A stretch of 64,000 bases of DNA from Chloroflexota bacterium (GTDB lineage: Bacteria; Chloroflexota; UBA11872; VXNJ01), in NCBI GenBank assembly GCA_026707405.1, contig JAPOWW010000003.1:1-64000 (forward strand). The letters run 5' to 3'. Position 1 is the stretch's first letter. The number at the start of each line of letters is the position of its first letter. Below the pieces are notes generated by a model. The model made no database searches, was not told where the DNA came from, and was given only the letters and a program-made list of their open reading frames with translations. The position numbers were made by a program, and so were the translations under genes. Positions 1 to 64,000 of the stretch are shown in pieces.

Positions 1-1
1 C

Positions 2-460
2 AAGTCTCTCGCCCGCCGCCTCCACGGTCGAATGCCGGTGGTCATCGGCGTCGGACATCTGGGCCCCGTGGCGCGCCGCTGGAAGAGCCAGTTCAACGAA
101 AACCCCGATCAGTTCGCATTTTGGGACGAGTTGCCGGAGTTCAATCACAATTCCATTCAGGGGCTCAACCTTCCCCCAGTCGCGCGCGAAACGCTCCACG
201 CGGTATTCCTGCTTCCGGCGGGTCGCTACGCACGCACTGTCCGTCAGGGCAAGATCGCCGCCAAGCTGCTCGAGCGTTCGGGTGTCGCCGTCTCGATCCT
301 GGATATCAAAGGCGACACCTCGCTGGCGCAGGTTCTAATCTCCATGGTTTGGGGGGACTTCGTTTCGCTGTATCTGGCCGCGCTTAACGGTGTTCGGCCT
401 ACCCCAATCGACAACATCGGGCTGTTGAAGCGTGAGATGGCGCGCGGCGAGACTGTCTAG
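2..460 (+). CDS. Bifunctional phosphoglucose/phosphomannose isomerase, C-terminal part (cut by window edge)
   Basis: The reading frame is open from the first bases, so only the last ~152 residues are visible. They match the C-terminal SIS-fold half of the archaeal/bacterial bifunctional enzyme that interconverts fructose-6-phosphate with glucose-6- or mannose-6-phosphate in the cytoplasm. The signature is the string FNEN (about residue 33) followed by ELPEFNHNSIQG, where the family has its conserved Glu and His near the active site. The ATG at 32 lies inside the domain and is not the real start. The gene converges on the HDAC-like gene: the two stop codons share the palindrome CTAG at 457-460. 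Known family function; the N-terminal half cannot be assessed. Confidence 0.85.
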   Translation, partial: KSLARRLHGRMPVVIGVGHLGPVARRWKSQFNENPDQFAFWDELPEFNHNSIQGLNLPPVARETLHAVFLLPAGRYARTVRQGKIAAKLLERSGVAVSILDIKGDTSLAQVLISMVWGDFVSLYLAALNGVRPTPIDNIGLLKREMARGETV

Positions 461-1449
461 GACGACGCCTGCGCCGCGTCGAGGAAGGCCACCACGTCGT
501 CGCCCAGCCGTCGAAGGTTGTAACCGCCCTCCTGAATGACCAGCGTCGGCACGTTCATCTCGGCCACCTTCTCGCCGCTCTTCTCGAACGACTCCTTGCT
601 CAGGCTCCAGGTTCCGACCGGATCGCCCATGGCCCCATCGAGGCCCAAGCTTACTACCAGATAGTCGGGATCGAAGCCCCACACGCTCTCCATCGCGCGG
701 GGAAGCGCTTCCAGATACGTCCGGTCGTCCGTGTTCAGCGGCAGCGGAAAGTTGAAGTTATAGCCCTCTCCCGCTCCCTCGCCGGTCTCGTTCGTGAATC
801 CGCTTATTTGCGGGTACGCCATCGTGGGATCGGCGTGCGTCGAAACGTATAGAACGTCGCGGCGTTCATAGAAGATCTGCTGCGTTCCGTTACCGTGGTG
901 ATAGTCGAGGTCCAGGATGGCTACGGTGCCGTGCTTGGAAAGTACGTCGGCGGCCAGCGCCGCGTTGTTGAAAAAGCAGAACCCGCCGAAGAAGTCGGTC
1001 CCCGCGTGGTGCCCCGGCGGCCGGCATAGTGCGTAAACGAACCTCGTCCCCGCCTGGATTCTGGACGCCCCTTCCAGCGCCAGTCCCGCCGCCGCCATCG
1101 CCGCCTCCGGCGTGCGGGGCGCGAGCGGCGTCGAAAGGTCGAAGCAATACGTCTGCGAGCGCGGATGACCGCTCCCGTCGCGAACCGTGCCCGGCAGGAC
1201 GGGCGGGTATGCCGCGCTGCCTTTCATCGACGAGCAGAATCGATCAATGTAAGTCAGCATGTCGTGGGAGTGCAGGCTGACGATGGCCTCCCGCGGCTCC
1301 GAGTGAAACTCTTCGACCTCGTAGCCGGTCCGCTCCAGCGAAGCCAGTATCGAGTCCACTCTTGCGGGTATTTCTGGATATCCGTAGCCGAACGCGCCGT
1401 CGTGGGCCTTGTGCGCGTGATCGACGATGAAGCTACTGTTGGAAGCCAA
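457..1449 (-). CDS. Histone deacetylase/AcuC/acetylpolyamine amidohydrolase family protein
   Basis: 330 aa. Zinc-dependent deacetylase of the arginase-deacetylase fold. Visible: the His pair in RPPGHHAG (about residue 148), the metal-ligand region DLDYHHGNGT (about 180) and a distal Asp in VVSLGLDG (about 267). The length is normal for bacterial members, which act on acetyl-polyamines, acetylated acyl-CoA synthetases or related amides; the substrate cannot be read here. The start is TTG at 1449, preceded by GGGAG at a good distance. It follows the iron-transporter ATPase by 35 bp on the same strand, so it may be the last gene of that transcript; the functional link is unexplained. Confidence 0.85.
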   Translation of the reverse strand: MASNSSFIVDHAHKAHDGAFGYGYPEIPARVDSILASLERTGYEVEEFHSEPREAIVSLHSHDMLTYIDRFCSSMKGSAAYPPVLPGTVRDGSGHPRSQTYCFDLSTPLAPRTPEAAMAAAGLALEGASRIQAGTRFVYALCRPPGHHAGTDFFGGFCFFNNAALAADVLSKHGTVAILDLDYHHGNGTQQIFYERRDVLYVSTHADPTMAYPQISGFTNETGEGAGEGYNFNFPLPLNTDDRTYLEALPRAMESVWGFDPDYLVVSLGLDGAMGDPVGTWSLSKESFEKSGEKVAEMNVPTLVIQEGGYNLRRLGDDVVAFLDAAQASS

Positions 1450-1484
1450 CTACCCGCTCCCGCACCCGGCCCCGGCGGTACCGG

Positions 1485-2537
1485 TTACTGCGCGTCGATA
1501 TCGGAGTCGAGGCCGTTTTCATCGAAGGTGATCGCGCTCTCCCGGGCTTGAACCGCCACCCGCTGCCCCTGCGTGAGATTCAGCGGAGACCAGGCTCGCA
1601 CTCGCAACTCTATACCCGATTCGAGTCTCACCTTAACGATTTGATCGTGCCCGTAAAACTCGCGGTCGACTACTCTGGCGGCGCCACCGGAGTCCTCGGT
1701 GACGCTAAGCCATTCTGGGCGCAGCATCACTTCCACTGGCCCGTTTACCGGTTGAGCCACTTGCAGAGTTCCAATTTCGGTCGCGACGCGTTCGCCTAGA
1801 CCATCGCCGCGTATGAAATTCGCGTCGCCGAGCGATCTCGCGATCCGCTTGCTCGCGGGACGGCTGTAAAGCTCCTCCGGCTCGGCGGTTTGCACCAGCC
1901 GGCCCTCGAACATTATCGCCACCCGGTCGGAGATGCTTAGCGCTTCTTCGATGTCATGCGTCACGAATATCGCCGTGGCTCCGGCGGCCCGCAGCACTTC
2001 GCGAACGTCCATCCGAAGCCGCGCTCGAAGGCTCGCGTCAAGATTCGAGAATGGCTCGTCCAGCAGCACAACGTCAGGCTCGGCGGCCAGCGACCGCGCT
2101 AGCGCCGCGCGCTGCTGCTCTCCGCCTGAGAGCTCGTAAGGCATCCGGTCGGCCATCCCGGTCAGGCCTACCATTTCGAGCAGTTCGTCGGTCGATCTCT
2201 CGTTACGCCTTGCGCGCTTTTTTGCGTATGCGACGTTGGCTCTCACGTCGAGATGCGGAAATAGCGAGTAGTCCTGAAACACGATTCCTACTCTGCGTCT
2301 TTCGGGTGGAACGCTCACGCCCGGCCCCGCAACGGTGGTTCCGCCAATCGCGATGGTTCCCGAATCGGGTGATTCGAAACCCGCGATCAGTCTGAGCGTC
2401 GTGGTCTTTCCGCATCCGCTCGGACCCAGCAGCGTCATAAGCTCGCCCCTGCCGGCGCTCAGGCTCACGCCGTCAACCGCCGGGTGTGGACCGAACCGCT
2501 TGTTAATGTCCACGCACTCCACTACTGAACGGCTCAA
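1485..2537 (-). CDS. ABC transporter ATP-binding protein, Fe3+ (FbpC/PotA-like)
   Basis: About 350 aa. Energises the two-domain permease encoded just upstream. Walker A GPSGCGKTT (about residue 40), Q-loop in VFQDYSLFPHL, signature LSGGEQQR, Walker B VVLLDEPFSNLD and the switch His in VTHD are all intact. A C-terminal ~100-residue TOBE-like region is typical of the FbpC/PotA/MalK class. The frame is open far upstream, but that extension is antisense-like sequence inside the permease. I place the start at TTG 2537, whose last two bases overlap the permease stop (TTGA). A GTG at 2522 is the alternative. The short overlap implies translational coupling. Confidence 0.88.
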   Translation of the reverse strand: MSRSVVECVDINKRFGPHPAVDGVSLSAGRGELMTLLGPSGCGKTTTLRLIAGFESPDSGTIAIGGTTVAGPGVSVPPERRRVGIVFQDYSLFPHLDVRANVAYAKKRARRNERSTDELLEMVGLTGMADRMPYELSGGEQQRAALARSLAAEPDVVLLDEPFSNLDASLRARLRMDVREVLRAAGATAIFVTHDIEEALSISDRVAIMFEGRLVQTAEPEELYSRPASKRIARSLGDANFIRGDGLGERVATEIGTLQVAQPVNGPVEVMLRPEWLSVTEDSGGAARVVDREFYGHDQIVKVRLESGIELRVRAWSPLNLTQGQRVAVQARESAITFDENGLDSDIDAQ

Positions 2538-4195
2538 CGGAGCGGCCGCCAGAGTCTGGAGAGTCTCCCGGGACGGGCGCTGAACAGCATTATCGCCAGC
2601 GGGATGGAGGACACCAGGATCGTCAGGATCGCCGGGGCCGCGGCTCTGGCGAAGAACGCCTCCGATGCCGCTCCCCATGCCGACGTTGCCAGCGTCTTGA
2701 ATCCTAGCGGCCCGAGTATGAGCGTTGCCGGTAGCTCCTTGATGGCTAGCAGGAAAACAAGCGCCGCGCCCGCCATAAGGCCGTGGCGCATAAGCGGTAT
2801 CGTTACCGTCGCTGCGGTACCTGCGGCCGTGCGGCCAAGGCTTCGCGCTGCCTCCTCGTAGCGTGGATTCACCTGCAACAAGGCCGTGCGCACAGCCCCC
2901 AGCGCCGCCGGAAAGAACAACACTACGTACGCGAACACCAACAGCCAGAGCGTCTGGTAGAGCGGTCGGACGATCATAGCGCCGAAGAATACCAGCGAGA
3001 GAGCGACCACGACACCCGGCAGTGCAAAGCCGATGAAGCTCACCCGTTCCACAAACCAGGCAAACCGGCCGCGATGCCGGACTATGGTTACGGCCAGCGG
3101 GATCGCCAGGACAGTCGTTGCGACCGCCGCTAGACCCGACGCCAGCATTGAGTTCGCCAGCGAGTCCCAAAGCTGAACCAGTTCGGCCCCGGCCAGTAGT
3201 CCGCGAACCAGCCATATCATCAAGATGAGGGTTGGCACTCCAAGCGCCAGCGATGTCGCCGCCGCGCAGAATGTCCACGCAGGCCACTTCCACCGTCCGA
3301 GCCGCGCTGGGTTGGGTGCGCGCGGCGATCCGCCTCCTGTCCGGTGATGGACGCCGCGTCCGCGAGTTACCGATTCCACAACCAGTATGCTTGCCGCCAA
3401 AGCTACTAGAACGAGCGAGTATGCCGCCGCTACCGACCGGTCGAAAGCCGATTCGTATTGTACGTAAATCGCCCACGTCATCGTCTCGTATCGAAGCATC
3501 GATACCGCGCCGAAGTCGCTCAGCGTGTACAACGCGACCAGCAGTGCACCCGCCGCGATTGCGGGGCGAAGCTGGGGCAGCGTTACTCGGCGAAACGCCG
3601 TCCACGGGCCGTCGCCCAGCGTCCTGGCGTTCTCCTCGAAGGTCCGATCGATGCCTGTCAGGGCGGCGCGCACCGGCAGGAGCATGTAGGGATAGCTGAG
3701 CAACGCGATAGTCATCATGGCGCCCGGAAATCCGTAAATCGACGGAATACGCTCGATGCCGAAGGCGGTTTCGAGTACTTGCTGGAACATGCCGCGTGGA
3801 CCCAGCGCTACCATTACCACGAACGCCGCGACGTAGCTGGGGATTACCAGTGGAAGCGCCGTGATTACCGACCACATCCGGCGGTGCGGTAAGTCGGTGC
3901 GGGCCGTTAGCCAGGCCAAGGGGACCGCGATCACCATCGACACGGTCGTCACGGCTCCGGTAAGAAGCACCGTTCGTCCCAGCGTCTGCCACGAACGCTC
4001 GCGCAGCAGTAGTCCCCAAACCTCGTCACCGGCGCCCGCCGCGCGGTACACGAGGTACGCGAGCGGCAGCAGCATGGCGCCTGCGACTAGCGCTGTGGGA
4101 ATCCAGACCGCCGGCGGAGCGGTTCCTATCGTAAGGCCCTGCCGCCACACGTTGACCGCGGCAGAGCCTCTTGAGGCTTGTGAGCCTCCGAGCAT
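2534..4195 (-). CDS. ABC transporter permease, Fe3+ type (FbpB-like, fused double domain)
   Basis: 553 aa with about twelve hydrophobic segments arranged as two tandem binding-protein-dependent permease domains. Each half carries an EAA-type coupling loop: ENARTLGDGPWTAFRRVTLP near residue 190 and EEAARSLGRTAAGTAATVTIP near 450. This fused layout is characteristic of ferric iron (FbpB/SfuB) permeases of the inner membrane. The ATG at 4195 lies 2 bp after the stop of the binding-protein gene, and the 3' end overlaps the ATPase start, so binding protein, permease and ATPase form one operon in that order. Confidence 0.9.
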   Translation of the reverse strand: MLGGSQASRGSAAVNVWRQGLTIGTAPPAVWIPTALVAGAMLLPLAYLVYRAAGAGDEVWGLLLRERSWQTLGRTVLLTGAVTTVSMVIAVPLAWLTARTDLPHRRMWSVITALPLVIPSYVAAFVVMVALGPRGMFQQVLETAFGIERIPSIYGFPGAMMTIALLSYPYMLLPVRAALTGIDRTFEENARTLGDGPWTAFRRVTLPQLRPAIAAGALLVALYTLSDFGAVSMLRYETMTWAIYVQYESAFDRSVAAAYSLVLVALAASILVVESVTRGRGVHHRTGGGSPRAPNPARLGRWKWPAWTFCAAATSLALGVPTLILMIWLVRGLLAGAELVQLWDSLANSMLASGLAAVATTVLAIPLAVTIVRHRGRFAWFVERVSFIGFALPGVVVALSLVFFGAMIVRPLYQTLWLLVFAYVVLFFPAALGAVRTALLQVNPRYEEAARSLGRTAAGTAATVTIPLMRHGLMAGAALVFLLAIKELPATLILGPLGFKTLATSAWGAASEAFFARAAAPAILTILVSSIPLAIMLFSARPGRLSRLWRPLR

Positions 4196-4197
4196 CG

Positions 4198-5304
4198 CTA
4201 GGCCAGTGCGCCGACGTCCCGTAGAAGCGCCTGGGTGCCCTTGAGGTCCGAAAGCTGGTCGAGCGGGATGCTCGGCTTGTTGATGTCGGCGAGCGGCGTC
4301 AAGAGACGTTGGATCTTCACGCCTTCCACCAGCGGGTATTCAAACGTCTGCCCCGCAAAGTACTGCTGCCCGACCGTCGATAGCGCGAAGTCGAGGAACT
4401 TCGTCGCCTGCTCCTTGTTCTTCGCCGAATTCAAAATGCCCGCGCCCGCCACCATCACCAGCGAGCCGGGGCCTCCGGCCGGCAAATGGTAGTTCCTCGC
4501 CGCAAACGCGTCGCCCTCCTCGGCCAGGAACCGGTACAGGTAGTAGTGGTTGACCAGCCCGACGTCGACCTCGCCCGCTCCCGCAGCCGCGACGATCGGC
4601 GTGTTCTTCGGGTAGATGCCTGGCTCGTTGGCCATCAGGCCGCTCAGCCACTCCTTGGTCTGATCCTCACCCCATACCGACCGCATCCCCGTCACCATCG
4701 TTTGAAACGACGAGTTGGTCGGCGGAATTCCGATCCGCCCCTTCCACTCCGGGTCCACGAATCCCCACAAGTCGTCGGGCAGGTCGGCTTCCGTAAGTCT
4801 GTCGGTGTTGTAGACCACCACGCGGGCGCGGCCGGATATGCCGACCCATAGACCATCGCCCGAGCGAGCCCATTCCGGCACCCGTCCGAAAACTTCACCC
4901 GGCAACGGTGACAGCAACGACTCGACCGAGCCCAGACCGCCCGGGTCCTGCGCGAAGAAGACATCCGCGGGGCTCGCGTCGCCCTCTTCCAGAAGCGTCG
5001 CCGCAAGCTCGCCCGTCTTTGCGTACTTGACCCCGACGTCTATGCCGGTGGCGTCGGCGAACTGCCTGATTATCGGATCGACCAGGCTCTCGCTCCGTCC
5101 CGAGTAGATCGTCAGTGAGCCGGGATCCATGGGAGGCGCCGTGACGACCTTTTCGACGATTTGCGTGACGACCTTTTCCTGGACGACCGGCACTTCCTTG
5201 ACAACTTCGACTATCTGAGTCTCGCCACATGCGGCCGCGATCGGCGCCGTCGCTGCTCCCACGGCCAGCGCGCCGAGTATCCGTCGCCGGGACACGCGAT
5301 TCAT
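4198..5304 (-). CDS. Iron ABC transporter substrate-binding lipoprotein (FbpA-like)
   Basis: 368 aa. The N-terminus has an Arg-rich Tat-like stretch (SRRRILGAL) and a hydrophobic core ending in the lipobox IAAAC near residue 26, so it is probably an exported lipoprotein. After the Cys comes a Val-Glu-Lys-rich linker (VVKEVPVVQEKVV and similar), a style common in Chloroflexota lipoproteins. The mature part is a family-1 binding protein with the FbpA landmark of two adjacent tyrosines in NHYYLYRF (about residue 256), which in FbpA bind Fe3+. Start ATG 5304 has GAGGGG upstream. First gene of the iron operon; iron specificity is inferred from the Tyr pair, the permease type and the operator-like site upstream. 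Confidence 0.88.
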   Translation of the reverse strand: MNRVSRRRILGALAVGAATAPIAAACGETQIVEVVKEVPVVQEKVVTQIVEKVVTAPPMDPGSLTIYSGRSESLVDPIIRQFADATGIDVGVKYAKTGELAATLLEEGDASPADVFFAQDPGGLGSVESLLSPLPGEVFGRVPEWARSGDGLWVGISGRARVVVYNTDRLTEADLPDDLWGFVDPEWKGRIGIPPTNSSFQTMVTGMRSVWGEDQTKEWLSGLMANEPGIYPKNTPIVAAAGAGEVDVGLVNHYYLYRFLAEEGDAFAARNYHLPAGGPGSLVMVAGAGILNSAKNKEQATKFLDFALSTVGQQYFAGQTFEYPLVEGVKIQRLLTPLADINKPSIPLDQLSDLKGTQALLRDVGALA

Positions 5305-5352
5305 GTATGTTTCCCCTCTGATCTGCGCAACCTAGATAATTGCCGGACGATT

Positions 5353-5390
5353 TTAGTCGATCCTAATGATCTATGTTAGGTCGCCCTAAC
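5353..5390 (-). promoter_or_regulatory. Candidate iron-regulator (DtxR/IdeR-like) operator before the iron ABC operon
   Basis: Within 50-90 bp upstream of the binding-protein start there are alternating half-sites: TTAGT (5353), CCTAA (5362-5366), TTAGG (5376-5380) and CCTAA (5385-5389). The last two form the perfect inverted repeat GTTAGG-N4-CCTAAC. TTAGG/CCTAA are the half-sites of IdeR/DtxR-type iron boxes, although the spacing here is shorter than in the classic 19-bp box. Position and operon content fit iron repression; the regulator is not in the window. Confidence 0.5.
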
Positions 5391-5438
5391 GCGCGAAATT
5401 AGCATCGCTTAAATTTCTTAGCAAATTCAGCGCGCGGT

Positions 5439-5456
5439 CCCAAAAACTTTTTTGGG
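5439..5456. terminator. Short inverted repeat downstream of aldo/keto reductase (possible weak terminator)
   Basis: CCCAAAAA and TTTTTGGG are perfect complements separated by two bases, about 40 bp past the end of the aldo/keto reductase gene. The A/T half of the stem and the tiny loop make it an atypical terminator, so this is a tentative call. Confidence 0.25.
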
Positions 5457-5497
5457 GCGGTTGGATCAGGACGTTCGGTAGCGGGGCTCCGGAGTAT

Positions 5498-6535
5498 TCA
5501 GGACGTCGTCGCGGCCGGGGTTACGCCGGACAGTTTCAGCATCAGCTGTCGAATCGGCAGATCGTAGGGGCACTTGCTCTCGCAGATCGGTTCCGTCTTG
5601 CACGGCTCGTGTCCGTAGCACTTGTCGACGCTCGCCGTGGACTCGTTCCACAGCTTTTCGCCCGCCTCCGAGAGAGCGCCCGCTTCGAAGACCTTCTCCG
5701 AGAGCATCGTTTCCGGCACGTCGATTCCAACCGGACAGGAGCAGTAGTTGCAGCGGCGGCAGTCGTTGCCCACCAGAGACGCTGCCCATTCGGAAAGGCG
5801 GCGCGCCTCCTCTTGTCCCACTGGCTCCGCCACGGCCTCGACGTTGGCGTCGACTATCTCCGGACTTGTCAGCCCGGCTACTATTACGTCCACTGGGTGT
5901 TCGTACACGTAACGAATCGCGTCGCGGGCGTGCTCGCTGCTCAGCAGGCCGGAGCCGACCGGCCGCATTGCCATCGTTCCAACCCCCAGCTCCGATGTCG
6001 CGGGTAAAAGGTCGAGCGCCGCCCACGGCTGCAACGGGTTGAGGTGAAACAGCACGGTCTCGTAGGGCCACTCCCGCAGCCACACGGCCAGCTTCTCGGG
6101 CCGGTGGCCCGTTATGCCGATGTGCCGCACCTTGCCGTCGTCCCTGGCCTTGATTGCCGCCTCGAGCGCCCCGCCCGACCCCATTATCTCGTCGAACTCG
6201 TGCTGATGGTTGACGTAGTGGAGCTGGATTAGATCGATGTAGTCCATTCCCAGTCGCGCAAGACTCTCGTCGATCTGCCGCCCGGCCGTGGCCGCGTCGC
6301 GGCCCGCCGCTTTCGTGGCCATGAACATCTCGTCGCGCCGTTTGCCGAGCGCTTTGCCGACCTTTATTTCCGCGTCGCCGTACCCGCGTGCGCAGTCATA
6401 GTATGTGACCCCCGAATCGAGCGCGTAGTTGAGCGCCCGGTCGGTTTCCTTCTGGCTCTTGCGGGCGAACCACATCGTCCCGCAGCCTAGGACGGAAACC
6501 TTCTCGCCAGTGTTGCCGAGGGTCGTGTACTTCAT
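5498..6535 (-). CDS. Aldo/keto reductase with C-terminal Fe-S-type cysteine motifs
   Basis: 345 aa from the chosen ATG 6535, which has GGTGAT a few bases upstream; an ATG 33 bp further up would overlap the RidA-like gene. The AKR barrel residues are visible: Asp and Tyr in YYDCARGYGDAE, Lys in MATKAAG and His in LIQLHYVNHQ. The C-terminal ~90 residues carry two cysteine clusters, DCRRCNYCSCPVG and a later C-x5-C-x5-C-x3-C pattern ending CPYDLP, as in the AKR subgroup that has a 4Fe-4S ferredoxin-like tail. The enzyme probably reduces a carbonyl with NAD(P)H; the substrate is unknown. It follows the RidA-like gene by 16 bp on the same strand. Confidence 0.87.
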   Translation of the reverse strand: MKYTTLGNTGEKVSVLGCGTMWFARKSQKETDRALNYALDSGVTYYDCARGYGDAEIKVGKALGKRRDEMFMATKAAGRDAATAGRQIDESLARLGMDYIDLIQLHYVNHQHEFDEIMGSGGALEAAIKARDDGKVRHIGITGHRPEKLAVWLREWPYETVLFHLNPLQPWAALDLLPATSELGVGTMAMRPVGSGLLSSEHARDAIRYVYEHPVDVIVAGLTSPEIVDANVEAVAEPVGQEEARRLSEWAASLVGNDCRRCNYCSCPVGIDVPETMLSEKVFEAGALSEAGEKLWNESTASVDKCYGHEPCKTEPICESKCPYDLPIRQLMLKLSGVTPAATTS

Positions 6536-6551
6536 ATCGATCACCGGTCCG

Positions 6552-6947
6552 CTAGGGGATCGCGGCAACGGCCTCCACTTCCACTTTCCATTCGGGCATC
6601 ACCAGCGCGATGTCTGCCACCAGAGTGGACGCCGGATAGATCCCGGACAAAAATTCCTTCCTGACCTCCGTGAACTCGGCAAAGTCGCCGATGTCCGTCA
6701 GGAAGACCACTAGCTTCACAACGTCTTTCCAGTCGCAGTTGTGCGCTCGAAGCGCCGTCTCCAGGTTCTCGAATACCTGCCGGGTCTGCTCGGCGATGGT
6801 CGTCGCCGCCAGATTGCCGTGTTCGTCCACAGGCCCCTGGCCGGAGATGAACAGAAGGTCCGCGCATCGCACGGCCACCGTCTGCGAATAGGGGCCGACC
6901 GGACCCGCCAGGCCGCCGGGATTGGATCTTGTTACCCGACCGCTCAA
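6552..6947 (-). CDS. RidA/YjgF/UK114 family protein
   Basis: 131 aa, full length for the family of small trimeric proteins that hydrolyse reactive enamine/imine intermediates or act on related substrates. The fold signatures GPYSQTVAV, FISGQGP and VKLVVFLTDI are present. In canonical RidA the strand PARSCVEVARLP carries the Arg that binds the substrate carboxylate; here it reads YPASTLVADIAL, so that Arg is absent and a different activity is likely. The start is TTG at 6947. It is probably co-transcribed with the aldo/keto reductase. Confidence 0.85.
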   Translation of the reverse strand: MSGRVTRSNPGGLAGPVGPYSQTVAVRCADLLFISGQGPVDEHGNLAATTIAEQTRQVFENLETALRAHNCDWKDVVKLVVFLTDIGDFAEFTEVRKEFLSGIYPASTLVADIALVMPEWKVEVEAVAAIP

Positions 6948-7020
6948 TGCGCTGCCCGTCGCGGTCTGCTAACCCGGGGAAGATGGACGAGGTCGATACG
7001 ACGAGACATAACCTTGCGCG

Positions 7021-7308
7021 CTAGGTGGGCGTGAGCTGTTCCAGGGTCTCCTCGTACAGCGGCAGCCGGCGTCTGGCGGTTTCCAGAGCAAGCTTGGCTG
7101 CCTCCAGTTCGTTCGCGGCTCGGCTCAGACGCGCGCTCGCCTCCTGCTTGTCGGCTGGGGTGGCGCCGTCCTGACCCATGGCCAGCGTCTGAAACCACGC
7201 CTCGGTGTAGCGGCGTTCCAGCGCGCGCGCTTCGTCCTCCAGTTCGACGACCCGCTTGCGCTGCCGCTCTACGAAATCCCAAAAGACGCCGAACGCCCGT
7301 CCGTCCAT
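7021..7308 (-). CDS. Hypothetical coiled-coil protein, 95 aa
   Basis: No family recognised. The sequence is strongly helical and charged, with heptad-like spacing in residues ~12-45 (FVERQRKRVVELEDEARALE) and ~57-90, so it should form a helical hairpin or coiled coil. There is no signal peptide or membrane segment. The ATG at 7308 has GGGAG upstream at about 10 bases, supporting translation. It lies alone between nrdJ (67 bp away) and the RidA-like gene on the same strand. Confidence 0.6.
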   Translation of the reverse strand: MDGRAFGVFWDFVERQRKRVVELEDEARALERRYTEAWFQTLAMGQDGATPADKQEASARLSRAANELEAAKLALETARRRLPLYEETLEQLTPT

Positions 7309-7375
7309 GTCGAATCCGCTCCCTTAGTCAAGGGCTGGATTATAGCCGGGTGTGAAGCCTGCTTGGTCGAGCGCC

Positions 7376-9904
7376 CTAGCTACACTGCGAATGGCCGCAG
7401 ACGACGCAGGTCGCGCAGCCTTCCGAGAAGTACATCTGGCTGGAGCCGCAGTTAACGCACGCGCCCTGTTCTTGGGCCGAGTCGTAAACCGGCACGAATT
7501 CCTGCTGGAACATCGCCCCCTGCAGCGCGGTCACCTTGGGCCGGGCTGGTTGTGCGCTCGTGGCTGGAGTCTGCAATTCCTCGACCGGTCCACTTTCCGT
7601 GTACGTGCCCTCGCCCTGCAGGTCGACGTAGGGCTTGTAGGCCCCGTCCTCTTTCAGGTATTTCGAGGAGATCGCGCGTCCTATCGCGTCGGCGCATGAG
7701 AGTGTTCGGTTGGGTCCCATTCCGACCGGCCGGTGGCACGTGATGCCTCTTAGCTGCTTGTGGACCTGCTCGACGGCCACGCCGCTGCGCAATGCTAGAG
7801 ATATCAGCCGCCCTATGGCCTCGGTTTGCGCGGCGGCGCAGCCGCCCGCTTTGCCCAGGGTTGAGAACAGCTCGAACGGGTGCCCGTCGTCGTCGTCGTT
7901 CATCGTCACGTAGAGGTCGCCGCAACCCGTGTCCACTGTTGAGGTCGTGCCCGAGACCGTCTTGGGTCGGGGACGGGGTACGGCTTCCGCCTGCGACCGG
8001 GGCGCGACCTCGACGTGTCCGTTGGATTGCGTCGGCTCGTGCCGTCCGTTTGCGCTGGCCTCCGGCTCCGCGCCGTCGTCTTTTTCCGCCGAGGTCGTCA
8101 TTACCTGCATCGCCCGGCTTCCGTCCCGATAGACGGTCACCCCTTTGCATCCCAGCTTGTAGGCCAGCCAGTACCCCTCGTTTATGTCGTTCGGCTTGGC
8201 CTCGTTGGGGAAGTTGATCGTCTTCGACACGGCGTTCTCGGTATGGTTCTGGAAAGCGGCCTGCATACGGATGTGAGCTTCGGGCGTCACATCGTGCGCG
8301 GTTATGAAAATGCGGCGCGCTTCCTCGGGAATTCGCTCCAGCACCGCCCGAGCCTTGTCTGGGGTGTCCGTTCGGATGCTCACGCTGCCGTGGTTCGCTT
8401 CGATGGCCTCGATAAGGTCCTCGCCGTAGAACCCGTTGTCCCGCGCGTACTTCTCGAAGATGCCGTTCAGGTAACGCAGCGACGTGGCCTTGTTGTTCTC
8501 GTCGCGCATCACGTTCTTCCAGTAGACGAGCGCGAACTGCGGCTCTACCCCGCCTGATGCGTCGGCGATCATCGCGATCGTCCCCGTCGGGGCGATGGTG
8601 GTCACGGTTGCGTTGCGCCGCGGAGCGTCGCCGTTCCGGCGCCAGATCGACTGCCCCCAGTTCGGGAAGGGCCCGCGCTGTTTGGCCAGCTCTTCGCTTG
8701 CCTTGCGGGCTTCCACGTTTACGAAGCGCATCACCTCTTCGGCGAGCTCGTACGCCTCTTCTCCGTTATAGGGGATGCCGAGCATGTACAGCATGTCGGC
8801 CCATCCCATTATTCCCAGACCGACGCGCCTGTTGCCGTGCTTGACGATGGCCTCGATCGCCTCGATGGGGAAGTTGCTCGACTCCACCATGTCGTCCAGG
8901 AACCGGACCGAGAGATGAATGTCGTCACGCAGGGCGTCCCATTCGATTTGCCCGTCCCGCACGAATGCGCTCAGCTTCATGCTGCCCAGAACGCAGGCTT
9001 CATAGGGGAGCAACGGCTGCTCGCCGCACGGGTTGGTCGTGTCTTGCACGCCTACGGCCGGCGTCGGGTTCGTTTCCTTGATCCGGTCGAGGAAGATCAT
9101 GCCCGGCTCGCCGTTCAGCCAGGCGCTTTCGACCAGCTTGTTCCACAGCCACCGCGCGTTAAGTTGCTTTTCCTCGCCGGTCTTCGGATCGACGTGAACC
9201 TCTCCCGTTCGAGGGTTTACCAGGTCATAATCTTCGTCGGCCTCGACCGCCTTCATAAACGCGTCGGTGACTCCCACCGATATGTTGAAGTTGGCGATCT
9301 TCCCATCCTGGTTCTTGCAGGTGATGAATTCCAGGATGTCGGGGTGGTCGACGTTCAGAATCCCCATATTTGCGCCGCGCCGGGTGCCGCCTTGCTTGAC
9401 CTCGCCGCACGAGTAGTCGATAACCGACATGAAGCTCACCGGACCGCTGGCCACCCCGCCCGAGCCGCGCACGAAGTCGCCGCGCGGCCGGATGTTCGAG
9501 AAGTTGAAGCCGGTCCCGCCGCCGCTCTGATGGATGATGGCCGCGTCGTAGTCGGCCTGCTTGATGCTTCGCAAACTGTCCTCTACCGGCAGCACGAAGC
9601 AGGCGGCAAGCTGTGCGTATCCCTCGGGTTTGCCGGAGTTCATCAGACATGGGCTGTTCGGGAGAAAGCGAAGCCCGCGCAGCAGCTCATAGGCCTGGTT
9701 CTCGAACTCTCTGGTCTCCTCGGGACTCGTCCAACCTCTCTCCGCCTCCACCGCAACAACCCCGTGCGCGACGCGGCGGAAGAACCCCTCCACGTCCTCT
9801 GTCGGATGGTCCACCGCATCCTTCAGGAAATAGCGCTGTCTGAGTACCGCGAGCGCGTTATCGGTTATCTCAGCCGGCTTTTCCCGTGTTTTGCGGCTTT
9901 CCAT
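7376..9904 (-). CDS. nrdJ: Adenosylcobalamin-dependent ribonucleotide reductase, class II
   Basis: 842 aa from ATG 9904, chosen because GGGAGAAGGGG lies directly upstream; an ATG 57 bp earlier has no such site. Reduces ribonucleotides to deoxyribonucleotides using vitamin B12. Visible: the cysteine in QLAACFVLP (N-terminal redox Cys region), the active-site loop TNPCGEQPLL with the radical Cys and Glu, and the barrel motif PTGTIAMIADASGG. After a low-complexity linker (~residues 600-650) comes a TSCPD-like region and a C-terminal CATCVVCGHSQC cysteine cluster that usually recycles the active-site disulfide. Tandem NrdR-like sites lie upstream of the preceding gene, so the two may share a promoter. 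Confidence 0.95.
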   Translation of the reverse strand: MESRKTREKPAEITDNALAVLRQRYFLKDAVDHPTEDVEGFFRRVAHGVVAVEAERGWTSPEETREFENQAYELLRGLRFLPNSPCLMNSGKPEGYAQLAACFVLPVEDSLRSIKQADYDAAIIHQSGGGTGFNFSNIRPRGDFVRGSGGVASGPVSFMSVIDYSCGEVKQGGTRRGANMGILNVDHPDILEFITCKNQDGKIANFNISVGVTDAFMKAVEADEDYDLVNPRTGEVHVDPKTGEEKQLNARWLWNKLVESAWLNGEPGMIFLDRIKETNPTPAVGVQDTTNPCGEQPLLPYEACVLGSMKLSAFVRDGQIEWDALRDDIHLSVRFLDDMVESSNFPIEAIEAIVKHGNRRVGLGIMGWADMLYMLGIPYNGEEAYELAEEVMRFVNVEARKASEELAKQRGPFPNWGQSIWRRNGDAPRRNATVTTIAPTGTIAMIADASGGVEPQFALVYWKNVMRDENNKATSLRYLNGIFEKYARDNGFYGEDLIEAIEANHGSVSIRTDTPDKARAVLERIPEEARRIFITAHDVTPEAHIRMQAAFQNHTENAVSKTINFPNEAKPNDINEGYWLAYKLGCKGVTVYRDGSRAMQVMTTSAEKDDGAEPEASANGRHEPTQSNGHVEVAPRSQAEAVPRPRPKTVSGTTSTVDTGCGDLYVTMNDDDDGHPFELFSTLGKAGGCAAAQTEAIGRLISLALRSGVAVEQVHKQLRGITCHRPVGMGPNRTLSCADAIGRAISSKYLKEDGAYKPYVDLQGEGTYTESGPVEELQTPATSAQPARPKVTALQGAMFQQEFVPVYDSAQEQGACVNCGSSQMYFSEGCATCVVCGHSQCS

Positions 9905-9988
9905 TCCCCTTCTCCCGTGCCCCTGGCTCTTGTGGGGTTGTGTAACCGATGCGTATCCCATTGATAAGTCGGCTGAACTTCGCCGCTA

Positions 9989-10342
9989 TTAAGCCTGGTA
10001 GCGGCGGCGCCCGGCGGCGCCGATTTGAATAGGTGGTCTTCCGTACAACCGGGACTCGAAGACTCGCCCGTCCTCTTCGACTCCAACGTCCAGTTGCTCG
10101 CGCAACTGTGCCAGTCCGTGCTCCATGAGCGATCTGCTGCCGTTTAGGTTGAGACCCATGGACGCCAGTTGGCTGACAAGCTGCTTGGAAAAGGCGATGC
10201 CCATCGAGAACGTCGTCTTCGTCTTGCTAATGTCGAAGAGCATCACGTCGTACTCGCCGTCAAGCGGCAGTACTTGGCAAGCCTCGATGTAGTAGGACCG
10301 CCCATCCGCCGTTTGGTGTGTTTGCCCCAGTAGACGGATCAT
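9989..10342 (-). CDS. Hypothetical protein, 117 aa, between NrdR-like sites and nrdJ
   Basis: No family recognised. Soluble, no signal peptide or membrane helix, mixed alpha/beta look: a hydrophobic strand set in the first half (YIEACQVLP, YDVMLFDIS), then a helical part (LVSQLASMGLNL, LMEHGLAQLREQL) and a basic, proline-containing tail. The ATG at 10342 has GGGGGA upstream. It is transcribed toward nrdJ, 84 bp ahead of it, and is the first gene after the two NrdR-box-like sites, so it is probably expressed with nrdJ. It is not NrdR itself: no zinc ribbon and no ATP-cone. Confidence 0.6.
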   Translation of the reverse strand: MIRLLGQTHQTADGRSYYIEACQVLPLDGEYDVMLFDISKTKTTFSMGIAFSKQLVSQLASMGLNLNGSRSLMEHGLAQLREQLDVGVEEDGRVFESRLYGRPPIQIGAAGRRRYQA

Positions 10343-10416
10343 GCGCGCTCAAGTCCCCCGAACTCTTCATTGAATGGCCTGAAGACGGCCTGGATGGGAG
10401 CATCCCGCCCCCCTGC

Positions 10417-10463
10417 CTACAAGATATTGTAGGTGAGGCGTATCATCCCGCTATATCTGGTGG
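10417..10463 (-). promoter_or_regulatory. Tandem NrdR-box-like operators
   Basis: Box 1, CTACAAGATATTGTAG (10417-10432), sits in a perfect palindrome. Box 2 is CCGCTATATCTGGTGG (10448-10463). Each matches the NrdR box pattern (ACACWATATATWGTGT) at 11 of 16 positions by eye, and their centres are exactly 31 bp apart, three helical turns, the spacing typical of NrdR operator pairs. They precede the 117-aa gene and nrdJ, the expected NrdR target. Confidence 0.65.
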
Positions 10464-10471
10464 GTTGTCAA
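10441..10471 (-). promoter_or_regulatory. Candidate promoter for the 117-aa gene and nrdJ
   Basis: On the minus strand a perfect TTGACA (10471-10466) is followed after a 19-bp spacer by ATGATA (10446-10441). The spacer is longer than ideal. NrdR-like box 2 lies inside the spacer and box 1 just past the -10, a layout that would allow direct repression. Confidence 0.4.
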
Positions 10472-10576
10472 GATAATTCTACCCTGTGAAGGGTTGATAT
10501 CCGCGCGTCTTCTGGGAGATTTCACGGCGGTTTCCGCCGCGTTTGGAGGCTCTCCCCGTCTAGGCGGATTCGGGCG

Positions 10577-11224
10577 TTACGGTCTGAAATTATCCAGTTC
10601 GGCTATCGCGGAGTCCCGCCCTATCACGACCAGAACGTCCCCCGCCCGCAGGGTTTCGGTGAGGTCTGGCGTGATGAGCAGTTGCGATCCCCGCTTTATA
10701 ACGAGGATGCTCACGTTGAGCCTGTCCGCCAGATTTACGCTGGTCAGGGTCTGCCCCACAAATCCCTCCGGGACCTTGACCTCGCCAATGCCGTAGTCCG
10801 CCAGCAGCTCGAAATAGTCGACCACGTTTGGGGCCGCCAGATTGTGTGCTACCCGAATAGCCATCTCACGCTCGGGGAATACCACTTGGTCCGCGCCCAC
10901 GCGCTCCAGGATCTCCCGGTGCAGCGAGTTTCGGGCCTTGGCATGTACTCGCTTCAGACCAAGCTGCTTGAGCAGCGTGGTCATAAGGATGCTGCCTTCG
11001 ATGTCGCCGAACGCCACGAACGCCAGGTCGTATTCCGTGATCCCTAGTTCGACAAGCGTCGCTTCGTCAGTGCCGTCGGCCTGCACCGCATGGGTGACGC
11101 TCTCCGCGATTTGCTGCACGGCTCGCTCGTCGCTGTCGATCGCGAGCACCTCGTGACCAAGCTCGCTCAGCGATGTCGCCAGGTTGCTGCCGAATCTTCC
11201 CAACCCGATGACTGCAATGTTCAT
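10577..11224 (-). CDS. TrkA/KtrA-type potassium-channel regulatory protein (RCK domain)
   Basis: 215 aa from ATG 11224 (a TTG three codons upstream is the alternative). N-terminal Rossmann RCK domain with the nucleotide loop IGLGRFGSNL near residue 8 and the acidic residue ending strand 2 (LAIDSD), then a TrkA-C domain from about residue 135 to the end (IGEVKVPEGFVGQ, DVLVVIGRD). Such proteins sit as a cytoplasmic ring under a TrkH/KtrB K+ channel and gate it according to nucleotide. No channel gene is in the window, so the partner is encoded elsewhere. Divergent from the Gfo/Idh/MocA gene. Confidence 0.88.
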   Translation of the reverse strand: MNIAVIGLGRFGSNLATSLSELGHEVLAIDSDERAVQQIAESVTHAVQADGTDEATLVELGITEYDLAFVAFGDIEGSILMTTLLKQLGLKRVHAKARNSLHREILERVGADQVVFPEREMAIRVAHNLAAPNVVDYFELLADYGIGEVKVPEGFVGQTLTSVNLADRLNVSILVIKRGSQLLITPDLTETLRAGDVLVVIGRDSAIAELDNFRP

Positions 11225-11392
11225 TTGGTGCAACGTCCAGCGCTGGTCCTGCTCCAGAGCGCCATGTTACTTGACTCAGAGACCGAAGCCGAAGGCTTTA
11301 TCGTCCATCCTGCTACCCTATCCTTCCGCTTGGCTTGGACTGCCCGGGCCAACACAAATCTCGATGTGCTCATACGCGAAGGATCGTCTCAA

Positions 11393-12421
11393 TTGTCTGT
11401 AAGAATTGGCTTCATCGGCACCGGCGGCATAGCTACTCCCCACCTCATCAACCTGCAGCGGATTGACGACGCCGAAGTTGTGGGCTTGTGCGACGTTTCA
11501 ATCGATCGCTGCGAGGCTGCCGCCAGGCGTGTAAACGGAGCGCTCAATGCGCTTTCCCGTCCCGACGGCCCGCCCGTTTCCGAGCTTTCGGCGGAGATGT
11601 TCACGAGCGCCGGGGACATGATCGCTTCGGTGAACCCCGACGCCGTCTATATCGCCGTGCCGCCTTTCGTACACGGCGATCTGGAGCGCGCTGTCATCGA
11701 CGCCGGCAAGCACATCTTCGTCGAAAAGCCCGTGGCTCTGACGATGGAGCTTGCGCGTGAGATCGAGTCGCGAATTCTCGACGCCGGGATCATTTCCGCC
11801 GTCGGTTATCAGTCGCGTTGCAGCGACGCGGTCTTGAAAGCCAAGAAGGCGTTGGAAGGTCGGGAAATAGGCTTGCTTCAAGGCACCTACTACGGTTCGC
11901 TGCCGCAGGTGGCCTGGTGGAGAGTTCAGGAACAGTCCGGTGGTCAGGTCGTCGAGCAGGCAACGCATACGGTCGACCTCATGCGGTTTCTCGGCGGCGA
12001 GATTTCAACCGTGTACGCGGCCGGCGCTACCAGGATTCTCACCGAGGTGGAAAACCTCGACGTCTATGACGTCAACGCGGTAACGCTCACGTTCGAATCC
12101 GGCGCCGTCGGCGCACTGCTGACCACTTGCGCGCTCGACGGATGGGGCGGTCCAAATTGGTTCCACGGCGTAACCGTGTTCGCCTCCGGTCTGTCGCTCT
12201 CGGCGTGGCTCGATCAAGTCACGATTCGAACGTCTGAGTCCGAGGAGGTGGTCGGCGCCCAGACCGACGCGATGTTCGAGACCGACAAGAGCTTCGTGGC
12301 TGCCGTTATGTCCGGCGACGGATCGATGGTCGGCTCGGACTATTCCAACGGCGTTCGCACGCTGGAGGTCACTCTGGCCGCGGTCGAGTCGGCCCGGTCC
12401 GGACAGCCCGTCGAGCTGTAG
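11393..12421 (+). CDS. Gfo/Idh/MocA family oxidoreductase
   Basis: 342 aa. N-terminal NAD(P)-binding Rossmann fold with GFIGTGGIATPH, the family motif VEKPVAL (about residue 107) with the catalytic Lys, and a C-terminal alpha/beta domain with QATHTVDLMRFLGG where the family His lies. Likely oxidises or reduces a sugar, cyclitol or similar alcohol; the substrate is unknown. The frame stays open upstream through the TrkA gene on the other strand, but that part is antisense. The start TTG 11393 is preceded by GAAGGAT. It converges on the SIMPL gene with 6 bp between. Confidence 0.87.
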   Translation: MSVRIGFIGTGGIATPHLINLQRIDDAEVVGLCDVSIDRCEAAARRVNGALNALSRPDGPPVSELSAEMFTSAGDMIASVNPDAVYIAVPPFVHGDLERAVIDAGKHIFVEKPVALTMELAREIESRILDAGIISAVGYQSRCSDAVLKAKKALEGREIGLLQGTYYGSLPQVAWWRVQEQSGGQVVEQATHTVDLMRFLGGEISTVYAAGATRILTEVENLDVYDVNAVTLTFESGAVGALLTTCALDGWGGPNWFHGVTVFASGLSLSAWLDQVTIRTSESEEVVGAQTDAMFETDKSFVAAVMSGDGSMVGSDYSNGVRTLEVTLAAVESARSGQPVEL

Positions 12422-12427
12422 CTCTAC

Positions 12428-13231
12428 CTACTCGTAGGCGAAGTTCGCGACAACTCTCGCCGTTACCGTAAGCTGCCCGACTTGCAGCGCTACAAGCGGT
12501 GCCACGCTTGCCTCGGCAAATGCTGCGGCTTGTCTCGCGACCGGGAAGGAGCCTCCAAAACTCGAGGTGTCCTCGACTATCCAGATCAGCCCTCCAACCT
12601 CGCCGCCCAGCGCCGCGGCCATGGCCTCCGCCTTGTTGGCGGCGTCGCGGGTAGCCATGTCCAGGGCCTGTCGCTCGAACTCAGCCGTTTCCATGACGCC
12701 AAACCTGACGGAGTTCACTACGTTTGCGCCCGCGGACAGCGCCGTGTCGAGAATCTCGGAAGCTCTGTCAATTTCGTTCACGGTAACCAGAACGGTGGTC
12801 GAAGCCCGGTAGCCGTCGATTTTGGGCGGCGTGTCGCGCCTTTGACCGGGAGGCGGTTCGGCGTAGATAGGCGTGAGCGCGAGGCTCTGTGTCGCGATGT
12901 TGTTTTCATCGATGCCCGCCTCCTTGACCGCCTCGACTACTGAGTTCGAATCGGTCGAAAGTGCGGTGGTGGCTTCGGCCGCCGTTTCCGCGACTACCTG
13001 CACGCCCAGCGACAGGAACGCCGTGTCCGGATCGATTCGTACCTCTCCGATCCCTTCGACGGTAATGCCGGTTTGCTCCGGCCCGGAACCCGCGACCGCC
13101 GCTGCTATGCCGAGAGGTTCGGCAACTTCGCCGCCGTTGCGCTGTTGACTGAAAAACAGGAATCCGGCGACTCCCAGCGCCACAATCGCTGTGAATAGGA
13201 CGATTACTCTTACAAGCGGTGGAATTCGCAT
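12428..13231 (-). CDS. SIMPL domain (DUF541) protein, membrane-anchored or secreted
   Basis: 267 aa. An N-terminal hydrophobic helix (about residues 9-27) acts as a signal or anchor. From about residue 55 the SIMPL/DUF541 pattern appears: ITVEGIGEVRIDPDTAFLSLGV, where the family has its G-G-x-x-x-P-D, then repeated Ala/Glu-rich helices and IDGYRASTTVLVTV. Family members are periplasmic or extracytoplasmic oligomers of unclear function, some linked to oxidative stress or signalling. Gene ends at 12428, convergent with the oxidoreductase. Confidence 0.85.
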   Translation of the reverse strand: MRIPPLVRVIVLFTAIVALGVAGFLFFSQQRNGGEVAEPLGIAAAVAGSGPEQTGITVEGIGEVRIDPDTAFLSLGVQVVAETAAEATTALSTDSNSVVEAVKEAGIDENNIATQSLALTPIYAEPPPGQRRDTPPKIDGYRASTTVLVTVNEIDRASEILDTALSAGANVVNSVRFGVMETAEFERQALDMATRDAANKAEAMAAALGGEVGGLIWIVEDTSSFGGSFPVARQAAAFAEASVAPLVALQVGQLTVTARVVANFAYE

Positions 13232-13280
13232 AGGTGCCCGGTTCCTCGTCGGTTCGGCGTCAAGCGCTGGTCATGTATCT

Positions 13281-13307
13281 CGTCATTCCCGCGAAAGCGG
13301 GAATCCA
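13281..13307. repeat. Dispersed palindromic repeat, family A
   Basis: A short palindrome of the form CGTCATTCCCGCGAAA followed by GCGGGAATCCA; the two arms TTCCCGC and GCGGGAA form a hairpin. Near-identical or variant copies recur at 14526, 24644, 54579, 55469, 57168, 57252, 60358, 60766 and 60826. Confidence 0.85.
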
Positions 13308-13456
13308 AGTGCTGCACTTGGTCTCGGTCTAGTTTAAGAGTTTATCTCGCTCAAGCGGCAGCCGGACGCGCGAGGCCGCCGGTTGCTGGCTTGAGACCGC
13401 CGTCTTCATAGAACCTCTCCTGCCGAATGGCGTGTCTCGGTTACGATTGTTTAACG

Positions 13457-14371
13457 ATGACCTCTTCAATTAACCACCGATCTCGCGTGACTCCCGAGGA
13501 GTTGGTCGATCTGCTGCGGCGTGGCTCGCTTTTCGACGGCCCTCAGGGCACGATGCTCGGCGCTGCCACCAACAAAGACTGGGAGACGCCCGAGGAGTTA
13601 AACCTCCGGGAACCGGACCGCGTCCGGGCAATGCATCGCGCTTACGTCGAGGCGGGATGCGACGTCATAACCACCAACAGCTTCGGCGGCAACCGTATCC
13701 GCTTGACCCGAGCCGAGCTGGCCGACCAGCTTCAGGACTTCAACGTCACCGCTGCCCAGTTGGCCCGCGAAATCGCGGGTGATGATGTCCTCGTCGCTGG
13801 CGACATCGGGCCTACCGGCGAGTTTTTGGAGCCGCTGGGCGAGCATCCGTACAGCAGGTTTGTGGACGCCTTCGCCGAGCAGTCCGCCGCGCTCGCCGCC
13901 GGAGGCGTTGACTTTCTTCTGATAGAGACGATGAGCGACCTGGGCGAGGTGCGCACCGCGATAGAAGGCGCCAAGTCGACCGGCCTGGGGGTTGTGGCGG
14001 CGATGAGCTTCTGCACCAACCTGCGGACGATGATGGGCGTCACCCCCGCCGACGCCGCCCGCGCGATGATCGAGTACGGGGCCGACGCGGTCGGCGCCAA
14101 TTGCGGCAACGGCCCCGACGAGATGACCGTTATTCTCCGTGAAATGCGCGAGGCGGTGCCCGACGCCGTTCTCTTGGCAGAGTCCAACGCCGGCATTCCC
14201 GAGATAAGAGGCGGGCAGGTTGTCTACGACTGCTCCCCCGAAGAGATGGCCGGCTACGCGGCGCAGTGGGCCGATTTTGGCGTTCAGGCCATAGGCGCGT
14301 GCTGCGGCAGCACTGTGGAGACGATTACGTTAATACGCGAAGTGGTCGACCGCTTCCGGCAAAGCGCTTAA
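13457..14371 (+). CDS. Homocysteine S-methyltransferase family protein (MetH N-terminal-domain-like, stand-alone)
   Basis: 304 aa from ATG 13457; an in-frame ATG at 13427 is equally possible because neither has a clear ribosome site. TIM-barrel enzyme that transfers a methyl group to homocysteine using a zinc ion. The zinc ligands are visible as Cys in GANCGNG (about residue 216) and the Cys pair in GACCGS (about 282-283). The substrate loop DGPQGTMLG is near the start. It is a single domain without the folate, cobalamin or reactivation domains of MetH, so the donor could be betaine, S-methylmethionine or a separate corrinoid protein. Confidence 0.85.
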   Translation: MTSSINHRSRVTPEELVDLLRRGSLFDGPQGTMLGAATNKDWETPEELNLREPDRVRAMHRAYVEAGCDVITTNSFGGNRIRLTRAELADQLQDFNVTAAQLAREIAGDDVLVAGDIGPTGEFLEPLGEHPYSRFVDAFAEQSAALAAGGVDFLLIETMSDLGEVRTAIEGAKSTGLGVVAAMSFCTNLRTMMGVTPADAARAMIEYGADAVGANCGNGPDEMTVILREMREAVPDAVLLAESNAGIPEIRGGQVVYDCSPEEMAGYAAQWADFGVQAIGACCGSTVETITLIREVVDRFRQSA

Positions 14372-14731
14372 CTTCTCCTACTAGGCCCCGTCCCCTCTTG
14401 CTCGTCATACCCGCGAAAAGCCTCCCCTGAGCCTGTGACGAAGAGAAATCAGCCATTCTGTCCCCTCTCCCCTCCGAGGGAGAGGGTTAGGGTGAGGGGG
14501 CGCGCACTGCCACCCCACCCCCACTCGTCATTCCCGCGAAAGCGGGAATCCATCCACCCAAGCCTCCCCCACTCCACGACCATCGCCGAACATCCCATTT
14601 TTCAATCTTCACAGGGTAGTTTTCAACAAGTTGATGAGTTCCGACGTTTTCGACGAGAGCATGTAGGGGCGGTTCGCGAACCGCTCTCCCTCATCGATCG
14701 CAACTAGGACCGCCGGGGCAAGGCCCCAGAC
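14372..14731. other. Gene-free stretch filled with dispersed repeats
   Basis: Between the methyltransferase and sodX genes (both ending here) no gene is seen. It holds a degraded family A copy (14403-14443), a family B hairpin (14461-14501, CCCTCTCCC/GGGAGAGGG followed by TTAGGGTGAGGG), a complete family A copy (14526-14552) and a family C palindrome (14663-14690, GGGGCGGTTCGCGAACCGC). Confidence 0.75.
14526..14552. repeat. Dispersed palindromic repeat, family A
   Basis: Full copy identical over its 27-bp core to the one at 13281, in the convergent gap after the homocysteine methyltransferase gene. Confidence 0.85.
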
Positions 14732-15034
14732 TCAACCGCCGCGGAAGACCTTCCAGACCTTTCCCACCAGCATCTTCCGCGTCACCGCTCCGAATCCGCG
14801 GCTGTCGCTGCTGGCCTTCTCGTTGTCCCCCCGTAGCACGTAGCGGTCCGGCTCTACCTTGGCGACCCGCTTGACGATGAGCCGCCCCGTGCGCGGATGT
14901 TTGACCACGACCACGTCGCCGCTGCGCGGCTCGCCCAGCAGGTAGCTGAGCTTGTTAACCAATACGTAGTCCGACTCCCCGATGCCCGGGGCCATGCTCT
15001 GCCCCGTCACCCGGTAGACCGCGAACGGGAGCAT
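14732..15034 (-). CDS. sodX: S26-type signal peptidase, Ni-SOD maturation protease
   Basis: 100 aa, very short for S26 peptidases and typical of SodX. Catalytic Ser lies in TGQSMAPGI (about residue 13) and the catalytic Lys in RLIVKRVAKVEP (about 54), with the downstream motif LRGDNEKASSDSRGFGAV matching the conserved GDN box. It probably removes the propeptide of the nickel superoxide dismutase so that His-1 is exposed. It lies 15 bp after sodN on the same strand, the usual sodN-sodX operon. Confidence 0.9.
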   Translation of the reverse strand: MLPFAVYRVTGQSMAPGIGESDYVLVNKLSYLLGEPRSGDVVVVKHPRTGRLIVKRVAKVEPDRYVLRGDNEKASSDSRGFGAVTRKMLVGKVWKVFRGG

Positions 15035-15049
15035 GAATCGCCGGTCCTA

Positions 15050-15568
15050 TTAGAGGTCGGGCAGCACCACCTCGTGCCCGCTGGGCCACGCCGACTTGAC
15101 CTTCTTGGTTGCGACGTCCTTGGTCGCCCAGAAGATCTCCGCGAATATGTGCACGTTGTCCAGCAGTTCCTCTGCGTGCTCGATGTCGATATCCTGCTTG
15201 GCGACCGAGCCGAGTCGCATGATTTCCCATACGATCGCGTGGACTTCCGGGTGCTCCTCGACCATGTCGGGCTTGATGTAGTCGCCCCACATGATGCGAA
15301 TCTCGTGCTTGCACAGCTCGGCGTGCTCTTCCTTCACCAGCATGTAGCGCGCGATGCCGTGCGTGTAGTCGCGAATCTGCTCAGGCGTTGCGTCCTCACC
15401 CGGGGGCACCTGCTCCTCTATAAGGTCGATCATTCGGATAACGGTATGCGCCGCAAGCTGCGCCAGGTGCGGATCGTAAATTCCGCAGGGAATGTCGCAG
15501 TGGGCCGATACTTCGTCCAGAGCGCCGAGCATCTCGGCCGACTTCATGATCCTGCCTGAAAGCTTCAT
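15050..15568 (-). CDS. sodN: Nickel superoxide dismutase precursor
   Basis: 172 aa from ATG 15568, chosen because GGGAGG lies a few bases upstream; longer frames lack this. A 22-residue propeptide (MKLSGRIMKSAE to EVSA) precedes the nickel hook HCDIPCGIYDP, whose His, two Cys and backbone amides bind Ni after cleavage. The rest is the four-helix bundle of Ni-SOD. Converts superoxide to O2 and H2O2. Using nickel instead of iron fits life in iron-poor marine water. Divergent from the 16S rRNA promoter. Confidence 0.93.
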   Translation of the reverse strand: MKLSGRIMKSAEMLGALDEVSAHCDIPCGIYDPHLAQLAAHTVIRMIDLIEEQVPPGEDATPEQIRDYTHGIARYMLVKEEHAELCKHEIRIMWGDYIKPDMVEEHPEVHAIVWEIMRLGSVAKQDIDIEHAEELLDNVHIFAEIFWATKDVATKKVKSAWPSGHEVVLPDL

Positions 15569-15752
15569 GGATCCCTCCCAGTTTGAGAACCTGGCTATTT
15601 CACTGACTGACGCGGTGTGCGGCACCGCGATGGTGGGGCAGATTGTATCAGTCTGGCGGCCCCGCGATTCTTGCGCCTCCCGCCCGCGCTGGACCCGGCA
15701 ATTCGCATACTCGGTAACCGGCGTATCTACACGCAGCCGCCGATCCAGTGTG

Positions 15753-15758
15753 TATAAT
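15753..15758 (+). promoter_or_regulatory. Candidate -10 box of the 16S rRNA promoter
   Basis: A perfect TATAAT lies about 210 bp upstream of the mature 16S start. No good -35 hexamer is visible at 17 bp, but the TG-rich run TGTG just before the box may compensate. Confidence 0.45.
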
Positions 15759-15790
15759 TCAGGTGATTTACTCTCAATATCCGTTAGTAG

Positions 15791-15816
15791 CGCAACACCG
15801 CAAGGTGTTGCGTTTT
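15791..15816 (+). terminator. Terminator-like hairpin in the 16S leader
   Basis: GCAACACC (15792-15799), a GCAA tetraloop and GGTGTTGC (15804-15811) form a perfect 8-bp stem, followed by GTTTT. It lies about 33 bp after the TATAAT box, so it would act in the leader of the 16S transcript, either as an attenuator or as a structured element overcome by antitermination. Confidence 0.45.
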
Positions 15817-15930
15817 GAACCTTAACAACTGAAGAGTGGTCGAGAGGAGTGCGGGTAGAAGTGCCCGTGACTTCCGTTGAATCGGTCTTTTACCGAGTTA
15901 GAGAGCGAGACAAATTCTCATTCGCTATTC

Positions 15931-15963
15931 ATCGACCGGAGCTTCTTCGGAAAGCCGGTCGAT
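15931..15963 (+). other. Hairpin just upstream of the 16S 5' end
   Basis: ATCGACCGG and CCGGTCGAT are perfect 9-bp complements around a 15-base loop and end right at the 16S gene. It may be part of precursor processing or leader structure. Confidence 0.5.
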
Positions 15964-15964
15964 T

Positions 15965-17466
<1,502 letters not shown>

Positions 17467-17613
17467 AAGGATTCACTCCGCCCCCAACAGGGCGGACATC
17501 CTAGGTCGATCGCCTCTATCGCGGTCAGGCCGATCCGAAGTCCCACGAGCGTTTATACCCGCACCCTTTCGGTCACTCCTCAGATGTTGAGGATTCAATT
17601 TCCTTGGCGCTGA

Positions 17614-17901
17614 GATCAAGCAGACTAGGCTGTCGCGCCACGTGCGAGGAAAGTCCGCACTCCGTAGAGCTGGATAGCGGGTAACCCCCGTCCGCCGCGA
17701 GGCGAGGACCAGTGGCACAGAGACCATCGCCGGCCTCGGCCGGAGTGAAAAGAGCTAAACTCTATCCGGAGCAAGCCCAAGCAGGGGACGTTCGCAGGCT
17801 GCTCGCCAAGTCCCGGGTAGGGCGCGAAGAGGGTCGGGGCAACCCGACGCCAAGATAGATGACAGCCCCCGACAGAATGCGGCTTACAGGTCTGCTTGGT
17901 C
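17614..17901 (+). ncRNA. rnpB: RNase P RNA, bacterial type A
   Basis: The catalytic RNA of RNase P, which trims tRNA 5' ends. Ends are set by helix P1: GATCAAGCAGAC (17614) pairs with GTCTGCTTGGTC (17890). Conserved boxes are present in order: GAGGAAAGTCCGCACTCC near 17646, a CAGAGACCA-like segment near 17718, GGAGCAAGCCCAAGCAGGGG near 17769 and AGATAGATGACAG...CGACAGAATGCGGCTTA near the 3' end. At ~288 nt it is compact. It lies 148 bp after 16S and only 6 bp before the initiator tRNA. Confidence 0.93.
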
Positions 17902-17907
17902 TATCGA

Positions 17908-17982
17908 CGCGGGGTGGAGCAGTGGAAGCTCGTCGGGCTCATAACCCGGAGGTCGTCGGTTCGAATCCGACCCCCGCAACCA
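17908..17982 (+). tRNA. tRNA-fMet (CAT), initiator
   Basis: Cloverleaf with acceptor CGCGGGG/CCCCGCA, in which C1 faces A72, the mismatch diagnostic of bacterial initiator tRNA. The anticodon stem carries the CGGG/CCCG pairs around loop CTCATAA (anticodon CAT). T-loop TTCGAAT. The 3' CCA is encoded. Confidence 0.95.
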
Positions 17983-18141
17983 ATCCCCTTCTAGGATCTC
18001 GCCTCTCTCCGCTACCCGCTCACCATAGTTGAATCCGCTTTGGGGCCCGGCATCGCTGTGTTAGATGGAGACGCGTGTCCGATCGCTACGCGCCTATATC
18101 GACGACCGCGAACGTATCCGAGTCAACCCACCCGAATTTAC

Positions 18142-19098
18142 TTACTCGTATTCCTTGGTCAGATCGGTCAGTTCGTCAATATGAACCAGTGCCCCTGGCG
18201 GCAGACAAATCCAGGTAGACCAGAGGTGGTCGTCACACTTCATGGGCCATACTTCCCATTCATCGCTGAGGGTTTCGACCACAAAAATCTCATCCGGCGA
18301 GTCGGTTCGGTCCTTCAGGAGAGGTGCAAGCTGCTCCGCTACGGCACCGGCGTCCGTCAAGATATCTTCAGCCTCCAACACCAGCACGGTTCGTGCCCCT
18401 TCCTCCTTGCAGAGTTGAAGTTTGGGGCATTTGCGATCAAGGTCTCGCCGAAGCGACTCGTAGCGCAGTTGTTCCAGATTCTCAGGTGGAACACGCGCAA
18501 TTTTCAGGACACCGTAATCGCACGGTGAGAGAGATGAATGCGCCCGACGAAGCAACGTAACCTCGAATGGGAAGCCAGGCGGTACTCCGCGGTGGCAGGA
18601 TAGTCCCTGCGGAGGATCATCCGTGGCCCCATCGTGGAGCCGCTGTGCATTCTCACGCACCCATGCTACGAGATCCCTTCGCTTCTCACTTAACTCCCCC
18701 GTCAGGACACCGAGATGAGTATTAGTCGGCAAAACGAGGCGGTATCTTGCTGATCCCGGTAATGCTCCAGAAACCTCGCTCTCAACGGACTCGATAAGCT
18801 CATTGAACTGAGCGTCCGAACGGACTCGCTCCCGAAACGGCTGAATCTGCGTATGTTCGAGCGCATACTCACGCGAACCGAGTCGGAGGCATAAATCCAC
18901 GGTTCGAGGATCACTATGGTCTTGCTCGGGGCGTCGAACGTCTCTGCGATTCTCGCCGTCGCGCTGTTCGATTAGCCTCACAACTGCGTCGAGCGTTTTC
19001 CCCTCGTTGCTCACCGTGCCCACGACCTCATGCCGCTCTGAAATCCACCGTGTTGTCCGTTTGACGAGTGTATGAAGCAATCCTACTTCTCGACCCAC
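18142..19098 (-). CDS. Hypothetical protein, 318 aa, accessory-looking
   Basis: No family recognised. Soluble, no signal or membrane helix. The middle (residues ~85-160) has a long charged helix and the segment YRLVLPTNTHLGVLTG; residues ~235-270 contain ARTVLVLEAEDI followed by FVVETLSDEWEVWP, which reads like alternating strands and helices. Start is GTG 19098. Its base composition is visibly lower in GC than the flanking genes and it sits alone just downstream of tRNA-fMet, so it may have been acquired. A plus-strand frame at 18040-18528 over the same DNA lacks any family likeness and is taken as a shadow. Confidence 0.65.
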   Translation of the reverse strand: MGREVGLLHTLVKRTTRWISERHEVVGTVSNEGKTLDAVVRLIEQRDGENRRDVRRPEQDHSDPRTVDLCLRLGSREYALEHTQIQPFRERVRSDAQFNELIESVESEVSGALPGSARYRLVLPTNTHLGVLTGELSEKRRDLVAWVRENAQRLHDGATDDPPQGLSCHRGVPPGFPFEVTLLRRAHSSLSPCDYGVLKIARVPPENLEQLRYESLRRDLDRKCPKLQLCKEEGARTVLVLEAEDILTDAGAVAEQLAPLLKDRTDSPDEIFVVETLSDEWEVWPMKCDDHLWSTWICLPPGALVHIDELTDLTKEYE

Positions 19099-19258
19099 AT
19101 CATTATTGGAAACTGATGGGACGCTGATGGATGTCGCTCGGATTAGACTGGTTGTTCAGGACAAGCGCTCAATCGCCGTGATGGCATGAGTCCCTTGCGC
19201 TTTATCTGCTGAATACCGTTATCGACGACTCTCATATCAGTCACGGGGAAGTAGGCAC

Positions 19259-20221
19259 ATGACACTCCACATTTCCGAAGACGAGGTCAACCGGCTCCTC
19301 GACATGCCGGCGGCGATTGACGCGGTCGAGCAGGTCTTTCGCTTTCAGGGCGAGGGGCTTGTCCACAACGTGCCCCGCCGCCGCGCGGTCGGCAAGTCGA
19401 TGGTGCTCCACCTCATGGGCGCCGCCGTCTCGCCGCTCGACCGCGTCGGCTTCAAGGCCTACACCACCGGACCCTCCGGCGTGCGTTTCGTCATCAACCT
19501 CTACCGCGAGAGCACCGGCGAGCTCGACGCCGTGATAGACGCCGGGCGGCTCGGCCAGTTGCGCACAGGCGCCGCCAGCGGCGTATCGGCCAGGTGCATG
19601 GCGCGGGAGGACGCGAAGGTAGCCGCCATCATCGGCAGCGGCTATCAGGCCCGAACTCAGCTTGAGGCCATCGCCCACGTCCGGCAGCTATCCGAGGTAT
19701 ACGTGTTCAGCCGCAGCCCCGAGAACCGCGCCGCGTTCGCGGCCGAAATGTCCCAAAGCCTCGATCTCGAAGTCGAGCCGGTCGGCGATGCCGAGACTGC
19801 CTGTGAGCAGGCCGACATCATCGTCGCCGCGACCGACAGCGCGACCCCCGTCGTAAAGGGAGACTGGATCGCGCCCGGCGCTCACGTCGCCGCCATGGGA
19901 GCCAACCGTATCAGCGCCCGCGAGCTGGACGACGCGGCCATGGGCGGCTTCGATCTCATCGCCGTGGACGATATCGAGCAGACTCGGATCGAGTCCGGCG
20001 ATCTATCTGGAGCGGTCGACAACGACGTCATCTCTTGGGACGAGGTAGTCCATCTGGGCGATATCGTCGCCGGGCGCGTGCCGGGCCGCAGCTATCGCAG
20101 CCAGATGACGCTCTTCAAGTCGCTGGGCATCGCCCTGTGGGACGTTGCCGCCGCTCACTATGTGTACGAACGCGCCGTTCAGGACGGCGCCGGGACCGAG
20201 CTGGCCTCCTTCGGAAGCTGA
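19259..20221 (+). CDS. Ornithine cyclodeaminase/mu-crystallin family protein
   Basis: 320 aa. NAD(P)-dependent enzyme of the family that includes ornithine cyclodeaminase, alanine dehydrogenase of archaea and ketimine reductases. Seen: FKAYT with the conserved Lys (about residue 65), the GQLRTGAASGVSA segment whose Arg binds the substrate carboxylate (about 100) and the nucleotide loop IIGSGYQARTQ (about 125). The catalytic Asp region (AVDDIEQ) is at about 237. The substrate within the family cannot be fixed. ATG 19259 has GGGGAAG upstream. Monocistronic, followed by tRNA-Glu. Confidence 0.88.
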   Translation: MTLHISEDEVNRLLDMPAAIDAVEQVFRFQGEGLVHNVPRRRAVGKSMVLHLMGAAVSPLDRVGFKAYTTGPSGVRFVINLYRESTGELDAVIDAGRLGQLRTGAASGVSARCMAREDAKVAAIIGSGYQARTQLEAIAHVRQLSEVYVFSRSPENRAAFAAEMSQSLDLEVEPVGDAETACEQADIIVAATDSATPVVKGDWIAPGAHVAAMGANRISARELDDAAMGGFDLIAVDDIEQTRIESGDLSGAVDNDVISWDEVVHLGDIVAGRVPGRSYRSQMTLFKSLGIALWDVAAAHYVYERAVQDGAGTELASFGS

Positions 20222-20286
20222 CCCCGCCCTGACCGTCGCAAGGTAATATGCGTACTTGGGCCGCGCCCGGTTCCGGGATCGAGCCA

Positions 20287-20359
20287 GCCCCCATCGTCTA
20301 GAGGCCTAGGACAGCACCCTTTCAAGGTGCAGACAGGGATTCGAATTCCCTTGGGGGCG
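20287..20359 (+). tRNA. tRNA-Glu (TTC)
   Basis: Acceptor GCCCCCA/TGGGGGC with discriminator G, anticodon loop CTTTCAA (TTC) on the stem CACC/GGTG, and T-loop ATTCGAAT-like. The CCA end is not encoded, so it must be added by the CCA-adding enzyme encoded at 30020. Confidence 0.95.
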
Positions 20360-20427
20360 CCCCGAAAGAGCCTAAAATCAACCATGGCCGAACAAATTCA
20401 ATGCGCATCGCGCGGCAGCCGACCTAA

Positions 20428-20835
20428 GTGACGACCGTCTATAAAGCTCGTCGCCTGCTGGCCGGTCTGGCTGTGGTCGCGGTCCTTGCGCCGGCCATCG
20501 TCGCCTTCATCGCCGTGCAAATAGGTGTGCACACGCCATCCGGCCACCTCCATCACCGCCACGTCCACTTCGCCCCCGATGCAAGCGGGTCGCCGGAAAC
20601 AGCCCATGCGGCGCATAACCACGAGTCTGCGCCCTACTCCAGCAGTCAAGACAAACAGTCAGGCGAGATCCCCGGATTTGGGTTGGGGCTGTTCGCGCTT
20701 GCGCCTTACGCGATTTTGATAGCCGCCGTATTCGTGTTCGCGGGCAATCTCACCCTCCGCAGCCGTTCGAGCTACAGACTCACGCTTCCGCTTCCGCATC
20801 CACCGCCTCGGGCCCAGCCAATCTCCAACACTTAA
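20428..20835 (+). CDS. Small membrane protein with His-rich extracytoplasmic loop
   Basis: 135 aa. Two hydrophobic helices (about residues 10-32 and 90-110) flank a loop with eleven or so histidines, including GHLHHRHVHF and AHAAHNHE. That suggests metal binding on the outer face of the membrane. No named family recognised. The start is GTG 20428. It is followed on the same strand by a secreted His-rich protein, a CopC-CopD-cytochrome fusion and a small single-helix protein, so it is probably part of a copper-handling set. Confidence 0.65.
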   Translation: MTTVYKARRLLAGLAVVAVLAPAIVAFIAVQIGVHTPSGHLHHRHVHFAPDASGSPETAHAAHNHESAPYSSSQDKQSGEIPGFGLGLFALAPYAILIAAVFVFAGNLTLRSRSSYRLTLPLPHPPPRAQPISNT

Positions 20836-20946
20836 CGGCCGCGGCCATCCGTCGCAAGGCGGCGGCTCCGGTCTTGTGACGACCCCCACTTGTCGGGAGG
20901 CCGTCACCGAAACTCAATCCAGTTATTCAGGAGGTTTTATCCACCA

Positions 20947-22029
20947 ATGAGTGTCTTGCACTCGAAACGGCCTATGTTGCTGGCAGTCGTCCTGCTGGCG
21001 ACTCTGGCAATTGCTCCGGCGGCCCTCGCCCATGAGGGCCGGGAAGTAGGCGAGATCGACTTCGTCGTTGGATTCGCCGAAGAACCGGCGCTCGAAGGCC
21101 AGCCCAACGCAGTCTTTCTGCGAGTGACGGAAAAAGGCGGCCAGGACATGTCGGACGGTCACGCCGACGACTCCCACGAAGACGCGCACGACGCCCAGAT
21201 AGCCGCCGAGGGTCACATGAGCGTCTCCATCAGCTTGGAGCAGGACGCACTGACGGGCGCCAACTTGACCATCGTCACCGACGGCTTCATCTTCACGGCG
21301 GAGAACGTCAACAAGCCGCACGTATCCGGCGAAGGACACGCTCACGTCTACGTCAACGGGATCAAGGTCGGCAGGCTCTACGGACCGTCCATTCACCTGG
21401 ACAAGATGAAGGCCGGTATGAACGAGGTCCGCGTCACCCTCAACGCCAACACCCACGAGGAATACACCTGGAATGGCCAGCCAGTCACAGCCACGGCCAC
21501 CATCCACGTCGAGAAGGGCGGAGAGGGGTACGGCGAGCCTGAAGGCATGTCGATGGCCGGAGACGAGGGCGGCCACGTGGTGGCGGTCCCCGTCGAGGGA
21601 CTGGAGAGTTCGCTCCAGGTCGAGGTCACGCATCTTGCCTCCAACAGCTCGACCACCCTTCAGCTCACCCCCAAATTCGGCGAGCCGGGGTCCTACGAGG
21701 CGGTCTTGATCCCGACCGCGCCCGGCAAGTACCGCTTCAGGTTCTTCGGCGAAATCATGGGTCAGCCGGTCGACGAGGCGTTCGAGTCGGGCGAAGGCAC
21801 GTTCGACGAAGTCGTGGCCGCCGCGGACGTCCAGTTTCCGTTGAAGGTCGCCTCGCTTAGAGAGCTGGAAGGCGTAACCCGCTCGGCTCAGGCCGCCGCG
21901 GTCAGCGCCGGCGACGACGCGTCGCTGGCGAGCACGCTCGCGATCGTCGGGATCGTCGTCGGAGCGATTGGCACCGTCGCGGGCGCGGCGGGACTGGCCG
22001 CCGCAGTGCGTACCCGGTCTCGCGGCTGA
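20947..22029 (+). CDS. Secreted His-rich protein with C-terminal anchor, copper-set member
   Basis: 360 aa from ATG 20947, preceded by AGGAGGT; longer frames lack this site. Signal peptide (about residues 8-30, ending ALAHEGRE), an acidic His-rich stretch (DGHADDSHEDAHDAQ, about 75-90), then a beta domain with GEGHAHVYVNGIKVGRL and VTLNANTHEEY. A second immunoglobulin-like domain at ~195-275 ends in GKYRFRFFGEIMGQPVDE. A C-terminal transmembrane helix (about 325-350) carries a short basic tail. I do not know a firm family name. The His at the mature N-terminus and the CopC-CopD neighbour 27 bp downstream point to copper binding. Confidence 0.75.
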   Translation: MSVLHSKRPMLLAVVLLATLAIAPAALAHEGREVGEIDFVVGFAEEPALEGQPNAVFLRVTEKGGQDMSDGHADDSHEDAHDAQIAAEGHMSVSISLEQDALTGANLTIVTDGFIFTAENVNKPHVSGEGHAHVYVNGIKVGRLYGPSIHLDKMKAGMNEVRVTLNANTHEEYTWNGQPVTATATIHVEKGGEGYGEPEGMSMAGDEGGHVVAVPVEGLESSLQVEVTHLASNSSTTLQLTPKFGEPGSYEAVLIPTAPGKYRFRFFGEIMGQPVDEAFESGEGTFDEVVAAADVQFPLKVASLRELEGVTRSAQAAAVSAGDDASLASTLAIVGIVVGAIGTVAGAAGLAAAVRTRSRG

Positions 22030-22056
22030 TCGGAAGGCCCTTGTGAGAGGTCGGTC

Positions 22057-24261
22057 ATGAAGGCGGTTGTCCGCCCGGCGTGCGCCGCCGTGGCGGCCGT
22101 TGTTGCATTGCTTTTGGCGTGGGCGTCGGCGGGCGCCCACGCCAATCTACTCAACGCCTTCCCCGGTCCGGGCGAGGTCCTGGAGCGGCCCACCGACACC
22201 GTCTACATCGAGTTCTCCGAGACTCTGGTGGAATCGTTCAGCAGCATCGACGTGCTCGACGCCAGCGGCGTTAGCGTCATCGCCGCCCCGAGCGAGGTCG
22301 ATCCCGCCAATCCGATCGCCATGCGGGTAACCCTGAACGACCTGCCCAACGGCACTTATGTCGTCGTCTGGCGAACTCTCTCCACCGTCGACGGCCATCT
22401 CATCAGGGGATCGTATCTGTTCAGCGTCGGCGATCCGATCCGGCAGATCGAGCAGCCCGCCGAGACCCCGTCGGATACGTCGCCGGCGGAAGCGCCGCTG
22501 CGATGGCTGTTGCTGATCGGCGCGGTCCTGCTCGTCGGAGTCCCCGTGCACTTCGTGGCGGTGTCGGGACTCCGCGCCGTGGAGCTTGGAGGACCTGGAA
22601 GGGCAACTCTGGTGTGGTCTGGGGTGGGAAGCCTGTCCATCGCTCAGCTTGGACTCCTGGCCGTTCAGGCGGCCACGCTCGCCGAAGGAGGACCGCTCGA
22701 CTGGATAAGCACGGGCATCCCGCGGGCATTCGAGCTCGGGCTTTGGGGCCGTCTCTGGGTTTCACGGCTAATTCTGCTCGGCGCGTGGGTGGTCATCACC
22801 CTGGCGGCCATTCGAGGCACTGGCCGCGGCGCGCGATGGGCTTGGATCGGCGCCGCGGTCGTCGGCGCCGAGATCATTCTGACGGTCTCGCTAGGCAGTC
22901 ACAGCGCCGCGCTGGTCGACTTTTCGATAAGGGGAGTAGCGCTCGATTTCGGCCACCTGCTGGCGGCGGCTCTATGGGTCGGCGGTCTGCCCGCGCTGCT
23001 GTTCACGGTTCGCGGCGCGCGCCGGATCAAGTCGTTGGGCGAGCGCCGCCGGGCGATTGTCCGGATCGTCGAGCGTTTCTCCGCGCTGGCCTCGATATCC
23101 GTCGCCGTGATCATCTTCACCGGACTGCTCAGCGCTTGGCTTCACGTCGTCGAGCCGGGCCGTCTGCTCTCCACCGCATACGGTCGCACGCTCCTCGTCA
23201 AGATCGGTCTCGTATCTCCCCTGCTGTTGATGGGAGCGGTGAATCTGACCTGGGTGCGCCGCCGGCTCCGAACGCCGGCTGATGGTGAGTTGGATCGGTC
23301 GCTGGCGTGGCTCGTCAAGATCGTGCGAGTCGAAGCCGTGTTTGCCGCCGGCATCCTGCTTGCGTCGGGCTTCCTCACGACGTTGGAACCGGGCAGGCAG
23401 GTTGCATTGCGCGGTGACCAGGGAGTTCGGGCCGAGGCCGGGGTGGACGATCTCGATCTCAAGCTCAGACTCACTCCCGGCGTACCCGGTAACAACCGGC
23501 TTGAGGTGACCACCCATTCCTCCCGCGGTCCGCTGCCGCCGGGCTCCTCGGTCGAGCTTAGGGTCAAGTCTCTTGATCGCGATATCGGTTCGGAGCGCGT
23601 CGTCCTCGAATACGAGGGAGAGGACGTATTCGCTGCCGAGACCGACGCCATTGGAATCGCCGGCGGCTGGCAGGCGGACTTTCTGATTCAGAGGCCCGGG
23701 GAGTTCGATTCCCGCACGGCGGTTCGCTTTGAAGTCGCCGCGGCGGCGGGCGCCCGGTCGGGCGTGCGGCCCGACCCCGTACTGCGGGACATATTCTTTG
23801 CCCTGGTGCTCACGGCGATTGGGATCGCCATCCTCGTGACCGGCTTGAGACATCGCGGTTTCACTCGGGACGGAGGCCTTCGGGTTGGCGGTGCCGGGGT
23901 TCTCGGCGCGGCCGTCGGTCTGGCGATTCTGTTCCCGGCGTTCCTGCGCGTCGGACCGGCCGTGCCGGAGATAAACCCCATTCTGCCCGATCCCCAGTCG
24001 ATCTCCATCGGCCGTTCTTTGTTTGCCGACAATTGTGTTAGCTGCCACGGGACCGGCGGGCGTGGCGACGGACCGCTCGCCGCGCAGCTCGATCCCCCGC
24101 CGCTCGACCTGGCCGTTCACGTGCCGCTGCATCCCGATGGCGAGCTGTTCTCGTTTATCAAATGGGGCATCGACGGGACCCCCATGGTCGGCTTCGGCGA
24201 GCAGTTCGACGACACCGAGATCTGGCACCTCGTCAACTTCCTCCAGACCATTCCACCGTGA
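22057..24261 (+). CDS. CopC-CopD fusion with C-terminal cytochrome c domain
   Basis: 734 aa. A signal peptide ends at AGA, giving mature His-1 (HANLLNAFPG). The CopC domain (~28-125) keeps the D-x-H in STVDGHLIRGSY, so the Cu(II) site of His, Asp and His looks complete. A CopD-type membrane domain follows (~145-445, about eight helices), then a beta domain (~460-580, a YtkA-like region facing outside), two more helices and a terminal monohaem cytochrome c (CVSCHGTGGRGDGPLA near residue 660; possible distal Met in GTPMVGFG). CopC/CopD handle copper transfer or uptake; the added haem domain suggests coupling to electron transfer. ATG 22057 starts 27 bp after the preceding gene. Confidence 0.88.
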   Translation: MKAVVRPACAAVAAVVALLLAWASAGAHANLLNAFPGPGEVLERPTDTVYIEFSETLVESFSSIDVLDASGVSVIAAPSEVDPANPIAMRVTLNDLPNGTYVVVWRTLSTVDGHLIRGSYLFSVGDPIRQIEQPAETPSDTSPAEAPLRWLLLIGAVLLVGVPVHFVAVSGLRAVELGGPGRATLVWSGVGSLSIAQLGLLAVQAATLAEGGPLDWISTGIPRAFELGLWGRLWVSRLILLGAWVVITLAAIRGTGRGARWAWIGAAVVGAEIILTVSLGSHSAALVDFSIRGVALDFGHLLAAALWVGGLPALLFTVRGARRIKSLGERRRAIVRIVERFSALASISVAVIIFTGLLSAWLHVVEPGRLLSTAYGRTLLVKIGLVSPLLLMGAVNLTWVRRRLRTPADGELDRSLAWLVKIVRVEAVFAAGILLASGFLTTLEPGRQVALRGDQGVRAEAGVDDLDLKLRLTPGVPGNNRLEVTTHSSRGPLPPGSSVELRVKSLDRDIGSERVVLEYEGEDVFAAETDAIGIAGGWQADFLIQRPGEFDSRTAVRFEVAAAAGARSGVRPDPVLRDIFFALVLTAIGIAILVTGLRHRGFTRDGGLRVGGAGVLGAAVGLAILFPAFLRVGPAVPEINPILPDPQSISIGRSLFADNCVSCHGTGGRGDGPLAAQLDPPPLDLAVHVPLHPDGELFSFIKWGIDGTPMVGFGEQFDDTEIWHLVNFLQTIPP

Positions 24262-24357
24262 TGATCGCCGCCGGACACTGGGGCGTATGATCGTTGTAAT
24301 CGGGGGACTCAGGTCAAACGAGCGGGCTTTGCCCTCAATCGGGTCTGGAGATCAGGT

Positions 24358-24594
24358 GTGAGACCGCGACTGCGTTCGTTTGTAAGAGCTGCGGCGCTGC
24401 TGGTGAGCTTGGTCGCGTGGGCGACGGTCCCGCAATCCGCCCTCGCTCACGGCATCCACATCGCCGGCAGCCAGAACGAGATCATCGCCCTCCTGATTCC
24501 CGTTCTCATATTCGTCATCGTCACGGGGGGCGGCGTGCTCCTGGTTCATCTTTACTTCAGACGCGACCCCCGGACCGAGGAGGACGAGCTCTAG
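24358..24594 (+). CDS. Small membrane protein, 78 aa
   Basis: Signal peptide (about residues 8-30, ending SALAHG) followed directly by a His-containing start, HGIHIAGS, and one transmembrane helix (about 40-62) with a charged cytoplasmic tail RRDPRTEEDEL. Start GTG 24358 with GGAG eight bases upstream. No family recognised. Last member of the copper-type set, 96 bp after the fusion gene. Confidence 0.6.
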   Translation: MRPRLRSFVRAAALLVSLVAWATVPQSALAHGIHIAGSQNEIIALLIPVLIFVIVTGGGVLLVHLYFRRDPRTEEDEL

Positions 24595-24611
24595 CTCCGC
24601 CTTCCGCCTAT

Positions 24612-24670
24612 CGTCATCCCGGCCCGGATTCCAGTTTCCCATCCGTCATTCCGGCGCAGGCCGGAATCCA
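24612..24670. repeat. Two family A palindromic repeats, variant arms
   Basis: A degraded copy (24612-24633) and a full one (24644-24670) with arms TTCCGGC and GCCGGAA instead of TTCCCGC/GCGGGAA. They lie in the convergent gap after the 78-aa gene. Confidence 0.8.
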
Positions 24671-24696
24671 GACTTCCACGGAGCGGGCCGTTTGCG

Positions 24697-25635
24697 CTAG
24701 CCGGCCGCACTCCGCTCGAGCTGGTCCAGCGCCTTGTAGGAGCGCACCATTTCTCTTGCTGAGGTTGACGGCTCACGGCCTTCTTGCACCGCCTCGATGA
24801 ACTCGCGATTCTGTCTCGGAATGGCGTCCTCGTTCGATTCGTTCGCCAGTTCGTTGCCGTCCTTGTCGATCAGCCGCCCGTCCACGAACGTCAGGAAATC
24901 CTCTTCCCCGACGAACGTGATTCGCTGCGTCACTTTGGGGACCATCGCGTTATAGGAGAGCATCAACGTCGCCAGTCCCCCGCCCGGAAATCGAAGCTGG
25001 GCCGAAAGGTCCAATGGAACGCCCAACGACTCGCTCAGCGGCCCGAAGTGCGCCCTCGCCGAGTCCGGCGCCTCTCCGAAGAGCCAGATCGAGTGGTCGA
25101 CCACGTGCCCGCCGTGATGCCACAGGATGCTGTCCGTCCAGCTTCGCAGCCGCCCTTTCCAGTTGATGTTCTCTCGCCGGAAGAAGTGCCACTCGACGTG
25201 GTAGTGATGGAGCTTGAACTCTCCCGCGTCGATCCGGCGCTTGACTTCACTGCTGGCCGCCCAGAAGCGCTGGGTGTGGCAGATCATCACCGTAAGGTCC
25301 TTTTCGTCGGCCAGGTCGGCGATGGCGGTCGCCTCTGCCACGGACAGGCCCATCGGAATCTCTAGCAAAACGTGCTTCCCGGCGTTCAATGCCGCGACGG
25401 TCTGCTCGTAGTGCGCCTGGCTGGGTGAAGTGATGAGCACCGCGTCCAGTCCCGGCCTGTCGAGCGCCTCCTGAAGATCGGTCGTGGCCAGCGAAGCGCC
25501 GCAGCTTTCGGCGAATTGCTGGGTAGGTTCCAGCAGCCGGCCCATGACCGAATCGATCGAAACGCCGTCCATCTGCATCAGCGCGTCCCGGTGAAATCCT
25601 GCGATGCTTCCGTATCCGACCATGCAAAACTTCAC
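24697..25635 (-). CDS. Gfo/Idh/MocA family protein with altered EKP motif
   Basis: 312 aa. N-terminal Rossmann domain (MVGYGSIAGFH) and the family's C-terminal domain (WHHGGHVVDHSIWLFG, with the conserved His). Where the family has E-K-P, with Lys as catalytic residue, this protein reads LLEIPMGLS (about residue 97): Lys is replaced by Ile. Some family members acting on hydrated aldehydes or sugar acids also depart from EKP, so it need not be inactive. Start GTG 25635. Divergent from the nitrile-hydratase-like gene. Confidence 0.83.
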   Translation of the reverse strand: MKFCMVGYGSIAGFHRDALMQMDGVSIDSVMGRLLEPTQQFAESCGASLATTDLQEALDRPGLDAVLITSPSQAHYEQTVAALNAGKHVLLEIPMGLSVAEATAIADLADEKDLTVMICHTQRFWAASSEVKRRIDAGEFKLHHYHVEWHFFRRENINWKGRLRSWTDSILWHHGGHVVDHSIWLFGEAPDSARAHFGPLSESLGVPLDLSAQLRFPGGGLATLMLSYNAMVPKVTQRITFVGEEDFLTFVDGRLIDKDGNELANESNEDAIPRQNREFIEAVQEGREPSTSAREMVRSYKALDQLERSAAG

Positions 25636-25719
25636 TGTTGGATCCTTTCCCCCCGCCGGCGTTCGTGTAATCTCAGATTGGCGAAGGCGAGTCTACGCAT
25701 ATTAGACAGGTGCAATGGT

Positions 25720-26181
25720 TTGAGCGAAAAGAACCCAATCGAAAAGGCCGTGCAGGTTGTAGTTGCGGCGTGGTCCGACCCGGCCTTCAAATCGGAGCTG
25801 CTCGCGGATCCCAGGCGGGCGCTCGCCGGGCTGGGAATCGAGATTCCGCAAGGAATCGACCTTGACGTGCGCGACAACGATGGCGATGTTCACCACGTAA
25901 TCGTCTGCACGCAATGCTCCTGCTGGCCAACTTTCTTGTCCCCCATGCCTCCGTTCTGGAAGAACTCGGAGTACATAGCCCGCGTGGTCGCCGATCCTCG
26001 GACCGCCCTGATTGAGATGGGTCTGACGCTCGACCCCGACGAGCCGGTGAACGTCGTCGACACCACGCCTCGCCGCCGGGCGATGGTGATCCCAAGACGG
26101 CCGTCGGCTAGTGAAGGTCAAACCGCCGCCGCCCTGGCGCCTTACGTCAACAACCTGAACATCGCGGGCTACGCCAGGTAA
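25720..26181 (+). CDS. Nitrile hydratase alpha-subunit-like protein, orphan
   Basis: 153 aa from TTG 25720 (the upstream open frame is antisense to the neighbouring gene). The metal-binding loop VCTQCSCWP (about residue 60) matches the cobalt-type NHase alpha motif VCTLCSC with Leu changed to Gln; the three Cys and the Ser are kept. Downstream MPPFWKNSEYIARVVADPRTAL matches the family's conserved block. The usual N-terminal ~40 residues are missing and there is no beta-subunit or activator gene nearby. It could be a thiocyanate-hydrolase- or NHase-like enzyme working with a distant partner, or a family offshoot with another role. Confidence 0.8.
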   Translation: MSEKNPIEKAVQVVVAAWSDPAFKSELLADPRRALAGLGIEIPQGIDLDVRDNDGDVHHVIVCTQCSCWPTFLSPMPPFWKNSEYIARVVADPRTALIEMGLTLDPDEPVNVVDTTPRRRAMVIPRRPSASEGQTAAALAPYVNNLNIAGYAR

Positions 26182-26235
26182 AAGACAGCCTTCATCCGTA
26201 CCCCGGCGGTTCCAGGCGAGCGGCGCTTCGAGCGG

Positions 26236-26682
26236 CTAGTAGGTCCGCCGTCCGCCTTGCGGTACCTCGCGTCCTTCGTCCAGGTCCAGCCTGTCAAATT
26301 GGCGGGTAATGTCCGTCCGGTGCGACTGGCCGATTTCCGCGAGGAAACTCCGGTAGCGCTCCCACTCCTCCTCGTTTTGCGGAGTGCGGTCGATGAACGC
26401 CCGGTTGAATTCCTCGATCTCGTCGGCGCTCCTTGCGGTCATGTTTGACGAGACCCATTCCAGGACCTGCTCGTCGGTTTCGCGTTCGCGCAGTGCGTCC
26501 AGGAAGCCGTCGACAGACAGCCCTAGGAAGTCGAGCAAAACCTCGGAGAAGCCGGTCCTCGAAAGATAGTCGCCGAGCTTCCCTTGAAGATCGGCCCTGC
26601 CCTTGTCGATGGCCCGGGGAAGGAAGACGATCCCTCCAAGCCTCTCGTAGGGACTGCGCGGAACGTCTTTCGTCAGATCCAT
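26236..26682 (-). CDS. DUF5069 domain protein
   Basis: 148 aa, full length. The start DLTKDVPRSPYERLGGIVFLPRAIDKGRA is the recognisable DUF5069 opening (written here in part from residues 2-30), followed by a helical middle (FLGLSVDGFLDALR) and an acidic helix pair. The function of the family is unknown. ATG 26682 has GGAAGGGG upstream. It lies 43 bp after the transaldolase-like gene on the same strand. Confidence 0.8.
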   Translation of the reverse strand: MDLTKDVPRSPYERLGGIVFLPRAIDKGRADLQGKLGDYLSRTGFSEVLLDFLGLSVDGFLDALRERETDEQVLEWVSSNMTARSADEIEEFNRAFIDRTPQNEEEWERYRSFLAEIGQSHRTDITRQFDRLDLDEGREVPQGGRRTY

Positions 26683-26725
26683 ATGGAAGCCCCTTCCATG
26701 AAGTGACTCGCCGCCGCTGTAGGTC

Positions 26726-27472
26726 TCAACCCCGAACCGGCACGCCTTCCAGCAGACCGGCTTCGTGCATCTTCTCCCACTCGGTCTTGAACGTGTGGTT
26801 CCACTGGTCTGTGAGGGGATGCAGCATCATCTCTTTAAGTATCGGCCAGAAGATGATTATTCCGTCGGCTCCGTCCCGCAAAGCCCGGTAGGCGACGTCA
26901 ACCGACCTGACCAGCGCCGCCGTGACGAACGGGCGCTCGGACCACCCGGAAAAGGTCTCGATGCACTCCCGGACGAGCTTCGTGGGATCTCCCCCCAATT
27001 CCTTGACCGGTTCGCAGAACGGCAGAATGTGCGTCGCTCCCGCCTGAGCTACCGCGCAAGCCTGTCCCAGGGAGAACACAGTCGTGCACATCGTATCCAC
27101 GTTCTGGCGGCGCAGTTCGGTAAACGCGCCCAGCGCGTGCGGAGTGCAGGGCAGCTTGATCATGACCTGCTCCGACATGTCCGTAAACACCGACGACACC
27201 TCAAGCAGTTCGTCGGTGGACTCCCCGTCTACTTCCACGACCACCGGTAGGTCCGTCATGTCCAGATAGCGCCGGACCACGTCGGTAAGCTGGCCGTACT
27301 TCTTGACCATGTCGTTCAGCACGACCGTATTGGTCACGATTCCCGCCGCGCCGTAGCTCAGCCACTCGCCGAGGTCGGCGGGATCGCCCGCCAGCCATAT
27401 TGCGGGACCTCTGCCGTCCTTCTCGGCTGCGGTCGCCCCTGTTGCCGTCTCCTCGAGCGCGCTAACTGCCAT
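26726..27472 (-). CDS. Transaldolase/fructose-6-phosphate aldolase family protein
   Basis: 248 aa. Small TIM-barrel aldolase. The Schiff-base Lys is in VMIKLPCT (about residue 107) and is followed by the family segment TTVFSLGQACAVAQAGATHILPF. The early segment GIVTNTVVLN matches the usual GVTTNPTL region with changes, and the C-terminal part departs from standard transaldolases, so the true substrates may differ. ATG 27472 lies inside the 3' end of the VOC gene (11-bp overlap), implying coupled translation. Confidence 0.82.
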   Translation of the reverse strand: MAVSALEETATGATAAEKDGRGPAIWLAGDPADLGEWLSYGAAGIVTNTVVLNDMVKKYGQLTDVVRRYLDMTDLPVVVEVDGESTDELLEVSSVFTDMSEQVMIKLPCTPHALGAFTELRRQNVDTMCTTVFSLGQACAVAQAGATHILPFCEPVKELGGDPTKLVRECIETFSGWSERPFVTAALVRSVDVAYRALRDGADGIIIFWPILKEMMLHPLTDQWNHTFKTEWEKMHEAGLLEGVPVRG

Positions 27473-27881
27473 TTTCGTGCTTCCCGTCCACTAGCTGAAG
27501 ACCGACTCCAAGCGTCGTATCTTCATCGAAGAAGTTGATCCTCCATCCCGACGAACTGACCATGGGTTCCGTCCCCGTTATCCCCTTGTCCTCCATTTGT
27601 TCGATCAGCTCGTCCATCGAGTCGCTGCGAAACGCGATGTGATGAACGCTCGCGCCGTGCCGGTCGAGATGGTCCGCGAACCGGCTGATTTCCTTGTTGA
27701 CGGGGCAGATTAGCTCCAGATAATTGCCGCCGTCGGCCAGCTCCACCGCGGCATATCTGTTGCCCTCCGCCTCGGAGCTCCACTCCATGATGACTTTCAG
27801 CCCCATCTTGTCTCTGAAAAGCTCTAGTGCCTCGTCCAATTCGGGCACCACCACCGCAACATGGTGAAAGGCGTTGAACAT
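27462..27881 (-). CDS. VOC family protein, methylmalonyl-CoA-epimerase-like
   Basis: 139 aa. Two beta-alpha-beta-beta-beta modules of the vicinal-oxygen-chelate fold. Possible metal ligands: His in FHHVAVVV (about residue 6), Glu in YLELICPV, His in GASVHHIAFRS (about 82) and a C-terminal polar residue in GVGLQLV, where methylmalonyl-CoA epimerases have Glu; here that place seems to be Gln, so the identity as epimerase is uncertain. First gene of the VOC-transaldolase-DUF5069 operon. Confidence 0.8.
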   Translation of the reverse strand: MFNAFHHVAVVVPELDEALELFRDKMGLKVIMEWSSEAEGNRYAAVELADGGNYLELICPVNKEISRFADHLDRHGASVHHIAFRSDSMDELIEQMEDKGITGTEPMVSSSGWRINFFDEDTTLGVGLQLVDGKHENGS

Positions 27882-28199
27882 GTCGGTTTCTCCCCACTGG
27901 AGTTAGGAAAATGTCGATCAGTCTAGACGGGCTTTCCAGCCGGGGTAAAGACGTTGACCTCTATCTGAACTAGAGGAAGCGGGAATGAATGCCCTATGAC
28001 GCTCTGCGTGCCGCGCCGGTCGCAAGCCCGGTATTATGATTTCACTGCCCCAACCGCCCCGTTGCGCCGGAGAGCCATATTCCAAAGTTGCAACAGGACT
28101 TTCAAAACTGTCCCGCACCGTGTTTCCGTCTCGAACGAAACCGCCGTCCATCGGAGCTTCGATAATGCTCTTCGGTGTTCGACCGGCGTTTGAACGGTG
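27882..28199. other. Divergent intergenic stretch, no gene seen
   Basis: About 318 bp between the divergent VOC and HD genes. It is less GC-rich toward the middle and must hold promoters for both sides. I see no repeat, RNA gene or clear operator. A minus-strand frame crossing it (27918-28898) is antisense to the HD gene. Confidence 0.5.
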
Positions 28200-28820
28200 A
28201 TGCCGCCGCCGGAAGGATCCCCTTCGGACAGCGCCGTCAGCCGTCTGTCCCGTCAGATTGAATTCAGCCTCGAGATCGACAAGCTGAAGGGCGTCCTGCG
28301 GCAGACGGTGCTGCTTGACAGCTCCAGACAGGAAAACGTCGCCGAACACTCGTGGCACATTGCGGTGATGGCTGGATTGCTGCGTGAATACGCTATTGAA
28401 CCGGTGGATATCGATCACGCCATCAGAATGCTGCTCGTTCACGATCTGGTCGAAATTGACGCCGGCGACGTGATGATCTACGACCGGTCCCGCCGCGAGG
28501 AGATGAAGAAGCGCGAGGAAGCGGCGGCCCGCAGAATCTTCGGCCTCCTTCCCGCCGACCAGGCGCAGGAGATGCGTAGTCTGTGGGACGAGTACGAGGC
28601 CCGCGAAACGCCGGAGGCTCGTTTCGCGTTTGCGCTGGACCGTATCCAACCGCTCCTGCACAACCTCAATACACAGGGGCTGATGTGGCGCAAACATGGC
28701 ATTTCCCGCGATCAGGTTATCGAAATCAACAGCCCGATCTGCGATGCCGCGCCGGCGCTTTGGGAGTACGTTTCGGCGCTGATCGACGAGGCCGCCGACA
28801 AGGGCTATCTGCGTCGCTAG
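28200..28820 (+). CDS. HD domain hydrolase, YfbR/HDDC2-like
   Basis: 206 aa from ATG 28200 (a GTG directly before it is an alternative). Metal-dependent phosphohydrolase domain: His in VAEHSWHIA (about residue 50), the HD pair in LLVHDLVEIDAGD (about 80) and a distal Asp in FALDRIQPLL (about 145). The spacing and the EIDAGD motif match the YfbR/HDDC2 group, which dephosphorylates 5'-deoxynucleotides. Length is close to family. Followed by gpsA on the same strand after 134 bp. Confidence 0.85.
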   Translation: MPPPEGSPSDSAVSRLSRQIEFSLEIDKLKGVLRQTVLLDSSRQENVAEHSWHIAVMAGLLREYAIEPVDIDHAIRMLLVHDLVEIDAGDVMIYDRSRREEMKKREEAAARRIFGLLPADQAQEMRSLWDEYEARETPEARFAFALDRIQPLLHNLNTQGLMWRKHGISRDQVIEINSPICDAAPALWEYVSALIDEAADKGYLRR

Positions 28821-28954
28821 GGCAGTCGCGCGTCTTCCGATCCCACGCCGGGGGTGCCGAAGACCGGCCTCGTGTTGGACGCTACTTCGTCCGTTCAAGC
28901 CGCCGCGTGTACATTAGGCGGCGGAAAACGACTTGATCTCCAGGGTCTGACTTC

Positions 28955-29977
28955 ATGTCCGAAAGCGTCGCCATCATAGGTTCCGGGTCGTGGGGAACTA
29001 CCCTGGCTGTTCTCTTGGCCGAGCGTGGGATCGATACACGCCTTTGGGTGCATCGCGCTGCCGACGCAGAGCGCATGATCGCGGACCGTGAAAACGTCCG
29101 CTTCTTGCCCGGGATCGAGTTTCCAGTCGGCCTGTCGGTGACAGCCGATGCCGCTCAGGCGATCGCCGGGGCCGGGATCGTGCTGATTGTCATGCCCATG
29201 CGTAGCCTCGTCGAAAACCTTCTCAAAATAGAGGCGCTGCTTCCGAGGCAGGTCGTCTTGGTCAGCGGCGTCAAGGGACTGGATATCCGCGCCGGCAAGC
29301 GGGTATCTCAGATCGTCGAGGAGACGCTCGGAGTGCAGGCCGCACGCGGATTCGCCACCATGTCCGGACCGAACCTGGCTCTCGAGATAGCCGCCAAGGA
29401 GCCGGCGACTACCGTCGTCGCCTCGTCCGATGGTCGGGTGGCGGAACGCGTGCAGCGAATCTTCACCACGCCCTGGTTCCGGTCCTATACCAGCAGCGAC
29501 GTGGTAGGCGTCGAGCTTGCCGGATCGCTGAAGAACATCATCGCTCTGGGAGCTGGCATGGTCGATGGACTCGGCTTCGGCAGTAACGCCAAGGCGTCGT
29601 TGATGACTCGCGGCCTCGCCGAAATCACGCGCCTCGGTTTGGCGGCGGGTGCTGATCCTCTGACTTTCGGAGGTCTCGCGGGAATAGGCGATCTCGTAGC
29701 CACTTGTGGCAGCACTCGCTCCCGCAACCACTATGTAGGCCGTGAGCTGGCGTTGGGCCGCACGCTTGAAGACATCACCGCCGGCATGAACATGGTCGCC
29801 GAGGGGGTCTACACCACGCGGGGAGCTTTGGCCCTGGCCGGACGGCTCGGCGTCGAGATGCCCATCACCGAGGGCATCAACCAGGTGCTCTATCGTGGCC
29901 TTTCGGTCGAGGCCGGGGTAAAGCAGCTAATGTCTCGGCCCGCGGGCCGCGAGCTTCAGGGGATTAGTCTTCCTTAG
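28955..29977 (+). CDS. gpsA: Glycerol-3-phosphate dehydrogenase [NAD(P)+]
   Basis: 340 aa, normal length. Reduces dihydroxyacetone phosphate to sn-glycerol-3-phosphate for phospholipid synthesis, in the cytoplasm. Seen: the Rossmann loop IIGSGSWGTTLA (about residue 7), VSGVKGLD (about 105), MSGPNLALEIA (about 135), the catalytic Lys in ELAGSLKNIIALGAG (about 190) and the SNAKASLMTRGLAE block that binds substrate phosphate. Confidence 0.95.
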   Translation: MSESVAIIGSGSWGTTLAVLLAERGIDTRLWVHRAADAERMIADRENVRFLPGIEFPVGLSVTADAAQAIAGAGIVLIVMPMRSLVENLLKIEALLPRQVVLVSGVKGLDIRAGKRVSQIVEETLGVQAARGFATMSGPNLALEIAAKEPATTVVASSDGRVAERVQRIFTTPWFRSYTSSDVVGVELAGSLKNIIALGAGMVDGLGFGSNAKASLMTRGLAEITRLGLAAGADPLTFGGLAGIGDLVATCGSTRSRNHYVGRELALGRTLEDITAGMNMVAEGVYTTRGALALAGRLGVEMPITEGINQVLYRGLSVEAGVKQLMSRPAGRELQGISLP

Positions 29978-30019
29978 CGTCAGACCGGCGCCCCGCCGCA
30001 TCTCTACCTGCCGATCAGG

Positions 30020-31471
30020 CTAGCTGCGGCGAGCGTTCTCCACCGGTGCCCCCGCACCGTTCGAAGCCGCGGAAATCTCTCCTTCGATTGAAGATTCCCC
30101 CTCGCCGTTAGCGCGTTCTGAAACGCCGTCTTGAAACTCTCTCGCCAGAATCGCGGCCCGTTCCTTGTCGTCCTGGTCGAGCTCCCCGTCGAGGACCAGT
30201 TCCAGCAGGTAGTCCTTCACGGGTCTGATCCACGGACCCGGCGCTCGCCCGAACAGCTCGATCAGCTCATTCCCGTCCAGCGGACTATCCATGCGTTCCA
30301 CGTCCGCTTCGCCGACGAGTTGCTGGCAGCGGGCTTCTAGCTCGGCAACGCGGACCAGCCCCGCCTCTATCCTTCTTGGCCGGTAGCTGGTGATATCCGC
30401 TCTAGACAGTACGAGCAGCCGCTCGCGGCTGTCGCCGACCTCCCGTATAAACCGCCGCACGGCGCCGTCGCTCCAGTCGGACGTATACAAGTTCGACCGC
30501 ATGTGCAGCGCGACCAGCTTCGTTACCTCGTTGACGGTCGTGCTGTCCACTCTAAGCCGCCGGAGAATCTCTCGCGTCATGCGCGCCCCCACGTCCTCGT
30601 GGCGATAGAAATGGATCCTGCCGTTCCTGATCGACTTGGTCTTCGGCTTTCCCACGTCGTGCAGCAATGCTGCGAGCCTTAGGGTCGGCTCGGCGGGTAC
30701 GCCCGCCAGAACCTGGAGCGTGTGAGCCAGAACGTCCTTGTGCTGATGACCCGTGGTGTCCTGCTCGGTGGCCGGCATGTCCATGAGCTCGGGGATCACG
30801 AATCGCATCAGGCCGAGTTCGAATAGCGCCGCAATCCCTAGGTCGGGGCGGGGCGAGACGACGATTTTCACAAGCTCGTCGCGTATCCGTTCGGCGCTTA
30901 TATATTGGAGCCGGCCGGCGTTTCCGCGAATCGTCCTGGCCGTCCTTTGCTCAAGGTCGAAGTCGAGCTGGACGGCCAGCCGTACCGCCCGCAGCATTCT
31001 GAGCGGGTCTTCGGCAAAGCGCTCCGACGGGTTGCCCACGGCCTTGATCCTGCGACGGGCTAGGTCGGCGGCGCCCCGAAAAAGGTCGATGATCGTTCCG
31101 GTCGATATGTTTTGCGCTATCGCATTTATCGTGAAGTCCCGGCGCGCTAGGTCCTGCCGCAGGTCGTCGCCAAACTCCACTTCCGGCTTGCGCGATTCGG
31201 TTGGATACCACTCTTTTCTGTAAGTGGTGACCTCGACGCCCGTTCCACCGAAGGTCGCCCCGATAGTGCCGAACTTCGCGCCTATCTCATAGATGCCGTT
31301 CGGCTTGGCCTGCTTGAGAAGGCGCTTGATGTCCGGCGGTCTGGCGTTTGTTGCTAGGTCCAGGTCCTCGAAAGGCCTGCCTAGCAGCCGGTCGCGCACC
31401 GAACCGCCGACCAGAAAAATCTCGAATCCGGCGCGGTCGAATACGGTTGCAATCGATCCAAGTACGTCCAT
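30020..31471 (-). CDS. cca: CCA tRNA nucleotidyltransferase / polyA polymerase family with HD domain
   Basis: 483 aa. Adds or repairs the 3' CCA of tRNAs. Class II nucleotidyltransferase head: LVGGSVRDRLLGR and the metal Asp pair in EDLDLATNA (about residue 35), RRDFTINAIA (about 110) and the neck DPLRMLRAVRLA. An HD domain follows (LLHDVGKPKT, about 270; H in RHEDVGARM). The last ~40 residues are Ser/Gly/Glu-rich and probably disordered. Needed here because at least tRNA-Glu lacks an encoded CCA. It begins 5 bp after the VWA gene and may be the last gene of that cluster's transcript. Confidence 0.92.
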   Translation of the reverse strand: MDVLGSIATVFDRAGFEIFLVGGSVRDRLLGRPFEDLDLATNARPPDIKRLLKQAKPNGIYEIGAKFGTIGATFGGTGVEVTTYRKEWYPTESRKPEVEFGDDLRQDLARRDFTINAIAQNISTGTIIDLFRGAADLARRRIKAVGNPSERFAEDPLRMLRAVRLAVQLDFDLEQRTARTIRGNAGRLQYISAERIRDELVKIVVSPRPDLGIAALFELGLMRFVIPELMDMPATEQDTTGHQHKDVLAHTLQVLAGVPAEPTLRLAALLHDVGKPKTKSIRNGRIHFYRHEDVGARMTREILRRLRVDSTTVNEVTKLVALHMRSNLYTSDWSDGAVRRFIREVGDSRERLLVLSRADITSYRPRRIEAGLVRVAELEARCQQLVGEADVERMDSPLDGNELIELFGRAPGPWIRPVKDYLLELVLDGELDQDDKERAAILAREFQDGVSERANGEGESSIEGEISAASNGAGAPVENARRS

Positions 31472-31476
31472 GCGAG

Positions 31477-34152
31477 CTATCGGGAGAAGGGGAAGCGTTG
31501 GCGCAGAATCGACACCCCGGAGGTCATCAGCTTCCTTGGGGTGCGGTCTTCAATCCATTCTAGGGTATCGCGGTACTGCCCCCTCATCTCCGACCGCCCG
31601 CTGCGCACCCGGCGGACCGCCACGTCGAGGAGAAAGAGGATCATTCCTACGGTTATCAATAGCGGCGCAAGCGCCTCGGCGTGTCCAAGCGGAGGTCGGG
31701 GAATCGCGTCCGAAGAGTTCTCGATTAACCCGCCGCCCGTCGATTCGGCGATGTAGCTGAGCACGCTGGGGCCGGAATCGCGTAGCCTCAGTTCGGGCGA
31801 ATAGGGGACCACAACGCCCGCCAACTCCGGGCCTATCGTCGACTGACCGTCTTCCTGAACGACCGCCATTCGATACAGTCCGGGTCCGGCCGTCGGAAAC
31901 GAGACTTCGTACCTGCCCGGCTCCGTCTGCCTCAGGTCGAGGTCGATTCGTGGGCCGACCGGAGGCGAAATCACGGCGCGCGTGGGGAGCAGATTGCGGA
32001 AATTCCCGTCGCGGTCGGTCGAATCGACTGCCAGGTGAACGTTCTCACCTCGCTGCTCGGCGTTGATCGTCAGCCCCGACTCGGATCCGGCCGCACCCGA
32101 AGACGCCCAGAAAACCATCCCCGTCAGAACATTCGAGAACTCGGTCCAGCTCGACCACTCCTCGCTCCACTCGCCGCCGGTGTCGGAAGTCCAGGCCACC
32201 ACCCGCCCCAGGCCAAGCTGCCAGGTAGCGAGTATCGGGTCGTTACTGTCCGACGCCAGGACGATCTCGGCGGTGGGCTTAGCCTTGGTCCGTACAAATC
32301 CTTCGAGAAACGGCAGGGTTGCGTCCGACGATGCCGACTGGAAGATGGGACTCGGCGAAAGCAGCCGCGGTTGGTGCCGTCTGTTCACCACGTAGAAGCT
32401 CTGCGCAAGCTCGGTTTCCTTGGTCAGCACGGCCGGGATGGTCGACGGGTCCGCTGCGAAGTAATGCCGCCCCTCGCCGTCGCGGGCGATTTTTTCGAGC
32501 AGGTCGAGGTCGGCGTCGGTCCCGATGCCGATGGTTGACACCGATATCGCGTCGCGCCTGACTTGCTGACCGAAAAGGTCGAACTCGCCATAGGACGCCT
32601 GTCCGTCGGTGATGAGGATTACGTGCTTGACGCCGGCGTCGAGAGTGCGAAGCCTGCGGCGTGCGGTCTGGAGAGCCGTATAGATGTCCGTCCCGCCGCC
32701 GATTTCCATCGATCTGATCCGCGAAATCAGCGTTCGCAGGTCGGCGGCCGTGCTTACGGTTCGGGGCGCCGATACCCACTCGGTGTTGTCGTCGAACGCG
32801 ATTATTCCGATGCGGTCGCCCTCTTTGAGCAGGTCTATGGCTTGGACCGCCGCCTCTTTGGCCATGTCCATCTTGGTTAGGCCTTCGTTTTCGTAGCTCA
32901 TGCTCGTCGACCGGTCGATCGCCAGGATGATCGCTATGCCCTTGTCCTCGTCCTCGGGCGGGCTGGAGCGGACGGGCAAGATGTCGTCCATCAGATGGTC
33001 GGAATAGCCTCCCGCGCCGAAAGACTGGTTTCCGCCCGCGACGATGAGGCCCCGGCCCGCTGCCACGTGGTCGCGCAGCGCGCGCTGCTGCTCGTCCGTG
33101 AGGCTTTCGCCCGGAACGTTGCTTAGAAAGACGGTCTCATATCGAGTAAGGCCCTCGTAGCTTGAAGGCAGCGATGCGGCCGTACCCGTGGAGACCGCCA
33201 GTCCGGCCTGCCGCATCACTCCTGCCGGGGCGTTGGTGTCGTCGGGGGTTCCTATAATCAGCACCCGCGGCGGAGGCAGGACGCGGGTAAACGTCTCCAG
33301 AACGTTATTGCCCAGTTCCTGGTCCGAGTCGTCCAGCAGTTCCACCCTCATGCTCTGAATACCGACCCCGCGCGCGGGTACTCGGACCGAGAACGGGTTG
33401 GAGCCGACTTCCAGCTCGATCAAGTTGTCCGCGACCAGTTCCGTTTCCGTCCAGAGACGCAGGCGTGCCTCCGTCCGGCGGCGCGAGACCGCCACCACCT
33501 GCACCTCGAACGACTGCCCCTGTCGGACCGTCGCCGGGCTGGCGGCCGATTCCAGCGCCACGTCCGCGTTGCCGAGATCGACGACCGGACGCACGTAGAC
33601 CGGCACGTCTTCGGCCTTCAGCCGGTCGACGGCCTGTTCCAGATCGCCTGCGTTCGGCTTTCCGTCGGACAGCAGGATTAGTCGCCCGGCGTTGCCCTGA
33701 CCGACCAGCGCCAGGCCGGTCAGGAGTGCGTTGGCATAGTCGGTTGTGTCGCCTGAAACCTCCGGTCCCAAGCTCAGGTACGTCGTGAGATCGGAGCCGG
33801 ATCGTTCGGGAAGCGCCGCGACCCGTGCCTGGTTCGAAAACTGGACCACTGCCGACCGGGAGTTTGGATCGGCGTTTTCGATAGCCGACCGCACCCATTC
33901 GGTCTGTTCGACCTGCTGGGCCAGCAAGATGCTGTCGGAGGCGTCCACCAGGAACACTGTCGAGAGGTCGCGCGAGGGGCCAAGCGCTATTCCGGCCAGT
34001 CCCGCGGTGATCGACAGCAGCGCCGCGACGCGTAGCGTCGACGCGATTAGCTTCCTCCGGAGACCGATTCGGGAGCGGCTGTGAACGGTCAGGTAGACCG
34101 CGGCCGGAATCAATGCAAAAAGCAACAGGAAGGCGGGGCGCTCGAAGCTCAC
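31477..34152 (-). CDS. Membrane VWA-domain protein with GATase-like domain
   Basis: 891 aa. Two N-terminal helices (~7-20, 38-60), a first VWA-like domain with VFLVDASDS (~70), an immunoglobulin-like stretch (~205-285), a glutamine-amidotransferase-like fold (~290-395, RVLIIGTPDD, GLIVAGGNQS) and a second VWA domain (~405-575) with an intact MIDAS: DRSTSMS, and GGGTDIY. A beta-rich C-terminal part ends in a helix (~845-865). The VWA domains probably face outside and bind a protein partner with a metal ion. Start GTG 34152 directly abuts the stop of the upstream gene (TGAGTG). Confidence 0.85.
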   Translation of the reverse strand: MSFERPAFLLLFALIPAAVYLTVHSRSRIGLRRKLIASTLRVAALLSITAGLAGIALGPSRDLSTVFLVDASDSILLAQQVEQTEWVRSAIENADPNSRSAVVQFSNQARVAALPERSGSDLTTYLSLGPEVSGDTTDYANALLTGLALVGQGNAGRLILLSDGKPNAGDLEQAVDRLKAEDVPVYVRPVVDLGNADVALESAASPATVRQGQSFEVQVVAVSRRRTEARLRLWTETELVADNLIELEVGSNPFSVRVPARGVGIQSMRVELLDDSDQELGNNVLETFTRVLPPPRVLIIGTPDDTNAPAGVMRQAGLAVSTGTAASLPSSYEGLTRYETVFLSNVPGESLTDEQQRALRDHVAAGRGLIVAGGNQSFGAGGYSDHLMDDILPVRSSPPEDEDKGIAIILAIDRSTSMSYENEGLTKMDMAKEAAVQAIDLLKEGDRIGIIAFDDNTEWVSAPRTVSTAADLRTLISRIRSMEIGGGTDIYTALQTARRRLRTLDAGVKHVILITDGQASYGEFDLFGQQVRRDAISVSTIGIGTDADLDLLEKIARDGEGRHYFAADPSTIPAVLTKETELAQSFYVVNRRHQPRLLSPSPIFQSASSDATLPFLEGFVRTKAKPTAEIVLASDSNDPILATWQLGLGRVVAWTSDTGGEWSEEWSSWTEFSNVLTGMVFWASSGAAGSESGLTINAEQRGENVHLAVDSTDRDGNFRNLLPTRAVISPPVGPRIDLDLRQTEPGRYEVSFPTAGPGLYRMAVVQEDGQSTIGPELAGVVVPYSPELRLRDSGPSVLSYIAESTGGGLIENSSDAIPRPPLGHAEALAPLLITVGMILFLLDVAVRRVRSGRSEMRGQYRDTLEWIEDRTPRKLMTSGVSILRQRFPFSR

Positions 34153-36000
34153 TCAGCCCGCCGCCCGCACTTTGTTAAACCAAAACCACTCCCCGCCCAT
34201 GACCAGAAGCGCGGCGAGTGCGATCCACGTCCACAATTCGGAGCTGATGTCCCGCGTTTCGGAGCTCGCCGAATTGAGCGCTGGCGGCGGTCCGAGCACG
34301 ATTTTTGCGTCAGCCGGGGAATCGCTGGCCCACGGCGCGTGCACGGTGAATTCCTCCACGCCAAGCGTTCGCGTGTTCGCAACCTGCGTGAGCTTGTAAT
34401 GCCCCGCTTCGTCGAACGGCCCGATGGCGGCGGCCTCGACCGCGTCGAACCTTTCGGCGGCCTTGCCGTTGGAACCCGAGACCTCGAGTTCGGTTGCCTG
34501 CGGATGCGGCTGGACGTGCAGCTTTTGTCCCACTGACACTCGGCTTGCGTCGGGGAGCGCTCGAAGCGGATTCGCCCATTCGACCGCGTTCATCATGAAC
34601 ATTGGGAACGCGGCCGTATCGGTCATTCCCGCGTCAACCGGATCGAACGAAGCAACCACCGTGCGCCGTCCGTCCAATACTCCGTGAAACATTGCCGCTC
34701 CGGCGTCGAGCAGCAGGTCGGGTCTCGACCATTCGGGTATCGAGATTGAGCCTCCCTCGCCCGGTTCGAGAAAGCTCAGGTCCACGAACTGGAGCAGCGG
34801 TGAATTGTGCGCCTCGATAGGCAACGAGCCGGAGACTTCGGCCGAGACCTCGAAAACGAGGTTATCTAGCGGGGGATTGAAGAAGATCATGCTCGCCCGT
34901 GGAAGCGTGTCCGGCACGAACCGATCGAAGACGTAGAGGTCGAAACTCGCCCCTGGATCGTACTCCGAAGGAGTGACGCCCTGAACGATCACGTTGGGGA
35001 GTATGTCCAGCGCGCGGATGTACGAAGACGGCTCGCCGCTGACCACCGCGGCCCGGAGCTCCGTTGACCCAGACATTCGAGAAGGGGGCGCACCGGCGCG
35101 GGTTTCGCTCGCCGGTTGACCGGTGAGGGATACCGAGAGATTGGATGTCGAGGCCGGTCCGACATCCTCGAAGACGACACCCGCCCAGCTATTCGCCGGG
35201 ACTTGGACCGATTGAGAAGCGATGTCTTCACCGCCCGCAGCGAGCTTGACCTCGACGGCGTTGGAGTTCGCAAACGTGCTCGCTACTCCAACCAGCACCT
35301 GCATCCCGCCGTCCGGAGCTTGTCTGGCGATTACCCGACCGATGCGTAGCTCGGGAGCGCCCGGCGCTACCTCAACCAGACCGGCGTTGTCGAGGAGTCG
35401 GGAGTCGGCTATTCGGAAGCGTCCATCCGAGATTATTGCGATCGAGCCGCCCGGACCATCTCTGAGTATCGACTGGCCTATCTCCAGCGCTGCTTCCATG
35501 TCTGCCGGACCGTAGCCCGGTTCGAGCTCCCTCAGCGCGTCGCGCACGGCGCCGACACTGGATTCGCGTACCGCGACTATTTGCGGCAGGCTTGCCGCCA
35601 GGATCACGGATACGGCCGCCGGGCTGTCGATTCCTTCAACGTACTCGCGCGCCGCACGCTGGACGCTCTCGAAAACGGTCCCGGTCCCGGCAGGCGCTGT
35701 GAACCTCCCCGAGCCATCGACGATCAAGACAAGGTCCTGCGTGATTCTTTCCGACTGTGACCATGCGGGCCGGGCGAGTGACAGTATCAGCGCAATCAGG
35801 GCGAGGATCTGGAGGATCAGCAGCAAGTGTCGGCGAAGCCACCGCCAGAACGAGTTGCCCGTTTCGTTCCTTTCATCCGGCAGCCAGAGCATCAGGCTTG
35901 GAACTACGATCCGCTGCCTTCGGGGCCGCAGCAGATAAATGATCAACAGGACTGCCAGCAGCGCAAGCCAGCCAAACGCGGCGGCGGCCAGCCAGTTCAC
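34153..36000 (-). CDS. BatA-like VWA membrane protein
   Basis: 615 aa from GTG 36000, which overlaps the DUF58 stop as GTGA and has AAGGGAG upstream. The aerotolerance-regulator N-terminal region is clear: a first helix, then LRPRRQRIVVPSLMLWLP and a second helix (~60-85), followed by a VWA-type domain. Its MIDAS start reads VDGSGR rather than D-x-S-x-S, so metal binding may be lost. Long beta-rich extracytoplasmic part and a C-terminal helix (~585-603). Probably works in a membrane complex with the second VWA protein next to it. Confidence 0.83.
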   Translation of the reverse strand: MNWLAAAAFGWLALLAVLLIIYLLRPRRQRIVVPSLMLWLPDERNETGNSFWRWLRRHLLLILQILALIALILSLARPAWSQSERITQDLVLIVDGSGRFTAPAGTGTVFESVQRAAREYVEGIDSPAAVSVILAASLPQIVAVRESSVGAVRDALRELEPGYGPADMEAALEIGQSILRDGPGGSIAIISDGRFRIADSRLLDNAGLVEVAPGAPELRIGRVIARQAPDGGMQVLVGVASTFANSNAVEVKLAAGGEDIASQSVQVPANSWAGVVFEDVGPASTSNLSVSLTGQPASETRAGAPPSRMSGSTELRAAVVSGEPSSYIRALDILPNVIVQGVTPSEYDPGASFDLYVFDRFVPDTLPRASMIFFNPPLDNLVFEVSAEVSGSLPIEAHNSPLLQFVDLSFLEPGEGGSISIPEWSRPDLLLDAGAAMFHGVLDGRRTVVASFDPVDAGMTDTAAFPMFMMNAVEWANPLRALPDASRVSVGQKLHVQPHPQATELEVSGSNGKAAERFDAVEAAAIGPFDEAGHYKLTQVANTRTLGVEEFTVHAPWASDSPADAKIVLGPPPALNSASSETRDISSELWTWIALAALLVMGGEWFWFNKVRAAG

Positions 36001-36887
36001 GAGAGAACTCCCTTCATTCGAAGACGGTTTAGCACTACTTCCTCGACTGGCCAGTCCGTCTCGATGGCCATGTAGCGCACGCCCACCCGTCCGCAGAACG
36101 CCGCGACCTGCTCCAGCCACCGGCGCAAGTTGCTCTTGTAGCGTTCCACGGGGTCCTCGTCACCGTGCAGGATCAGTTTCTCGCCGGACTCGCAATCGAC
36201 AAGCTCGGTTTCGCCATCTACGTCCGGGCTGAGAAACTCCCTGTCCATCACGTGCAAAACCACCGTCTCGTAGCCCCTTTGACTCAGCATCCCAAGCCCC
36301 CGGTGGGCGCTGGGTGAGAGAAGATCGGAGATCATGAAAGCCACGCCCGTCGGGATTCGGCGCGCCGCGTACTCCCGAAGCGAGTCGACGACCGAGGTCC
36401 CGCCTTCCGGTCGCGAGCCCTGTAGAAACTCGAGCATTCGGGACACGTCCCGGAGTCCGCTGAACGGTCCCGCCTGGTCTCCGATACGTGTTGAAAAACG
36501 CGCCGCCGATACGGTGTCGCCGCTCGAAAGAGCAACGTAGGCCAGCGCCGCCGCCAGGTTGACCGCGTAATCCAGCTTGCTGCTCTTGCCCAGGTCCATT
36601 GAGGCGCTGCAATCGATCAGAATGTGGACCGCAAGCAATTCCTCGGCTTCGCGGACCTTTACGAATAGGTCGCCGGTCCGGGCGTCGATGTTCCAGTCGA
36701 TCTGGCGATAGTCGTCTCCGGGCGTGTAGCGGCGGTAGTCGGCAAACTCGATAGAGGTCCCCTTGCGGTGACTCCGTCTGCCGCCGATCCGCGGATTGTC
36801 GTGAGGACGTCTGGAGACTATGTCCAGGCCGGCCAGTCTCCCTCTAAACGCGGCGGGCAGATCGATGTCGCGTGGTTCCTCAGACAC
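35997..36887 (-). CDS. DUF58 domain protein (VWA-like)
   Basis: 296 aa. Signature GTSIEFADYRRYTPGDDYRQ (positions ~43-62) followed by IDWNIDARTGDLFVK is the DUF58 core, and ILIDCSASMDLG (about residue 90) is a VWA-like MIDAS. Cytoplasmic, no membrane helix. These proteins are near-constant partners of MoxR ATPases, here encoded 20 bp upstream. Start GTG 36887. Confidence 0.9.
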   Translation of the reverse strand: MSEEPRDIDLPAAFRGRLAGLDIVSRRPHDNPRIGGRRSHRKGTSIEFADYRRYTPGDDYRQIDWNIDARTGDLFVKVREAEELLAVHILIDCSASMDLGKSSKLDYAVNLAAALAYVALSSGDTVSAARFSTRIGDQAGPFSGLRDVSRMLEFLQGSRPEGGTSVVDSLREYAARRIPTGVAFMISDLLSPSAHRGLGMLSQRGYETVVLHVMDREFLSPDVDGETELVDCESGEKLILHGDEDPVERYKSNLRRWLEQVAAFCGRVGVRYMAIETDWPVEEVVLNRLRMKGVLS

Positions 36888-36907
36888 CGCTCGCCGCGTC
36901 TTGGGGG

Positions 36908-37909
<1,002 letters not shown>

Positions 37910-39415
37910 CTACTGTCCCTCCGGGGGCGAAAAATAGCGGCTGATCCAGGGCATCGCGTCCAGCGGAATTTGATTGTTGGAGTCGCGCCGCGCCCGAACC
38001 GCTCCCATTTCTCCGGCGGATGGGTTGAGACTGACGTCCATCTTTCGGCCTAGCTGAAGCTGAGGTCGCTCGAAGCTCTCGGTGGGCGCGTCCTGTCCGG
38101 CCTCCAATTCAACGACCTCAAGGTTGCCAAGTGCGTCCAGGCGCGTTTCCGCGCCCATGTCCTCAAGGTCGCCCAGTTCCCTGCCTTGCGCGCCCGAGGT
38201 CAGTCCGGTTCCCTGGCCGTCTTCGCTAGCGCTGTCCTCGCCCCCCGAAGAGCCTTTGGTTTGGCTGGTCTGCCCACCGGACTCCTGTCCGGCCGGTTCG
38301 GTCCCGCCGATTCCGAGCGCCCGCTGCAACTGCTCGATCCGGCTCTGTAGCACCTGTTCCGATTCCAGCATTGCCTCCGCCTCTTCGATTCTTTGAGCAA
38401 TCTGCTGGATCGACTCGGCCGCGCTGCGGTCCTGGTAGTTTTCCAGCGAGAGGGCCGCGTCGGAGAATTGGCTCGAAAGCAGTTCGTCCTCCGAAGTGGC
38501 CGCCGCTGCGTCTTCGAGACCCTCGATAAGCTCTTGCCTCTCTGCCGAATTAAGCTTGTCAAGGGACTCCGATAGCTCGCGCAGGGCTTCTGCGGCCCCG
38601 GGGTAATCTTCCCCGGAGAGGCGCCTTCCGGCGTCTCGCGCAACCCGCGTCTCCATAAGCGCTTCGGCGGCGTCCGCCAGCCGTTGGCGAAGCGCCTGCG
38701 CTTCGGGGTTGGAAATGCGCTCAAGCTGCTCCAGCGAGTCGCGCATCCGATCTCTGGTCGAGCGTTCGAGCCGGTCCGTTGCGGGCTCGATGGGAATTGT
38801 TCCGTCGGCGCTCGACTCGCCGCCGATGGTTTCGTCTGTTCGCTCTACGGGCGGTTCAAGCATTGACGTGACGGACGCCCGGATCCCTGACTGCGAGGGC
38901 ATGAAGTGCCACGCGGCTAGCAGTAACGCTGCGACCAGCGCCGCCAGCATGTCCAAACGCGGGAGCGGCAGACGGTACGCCTGGGACGGCTCGATCGCTG
39001 CCGCGCGCCTTGCCGCGTCGGCGATCTGGCTCGGTAGCAGCAGGAACTTGCCGGGCGAATCCGCAAGCTCTACTGCCGTCGAGAGACGTTCCTTCAGCCC
39101 CAGCCGGACGTCGAACTCCAGCGCCGCGCTGAGCGGGCTGGGCCTTCTCATAAAGCTGTGCGAAAGCAGTGCTACACCGATAACCACGCCCACGGCGATA
39201 ATTCCACTGCGCGCCGCCGTCGAGTCGAAACGCAATCCGAAAAGCTCGCCTGCCAGCGCGGCCCAAAGAGCCACGGCCGCCGCGCGCGGGATCATCCTCG
39301 CTGTCCCGGCCGTTCGAATCCTGCGCCGGAAGCGGTCTACCGAATGCAGCAGTTCCGCCCGAGCCTGTTCCAGGCTGCCGGAACCTGGTCTCTCTGCGAA
39401 GTCTTGAGTGGCCAA
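37910..39415 (-). CDS. Membrane protein with long helical region, first gene of the MoxR-VWA cluster
   Basis: 501 aa. Two membrane helices near residues 47-60 and 70-85, a third at ~155-170, then a long charged helical stretch (~195-370) with coiled-coil character (DRMRDSLEQLERISNPEAQ, SRIEQLQRAL). A Ser/Gly/Gln-rich disordered segment (~370-405) and a Pro-containing tail follow. It resembles the DUF4175-type membrane proteins often found with MoxR/VWA genes; I do not claim the family firmly. The start TTG 39415 is the first possible; later starts are conceivable because no clear ribosome site is seen. Confidence 0.65.
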   Translation of the reverse strand: MATQDFAERPGSGSLEQARAELLHSVDRFRRRIRTAGTARMIPRAAAVALWAALAGELFGLRFDSTAARSGIIAVGVVIGVALLSHSFMRRPSPLSAALEFDVRLGLKERLSTAVELADSPGKFLLLPSQIADAARRAAAIEPSQAYRLPLPRLDMLAALVAALLLAAWHFMPSQSGIRASVTSMLEPPVERTDETIGGESSADGTIPIEPATDRLERSTRDRMRDSLEQLERISNPEAQALRQRLADAAEALMETRVARDAGRRLSGEDYPGAAEALRELSESLDKLNSAERQELIEGLEDAAAATSEDELLSSQFSDAALSLENYQDRSAAESIQQIAQRIEEAEAMLESEQVLQSRIEQLQRALGIGGTEPAGQESGGQTSQTKGSSGGEDSASEDGQGTGLTSGAQGRELGDLEDMGAETRLDALGNLEVVELEAGQDAPTESFERPQLQLGRKMDVSLNPSAGEMGAVRARRDSNNQIPLDAMPWISRYFSPPEGQ

Positions 39416-39442
39416 TCCCTGGGCGATCTCCTTAGAGACACG

Positions 39443-39477
39443 AAAAGCGCCTGCTGATCGTCGACGGTCAGGAGGCG
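39443..39477 (-). terminator. Intrinsic terminator-like hairpin between recN and the MoxR-VWA cluster
   Basis: On the minus strand GCGCCTCCTGA and TCAGCAGGCGC form an 11-bp stem with one mismatch around a 10-base loop, followed by TTTT (39446-39443). It would end the his-nadK-recN transcript. Because it lies only 28 bp before the next start codon, it could instead be an attenuator for the MoxR cluster. Confidence 0.6.
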
Positions 39478-39556
39478 CCGTTCCCGCGGACTGAAATCTT
39501 CTTGCATTTAGGTTATCACCGCATACGGCTGTTGGGGGCCACCGTGTTGCGGTTCG

Positions 39557-41284
39557 CTACGCTCGCGCGAGCTCGGCTTTCCAGTCCTCGGCCTGGCGTA
39601 GCATCTCGCCGGCCGAGCGTTCGGCTCCGGGGCCGGACCCCGCCATTTGCGCCAGTTCTTCGAGAGCGCCCTGCTTTCCGAGCCTTTGAACACTGACTGT
39701 CGTTCGATCCTTGCCCGGTGTCTTCTCGACGTAGAAATGGGTGTCGGCGAACGCCGCTACCTGCGGCAGGTGAGTCACGCATAGCACTTGGTGGCTCCTG
39801 GACAGCAGCGCCAGCTTCTGGCCGACGATCATCGCGTTTCGACCTCCTACGCCTTGCTCGACCTCGTCGAATATCAGGGTCGGAGTTCTGTCCGATTCGC
39901 CCAGCGCCGCCTTCAGCGCCAGCATTATTCGCGACGTTTCCCCGCCCGACGCGATGTTCGCCACGGGCCTTGCGGGCACTCCCGGATTCGGGGCTATCAG
40001 GAACGAAACCCTGTCAACGCCCGACTCGTCCACTCTCACCCGCTCGTCGCAGCCCGGCAGGCGAATGCCGTTACTGTCTGGCGCGGTCGAGAAGTCAACG
40101 TCGAACCGCACGTCCTTCATGCCGACTTCTTCGAGTCCATCCAGCATCGCTTTGGTGAGCGCGGCGGCGCTTGACCGGCGTCGTTTCGAAAGCTCGGCGC
40201 AGCCCCGTGATAGCTCCTCCTCCACGATCAGCCGGCGCGCTTCGAGGCGTTCACGCTCTTCGTCCGAGTGCTCGATTCTGGCTAGCTGCTCCCGCGCCGA
40301 TTCACCGAACTCGATTACTTCCCCGATGGAGTTGCCGTACTTGTGTTTGAGCGTGGCGAGCAATTCGAGCCGCGATTCAAGCTCCTGGAGCCGCTCTGGA
40401 TCTGACTCGACCGATTCCGCATAGTCGCGCATTTCCCCCGCCAACTCATCCAGCAGTTCCGAGACCGCTTCCAGCTGCTCCAATCGGGGCCTTAACGCTC
40501 CATCCAGTTGGGCTATTTCCTGCATGTCGTCCAAAGATCGGCCTACTGCGTCGCTCGCGGAGATGCCGGTGTCGGATGCGCTCAACGAGGCTTCGACCAA
40601 GCCCGCCAACTCGGCCAGGCGTCGGCTGTTGGCTAGGCGCGTGTGCTCGGCGTTTAACCGCGACTCGTCCTCGTCGTCCAGACCGGCCGATTCGATTTCC
40701 TCTATTTGGAACCTGAGCAGGTCGGCTTCTCTGGCAAGCTTGCGCTCGTCGGTCCTGAGCGAGTCGATTTTCCGGTCTATCTCCCGCCGCTCCCGCGCCA
40801 GGCGTCCGGTCTCCTCCCGCAATCCGGTCAGCCGGGCGAACTCGTCCAGAAGCTCCAGTTGACGGGCCGGACGCAGAAGCGAAAGCTGCTCGCTCTGACC
40901 ATGTATGTCGACCAGCGCCGGCCCCAGACTCTGCAGGTTCCGTAACGGGACGGCCTTGCCGTCGATCCTGGCGGTCGACCGCGACTTGGTTTGCTCGCGT
41001 GAAATGATGGCCTGTCCCTCGTCGGTTTCGAGGCTGAGTTGGGCGAGGACTGGCTGTGCGGTGGGGCTGTCATCGAGGGTGAAGATGCCCTCGACGTAGA
41101 ACGAGTCGGCTCCTTTCCTTATGAATTCCGGTGACGCTCGCGCTCCGAGCAGCAGCGAAATCGCGTCGATGATGATGGACTTGCCGGCGCCTGTCTCCCC
41201 CGTCACTACGTTGAACCGGGGACCGAATTCGAGCGTCACCTCTTCGATGAGCGCAAAGTCCCGTATGTGCAAGTTCGCCAGCAC
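39557..41284 (-). CDS. recN: DNA repair protein RecN
   Basis: 575 aa from GTG 41284, 5 bp after the nadK stop; the longer open frame upstream is antisense-like overlap with nadK. SMC-like ATPase of double-strand-break repair. Walker A TGETGAGKSIIIDAI (about residue 33), long coiled-coil arms (~150-350), signature ASGGETSRIMLALK (about 455) and Walker B TLIFDEVEQGVGGRNA (about 485), then the D-loop/switch region VLCVTHLPQVAAFAD. Length is normal for RecN. Confidence 0.94.
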   Translation of the reverse strand: MLANLHIRDFALIEEVTLEFGPRFNVVTGETGAGKSIIIDAISLLLGARASPEFIRKGADSFYVEGIFTLDDSPTAQPVLAQLSLETDEGQAIISREQTKSRSTARIDGKAVPLRNLQSLGPALVDIHGQSEQLSLLRPARQLELLDEFARLTGLREETGRLARERREIDRKIDSLRTDERKLAREADLLRFQIEEIESAGLDDEDESRLNAEHTRLANSRRLAELAGLVEASLSASDTGISASDAVGRSLDDMQEIAQLDGALRPRLEQLEAVSELLDELAGEMRDYAESVESDPERLQELESRLELLATLKHKYGNSIGEVIEFGESAREQLARIEHSDEERERLEARRLIVEEELSRGCAELSKRRRSSAAALTKAMLDGLEEVGMKDVRFDVDFSTAPDSNGIRLPGCDERVRVDESGVDRVSFLIAPNPGVPARPVANIASGGETSRIMLALKAALGESDRTPTLIFDEVEQGVGGRNAMIVGQKLALLSRSHQVLCVTHLPQVAAFADTHFYVEKTPGKDRTTVSVQRLGKQGALEELAQMAGSGPGAERSAGEMLRQAEDWKAELARA

Positions 41285-41289
41285 GGCGG

Positions 41290-42153
41290 CTATTCCGGCG
41301 GAGGATCGGGATTGAGGATCTCTCTCGGAACGGACCAGCGCATCTTTCTGGCAAGCACCGGAAAGAAGTAGTTGCGAGGCCCGAATCTCAGGAAACGTGC
41401 TGAGTGCTCCGAGGCGGTGCACGATACGCGGTCGCCGTCCCGCATGGGTATGTGAGTTTGCCCGTCCACCGTGAGACCCACTTCGTGCTGCGAATCGACG
41501 GTCAGATCGATCTGGGCGTCCGCCCCGGCGACCAGTGAGTTGTTCGCGGTGAGGAATGGACAAATGGGAACTATCGCGAGCGTTCGGGCCTGCGGGTGCA
41601 TTATCGGCCCTCCCAGCGCCAGCCCATAGCCGGTCGAACCCGTCGGGTTCGTCACGACCACTCCATCCGCCGTATAGGTCACGATCGAGCCGCCGTCGAT
41701 TTTCAGCGAGATGTCGATAACGCGGCTGATCGCGCCGCGCGCGACCACGATGTCATTCGTCGCGAAGCCGCTGGCTACTTCGCGGTCTCGACGGATCAGG
41801 CGCCAGTCCAGCATCACCCGTTCTTCCAGCCATCCCTCCCCGGCTTCTACCTTGGCGATAAGGGACTCGATATCTAACGCTTCGAGCTCCGTCAGGAATC
41901 CAAGCTTTCCGAAATTTACGCCGATGCAGGGAGTCCCGAATGGCGCGGCCGCGCGAACTGCCCGCAAAAGCGTGCCGTCTCCCCCGAGCGAGAGCAAAAG
42001 GTCGGTGTCGCGCAGTCTCGGGGTCGTTTCGCCCATCTCCCACGAGGGAAGCATCCAGGACAAATGTCCCAGCTCCATCAGACGGTCGTGCGCGGCGCTC
42101 GCGGTGGCTACCGCAGCCTGGGTCTTGGGCTGATAGACGAGGCCGACTTTCAT
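41290..42153 (-). CDS. nadK: NAD kinase
   Basis: 287 aa. Phosphorylates NAD to NADP. The metal/ATP motif SLGGDGTLLRA (about residue 57), GVNFGKLGFLTE (about 80), the NAD-binding TNPTGSTGYGLALGGPI (about 175) and the following hydrophobic strands are intact. ATG 42153. Followed by recN with 5 bp between, a pairing common in bacteria. Confidence 0.95.
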   Translation of the reverse strand: MKVGLVYQPKTQAAVATASAAHDRLMELGHLSWMLPSWEMGETTPRLRDTDLLLSLGGDGTLLRAVRAAAPFGTPCIGVNFGKLGFLTELEALDIESLIAKVEAGEGWLEERVMLDWRLIRRDREVASGFATNDIVVARGAISRVIDISLKIDGGSIVTYTADGVVVTNPTGSTGYGLALGGPIMHPQARTLAIVPICPFLTANNSLVAGADAQIDLTVDSQHEVGLTVDGQTHIPMRDGDRVSCTASEHSARFLRFGPRNYFFPVLARKMRWSVPREILNPDPPPE

Positions 42154-42269
42154 GGAACGCTAACGACTTGCCAGTGCATTGGATTCTCTACCATTCAAGC
42201 GAACCTTGCTCCGCGACTCCCGCAAACTATCGTCATGTTCGATTGGAAAGCCGCGCCACGTTTCCGGCT

Positions 42270-42872
42270 TTAGCTCTCGCCGCCGGCAATGCTCCCCTTG
42301 GTCGATGGGACTTGCCCCTCGCGGCGAGGGTCGACCGCCGTGGCCGTATCGAGTGCTTTCGCCAGCGCCTTGAACACCCCCTCGGCCCGGTGGTGATCGT
42401 TCTTACCGCTCAATATGTGCACGTGGATATTGGCCCGCATGTTGTCGGCCATCGAGCTGATGAAATGCGGTATGAGTTGGGTGTCGAGCTGTCCTATCGC
42501 ATCGCTCGAAAACTCCCCCCGAAAGTCGCACATCGGACGCCCGCCCACGTCCACCGCGACGAGCGCCAGCGATTCCTCCATCGGAACGGTCGCGCTGCCC
42601 ATCCGCACTATTCCCGCCCGGTCGCCCAAGGCTTCGTCGAACGCTTTTCCGACGCAAATCCCAACGTCTTCAACGGTGTGATGCGCATCTACGTGGAGGT
42701 CGCCTTCGGCCTGCACTTCTAGATCGAACAGCCCGTGGCGGGCTATTTGGGCAAGCATGTGGTCCAGGAATCCGATTCCCGTGTCGACTTCGTGCTCGCC
42801 CCCGCCGTCCAGGTTCAGCGATACCCGGACGTCGGTCTCCAGCGTCTTGCGTTCGCAGCGACCGTTTCTCAA
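42270..42872 (-). CDS. hisB: Imidazoleglycerol-phosphate dehydratase
   Basis: 200 aa, single-domain form. Sixth step of histidine synthesis, dehydrating imidazoleglycerol phosphate. Two manganese-binding His motifs are present: DHMLAQIARHG (about residue 37) with DAHHTVEDVG (about 62), and their internal repeat in the second half, PHFISSMADN (about 137) with GKNDHHRAEGVFKA (about 156). Start TTG 42872 with GGGGAAG upstream. It lies 60 bp after hisD. Confidence 0.94.
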   Translation of the reverse strand: MRNGRCERKTLETDVRVSLNLDGGGEHEVDTGIGFLDHMLAQIARHGLFDLEVQAEGDLHVDAHHTVEDVGICVGKAFDEALGDRAGIVRMGSATVPMEESLALVAVDVGGRPMCDFRGEFSSDAIGQLDTQLIPHFISSMADNMRANIHVHILSGKNDHHRAEGVFKALAKALDTATAVDPRREGQVPSTKGSIAGGES

Positions 42873-42932
42873 CAGCTTCCCCGTATGAATGCCTGCCGCA
42901 CTATTCCCTGCGGATTGTAGCCAGACGCCGGT

Positions 42933-44288
42933 TCAAGCGCCGTCCAGCGCCGGTTGAGCCGCGACACCCGCGCGAAGATCAGCCGCCCGTGCGTGCCCTT
43001 CGAGACCTTCCACGCGCGCCAGCCTCGCTGAAACTTCGGCAAGATGCTTCGAATCGCGGTCGGGAATGTCGAAAACGCTGGTTATCTTCACGAAGTCGCC
43101 GACATTGAGCGGCGACGCGAACGCGGCGGTGCCTCCCACCGGCATAACGTGACTGGGCCCCGCTGCGTAGTCACCAACCACTTCCGGCGACGAACGGCCC
43201 AGGAACACGCCCCCCGCGTTGCGGACCTTGCGCGCCAGCGATCTCGGTTGTTCAACCAGCAGGCACAGGTGTTCGGGCGCGTATTCGTTGGCTAGCTCGA
43301 CCGCTTCGTCCAGTGTGTCCACCACGCCGATCCCGCCCAGCGTGCGCAGCGATTCCGCCGCGATCGCTCGCAGGGGGAGGTCCGCCAGATAGTCGACGAG
43401 GCGGCTCTGAACCTCTTCGGCAAGCTCGTGCGAGTCGGTCAGCAGCAACGGCGACGCCAGCTCGTCGTGCTCGGCTTGCGCTAGAAGGTCTGCTGCAACA
43501 TGTTCCGCCCCGGCGTTGGCGTCGGCGATAATCAGCGTCTCGGTCGGTCCTGGCAGCAGGCTGACTCCCACAATCCCAAAGGCCCTCCGCAAGGCCAGCA
43601 CGACGAATAGGTTGCCGGGACCCGCGATCTTGTCGACCTTCGGGATCGTCTCGGTTCCAAGCGCCATTGCCGCGATGGCCTGCGCGCCGCCGGCGCAAAA
43701 CACCCGGTCCACTCCGGCGACGGCCGCCGCCGCGAGCGATACTCGCGAAGGCCGCCCGTTGTTGCCGGGCGGTATGCACATCACTATTTCGCTCACGCCC
43801 GCCACGGCCGCGGGAATGACCGACATCAGGATCGAAGATGGATATGACGCTCTCCCGCCCGGCGCGTAGATTCCAACCTTACCGATGGGGTTGATCCGCT
43901 GTCCCAGTCCGGTCTGCTCGTCGAACCACGACTCCGGGATCGTTCGCTCGTGAAAGCTCCGAATTCGCCCGGCGGCCGTCTCAAGATCGCTACGCAATTC
44001 CGTGCTGACTTCGTCGAGCGCGCTGGAGACCAGGTCACTGGAGACCTCGAGTTCGACCGCGGGAGTGCCGTCCAGAATCCCTGAAAGCCTGCGTAGCTCG
44101 CGGTCGCCGTTAGCCGCGACTTCGCGGAATACGGTCTCGACGAACTGCTCCGGCGATAGCTCCGCGTCGTACGCCCGGCGCAGCAGCGCTTGGGTTTCCA
44201 TGCCGAGCGATGGCGATCCCAGCGGGTGCCGCCGGAGCAGCGAATTACGGACCTCGGCGGCCCCACGAAATATTCGGGTCGGCGTCAA
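42933..44288 (-). CDS. hisD: Histidinol dehydrogenase
   Basis: 451 aa from TTG 44288, which overlaps the hisG stop (TTGA). This start gives the family-typical opening RIFRGAAEVRNSLLRR; the ATG at 44201 would remove it. Oxidises histidinol to histidine in two NAD steps. Seen: the NAD-binding ALGTETIPKVDKIAGPGN segment (about residue 225), zinc and catalytic residues in AQAEHDE, YAPEHLCLL and the SHVMPVGGTAAF region near the end. Confidence 0.93.
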   Translation of the reverse strand: MTPTRIFRGAAEVRNSLLRRHPLGSPSLGMETQALLRRAYDAELSPEQFVETVFREVAANGDRELRRLSGILDGTPAVELEVSSDLVSSALDEVSTELRSDLETAAGRIRSFHERTIPESWFDEQTGLGQRINPIGKVGIYAPGGRASYPSSILMSVIPAAVAGVSEIVMCIPPGNNGRPSRVSLAAAAVAGVDRVFCAGGAQAIAAMALGTETIPKVDKIAGPGNLFVVLALRRAFGIVGVSLLPGPTETLIIADANAGAEHVAADLLAQAEHDELASPLLLTDSHELAEEVQSRLVDYLADLPLRAIAAESLRTLGGIGVVDTLDEAVELANEYAPEHLCLLVEQPRSLARKVRNAGGVFLGRSSPEVVGDYAAGPSHVMPVGGTAAFASPLNVGDFVKITSVFDIPDRDSKHLAEVSARLARVEGLEGHARAADLRAGVAAQPALDGA

Positions 44289-45304
44289 GGGTCGATCCCA
44301 AGTTGGCCCAGCAGCTTCCGGTAGCTGTCCGAGAACTCGTGGAATACGTAGGAAGCTGGACGGGCAATTACCGATGACGCGCCGATCGACCTGAAGTGGT
44401 CGACCGCCGCCAGCAGTGACCTCGACCTTACCGTGACGCTGACGGCGTACCATGACGCGAGGTCGTTCTTCGACTTTGAATAGAGCCTCGACACCGTCGG
44501 GCCTTCCACGCCCGCGAGCTCGGTCTGGTCCATCACCAGCTTGGCCACCTGCTCTTCGGACTCGCCCGCGACGTTGGCCGTCAAAGTGACCGCCTTGCTC
44601 CCGTCGAGGTACGCGTCGACGAACTCGAGCACCTTTCTGGTGAGTTCGAGCTTGGAAGTGCTCAACTTGAGGGTTCTCGCGCAGCCGATGAGGCACGCCT
44701 TCGATTCGAGGATCGTTCCGCCGGCAATCATCTTCAGCCGGTTTTCGTTCAGCGACGTGCCGGTCTCAACAACATCCACTATCACGTCGGCGGATCCCAT
44801 CGCGGGAGCCGCTTCGACGCTTCCTCCCGCCTCCGCCAGGGAAAAGTTTTGGATGCTCCGGCTTAGCAGGAAGTCCCTGACAAGCCTCGGATAGCTGGTC
44901 GCCACTCGCAGGTCACGGCCTTCGCGCCTGAAGTTCAACGCCAGCTCAGCCAAATCGTCGATGTGCGAAACGTCGACCCATGAGTCCGGCACCGCGATCT
45001 CGAGCCGGGCGCGGCTGAATCCCAGGTCGTCGTGAATGACGAATACGTCGCTGCCTTCGCCCCGGCGCTCTAGGTAGAGGTCGTATCCGGTTATCCCGAT
45101 GTCGGCGTTTCCTTCTGAGACTTGGTAGATGATGTCGGCGGCCCGCTGCATGTGAACCTGCACGCCCGGCAGCGACGGGACGCGCGCGGCGTACTGTTTT
45201 GGATTGGGACGCAGAATCCTCATCCCGCACGCCGCCATGAACGCGGCGGCTAGGTCGCCGATACGGCCCCGGCTCGGAATCGCGAAACTCAGGGTCTCGT
45301 TCAC
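44285..45304 (-). CDS. hisG: ATP phosphoribosyltransferase
   Basis: 339 aa. Committed first step of histidine synthesis, joining ATP and PRPP. Two-domain catalytic part (SFAIPSRGRIGD at the start; PRPP loop VDVVETGTSLNENRLK near residue 180) plus a C-terminal region of ~120 residues (VSRLYSKSKNDLASWYAV), which makes it a long-form HisG with its own regulatory domain, so no HisZ is needed. Start GTG 45304 lies 1 bp after the hisS stop. Confidence 0.9.
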   Translation of the reverse strand: MNETLSFAIPSRGRIGDLAAAFMAACGMRILRPNPKQYAARVPSLPGVQVHMQRAADIIYQVSEGNADIGITGYDLYLERRGEGSDVFVIHDDLGFSRARLEIAVPDSWVDVSHIDDLAELALNFRREGRDLRVATSYPRLVRDFLLSRSIQNFSLAEAGGSVEAAPAMGSADVIVDVVETGTSLNENRLKMIAGGTILESKACLIGCARTLKLSTSKLELTRKVLEFVDAYLDGSKAVTLTANVAGESEEQVAKLVMDQTELAGVEGPTVSRLYSKSKNDLASWYAVSVTVRSRSLLAAVDHFRSIGASSVIARPASYVFHEFSDSYRKLLGQLGIDP

Positions 45305-45305
45305 T

Positions 45306-46856
45306 CTAGACCTTTCGGTCGCCCATCGCGGCCCGAACTTCGTCGGCTAGGACGTCGAGTTCCACTGTCCTTTGCTCTCCCGTCGCGATCACCCGCAAAG
45401 ACGCCTCTCCTGCCGTGGCTTCACGGTCCCCCAGCACTACCACCACCGGAATCCCCGTGCGGTCCGCGGCCCCCAGGTTCGCGGCGATGCCGAGACCCTT
45501 CAGGTCAAGCTCGGTGCTCATGCCCGCGCTGCGCAGCAGATTGCACACCTTCGTTGCATAGTCCAGGTTCTCGCCTCTGATTGTGGCGACCAGCACGTCG
45601 GACCGGTTCGCGGTTGCGGCCGGTCGTTCGCCGTCCATCGCCATCAGCAGCCTCTCGATGCCGAATGTGAGGCCAACCGCCGGTGTGGAAGGCAGACCGG
45701 TCAAAATCTCTACGAGATCGTCATACCGCCCTCCTCCGCATACCTGGAAGCTCGACTCGGCATCGGCGGCGAAGACTTCGAATACGATCCCCGTGTAGTA
45801 CTGCAAGCCTCGTCCCAGTGCCGGATTGAAGGTAAAGCCGCTGGTATCCACACCGGCTGCGGCAAGCTGCTCGAACATTTCTTCGACGTAGTCCAACGGC
45901 TTTGAAGAGAGCTTGAACTCCGCCAGCAGCTCCCTCGTGTTCTGCAGCGCGGCTTCGGGCCGGTCTACGACCTTCGCCAGCCGCTCGATGAAGTCGAGCG
46001 CCCGGTCGATACGTCCCATCTCGTTGGATCGCGTCAGTTTGGTCAGAAGGCGGGCGACCACTTGGGATCGGTCTCTCCCGCCGCCTGGTGTCATCTCGAG
46101 ACCCGCAACCACGCTGTCGATGATCGCCCTCAAGTCTTGCGGCTTCAGGTCCGGCACTCGCTCGAAGACCTCGTCTAGCTGTCTCGAAGCGTCCGCCAGA
46201 CCCTCCGAGACCGAGCCGTTGATCGCCTCCTCCAATCGCGAGCGCAGCGGCCCGATGCTGGAGTCCGATCTTTGAATGCTGTCCAGGCTCTCCCTAAGCA
46301 GCGATTCGGAACGCTCGGAGAGCCCCAGCCCCGATAGAAACTCGGACAGGATTCCCAAGTGACCGAGCACGAAGTCGGACCGGCGTATCCCGAGCCGTTG
46401 CATAGCGGCTACGGCGAGCTGGATTATCTCGGCGTCGGCGGCTGGTCCGTTCACGCCCAGAAGCTCGACTCCGCTCTCCGTAAATTGACGGTACGTGCCG
46501 CGTTTCGGCTTCTCGTAGCGGAAAGCCGGTCCTGAATAGTGGAGCCGCGCCGGGCTCGGCAGCTCCGATCGTGTGGCCGCGAAGAACCGGACTATGGAGG
46601 CCGTGAACTCTGGACGCAGGCATACTGAACGCCCCCCGCGGTCGGTGAAGGAGTAGACCTGCGACATGATGTTGGCGCCGGCCTTCCGGCGGTACAGTTC
46701 GGTGTGCTCCAGTATCGGCACGTCCACGCCGCGATAGCCGAACAGGGAGTAGGTTTCGGCGAGGCTTTCCCTAACGTCGACGACCTCCGCCCACAGGTCC
46801 GGTTTAAGATCGCTCGCGCCGCGCACGCGGTCTATCGGCTTGGCTTTGGCGCTCAA
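45306..46856 (-). CDS. hisS: Histidine--tRNA ligase
   Basis: 516 aa, about 90 residues longer than typical bacterial HisS. Class II core: motif 2 FRYEKPKRGTYRQFTESGVE (~residues 112-131), the histidine-specific loop GRGLQYYTGIVFEVF (about 355) and motif 3 AVGLTFGIERLLMA (about 400). A C-terminal anticodon-binding domain is present (DVLVATIRGENL onward), which argues against the HisZ paralogue. The extra length lies in a helical insert (~170-310). Located between dtd and hisG with 1-bp gaps, so tRNA charging and histidine synthesis are co-expressed. Start TTG 46856. Confidence 0.88.
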   Translation of the reverse strand: MSAKAKPIDRVRGASDLKPDLWAEVVDVRESLAETYSLFGYRGVDVPILEHTELYRRKAGANIMSQVYSFTDRGGRSVCLRPEFTASIVRFFAATRSELPSPARLHYSGPAFRYEKPKRGTYRQFTESGVELLGVNGPAADAEIIQLAVAAMQRLGIRRSDFVLGHLGILSEFLSGLGLSERSESLLRESLDSIQRSDSSIGPLRSRLEEAINGSVSEGLADASRQLDEVFERVPDLKPQDLRAIIDSVVAGLEMTPGGGRDRSQVVARLLTKLTRSNEMGRIDRALDFIERLAKVVDRPEAALQNTRELLAEFKLSSKPLDYVEEMFEQLAAAGVDTSGFTFNPALGRGLQYYTGIVFEVFAADAESSFQVCGGGRYDDLVEILTGLPSTPAVGLTFGIERLLMAMDGERPAATANRSDVLVATIRGENLDYATKVCNLLRSAGMSTELDLKGLGIAANLGAADRTGIPVVVVLGDREATAGEASLRVIATGEQRTVELDVLADEVRAAMGDRKV

Positions 46857-46857
46857 G

Positions 46858-47322
46858 CTAAGCGGACCTCCTCGACCGGTGGCGGTCGGCGCTGTCCAGA
46901 ATTATCGTGACGGGACCGTCGTTGGTCAGATCGACGATCATGTGCGCCCCGAACTCCCCCGTGACGACTCCAAGTCCTCCGGCGGACAGGTTCGACCGCA
47001 GCCGCTCCAGCAGCGGCCTGGCCTTGTCGGGCCTTGCCGAGGCCGAGAAGCTGGGCCGCCGCCCTTTACGGGTGTTGGCGTATAGAGTGAATTGCGGAAT
47101 CAGCATTACCTCGCCGGATACGTCGACGACCGACCTATCCATCCGTCCGTCTAGGTCCATGATCCGCAGATTGCTCACCTTGTCCGCGATGTAGTCGGCG
47201 TCGGCCGCCTCATCCGTTTCGGCCACGGCGGCGAGAACGACCAGGCCGCTCTCGATACGTCGCTCGTCGCAATCCCCAACGCGCACGGAAGCTCGCCGGA
47301 CCCGCTGCACGACCGCCCTCAT
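46858..47322 (-). CDS. dtd: D-aminoacyl-tRNA deacylase
   Basis: 154 aa, full length. Removes D-amino acids (and glycine from tRNA-Ala) from tRNA. Family motifs: MRAVVQRVRRASVRV start, IPQFTLYANTRKGRRPSF (about residue 78; the usual SQFTL has Pro for Ser) and DLTNDGPVTIIL (about 132) with the chirality-proofreading Gly-Pro. ATG 47322. Confidence 0.93.
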   Translation of the reverse strand: MRAVVQRVRRASVRVGDCDERRIESGLVVLAAVAETDEAADADYIADKVSNLRIMDLDGRMDRSVVDVSGEVMLIPQFTLYANTRKGRRPSFSASARPDKARPLLERLRSNLSAGGLGVVTGEFGAHMIVDLTNDGPVTIILDSADRHRSRRSA

Positions 47323-47355
47323 CGTGACGGTCCGGGAATTGTCTGTTCAGGGCGG

Positions 47356-47721
47356 CTAGCTACTGGTCGCCGCGCCGGATTTCTTTCCGGCGGCTGGCGA
47401 GCCGCTGTCGCCTCCCGAGTCGCCAGATGAGCTGTTGTCCTTCGAGCTCTCGCCGTTCGCGCCCGCCTTGATCGGCTCCGTGCTTGACTTGTCAGAGGTC
47501 GACTCGCCCCGCTCGTCCTTCTGGTATTTGCTCTTTTCATCGTTCGAGCGGTTGGCGGTGACGTACCATCCGTCCCCTTTGAAAATGACCCCGGCCGCAT
47601 GAATTACGCGGCGCACTGGGGCGCCGCAAACCGTGCACTCGCTTAGCGGTTGGTCGACGAAACGCTGAAATATCTCGAAATTGTGACCGTTTTCGTCGCA
47701 CGCGTACTCGTAAGTCGGCAT
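47356..47721 (-). CDS. FmdB-type zinc-ribbon protein
   Basis: 121 aa. N-terminal FmdB regulatory domain: MPTYEYACDENGHNFEIFQ, then CTVCG (about residue 29) and the closing VIFKGDGWYVT. The usual first C-x-x-C reads CDEN, so the second Cys is missing and the ribbon keeps three Cys plus a nearby His. The last ~60 residues are a Ser/Gly/Lys-rich, disordered tail. Role unclear across the family. ATG 47721 with GAGG upstream; first gene of the dtd-his run. Confidence 0.85.
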   Translation of the reverse strand: MPTYEYACDENGHNFEIFQRFVDQPLSECTVCGAPVRRVIHAAGVIFKGDGWYVTANRSNDEKSKYQKDERGESTSDKSSTEPIKAGANGESSKDNSSSGDSGGDSGSPAAGKKSGAATSS

Positions 47722-47778
47722 TTATCCTCTGATATGTCAGACTGGTATTGGTTTAGTATCCAAAAGACGCTGATCCGA

Positions 47779-47784
47779 ATTATA
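47779..47784 (-). promoter_or_regulatory. Candidate -10 box for the fmdB-dtd-his operon
   Basis: A perfect TATAAT on the minus strand lies about 58 bp upstream of the fmdB start. The -35 region 17 bp further up (TCAGAC) is weak. The gap is AT-richer than its surroundings, as expected of a promoter. Confidence 0.4.
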
Positions 47785-47898
47785 AGATGGCGTAGGGGGA
47801 AGTCTGAGAGTTTATCCTCGGTCGCTCTGTAAAGCGATACCGGCGGGCCGTTCGAGTTCTCGCGGCGCCCGGCCGCGCAACGGGGTCTCGGTCCGCGC

Positions 47899-48219
47899 GT
47901 GATCGTATTTCAGTGGTCGGCTTCGGCGGTGGAGGGCAGCGCCGATTCCGCTCGCCGGGCTATCAAGAGGTGGGCCTGCGAGGAGCTTACCCGGATCGGC
48001 TGGCCGTCGGGCCGGATCTTCGTAAACTGCCGAAACTGCAGTGCAATCACCGTGGAGTACCACTTCGAAGACATGAGCGCGTTCGAGACCGCCTGGGAAA
48101 ACCTGCTTCGCTGCGAAAGGGTTGCGGAGTTCTGGGAAGAGCTGAGGCCCATGCTCAACGAAGACCAGATGGAACGGCAACTCTTTTCGGCAACTTACGC
48201 TCGCGACAAGGCCACCTGA
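47899..48219 (+). CDS. Hypothetical protein, 106 aa
   Basis: No family recognised. Composition is protein-like, with a Trp/Glu-rich second half (FETAWENLLRC, FWEELRPMLNEDQ) suggesting helices, and a strand-like middle (AITVEYHFED). It has four cysteines. GTG start at 47899 without a clear ribosome site. Overlapping frames at 47913 (plus) and 47812-48351 (minus) look like shadows. Divergent from fmdB. Confidence 0.45.
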   Translation: MIVFQWSASAVEGSADSARRAIKRWACEELTRIGWPSGRIFVNCRNCSAITVEYHFEDMSAFETAWENLLRCERVAEFWEELRPMLNEDQMERQLFSATYARDKAT

Positions 48220-48379
48220 ACGCCGCTGTCTGACATCCACGCCATTCCGCCGGGCGGCATTTGATAGCGTTTGAGCAGCCTTTCTAGATTGAAAACCCGC
48301 ATCCGCGATAATTGGGCCTGATTTGATCGGCGTGGAGCAGGACTGCTCCATGCCCTAACCGGCAGAGGTCGTCGTATCT

Positions 48380-49429
48380 ATGGCAGAGAAACTGGGCATC
48401 GGGATAATCGGGTCGGGCGCCATCGCTTCCGGAGCGCACTTACCCGGTTACGAGGCTGTCTCGAATAAGTGTCGCGTGCTGGCCGTGGCCGATATCGACG
48501 CCGACCGGGCGGTCAAGTTCGCCAAAGACAACAATATTCCGAAGGCGTTCGGCGACTACAGACAGCTTCTCGGCCTGGATGAAATCGACGCGGTAAGCGT
48601 ATGCACGCCGCCCGCGGTTCACGCTCCCGCCACGATCGACGCCCTAAACGCGGGCAAGCACGTAATGTGCGAAAAGCCCATGGCCATGAATGCCGCCGAG
48701 GCGGCGGCCATGGTCGAGGCCGCCCGGGCGAACGGGAAAGTGCTGGCCATAGACTTTCAGACCCGTTTCGGCAGGGAGCCCCAGCTCCTCAAGCAGATCA
48801 TCGACGACGGGGAGTTGGGTGAAATCTATTTCGCCCGAACCGTCTACAACCGTCGCCGGGGCATTCCGGCCTGGGGAGTCTTTCACATCCGCGAGCACAG
48901 CGGTGGCGGCGCGCTGATGGACCTCGGCGTGCACATGCTCGACCTGACCCTCTGGCTGATGGGACATCCCAAGCCCGTTTCGGTACTGGGCGCGACCTAC
49001 ACAGGGTTCGGCAAACGTGATGACGTGTTCAACCCTTGGGGCAACTGGAAGACTGGCGAGTTCGATGTCGAGGACTTCGCCCTAGCTACCGTAAATCTAG
49101 AAGGCGGAGCGTCGCTGGTCCTGGAGACCAGTTGGGCGCTCAACATCGAGAAGAGCCAGCAGGTCGTCCAGCTTTGCGGCGACCGCGGCGGGGCCGACCT
49201 GTTCCCGCTGAGGGTTTACAAAGATACCGGCACGGCGCTCATGGACTGGACTCCCAGCGAGCTGGGGGAAGGTCAACCTGTGCACGTCGAATCGATGGGG
49301 GACTTCGTCGGCGCGATTCTCGAAGATCGGAGTCCGCTTATAACCGGCGACCACGGGCTGATGGTCGCCCGGATCGTCGACGCCCTCTACGAATCCGCCG
49401 AATCAGGCGAGCTGGTTCGTCTCGATTAG
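48380..49429 (+). CDS. Gfo/Idh/MocA family oxidoreductase
   Basis: 349 aa. Rossmann loop GIIGSGAIASGAH (about residue 8), intact MCEKPMAMN with catalytic Lys (about 98) and GGGALMDLGVHMLDLTLWLMG (~175-195) with the conserved Asp and His. C-terminal domain follows sugar-dehydrogenase-like members. Substrate not known; probably a sugar or cyclitol. Contrast the EKP-less homologue at 24697. Confidence 0.88.
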   Translation: MAEKLGIGIIGSGAIASGAHLPGYEAVSNKCRVLAVADIDADRAVKFAKDNNIPKAFGDYRQLLGLDEIDAVSVCTPPAVHAPATIDALNAGKHVMCEKPMAMNAAEAAAMVEAARANGKVLAIDFQTRFGREPQLLKQIIDDGELGEIYFARTVYNRRRGIPAWGVFHIREHSGGGALMDLGVHMLDLTLWLMGHPKPVSVLGATYTGFGKRDDVFNPWGNWKTGEFDVEDFALATVNLEGGASLVLETSWALNIEKSQQVVQLCGDRGGADLFPLRVYKDTGTALMDWTPSELGEGQPVHVESMGDFVGAILEDRSPLITGDHGLMVARIVDALYESAESGELVRLD

Positions 49430-49469
49430 GCGGCGGCTCGCCGCACTAGTGGGTCGCGCAAGCACCTAG

Positions 49470-50777
49470 CTAGGACGCTTTAGTCGAGACGGTGACTCCT
49501 TCTAGCGCCACGGGCGGGCAATAAAGGCTGCCGCCAACCCACCGGCGCTCGCCGCCGATCTGGCGTATGTTCGCCAGTACCTCGTAGGCGTTGCCTGCGA
49601 TCAGTGTGTCCTTTACCCGTCCGGCGAGTTGTCCGTTCTCGATCTTGAATCCAAGGTGGACGTTCCCGCCGAAGTCGCCCCGCAGCACGTTCGACTGCCC
49701 GCCGCCGAGTATGTACTCGACCAGAAGCCCCTCTTCGATTCCCGCGATGATCTCCTCCATCGACCCGTCCCCCGCGCCGATCACGGCCGCGGTCGAGCTG
49801 GGAGAAGGACTGCCCCTCCCGCGATAGCCGTTGCCGGTCGAGCTGGCCCCCATTTTTCCCGCCGTTTGCAAGTCGTATAGGAAGTTCGACACCACGCCGT
49901 TCTCTACCAGAGGCACTCGGCGAGTGGGCACTCCCTCGTCGTCGAATGGGCTCGACCGCGGGCGCTTGTCGAGTGTCGCGTCGTCGTGGATGCTCAGCCG
50001 CTCGTCGAAGACCTTCTCACCCAGTTTCGCCGCCAGCGGCGACGCTCCCTGCTCGACCATCTTGCCGTTGAAGCCTGCGCCAAGCGCCGGTCCCACTGTC
50101 AGCATCAAGGCTATCGGCGTAAAAACGACCGGCAGCTTTCCGGATGTGACCGACCCCGTCTCCTTCGCCAGTTCCAGCTTGTCTCTTATTTCCGTAAAGA
50201 GACCGTCCATGTCGATCTCCGGCGCGCACGAGACGTCGAACGAGAAAACGTCCAGCATGTCGGTCCCCCGAATCAGGTTCGCGCTGACCGACATGCCGAA
50301 TCCCGTGCGCATGTACGAGTCGGTAACCCCGTCGCGGGAGATGCGGGTCTCGCTTTGCGACTTATCGAGCGAAACGTCGATCAGCAGGTCGGGGTTGTAG
50401 TCCAGAAGACGCGAAATCAGCTCCCGTCCCGCCTCTACCATCCGCTCCACGGGAAACGCGGGCGTATCGCTGTCGAAGACGTCGACCTCCGTCCGCTCGC
50501 CGAGCGGCGGGAACTCGAACTGCGCTTCCGCTCCAAATTGAGCCGAGGCGAGCGCATCCCGCACGACTGCGTCGGGATCGTCGGTTCGGCTGGTCGAGGT
50601 AACGCCGATCCTGCCGTCTTTGATGACGCGCAGCGTAAGCGACCGCGAGTCCTTGGTCTCCAGAGACTTGAGCTTGTTCGCCTGAAACACCGCGGGCGTA
50701 GTCGAGCTTGAATGGAGGAACGCTTCCGCCTGGTCGGTGGATTTCTCCGCAAGTTCGAGCACCTGTTGATCGAACAT
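49470..50777 (-). CDS. pmbA: TldD/PmbA family protein, PmbA (TldE) subunit
   Basis: 435 aa from ATG 50777, overlapping the tldD stop by one base (TGATG); the longer frame above it is tldD antiphase. Typical PmbA: helical N-terminal part with SLTLRVIKDGRIG (about residue 42), middle VTDSYMRTGFGMSVSANLI, and a C-terminal beta region with TRRVPLVENGVVSNFLYD and the NVHLGFKIENG end. It lacks HExxxH, as expected of the non-catalytic partner. With TldD it forms a heterodimeric protease that trims peptides in the cytoplasm. Confidence 0.92.
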   Translation of the reverse strand: MFDQQVLELAEKSTDQAEAFLHSSSTTPAVFQANKLKSLETKDSRSLTLRVIKDGRIGVTSTSRTDDPDAVVRDALASAQFGAEAQFEFPPLGERTEVDVFDSDTPAFPVERMVEAGRELISRLLDYNPDLLIDVSLDKSQSETRISRDGVTDSYMRTGFGMSVSANLIRGTDMLDVFSFDVSCAPEIDMDGLFTEIRDKLELAKETGSVTSGKLPVVFTPIALMLTVGPALGAGFNGKMVEQGASPLAAKLGEKVFDERLSIHDDATLDKRPRSSPFDDEGVPTRRVPLVENGVVSNFLYDLQTAGKMGASSTGNGYRGRGSPSPSSTAAVIGAGDGSMEEIIAGIEEGLLVEYILGGGQSNVLRGDFGGNVHLGFKIENGQLAGRVKDTLIAGNAYEVLANIRQIGGERRWVGGSLYCPPVALEGVTVSTKAS

Positions 50778-52141
50778 CACACGCCGCCGATCACGCACTT
50801 GGCGACGCGAATGTGAGGGCTGCCGGCTCCGACGGCTAAAGGTGCCTGGCCGCCTTTTCCGCAACCGCCCCCGCCTGGGTCCCACATGAAGTCATCGGCT
50901 ACCGCGTCGATGTTCTTGAGAGTCTCGAATACGTTGCCGGTCAACGTCACGCCGCGAAGCGGCTCTGCCAGCCGCCCGTTGCGGATTGCGTAAGCCTCCA
51001 TCGCGCGAAACGTGAACATCTCCATCGCCGTCTGTCCGCCCAGCCAGTTCACCACGTAGACCCCGTCGGCCACGTCGCCGAGCAGGTCTTCGAACGTGGT
51101 TTCGCCCGCTTCGATTGAAGTGTTCGTCATTCGGACGATGGGCGGAAATCGATAGGTTATCGCCCGGGCGTTGCCGGTGGGCGGCTCGTTCATGTTCCCG
51201 GCGGTCTCGCGTGAATGCAGCCGGCCGACCAGACGCCCTTCCTGTATCAGGTAGTTCTTTCGCGACGGCGTGCCTTCGTCATCGTACTTGTATGACCCGC
51301 TCAGCGACGCTTCCGCCGCCGAGTCGGCGACGGTCAGAATCGGACTTGCGATCTCGTCGCCCAGGACCAGCAGATCACGCAGCTTCGGGTTCTCGTATAC
51401 GTGATCGGCCTCGCTCAGGTGGCCGAACGCCTCGTGGATGAAGACGCTGGCGATGGTCGGGTCCAGCACCACCGTGAACTCCCCGCTCTTCGCCGGTTCC
51501 GCGTCCAGCAGCGATACGGCGCTCCTCGCCGCCTTCTCGAACTCGCCGTGCAGGCCTCTCACGATGTTGAAGTCGCTCGTGCTGGCCCGGCTCGTGCGCC
51601 CCTGCTGGACCTCGCCGTTGTCGCGGGCGACCACTACTCCGCCCGTCCGCACGTACATCCGGTCCTGCTCGGTGTACGTCCCATCGGAGTTGGCGAAGAA
51701 TTTCTTCTTATGGGCGTCGCTGTAATAGATCTGCGAAGTCTGGATCTTGTCCGACACCGACCAGGCCGCGTCGACGTATTCGTCCATGATCGCTTTCTTG
51801 TCGGCGAGCGAGACGTCTGCGGCGTCCGACTCGACCTCCGCCCCCGCGACTCCCACGACCGGCTCTACCTCGGCAAGCCGGGTTTCCGTCTGCGCCGCCA
51901 GCCGGGCCTGTCGGACCGCCAGACTGACCTTTTCGTCGAGATCGTCCAGATCGTTGAACGAAACGAACCCCCATCCGCCTTTGACCGCCGCCCTGACATT
52001 GCCGCCGATTCCCGTCGTGGCCCCGATGTCTTCCAGCTCTTTGCCTCGATACATAATGCTGGTCGAGGCGGACTCCTCGATGCGGATCTCGCAGTAGTCG
52101 CCGTCATGCCCTCTCAGGGCTGTCTCTATCAGGTCACGCAT
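50777..52141 (-). CDS. tldD: TldD metalloprotease
   Basis: 454 aa. The zinc motif HEAFGH (about residue 237) and the downstream conserved Cys in the GGGGCGKGGQAPL segment (about 425) mark the catalytic subunit of the TldD/TldE protease. The N-terminal ENxS-like opening CEIRIEESASTSI is family-typical. Works on peptides, and in some bacteria matures RiPPs or degrades antitoxins; no precursor-peptide gene is visible nearby. ATG 52141. Confidence 0.93.
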   Translation of the reverse strand: MRDLIETALRGHDGDYCEIRIEESASTSIMYRGKELEDIGATTGIGGNVRAAVKGGWGFVSFNDLDDLDEKVSLAVRQARLAAQTETRLAEVEPVVGVAGAEVESDAADVSLADKKAIMDEYVDAAWSVSDKIQTSQIYYSDAHKKKFFANSDGTYTEQDRMYVRTGGVVVARDNGEVQQGRTSRASTSDFNIVRGLHGEFEKAARSAVSLLDAEPAKSGEFTVVLDPTIASVFIHEAFGHLSEADHVYENPKLRDLLVLGDEIASPILTVADSAAEASLSGSYKYDDEGTPSRKNYLIQEGRLVGRLHSRETAGNMNEPPTGNARAITYRFPPIVRMTNTSIEAGETTFEDLLGDVADGVYVVNWLGGQTAMEMFTFRAMEAYAIRNGRLAEPLRGVTLTGNVFETLKNIDAVADDFMWDPGGGGCGKGGQAPLAVGAGSPHIRVAKCVIGGV

Positions 52142-52283
52142 TCAACGCTCCCGGTTGGATGTGGGTTTGCTCAGTTTGAAGTGAAGTCGCAGTTGGGCGA
52201 AAGCTCGGTCGCTGAATTATACGAGCCGGCCCCGCTCACGCATCGCTATCCGCGGCGCGGACGACCGTACCCCAACGCCCGGC

Positions 52284-53447
52284 TCAGTACGTCGGTATGT
52301 TGCCCTTCCACTGGTGCCGTTCCACCGCGTCCATCGCCAGATCGGTGCCCCAGCCCGGCGCGTCCGGCACGATCAGGTGGCCGTCGGAGATGGGCGGCTG
52401 TTCGGTTACCAGTTCATCGCGCCAGGGAACGCTGTCAACGTCGGTCTCCATGATCTTGAAGTTCTTCAGCGCCGCGCAGAAATGTGCCGTCATGAACGTC
52501 GACAGGTGGCTGTAGTAGTTGTGCGGCGCGACCAGAATCTCGTGGCTGTCGGCTACCGCGCTGATCCCCACCGCCTCGATCACTCCAGCCCACGGCACGT
52601 CCACCATTGCAATGTCCATCGCGTGCGATTGCAGGAACGGCAGGTAGTCGCGGAGGGTGTTCACGCTCTCGCCGGAGCAGATCGGCGTTGAGCTTGCGTC
52701 TTTAACCTCTCGGACGGCGCTCGGCGTGAACGAGTCGAACTCCAGCCACATCATGCCCTTGTCTTCCAGCGCGCGGGCGATCTGTCTGGCCGGTTGCGTC
52801 TTGAAGTGGAAGTTGATGTCCAGCGCTATGTCGGCGGCGTTTCCCACGCCCTCTCGAAACGCGTCGATGTTGCGCACTATGCGGTCCAGCACTCCGGGCT
52901 GCATATTGCCGTCCAGAGTCCGCACGGTCGTAGCCGGATCGCCCGGCACCACGATGTTGGTCTTGAGCGCCGTGTAACCCTTGTCAACCACTTCGCGGCC
53001 CAGAGCGGTGATGTCGGCGTAGCTCCGCAGAGGAGGCGCGTTCAGCATCTCGAAATAGCGTGTGCGGTACGTCCCGCAGTGCGACCAGTACAGCCTCAGA
53101 CTGTCCCGGTGTTTGCCGCCCAGCAACTCGTAGACCGGGACCCCGTAAGCCTTGCCCTTGATGTCCCAAAGCGCGCACTCGATCCCGGCGATCGACCGCT
53201 GTATCAGCCCGCTCGGCGCTTGGTGGGCGCGGTGCTTCATGTCCGAGGTCAGCTTGCCTACGGCCACGGGGTCCCTGCCGATTAGCAGCGGCGCCATGTC
53301 GCGGACACCGCCCGCCAGCGCGTTCGGCATTCGCCAGTCGGTGCATTCGCCGTAGCCCGTAATGCCCGCGTCCGTCTCGACTCTCACGTATGTGTACGCC
53401 GTCCAGCCCGCGTCACAATGAATAGGATCGACCGTCGTTATCTTCAA
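52284..53447 (-). CDS. Enolase-superfamily enzyme (mandelate racemase / sugar-acid dehydratase type)
   Basis: 387 aa. N-terminal capping domain with ITGYGECTDW and ECALWDIKGKAYGVPVYELLGG (~residues 90-111), then the barrel. Metal ligands likely Asp in IALDINFHF (about 213), Glu in MWLEFD (about 240) and Glu in CSGESVN (about 265). The catalytic Lys region reads ALKTN rather than K-x-K, and a His lies in APHNYYSH (about 318), the general base in dehydratases such as galactonate dehydratase. Acid-sugar dehydration or racemisation is likely; the substrate is not fixed. Start TTG 53447. Divergent from the DUF1445 gene. Confidence 0.88.
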   Translation of the reverse strand: MKITTVDPIHCDAGWTAYTYVRVETDAGITGYGECTDWRMPNALAGGVRDMAPLLIGRDPVAVGKLTSDMKHRAHQAPSGLIQRSIAGIECALWDIKGKAYGVPVYELLGGKHRDSLRLYWSHCGTYRTRYFEMLNAPPLRSYADITALGREVVDKGYTALKTNIVVPGDPATTVRTLDGNMQPGVLDRIVRNIDAFREGVGNAADIALDINFHFKTQPARQIARALEDKGMMWLEFDSFTPSAVREVKDASSTPICSGESVNTLRDYLPFLQSHAMDIAMVDVPWAGVIEAVGISAVADSHEILVAPHNYYSHLSTFMTAHFCAALKNFKIMETDVDSVPWRDELVTEQPPISDGHLIVPDAPGWGTDLAMDAVERHQWKGNIPTY

Positions 53448-53540
53448 TGCGCCCCCTCGAACCCTGAGCGTCAGTTCAAGTCACACAAGGGATGGTACAT
53501 CCGGCGCTGTATGGTGTTTAATCAGCGCTGAGGGGGAGCA

Positions 53541-54365
53541 ATGACCAGAACGCCGATAAGCACGCTTGAAACCGCCAGGATGAACGGCCGCCAGGTCAGG
53601 GCCATGTGCCGAGCCGGCGAGTGGTCGGGGCCTACCGCTGGCGCCGCCGCCGACTACGTCCAGGCCAATCTCGCGGTCCTTCCGGCCGAGTATGCTGCCG
53701 ACTTCGAGACATTCTGCCGCTCCAATCCCAAGCCGTGCCCCATCCTCGAAGTCCTGGAGACGGGAAATCCCGCTCCCATAAAGACGGCCAAGAACGCCGA
53801 CGTGCGGACCGATCTCGCCCTGTACCGCGTCTACCGCGACGGCCAGTTGGCCGACGAGCCGGCCAACATCCAGGACTATTGGAACGACGACATGGTCGCC
53901 TTCCTGATCGGTTGCAGCTTCACGTTCGAAAAGCGGCTAGCCAACGCCGATATCTCGCTCCGCCACGTCGAGTGTCAGGTCAACGTGCCCATGTACGTCA
54001 CCAGCATCCGCTGCGAATCGGCCGGGCAGTTCGCCGGGCCTATGGTCGTCAGCATGAGGCCGATTGCCATGGACATGGTCGCCGAAGCTACTCGCATAAC
54101 CGGCCAGGTTCCGCAGGTCCACGGCTCGCCGGTCCACACGGGCGCGCCCGAGGCAATTGGAATCAAGGACATTTCGCGACCCGATTTCGGCGATCCCGTC
54201 CCCATCCGGCAAGACGAAGTGCCGGTCTTCTGGGGTTGCGGCGTCACGCCCCAGGCCGTCGCGCTCGAGGCTGGGCTCCCGCTCATGATCACCCACTCGC
54301 CCGGTCACATGTTCGTTACCGACGTCCTCGAAGCCTACGTGGAGCGGTTCTTCCCGGCCTCGTAG
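53541..54365 (+). CDS. DUF1445/YcsI family protein, putative hydro-lyase
   Basis: 274 aa, full length. Recognised by AGEWSGPTAGAAADYVQANLAV-type opening (residues ~25-46), FLIGCSFTFEKRL (about 125) and the C-terminal block PVFWGCGVTPQAV...THSPGHMFVTDV (about 235-260). Family members are annotated as hydro-lyases and are related to part of mitochondrial D-glutamate cyclase; biochemical data are thin. ATG 53541 with GGGGGAG upstream. Divergently paired with the enolase-superfamily gene. Confidence 0.85.
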   Translation: MTRTPISTLETARMNGRQVRAMCRAGEWSGPTAGAAADYVQANLAVLPAEYAADFETFCRSNPKPCPILEVLETGNPAPIKTAKNADVRTDLALYRVYRDGQLADEPANIQDYWNDDMVAFLIGCSFTFEKRLANADISLRHVECQVNVPMYVTSIRCESAGQFAGPMVVSMRPIAMDMVAEATRITGQVPQVHGSPVHTGAPEAIGIKDISRPDFGDPVPIRQDEVPVFWGCGVTPQAVALEAGLPLMITHSPGHMFVTDVLEAYVERFFPAS

Positions 54366-54389
54366 GTTGACTCGGCTCATCGTCACTCC

Positions 54390-54605
54390 GACGAAGAGCC
54401 TGCCCCGTACTTGATACGGGGTACTCGATACGGTGCTCGTATCCGGTCCCCTTTTCCATCACTCCCGCCCCCATCCGTCATTCCCGCGAAACATGTCCTC
54501 GCGAAAGCGGGGAGCGGGAATCCATCCCCGGCCCGGTCTACATTTGCCGCCCGCACTCAGCCAACCACGGACACTTCCCGTCATTCCGGCGCAGGCCGGA
54601 ATCCA
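54390..54605. repeat. Cluster of dispersed palindromic repeats
   Basis: After the DUF1445 gene: a short CCCCGTACTTGATACGGGG hairpin near 54404, an expanded family A copy (54475-54533) with an internal duplication of the GCGAAA loop, and a family A variant with GGCGCAGGCC core (54579-54605). No gene is seen between 54366 and 54730. Confidence 0.75.
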
Positions 54606-54730
54606 GATGGGTTTTTCCCCGGTGCCAGCGGCGGGGTGGGCTCAAGCCTTTCCACGCGCGAATTCCGAAGCCGCCGCCGCTCTTGTCGCTAAACTGATAG
54701 CGACCGGCAACATCTAAGGCGAATTCCCCA

Positions 54731-55069
54731 ATGGCCATACCTTTTCTTTCCGGCTCCGTCATTCGCATAGTCACCGAGAAGGTGCTCGCCAACGTTCTGG
54801 AGCAGTTGCCGAGGGCCATCGCGTCCAACCCGACCGCCGGGCCGGTCGAGCAGTCGAGCGTCGTCGCCGCCAACGTTGCCGCCATCGGAGCGCTAAATCG
54901 CGAGCAGGAGAAGGTCCGCGGCTCCATCGATCGGATCGAGCGGCGGATCGAAAAGCTGGAGTCCCGGGTCCGCTGGCGCACCTACGTCTGGCTGGCGGTC
55001 ACGGCTCTTATTGTCTATGGAATAGGCTTCGGCACCGCCATCGGCCTGAACGCCGCCGGTCTCATCTAG
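54731..55069 (+). CDS. Small membrane protein with coiled coil, 112 aa
   Basis: No family recognised. An amphipathic N-terminal part (VIRIVTEKVLANVLEQLP), a coiled-coil segment at ~55-80 (REQEKVRGSIDRIERRIEKL) and one C-terminal transmembrane helix (~85-108). Probably a membrane-anchored oligomer. It stands alone between two repeat-filled gaps. Confidence 0.6.
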   Translation: MAIPFLSGSVIRIVTEKVLANVLEQLPRAIASNPTAGPVEQSSVVAANVAAIGALNREQEKVRGSIDRIERRIEKLESRVRWRTYVWLAVTALIVYGIGFGTAIGLNAAGLI

Positions 55070-55547
55070 CGGCGCATATATAAGCGCGTCCGGCTAGCCC
55101 CGGCCCTCCCCGTCATCCCCGCACCTTCACTCGTCATCCCCGCGAAGTATGTCCCCACGAAAGCGGGGAGCGGGAATCCAGACCATTATTCCAGCACCGT
55201 AGCGGCGGTTCGCGAACCGCCCATTCCCCTCTCCCTTGGTGGGAGAGGGATAGGGTGAGGGTGAAAGCCGGAATCCAGCTTCCCGTCCTGTCATTCCGAA
55301 GCCGAGGAATCTGCCCCCCGCCCGACGACCGCGAAGAGCCTGCCCTGAGCTTGTCGACGGGTCTGCCCCGTACCCCGATACGGGGCGGGAATCCAGAGGA
55401 GCGCGAAGTTGCCAGCCATTCCGTGCACCCTGAGCCCGTCGAAGGGCGTACGTCACCCCATCCCCACTCGTCATTCCCGCGAAAAGCCTGCCCCCGACCC
55501 GATCGGGGGCGGGAATCCACCGTCTCGACCCCGCCAGCGCTAAGTCC
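55070..55547. repeat. Repeat-filled intergenic stretch (families A, B, C and others)
   Basis: No gene. In order: expanded family A (55132-55180); family C palindrome GCGGTTCGCGAACCGC (55199-55222); family B hairpin CCCTCTCCC/GGGAGAGGG with tail ATAGGGTGAGGGTGA (55226-55264); a third stem TCATTCCGAAGCCGAGGAA (55290); an element with CCCCGATACGGGG; CCTGAGCCCGTCGAAGG (55430); and long-loop family A with CCCCGACCCGATCGGGG insert (55469-55519). Confidence 0.75.
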
Positions 55548-56417
55548 CTACGCGTAGTCCCCGTGACTCAGCGTGCCGCTCGGATCGACCATCTCATCGG
55601 CCCCGCACAGGTAGCGCCACCAGTCCGCTCGCGTCCACCCCACCGCGTCGGCCTCGCCCGACAGGTCATGAGTCCTCTTGTTCACGCGGAAAAACCGGCG
55701 TATCTCCGGGCTGTCCCACCCTTCCGTGTTGAACAGCCCCCGCTGCCGGACTCGCGGGTTGTAGCGCACCTTGAACATGAACCGCCACTGCTCGGTCGCG
55801 TTCGGCTGCGCGCAGTGCCACAATCCCTCGTGAAAGAAGATCATCCTCCCAGCCTTGCCCGAAAGCTTCCGCTGCCCCACGATGTTTTTGTAACGCCCGA
55901 TATCCGGTCCCAGCACCCAGCGCATGTGCGAACCCGGCAGTATCAGCGTCGGCCCCATCTCGTCCGGCGTGTCGTGCGCGAAGAATGCCGTCAGGACGTC
56001 GAACGAGTACTGTTCGATCTTCGGCAGCCGCACCTGCCGCTTGCCGCCCGCGTCCACGTGCCACTTTTGCGCTTCCTTGTGCAGCGGCGGCGTGGCGTGC
56101 AGCGCCGAGTGGTTGGCTTGGTATCCCGGCCCCAGCAGGCTGCGCAAAACGGCCTTGACCGCCGGCAGGTTTTGAACTTCCCGCGTCGCCTCCGAAAATT
56201 CGTAAAAGCCGTGCGGATTGTCCGTTATGTGCCAGCGGAACCGCTCATTGAGCCCATTTTCGTCGACGGTCTTTAGCTCGTCCTCATAGACCGCCTCGAC
56301 CAGGTCCTGCGGGACTATGTCGTCGAACTCCAGAAAGCCGTCTATGGCGAACTGTGCCATCTGACGCGCCGTCAGCAACTCGGTACCGGATTGCACTTCG
56401 GTCTCTGTAACTACCAT
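55548..56417 (-). CDS. Phytanoyl-CoA dioxygenase (PhyH) family protein
   Basis: 289 aa. Fe(II)/2-oxoglutarate oxygenase of the PhyH family. The iron facial triad is visible as His and Asp in KWHVDAGG (about residue 118) and a distal His in FFHEGLWHCAQPN (about 195-202), followed by an Arg in WRFMFKVRYNPR (about 215) for 2-oxoglutarate. Substrate unknown; such genes are abundant in marine SAR202-type genomes. ATG 56417. It follows the 95-aa gene by 33 bp and may be co-transcribed. Confidence 0.87.
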   Translation of the reverse strand: MVVTETEVQSGTELLTARQMAQFAIDGFLEFDDIVPQDLVEAVYEDELKTVDENGLNERFRWHITDNPHGFYEFSEATREVQNLPAVKAVLRSLLGPGYQANHSALHATPPLHKEAQKWHVDAGGKRQVRLPKIEQYSFDVLTAFFAHDTPDEMGPTLILPGSHMRWVLGPDIGRYKNIVGQRKLSGKAGRMIFFHEGLWHCAQPNATEQWRFMFKVRYNPRVRQRGLFNTEGWDSPEIRRFFRVNKRTHDLSGEADAVGWTRADWWRYLCGADEMVDPSGTLSHGDYA

Positions 56418-56450
56418 CGCGGCGTCGCCCTCCTTTGTCGACTGGCTCCG

Positions 56451-56738
56451 TCAGCCCGGCTCGTCTGTCTCCACCATGCGTTCGAGCCAGTATTCGTTCG
56501 CAAGCTGACCGATCCCCTGGCCCGCGCTGCGCTCCGGCATCGCGCTCGCCTGAAACACCCGCCAGCCGTCCCGCATCGCGTCCAGCACCGATCCGTAAGG
56601 CGGCGTGTCCTCGCTGCCCGCCTGCATCTGCACTTCATCCGGTCCCAGCGCGCCGTCATACAGCGCCCACGCGGTAACCTCCGACCCAAGGTCCGCGTTC
56701 ATCAGGTGCAAAATCAGGATTTGCTGCCGCAGACTCAA
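56451..56738 (-). CDS. Hypothetical protein, 95 aa
   Basis: No family recognised. Soluble, with a helical start (LRQQILILHLMNADLG) and a middle (SVLDAMRDGWRVFQASAMPE) that reads as a second helix. TTG start at 56738. Same strand and close to the PhyH gene, so probably a partner. Length and composition support coding, but evidence is limited. Confidence 0.5.
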   Translation of the reverse strand: MSLRQQILILHLMNADLGSEVTAWALYDGALGPDEVQMQAGSEDTPPYGSVLDAMRDGWRVFQASAMPERSAGQGIGQLANEYWLERMVETDEPG

Positions 56739-57463
56739 CTTGGCTCCAACAGTCTCAAATCAGACCCCCGCCCGCATCGACCGGCCATCACGAACTCCCC
56801 CGGTCTCCGCCCTCATCGGACCACTCGTTCACCGGAAGACTACAGCCGCTCCCTGCACGCCTTACAACAATTAGATATCTGGCCGCTCGCGACGCTCAGA
56901 CTATACACACGCAAACACTCCCGCAACCTCATGCCGCACCTCCTCGCCCTGACTCTGACATCCGATTTGTCATCCCGGCGAAAGCCGGGATCCAGGGGAG
57001 GGGCAGCGGCGCAGCCTAAAGTCGTTAATCCTGCGAAAGGACGTCGCCGTGTACCCGATACGGGCCGGGATCCAGACCATCCTACGGCCCCTGTAGGGGC
57101 GGTTCGCGAACCGCCCTCTCTCCACGCGCGGACCCCCAAATCACACCGAAACCGGCCTTGGCCGGACCGTCATTCCCGCGAAAAGCCTGCCCCCGACCCG
57201 ATCGGGGGCGGGAATCCATCCCCAAGTTGAGCGTCAACCCGGTACAGCGTCCGTCATTCCGGCGAAAGCCGGAATCCAGTCACCCAGACAAACACCGCCC
57301 GAGCACTCCCCCTGTCATTCCGAGCGAAGTCGAGGAATCTACCCCCTCCCCTCCAACAGAGTCCCCTCTCCCTTGACGGGAGAGGGATAGGGTGAGGGTG
57401 ACAGTGAGGTGATTGTGAGGGTGCCCCCTTGCATTTTCCACCCCATTCCGTGACATTGAGACC
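56739..57463. repeat. Repeat-filled intergenic stretch upstream of the restriction gene
   Basis: About 725 bp without a gene. Contains family A variants (56969-56994 with GCCGGGATCC arm; 57168-57218 long-loop; 57252-57278), a family C palindrome (57093-57116), a TCATTCCGAGCGAAGTCGAGGAA stem (57313) and a family B hairpin (57363-57401). The segment 57208-57281 has a close copy inside the restriction gene at 60782-60855. Confidence 0.75.
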
Positions 57464-60400
57464 ATGCCAGCCACAAACGCGAAACTCACCGCAGCCGTAG
57501 AGACCTACCTCAGCGAGCTGCGTCAGGTGCGGGCATCGGGCGGAGCGACTGCGGAACTTTCTTACTACCCACCGTTGGCCAATCTCCTGAAAGCCGTGGG
57601 TAATACGCTCAAACCCAAGGTCGTTTGCGTCAGCCAACTTGCGCAGCAGGGCGCCGGCCATCCCGACTTCGGCCTCTACGCCGCCCGCCAGGTCCAGCGC
57701 GGCAGGCCCCGCGAAGGCCAGCTGCCCGAGCGCGGCGTTGTCGAGGTCAAGCCCGCCGATGACGACGCCTGGCTCACCGCCCAAAGCGATCAGGTCACCC
57801 GCTACTGGGACCGCTATGGCGTCGTCCTCGTCACCAATTTCCGCGATTTCCTGCTCGTCGGCGAAGACGCCGAAGGACGCGCCGCCAGGCTGGAATCCTT
57901 CCGGCTCGCCGACAGCGCCGAGGACTTCGACCTGTCGTTGCAGAAGCCCCGCGCCTTTGCCCGCCGGGTCGGCCCCGGTCTCGGCGAATACCTCTCCCGT
58001 GCGCTTTCCCACCGCGCCGCGCTGGCCGAACCCAGGGACCTCGCCTGGCTGCTCGCCTCATACGCGCGCGACGGACTGGCGCGGGTCGAGTCGGCGGGCG
58101 ACGCCCCCTCCCTCGCCGCGATCCGTTCGGCTCTGGAGCAGGCCCTCGGCGTCCGTTTCGAGGGCGACCGCGGCGCGGCCTTCTTCCGCTCCACGCTCGT
58201 GCAGACGCTCTTCTACGGAGTCTTCTCCGCCTGGGTCCTTTGGGCGCGCCGGATGCTGCTGCCCACGGGATCGTTTAACTGGCGCGAGGCCGTCTGGCAT
58301 CTGCGCGCTCCGGTGCTGCGGGCGCTGTTCCAGCAGCTATCCGATCCTGGCCGCTTGCAGCCGCTCGGCCTCGTCGAGGTGCTCGACTGGACCGCCGCCG
58401 CGCTCGACCGCGTCGATCAGTCCGCCTTCTTCAACCGCTTCAACGAGGGAGAAGCCGTCCCCTACTTCTACGAGCCGTTCCTGCAAGCCTTCGACCCCGC
58501 CCTGCGCAAGCAGCTTGGCGTCTGGTACACGCCCACCGAGGTCGTGCGCTACATGGTCGCCCGCGTCGACCGCGCCCTCAAGGACGATCTCGGCATCGCC
58601 GAGGGGCTGGCCGCCCGCAACGTCTACGTGCTCGACCCCTGCTGTGGCACCGGCGCCTATCTCGGCGAGGTCTTGCGCCGCATCGCCCTCAATCTTCAAG
58701 ACCAGGGACTCGGCGCGTTGACCGGCGCGCGCGTCAGGCAGGCCGCGCTCGAACGCGTGTTCGGCTTCGAGATCATGCCCGCGCCATTCGTCGTCGCTCA
58801 CTTGCAGGTCGGCCTCACCATGCAGGAGTTAGACGCGCCGCTCTCCGAGGACGCCGACCAACGCCCCGGCGTGTTCCTGACAAACGCCCTCACCGGCTGG
58901 GAGCCGACCGTGCAGAAGCCGCTGCCGTTTCCCGAGCTGGAGGAAGAGCGCGACCGCGCCGAACGTATAAAGCAGAAAACGCCCGTCCTCGTCATCCTCG
59001 GCAACCCGCCCTACAACGGCTTCGCGGGTGTGGCTGTGGAGGAGGAGTGGGAGCTATTGGAGGCATACCGCAATCCAATGGGGGTAAAGATAGGTGATAC
59101 CAGAGCACTGAACGACCTCTATGTTCGCTTCTTCCGCATGGCCGAGCGCCGCATCGTCGAAAAGACCGGCCAGGGCGTCGTCTGCTTCATCTCCAACTAC
59201 TCCTGGCTTGATGGCCTCTCATTCACGGGAATGCGCGAGCGCTACCTCGGAGCCTTCGACGCCATCCGTATCGACAACGTCAATGGTGACAAGTACCGCA
59301 CCGGCAAGGTCGCGCCCGACGGCTCGCCCGATCCCAGCATCTTTTCCACGCCGGAAGACCCGGTCGGCATTCAGGTCGGAACGGCCATCGCCACCCTCGT
59401 CCGCCGCGCCGAGCACGCGCCCGCCGCCAGTGTCGAGTTTCGCAATCTTTGGGGACAGGCCAAGCTTGCCGAGCTAACGGAAACGGCGGACGCCGACCCG
59501 GATGCGCTCTACGACGACTTCAAGCCACTTCTGCCCTTGGGCCTCCCCTTCGCGCCGATGGCCGTCAGCGAAGAATGGTTCGACTGGCCCGCCCTGCCCG
59601 ATCTGTTCCCCGTGTCGTTTCCGGGTGTCCATACGGGCCGCGACCGTCTACTCGTCGACATCGATCTGGATCGCCTCAAAGAGCGAATCGCCGATTATTT
59701 CAACCCCGACTTGAGCCACGAGGAAATCCAACGCCGATATCCGGCAGCGATGAGGAATTCGTCAGCATTCAGAATCCGCGATGCTCGCAAGGTGCGTGAC
59801 GCCATGCTTACACGTGGCGGCCCGAACGAATCCGGCTTCGTAAGGGACACATACCGGCCATTTGATAACCGGTGGCTCTACTGGGAAGCAGATCGACGGC
59901 TATTAACTGCTCCTTCGCCTGACTATTGGCCACATATCTCTATCCAGAATCTTTGGTTGTCCTCTGCACAGCATCTGCGCAAAGGCGCGTCGGAGCCGCA
60001 GGCATGTGTCACCGGACACGTTGGATCCTTCCACCTAATCGAGCGGGGGGCCGCAATGTTCCCCGCTTGGCTCCGCGACGACGGCCTCGGGACCGACCGG
60101 ACCGGCTCCCAGCGCCGCCCCAACCTATCGGGCGCCGCCCGCCATTACCTCGACATCCTCGGCATGGGTGTCGAAGACCTCTTCCACCACGTCCTCTCCG
60201 TCCTGCACGATCCCGCCTACCGCCGCGCCAACGCCGGCGCGCTCCGCATGGAGTGGCCCCGCATCCCCCTCCCCGCCTGGCCCGACCCCTCCATCAGTCC
60301 CTCCTCCGTCAGTCCCTCCTCCGTCATCCCGCCACCCCCTGTCACTCCGCCCCTCACCGTCATTCCGGCGAAAGCCGGAATCCAGTCCCCTCTCCCTTGA
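57464..60400 (+). CDS. Type ISP-like restriction-modification protein, N-terminal part (interrupted)
   Basis: 978 aa up to a TGA. A PD-(D/E)xK-type nuclease start (HPDFGLY at ~residue 65, then VVEVKPAD at ~93) is followed by an adenine-N6 methyltransferase: entry helix YTPTEVVRYMV (about 355), SAM motif I VLDPCCGTGAYLGE (about 388) and catalytic motif IV GNPPYNGF (about 512). A target-recognition region follows. There is no helicase block, so it is shorter than LlaGI-type enzymes. Its last ~25 residues come from an inserted palindromic repeat (VIPAKAGIQ), and the stop lies in the loop of a family B hairpin. The same frame continues beyond the stop. Confidence 0.88.
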   Translation: MPATNAKLTAAVETYLSELRQVRASGGATAELSYYPPLANLLKAVGNTLKPKVVCVSQLAQQGAGHPDFGLYAARQVQRGRPREGQLPERGVVEVKPADDDAWLTAQSDQVTRYWDRYGVVLVTNFRDFLLVGEDAEGRAARLESFRLADSAEDFDLSLQKPRAFARRVGPGLGEYLSRALSHRAALAEPRDLAWLLASYARDGLARVESAGDAPSLAAIRSALEQALGVRFEGDRGAAFFRSTLVQTLFYGVFSAWVLWARRMLLPTGSFNWREAVWHLRAPVLRALFQQLSDPGRLQPLGLVEVLDWTAAALDRVDQSAFFNRFNEGEAVPYFYEPFLQAFDPALRKQLGVWYTPTEVVRYMVARVDRALKDDLGIAEGLAARNVYVLDPCCGTGAYLGEVLRRIALNLQDQGLGALTGARVRQAALERVFGFEIMPAPFVVAHLQVGLTMQELDAPLSEDADQRPGVFLTNALTGWEPTVQKPLPFPELEEERDRAERIKQKTPVLVILGNPPYNGFAGVAVEEEWELLEAYRNPMGVKIGDTRALNDLYVRFFRMAERRIVEKTGQGVVCFISNYSWLDGLSFTGMRERYLGAFDAIRIDNVNGDKYRTGKVAPDGSPDPSIFSTPEDPVGIQVGTAIATLVRRAEHAPAASVEFRNLWGQAKLAELTETADADPDALYDDFKPLLPLGLPFAPMAVSEEWFDWPALPDLFPVSFPGVHTGRDRLLVDIDLDRLKERIADYFNPDLSHEEIQRRYPAAMRNSSAFRIRDARKVRDAMLTRGGPNESGFVRDTYRPFDNRWLYWEADRRLLTAPSPDYWPHISIQNLWLSSAQHLRKGASEPQACVTGHVGSFHLIERGAAMFPAWLRDDGLGTDRTGSQRRPNLSGAARHYLDILGMGVEDLFHHVLSVLHDPAYRRANAGALRMEWPRIPLPAWPDPSISPSSVSPSSVIPPPPVTPPLTVIPAKAGIQSPLP

Positions 60401-60424
60401 CGGGAGAGGGATAGGGTGAGGGTG
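60358..60424. repeat. Family A plus family B repeat inserted inside the restriction gene
   Basis: A family A copy (60358-60384) is directly joined to a family B hairpin (60385-60424). The TGA at 60398-60400 that ends the upstream part lies in the loop of the B hairpin. Confidence 0.85.
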
Positions 60425-61150
60425 AAAGCCCCATCCCCTCACACCCAACGCGCCGCCCAAACGCTCGCCGCCTCCGCCGCCCGCGGACGCCAACTCGCCC
60501 GCCTCCTCGACCCCGAAACCGCCGTCCCCGGCGTCACCACCGCCCCGTTCCGACCGGAAATCGCCGCAATCGCCGTGCCCTCCACCATCGACGGCCGCAA
60601 CATGTCAGGCGAAGACTTCGACCTGACCGCCCGCTGGGGATACTTCGGACCGGGCCAGGCCGTCATGCCCGGCCAGGGCCGCGTCACCCAACGCCCCTAC
60701 ACCCCCAACGAACACGAGGCCCTGTCCAGCGCCCCGAAGACCACCGGAAACGCCGTCCCCCTATCCGTCATTCCCGCGAAAGCGGGAAACCACACCCAAG
60801 TTGAGCGTCAACCCGGTAAAGCCTCCGTCATTCCGGCGAAGTCCGGAATCCAGTCCCACTCGGACGCTGGCCAGCAACCCACCGCGTCCCAGGCCAATTC
60901 CCCAACCGCCGAGGCCACCCTCGGCGCAACCACCCGCGACATCCACTTCAACGACCGCGCCTACTGGCGCAACGTCCCCGCCGCCGTCTGGGACTACAAG
61001 CTCGGCGGCTACCAGGTCCTCAAGAAGTGGCTCTCCTACCGCGAGCGAACCGTCCTGGGCCGCCCCCTAACCCCCGACGAAATCCACCACTTCACCGCCA
61101 CCGCCCGCCGCATCGCCGCCATCCTCTTGCTAACACATAAGTCGGACTAG
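60416..61150 (+). pseudogene. Type ISP-like restriction-modification protein, C-terminal part
   Basis: Same reading frame as the upstream part and separated from it only by the in-frame TGA at 60398. It carries the C-terminal recognition region: ARLLDPETAVPGVT, then RDIHFNDRAYWRNVPAAVWD and YQVLKKWLSYRERTVLGRPL, which closes type-ISP-like enzymes. A second repeat block (60761-60855) is translated as extra residues (VIPAKAGNH, VIPAKSGIQ) in the middle. GTG 60416 could start it separately, but no ribosome site is seen, so the pair is either a broken gene, a split enzyme or a readthrough product. Confidence 0.75.
60761..60855. repeat. Two family A copies inside the C-terminal restriction fragment
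   Basis: Copies at 60766-60792 and 60826-60852 joined by a 33-bp spacer containing CCAAGTTGAGCGTCAACC. The block keeps the reading frame. It is about 90% identical to 57208-57281 in the upstream gap. Confidence 0.85.
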
Positions 61151-61181
61151 TAGTAAGAAGCGCGTCCTTAGGGACAGACTG

Positions 61182-61640
61182 CTACAGGCGCTGAAGATAC
61201 GTGAAGTTGACCGCCGTATTCGGTCCTTTCCGCAAAGCCGCAAGATAGAGCTTGACGTCCACAGTGATCAGTGGTGTGTCCGTTGTGACGACTTCCAAAA
61301 GTGCGGCGTCAGTCAGTCCAAGCCGGTTGAACGAGTTGTTGCGCGCGGCGTCCACGCTGGCGACGACGACCTCCTTGGAATCTTCGATGAACAGTCGAAG
61401 CACATTGAACAGTCGGGTACGCTCTGGATTCTTGTGCTGGGCGAGAAGATTGGACGCCTCGGTGAGGGTGTTCGGAGTTACTAGCGCAGGACCGTCTTGT
61501 CTTATCAGATCCACCAGCACGTCGTAGTCCTCCACTGTGAATCTCCGTAAGCGGCGATGCTTGGAAATTAGCCTCCGATCCATCGTACCCGCGACTAGCA
61601 GCACAAAAAGGTTGGCGTCGATGAAGCATCCCGTAGGCAC
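61182..61640 (-). CDS. PIN-domain protein, toxin-like ribonuclease
   Basis: 152 aa. PIN fold with acidic metal ligands: Asp in CFIDANLFV (about residue 8), Glu in TLTEASNLL (about 61), Asp in GLTDAALLEV (about 108) and Asp in LITVDVKLYLAAL (about 126). Probably an endoribonuclease. Start GTG 61640, 4 bp after the stop of the 93-aa gene, so the two are one operon in the order small gene then PIN gene, as in many toxin-antitoxin pairs. Confidence 0.8.
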   Translation of the reverse strand: MPTGCFIDANLFVLLVAGTMDRRLISKHRRLRRFTVEDYDVLVDLIRQDGPALVTPNTLTEASNLLAQHKNPERTRLFNVLRLFIEDSKEVVVASVDAARNNSFNRLGLTDAALLEVVTTDTPLITVDVKLYLAALRKGPNTAVNFTYLQRL

Positions 61641-61644
61641 CGGC

Positions 61645-61926
61645 TCAGTCCGCGTCGATCAACGTGCGATGTTTCACAGAGCGTACCCTACCGGATTCGT
61701 CATCGATGTTAACGACCTTATATGAGCGTACCGAACTTGCGTCGCCTAGCGCGGCTAAGAGAGTCTTCTTGTAGTCCCAAGGCCGGGAGAATCCGATAGT
61801 GATCTTCCAGTTATTTGACATGTCCTCAAACACGACCTCTTCGAGGCCGACATTCGTGATCTGCTCATCAGCGAAGATCTCAATTATGTAGTCCTTCGCC
61901 GTCCGCGCAGCCTCTCGCACGTCCAT
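61645..61926 (-). CDS. Hypothetical protein, 93 aa, partner of PIN protein
   Basis: No known antitoxin family recognised: no ribbon-helix-helix, AbrB or HTH pattern. Helical start (REAARTAKDYIIEIFAD) followed by a strand-rich part (GLEEVVFEDMSNNWKITIGF, SYKVVNIDDESG). Acidic overall, as many antitoxins are. ATG 61926 with GAGGG upstream. It precedes the PIN gene by 4 bp, so it is a candidate antitoxin by position. Confidence 0.6.
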   Translation of the reverse strand: MDVREAARTAKDYIIEIFADEQITNVGLEEVVFEDMSNNWKITIGFSRPWDYKKTLLAALGDASSVRSYKVVNIDDESGRVRSVKHRTLIDAD

Positions 61927-62023
61927 CGAACCCTCCCGCCAATTCGCCTGTAGTCGATTCTAGCGTCAGGAAGCGGACTCCCAACCCAGATCGAAATGGT
62001 CGGCTTTACACTAAACACAAGCC

Positions 62024-62329
62024 ATGACTGAGAAGCAGACCCGCCCGTGGGATGCGGCGGATTACGTCGAAACCGACGAAGACGTAGTCGCTTACCTGGA
62101 AGCGGCATTCGAGGACGGTGACCCGGGCCTCATAGCCGCCGCCCTGGGCGATGTCGCACGAGCCAGGGGCATGACCAGGATCGCCGCGAAAGCCGGGCTT
62201 GGCAGAGAGAGCCTCTACAAGGCGCTCTCACCCAACGGCAACCCCGAATTCGCCACCGTGCTCAAGGTCATGCAAGCCCTCGGCCTCCGCCTCCACCCAT
62301 CCCCCGCGCCGGACGCTACACGCGAATAG
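62024..62329 (+). CDS. HigA-like addiction-module antidote protein (no toxin beside it)
   Basis: 101 aa. C-terminal helix-turn-helix of the antidote family related to HigA: LGDVARARGMTRIAAKAGLG, then RESLYKALSPNGNPEFATVL (~55-85) and a last helix. The N-terminal acidic half (DAADYVETDEDVVAYLEAAF) is family-typical. These normally follow a RelE/HigB-type toxin gene; none lies upstream (61927-62023 is too short). ATG 62024. Confidence 0.85.
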   Translation: MTEKQTRPWDAADYVETDEDVVAYLEAAFEDGDPGLIAAALGDVARARGMTRIAAKAGLGRESLYKALSPNGNPEFATVLKVMQALGLRLHPSPAPDATRE

Positions 62330-62359
62330 CAACCCCCGAATGAGCCTCCAGACCACCTT

Positions 62360-63592
62360 ATGACGCTGCCCGACTGGACACGCCGCCCCCGCGAGGCCGC
62401 GCTCGTGGCCATTCAGCGCGGCTGGCGCAGTGTGACTACTTGGACCCGTCGTCTTATCGGAGGCCAGATCATCACACCACGGCGAGTCGACCGCTGGCTC
62501 AATATTGGCGTCCGTCGCATCTTCAGCTTCTTCGAAAGTCGTCTCGGATCAACCACAGTGGTTGTGACCGCGGTCGTTGTGGCGCTGTCCATCGTGTCTT
62601 GGGATTGGCTGAGCCTAGGTGAGTCAGGCAGTACCACGATACGAAACATGGGATTAGTCATCGCCGCTGTAATCGCGCTTCCGCTCGCCATCTGGCGCAG
62701 CCGCGTAGCACAACTCCAAGCTGAAACGGCGCGGCGGGAGTTGTCGAACAGGCTCTACCAGCAGGGTACCGAAATGCTCGCGAGTGAGGACCTGTCGGTT
62801 CGTCTGGATGGCATCTATAACCTCGAACGCCTAGCGAAGGATGAGCCTGAGCAGTATCACGTCCAGGTTATGAGCCGGTTCTGCGTATTCGTGCGCCATC
62901 CAGCCAAGGATGAGGTGCGCAGAACCGAATCCGGCGCGGACGAGGAATCATCGTTGCGGGAGGATGTGCAAGCAGTGATGATTGCGATCAGCACCTGTCA
63001 CGCGAAGCAAATCAAACTCGAAAACAACGTGAAGTTCCGACTGGAACTCAGTAGAGCGACCCTCCCTCGCGTGGTTCTGCAAGAGGCGATCCTCTCCAAC
63101 GCGCGACTCGGCGGTGCGGACCTGTCGGGAGCACGGCTCAGCAGTGCCGATCTGTCAGAAACATGGCTCGTAGATGCGAATCTATCTGGCGCATTGCTAG
63201 GTGGTGCGAACCTGTCGAGTGCGATACTGCTAGACGCAAATCTGTTTGACGCATCGCTCATCCAGGGCAACCTGTCGGGAGCGCTGCTGAACGGTGCAAA
63301 CCTGTCAGGTGCTCGATTCCAAGGAGCCAGTCTCTCTGGCGCGTCGCTCACCGGTGCCGATCTTTCCGGGGCGGATTTCTCCGCGGAATCCTACTTACAT
63401 GTGGAATTCTCTGACTTGCCGGGAGTCCGATCTGTTGACAAAGACGAGATGCTGGCGAAGGGCCTAACCCAAGCCCAACTTGATAAATCCCGCGCCGACC
63501 CGGACAACCCGCCTGAGCTGGACGGCGTCCTAGACGCCGTAACCGGCAAACAACTCGTCTGGCGTGGAAGGCCGCTCGATGAAGCCAATTAG
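62360..63592 (+). CDS. Pentapeptide-repeat membrane protein
   Basis: 410 aa. Basic N-terminus, two transmembrane helices (~65-83 and ~93-111), a helical linker with the common segment LSVRLDGIYNLERLAKDEPE (~150-170), and about 22 pentapeptide repeats of the A(D/N)LSG type (~225-345) expected to form a right-handed beta-helix. A C-terminal tail (VTGKQLVWRGRPL) is family-like. Function of this architecture is unknown; the repeats face the cytoplasm if the two helices form a hairpin. It follows the HigA-like gene by 30 bp and may be co-transcribed. Confidence 0.88.
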   Translation: MTLPDWTRRPREAALVAIQRGWRSVTTWTRRLIGGQIITPRRVDRWLNIGVRRIFSFFESRLGSTTVVVTAVVVALSIVSWDWLSLGESGSTTIRNMGLVIAAVIALPLAIWRSRVAQLQAETARRELSNRLYQQGTEMLASEDLSVRLDGIYNLERLAKDEPEQYHVQVMSRFCVFVRHPAKDEVRRTESGADEESSLREDVQAVMIAISTCHAKQIKLENNVKFRLELSRATLPRVVLQEAILSNARLGGADLSGARLSSADLSETWLVDANLSGALLGGANLSSAILLDANLFDASLIQGNLSGALLNGANLSGARFQGASLSGASLTGADLSGADFSAESYLHVEFSDLPGVRSVDKDEMLAKGLTQAQLDKSRADPDNPPELDGVLDAVTGKQLVWRGRPLDEAN

Positions 63593-63675
63593 CAAGTCAA
63601 TCGCCTGACGCCCGCTATTCGACAGACTGTGAGAGTATCGATATCGGTATCGAAAGAATTGACCAAGGCAGACCA

Positions 63676-64000
63676 ATGGACTTCCAGATCAGAGGCGCGT
63701 GGTACGCAATCGCGCCAGAAGATGTCATAACCGCCACGCGTGATGTTCGGCCTAACGCTGTTGACGGACGCAACAAGTATTTCGTCGCTCTGCACGGGCG
63801 GCAATATCCGATCAAACAGGTCCTGCATCTGGTCACCGGCCTGGCATCGCCAGTGTTCACCGCGCAGTACGCCTACAGGATCCTCAGTCGGTTGGGATTC
63901 GAGATATCGGAACGGCCTCCAGTGCCGACGGCGGTCGTCGATGCGACTGACGAAGATCATGAAGTGCTAAGACTCCTGGTGGTGTTCGAGCGGGACGAGG
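63676..64000 (+). CDS. Unknown protein, N-terminal part (runs off window)
   Basis: 108 codons are visible with no stop, so the gene continues past the window. Starts MDFQIRGAWYAIAPED. The part YFVALHGRQYPIKQVLHLVTGL (residues ~35-56), then FTAQYAYRILSRLGFEI, reads like the small head domain found at the N-terminus of some modification-dependent (McrA/HNH-type) restriction enzymes, which share a YPxKxxxxLxTG pattern; this is a weak likeness. ATG 63676 has AAGG eight bases upstream. A minus-strand frame here (63589-63960) is a shadow. Confidence 0.65.
   Translation, partial: MDFQIRGAWYAIAPEDVITATRDVRPNAVDGRNKYFVALHGRQYPIKQVLHLVTGLASPVFTAQYAYRILSRLGFEISERPPVPTAVVDATDEDHEVLRLLVVFERDE

Follow-up and report, generated by a model that had tools for sequence, protein, structure and literature searches.

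What does a locus do in which a CopC–CopD–cytochrome c fusion is surrounded by genes of no described family? The four ORFs concerned, o1–o4, lie in the window, by which we mean the whole 64,000-nucleotide stretch of Chloroflexota DNA analysed here, and an earlier note made from the letters alone had read them as a membrane relay for copper, possibly feeding cytochrome oxidase. Our own reading, which we hold with moderate confidence, is that the locus is one operon for extracellular copper acquisition, organised like YcnI/YcnJ of Bacillus subtilis and with o1 as its leader. All four ORFs, with the features described for them in the note, are found on the + strand:

20428–20835, + strand: o1, GTG start, 135 aa (ORF call)
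20947–22029, + strand: o2, ATG start behind GGAGG (best start choice)
22057–24261, + strand: o3, 734 aa (ORF call and Pfam)
24358–24594, + strand: o4, GTG start, 78 residues (ORF call)

A tRNA-Glu gene (20287–20361) lies ahead of the four ORFs. A riboswitch search of the module region returned tRNA only, and neither a sigma-70 promoter scan nor a comparison with PHROGs gave a match. Codon-level comparison with the sister genome G001 yields dN/dS values of 0.20 for o1, 0.14 for o2, 0.13 for o3 and 0.12 for o4, which marks all four as genuine genes, the 78-residue o4 included. In o2 (ALA|HEGRE), o3 (AGA|HANLL) and o4 (ALA|HGIHIAG) an A-x-A junction immediately precedes a histidine, so that His is probably residue 1 of each of these mature proteins. 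The arrangement is recurrent as well: o1, o2 and o3 are also adjacent in the neighbouring family f2, o2 stands beside a CopC/CopD gene throughout the phylum, and relatives of o4 are found beside o2/o3. Since relatives of all four genes co-occur across Chloroflexota, we regard the locus as a module and not as a set of chance neighbours. The earlier note had staked its module on the small genes being conserved together with the fusion, and the neighbourhood check bears this out, with o1-like genes, o2 and o4 relatives accompanying the o3 type.

The recognisable parts of the module reside in o3, which has Pfam matches to CopC, CopD and cytochrome c and comprises the following domains:

22138–22428, + strand: CopC domain of o3 (PF04234, 60 bits; brace residues H28, at the mature N-terminus, D112 and H114)
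22498–23391, + strand: CopD membrane domain of o3 (PF05425, 70 bits; H282 and H300 invariant)
23425–23736, + strand: Ig/YtkA-like beta domain of o3 (eight strands in the AlphaFold model)
23989–24258, + strand: monohaem cytochrome c domain of o3 (CVSCH at residues 660–664; Met710 the likely sixth ligand)

All four hits are kept in 17 of 17 o3 relatives. YtkA (PF13115) has no match in the window's o3, where an eight-strand domain is modelled, and is matched additionally in 5 of the 17 relatives, between CopD and cytochrome, and in locus L203. The AlphaFold model of o3 (pLDDT 74) consists of a CopC barrel, a helical CopD part, the eight-strand domain (residues 457–560), two more helices and the cytochrome domain. 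Residues H28, D112, H114, H282 and H300 are invariant in 17 o3 homologues and align with residues of E. coli YobA/YebZ, H282 and H300 corresponding to the YebZ histidines, and C660, C663, H664 and M710 are invariant in the o3 alignment (A3). Among PDB sequence matches of o3 is the CopC domain of YcnJ (9c14); a profile search matches the third domain weakly to 'copper resistance protein' 9ll2 (E 0.002), and this domain searched alone against the PDB gave nothing useful. The CopC site is of the C0-1 type, the YcnJ kind. Judged by its sequence, o3 is a candidate copper importer of the YcnJ type, with the architecture of B. subtilis YcnJ and a haem domain added to it. Three loci (L203, L206 and L215) encode the cytochrome on its own, downstream of an o4-like gene, which indicates that a haem protein is part of the module even where it is unfused.

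The closest known system is B. subtilis YcnKJI, in which YcnJ is a CopC–CopD–YtkA protein and YcnI a DUF1775 protein. Cu(II) passes between YcnI and YcnJ, and under copper limitation B. subtilis requires H24 of CopC and H295 of CopD in vivo (PMC12154828, PMC13344008). Shared with it are the CopC–CopD fusion with its Cu(II)-brace residues, a partner encoded next door that has a mature N-terminal His and a C-terminal membrane anchor (o2), and, in some of the o3 relatives, a YtkA-like third domain. The module differs in that o3 carries a cytochrome c domain, in the additional mini-protein o4, in that o2 belongs to a different, undescribed family, and in that no YcnK regulator is seen, the leader ORF o1 being present instead. 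E. coli YobA–YebZ–YebY shares the CopC and CopD families, with aligned brace residues and CopD histidines, but there CopC and CopD are separate genes and there is neither a cytochrome nor an o2 or o4. Taken together, the CopC brace residues, the CopD domain, the YtkA-like domain of relatives and the nature of the partners support an assignment of the module to copper, as far as sequence can tell. Of the copper relay put forward in the earlier note the copper part is supported, its recognisable components being of copper type, whereas o1 does not look like a relay protein (see below).

In protein o2 a signal peptide, with the junction A|HE, is followed by beta strands and, at the C-terminus, by a helix; its start at ATG 20947, preceded by GGAGG at 20930–20934, is likelier than an earlier TTG. 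An alignment of 24 members (A1) reveals a conserved mature His-Glu pair (H29-E30, invariant), the motif G..EP and a conserved strand region around 'IPT.PG.Y'. No Pfam family scores above its cut-off and no NCBIfam family matches. The middle of the protein is replaceable:

21145–21522, + strand: inserted 'GEGHAHVYVNG' domain of o2, between the two halves of the beta core (from the alignment)

This domain occurs once in the window's o2, twice in genus g6 and is absent in many relatives, those of g5 carrying a different His-containing insert instead. We also observed it apart from the o2 core, as part of a lipoprotein-like gene (L125:9293–10165) of G002, a genome of the same family. The core of the o2 model is predicted with a pLDDT of about 90. 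A Foldseek search of the model gave no match at E <= 0.001 and returned Ig-like folds, including CopC 5icu (TM 0.55 by target length, rank 26), the matches being weak because the insert is modelled poorly. Of 251 Chloroflexota genomes sampled, 69 contain the o2 family. When 84,980 species genomes were scanned, 65 o2 loci emerged, with a single exception under titles of Chloroflexota groups; in most of these loci a CopC/CopD gene follows o2 directly. The same position is taken by DUF1775 in six Chloroflexota genomes (those with the next gene visible), where CopC or CopD follows it directly, and DUF1775 is absent from 24 of 24 genomes of the window's order. An identification of o2 with DUF1775/YcnI itself was rejected: none of the 24 members matches PF07987, the hhalign profile probability is 0.4%, and alignment A1 contains no invariant or nearly invariant Trp, so that the copper-site Trp of YcnI is missing. 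Homology of o2 to a domain of o3 was likewise discarded, hhalign finding only helix. Since o2 fails the DUF1775 tests and yet has the mature N-terminal His, the C-terminal membrane helix and the CopC/CopD neighbour of YcnI, it is YcnI-like in plan and position but not YcnI, and we propose it as a YcnI substitute with no detectable homology to YcnI.

The last member, o4, has a signal peptide, a mature HGIHIAG...NEII start and one helix. A single-sequence search retrieved the sister genome only, and the idea that o4 is a genus orphan was ruled out by motif and profile scans, which find relatives beside o2/o3 phylum-wide. Short ORFs near o2/o3 share one plan, with His, a few residues, Asp/Asn-Glu, one helix and a basic tail. 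A motif scan of 1.43 Mb gave 14 matches, all inside o2/o3 loci, and a refined scan of the 65 loci gave 17 within o2/o3 regions and none elsewhere in 704 kb. As the motif was derived from o2/o3 loci, a whole-genome profile search is the fairer test; it found the family in 16 of 251 genomes, in 11 of them beside o2/o3, in four (genus g8) beside a YtkA protein and in one alone. In most o2/o3 loci o4 goes undetected. By these sequence criteria o4 belongs to a phylum-wide family of mini-proteins that are hardly ever found away from o2/o3 or a YtkA gene. In genus g8 (L287:5621–8476) the o4-like mini-protein adjoins the YtkA protein and a ferredoxin-type (CcoG/NosR-like) membrane protein, possibly a second copper context for the family.

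We then come to o1, which starts with an export segment, continues with a His-rich loop (HTPSGHLHHRHVH) and a second hydrophobic segment, and has PPPR near its C-terminus. Its homology is detectable in the window's order only; in the 17 homologues found by homology (set A2) the pattern GH..H.H.H and PPPR are invariant. Beyond the order, conservation is limited to the His motifs and PPxR, and the second hydrophobic helix is missing from many relatives. Because the remote o1-like set was selected by a PP.R pattern, invariance of PPxR holds there by construction and set A2 alone is independent evidence for it. An o1-like ORF, with a hydrophobic start, a His cluster and PP.R near the stop, immediately precedes o2 at 34 of the 62 loci, versus 7 occurrences elsewhere in 704 kb, and another stands before DUF1775 in locus L270. 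Two families with weak profile similarity to the helix–His loop–helix plan, the mycobacterial putative copper protein LpqS and the cobalt transporter subunit CbtA, were tried and rejected, o1 scoring 17.4 bits (cut-off 35) and 15.8 bits (cut-off 30.7) respectively and no other member matching either.

The plan of o1 is that of CutF of Rhodobacter capsulatus and of CruR (DUF2946) of Bordetella, exported leaders that sense copper during their synthesis, acting via a Pro-rich C-terminus and the translation or transcription of the next gene (PMC9973294, PMC9426467). According to published rules a CutF-like protein stays below 150 aa, has PP among its final 15 residues, carries an export signal and is followed on the same strand, at less than 1000 nt, by another gene (PMC9973294). 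With 135 aa, PPPR at residues 125–128, a hydrophobic N-terminus (its export signal being judged by hydrophobicity only) and a gap of 111 nt to o2, o1 agrees with all of these. Like CutF and CruR it has metal-binding residues in its exported part, a Pro-rich C-terminus before the stop, the first position in a copper operon and a predicted hairpin over the next Shine–Dalgarno sequence. It differs in having a His-rich loop and not CxxxC or CXXC, PPxR and not RAPP, often a second hydrophobic segment, and a host from Chloroflexota, in which CutF-like proteins are reported to be scarce (PMC9973294). None of 22 o1-like proteins matches PF11162 (DUF2946), o1 being His-only, without a Cys motif or CXXC; the CutF-like proteins described as His-only in the literature stand ahead of HupE/UreJ (Ni/Co) genes. 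Some 65–110 residues separate the His loop from PPxR further on, from which we infer that the loop would be far enough from the motif to lie outside the membrane during a pause.

The likeness of o1 to CutF and CruR invites an independent test, namely whether the end of o1 pairs with the o2 Shine–Dalgarno sequence. The elements concerned are:

20800–20811, + strand: PPPR codons of o1 (residues 125–128, 7 codons ahead of the stop), the proposed arrest motif
20822–20826, + strand: UCUCC at the o1 end (Ile-Ser codons), the predicted anti-Shine–Dalgarno sequence, four codons behind PPPR
20930–20934, + strand: GGAGG, the o2 Shine–Dalgarno sequence, predicted 97% paired (3% unpaired)

In the window, partition function calculation gives a UCUCC–GGAGG pairing probability of 0.82, and the o1–o2 gap is 95% identical to that of G001 at a dS of 0.2–0.36. 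In a set of 20 loci, with each lineage represented once or twice, the o1 tail and the Shine–Dalgarno sequence are predicted to pair with a mean probability of 0.64, versus 0.11 for 161 other same-strand gene pairs taken as controls (Mann–Whitney p = 8e-6), and the duplex z against dinucleotide shuffles is −1.5 versus −0.08 (p = 3e-6), that of the window alone being only −0.7. In genus g6 the helix GCCUUGCAGUAG:CUGCGAGGUU spans the last o1 codons and the stop; all 11 sequences keep it intact, what changes there are being confined to one side. Elsewhere the Shine–Dalgarno sequence is predicted to pair, depending on the lineage, with UCC-UGA at the o1 stop or directly with the PP codons; for g5, L177, L179 and L193 no pairing of the Shine–Dalgarno sequence with the o1 tail is predicted. 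A hairpin that hides the o2 Shine–Dalgarno sequence, as in CutF-like leaders, is thus predicted, and by its analogy with these o1 is probably a His-type CutF/CruR-like regulatory leader rather than part of a relay.

The computed features, being domain make-up, conservation of ligand residues and of the module, occupation of the YcnI slot and predicted pairing, suggest a scheme in which metal identity, transfer, import, redox role, and the arrest of o1 and its direction are what we infer. Anchored outside the membrane, o2 would bind Cu(II) at its N-terminal His-Glu and its His-rich insert and hand it on to the histidine brace in the CopC domain of o3, from where it would enter the CopD membrane domain and be imported. 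The fused cytochrome c might give or take an electron near CopD, for instance in reducing Cu(II) to Cu(I), and o4 may serve as a small accessory subunit that brings a His and an acidic residue close to CopD on the outer side of the membrane. The o1 chain would be exported during its synthesis, its His loop sampling metal outside, and a ribosome held at PPPR would cover codons that otherwise pair with the o2 Shine–Dalgarno sequence. With little metal the ribosome would pause and o2–o3 be translated; metal binding would release it and let the hairpin close. This CruR-like direction is the one expected for an uptake system, and the opposite, CutF-like direction, with o2–o3 up at high metal, is the less likely one.

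That o1 is instead an ordinary two-helix metal-binding membrane protein of a relay, as the earlier note had it, with PPPR and RNA pairing incidental, we think rather unlikely. It does carry two hydrophobic segments around a His-rich loop, and its dN/dS denotes constraint at the protein level. Set against this, the second helix is absent in many relatives, only the His motifs and PPxR are conserved outside the order, the o1-like ORF always comes first and directly upstream, and the tail-to-Shine–Dalgarno pairing is enriched over control pairs; leader plan, position, and PPPR with its pairing all point to a regulatory leader. A module for another metal (Zn, Ni/Co, Mn) or for several metals, and not for copper specifically, appears improbable. 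Such a reading draws on the Ni/Co association of His-only leaders in the literature and on neighbouring genes, the operon in genus g6 facing DtxR and ABC-3 genes and loci L203 and L206 having ZnuA, ABC-3 and Fur nearby. The linkage to a different metal which the earlier note named as counting against its view is thus seen in part, in one genus and a few other loci, although these Zn/Mn-type transporters and DtxR/Fur regulators are on the opposite strand or in separate transcription units; moreover, the CopC brace residues are invariant, o2 stands beside CopC/CopD in most loci, and o4 relatives adjoin a YtkA protein too.

Assuming copper, the module could be dedicated to assembly of cytochrome c oxidase, loading CuA/CuB of an aa3 oxidase while its cytochrome c domain docks to the oxidase. 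The genome does contain CoxA/B/C and CtaA-like genes, the YtkA domain of B. subtilis YcnJ supports CuA assembly, and COX1 is present in 30 of 32 genomes with o2 versus 19 of 29 without, a weak and phylogenetically confounded association. Yet COX1, with coxB, coxC and the CtaA-like gene, lies on another contig (C18) than the module (C19), where a search for nearby cox genes found none, and two genomes with o2 and o3, G001 (84% complete) and G003 (93%), have no detectable COX1. The suggestion that the module feeds cytochrome oxidase is therefore not borne out, and we give a dedicated assembly role only a minor chance. Copper resistance, by periplasmic sequestration or Cu oxidation, seems to us improbable as well. 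CopC and CopD owe their names to resistance operons, and a c-type cytochrome could take electrons from Cu(I), but the locus has neither a CopA oxidase nor CopB, CopC has the C0-1 type of site known from YcnJ, and the best-characterised CopC–CopD fusions act in uptake. Acquisition thus stays our preferred reading. Its boldest form is a redox-coupled importer spread through the phylum, unlike any characterised one, in which three undescribed families work together with the CopC–CopD–cytochrome fusion. Electron transfer through the haem would drive both the reduction of Cu(II) and its import, and a nascent-chain sensor of external Cu(II), relying on His alone, would switch the system, its arrest site freeing the next Shine–Dalgarno sequence; this we advance as speculative. 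Three protein families without a Pfam model gain testable roles here, the role of YcnI beside CopC/CopD may be filled by unrelated proteins, nascent-chain metal sensing would extend to leaders of a His-only kind and to a phylum from which they had been reported as scarce, and the cytochrome fusion offers a concrete way to ask if Cu(II) passing through CopD is reduced during bacterial copper uptake, and at which point.

Several further observations were made in the window and its relatives. Beside the operon of genus g6 (L168:9550–11003) are two convergent genes without Pfam match. The product of one is secreted and tail-anchored, with mature HGGDLVY; that of the other resembles a lipoprotein and contains HVHADGAVHVHD as well as the motif CTSAMC. 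Divergent from o2 in L203 (4100–5017), and also in L206, L224 and L215, is a gene whose multi-helix product is rich in His and contains HGFDWDH, a motif like that of Ni/Co transporters; the sole Pfam match of this protein is a sub-threshold one to DsbD. The window further contains a 318-aa ORF without Pfam match (18142–19098, − strand) and a nitrile hydratase alpha-chain-like ORF (25516–26181; PF02979, 131 bits) with a CTQCSC metal motif and no beta-chain gene seen beside it. Finally, a palindromic repeat, GTCATTCCNGCG..GCNGGAATCC, occurs in nine copies on one strand of the window, with none expected, one copy (24645–24669) lying just behind o4.
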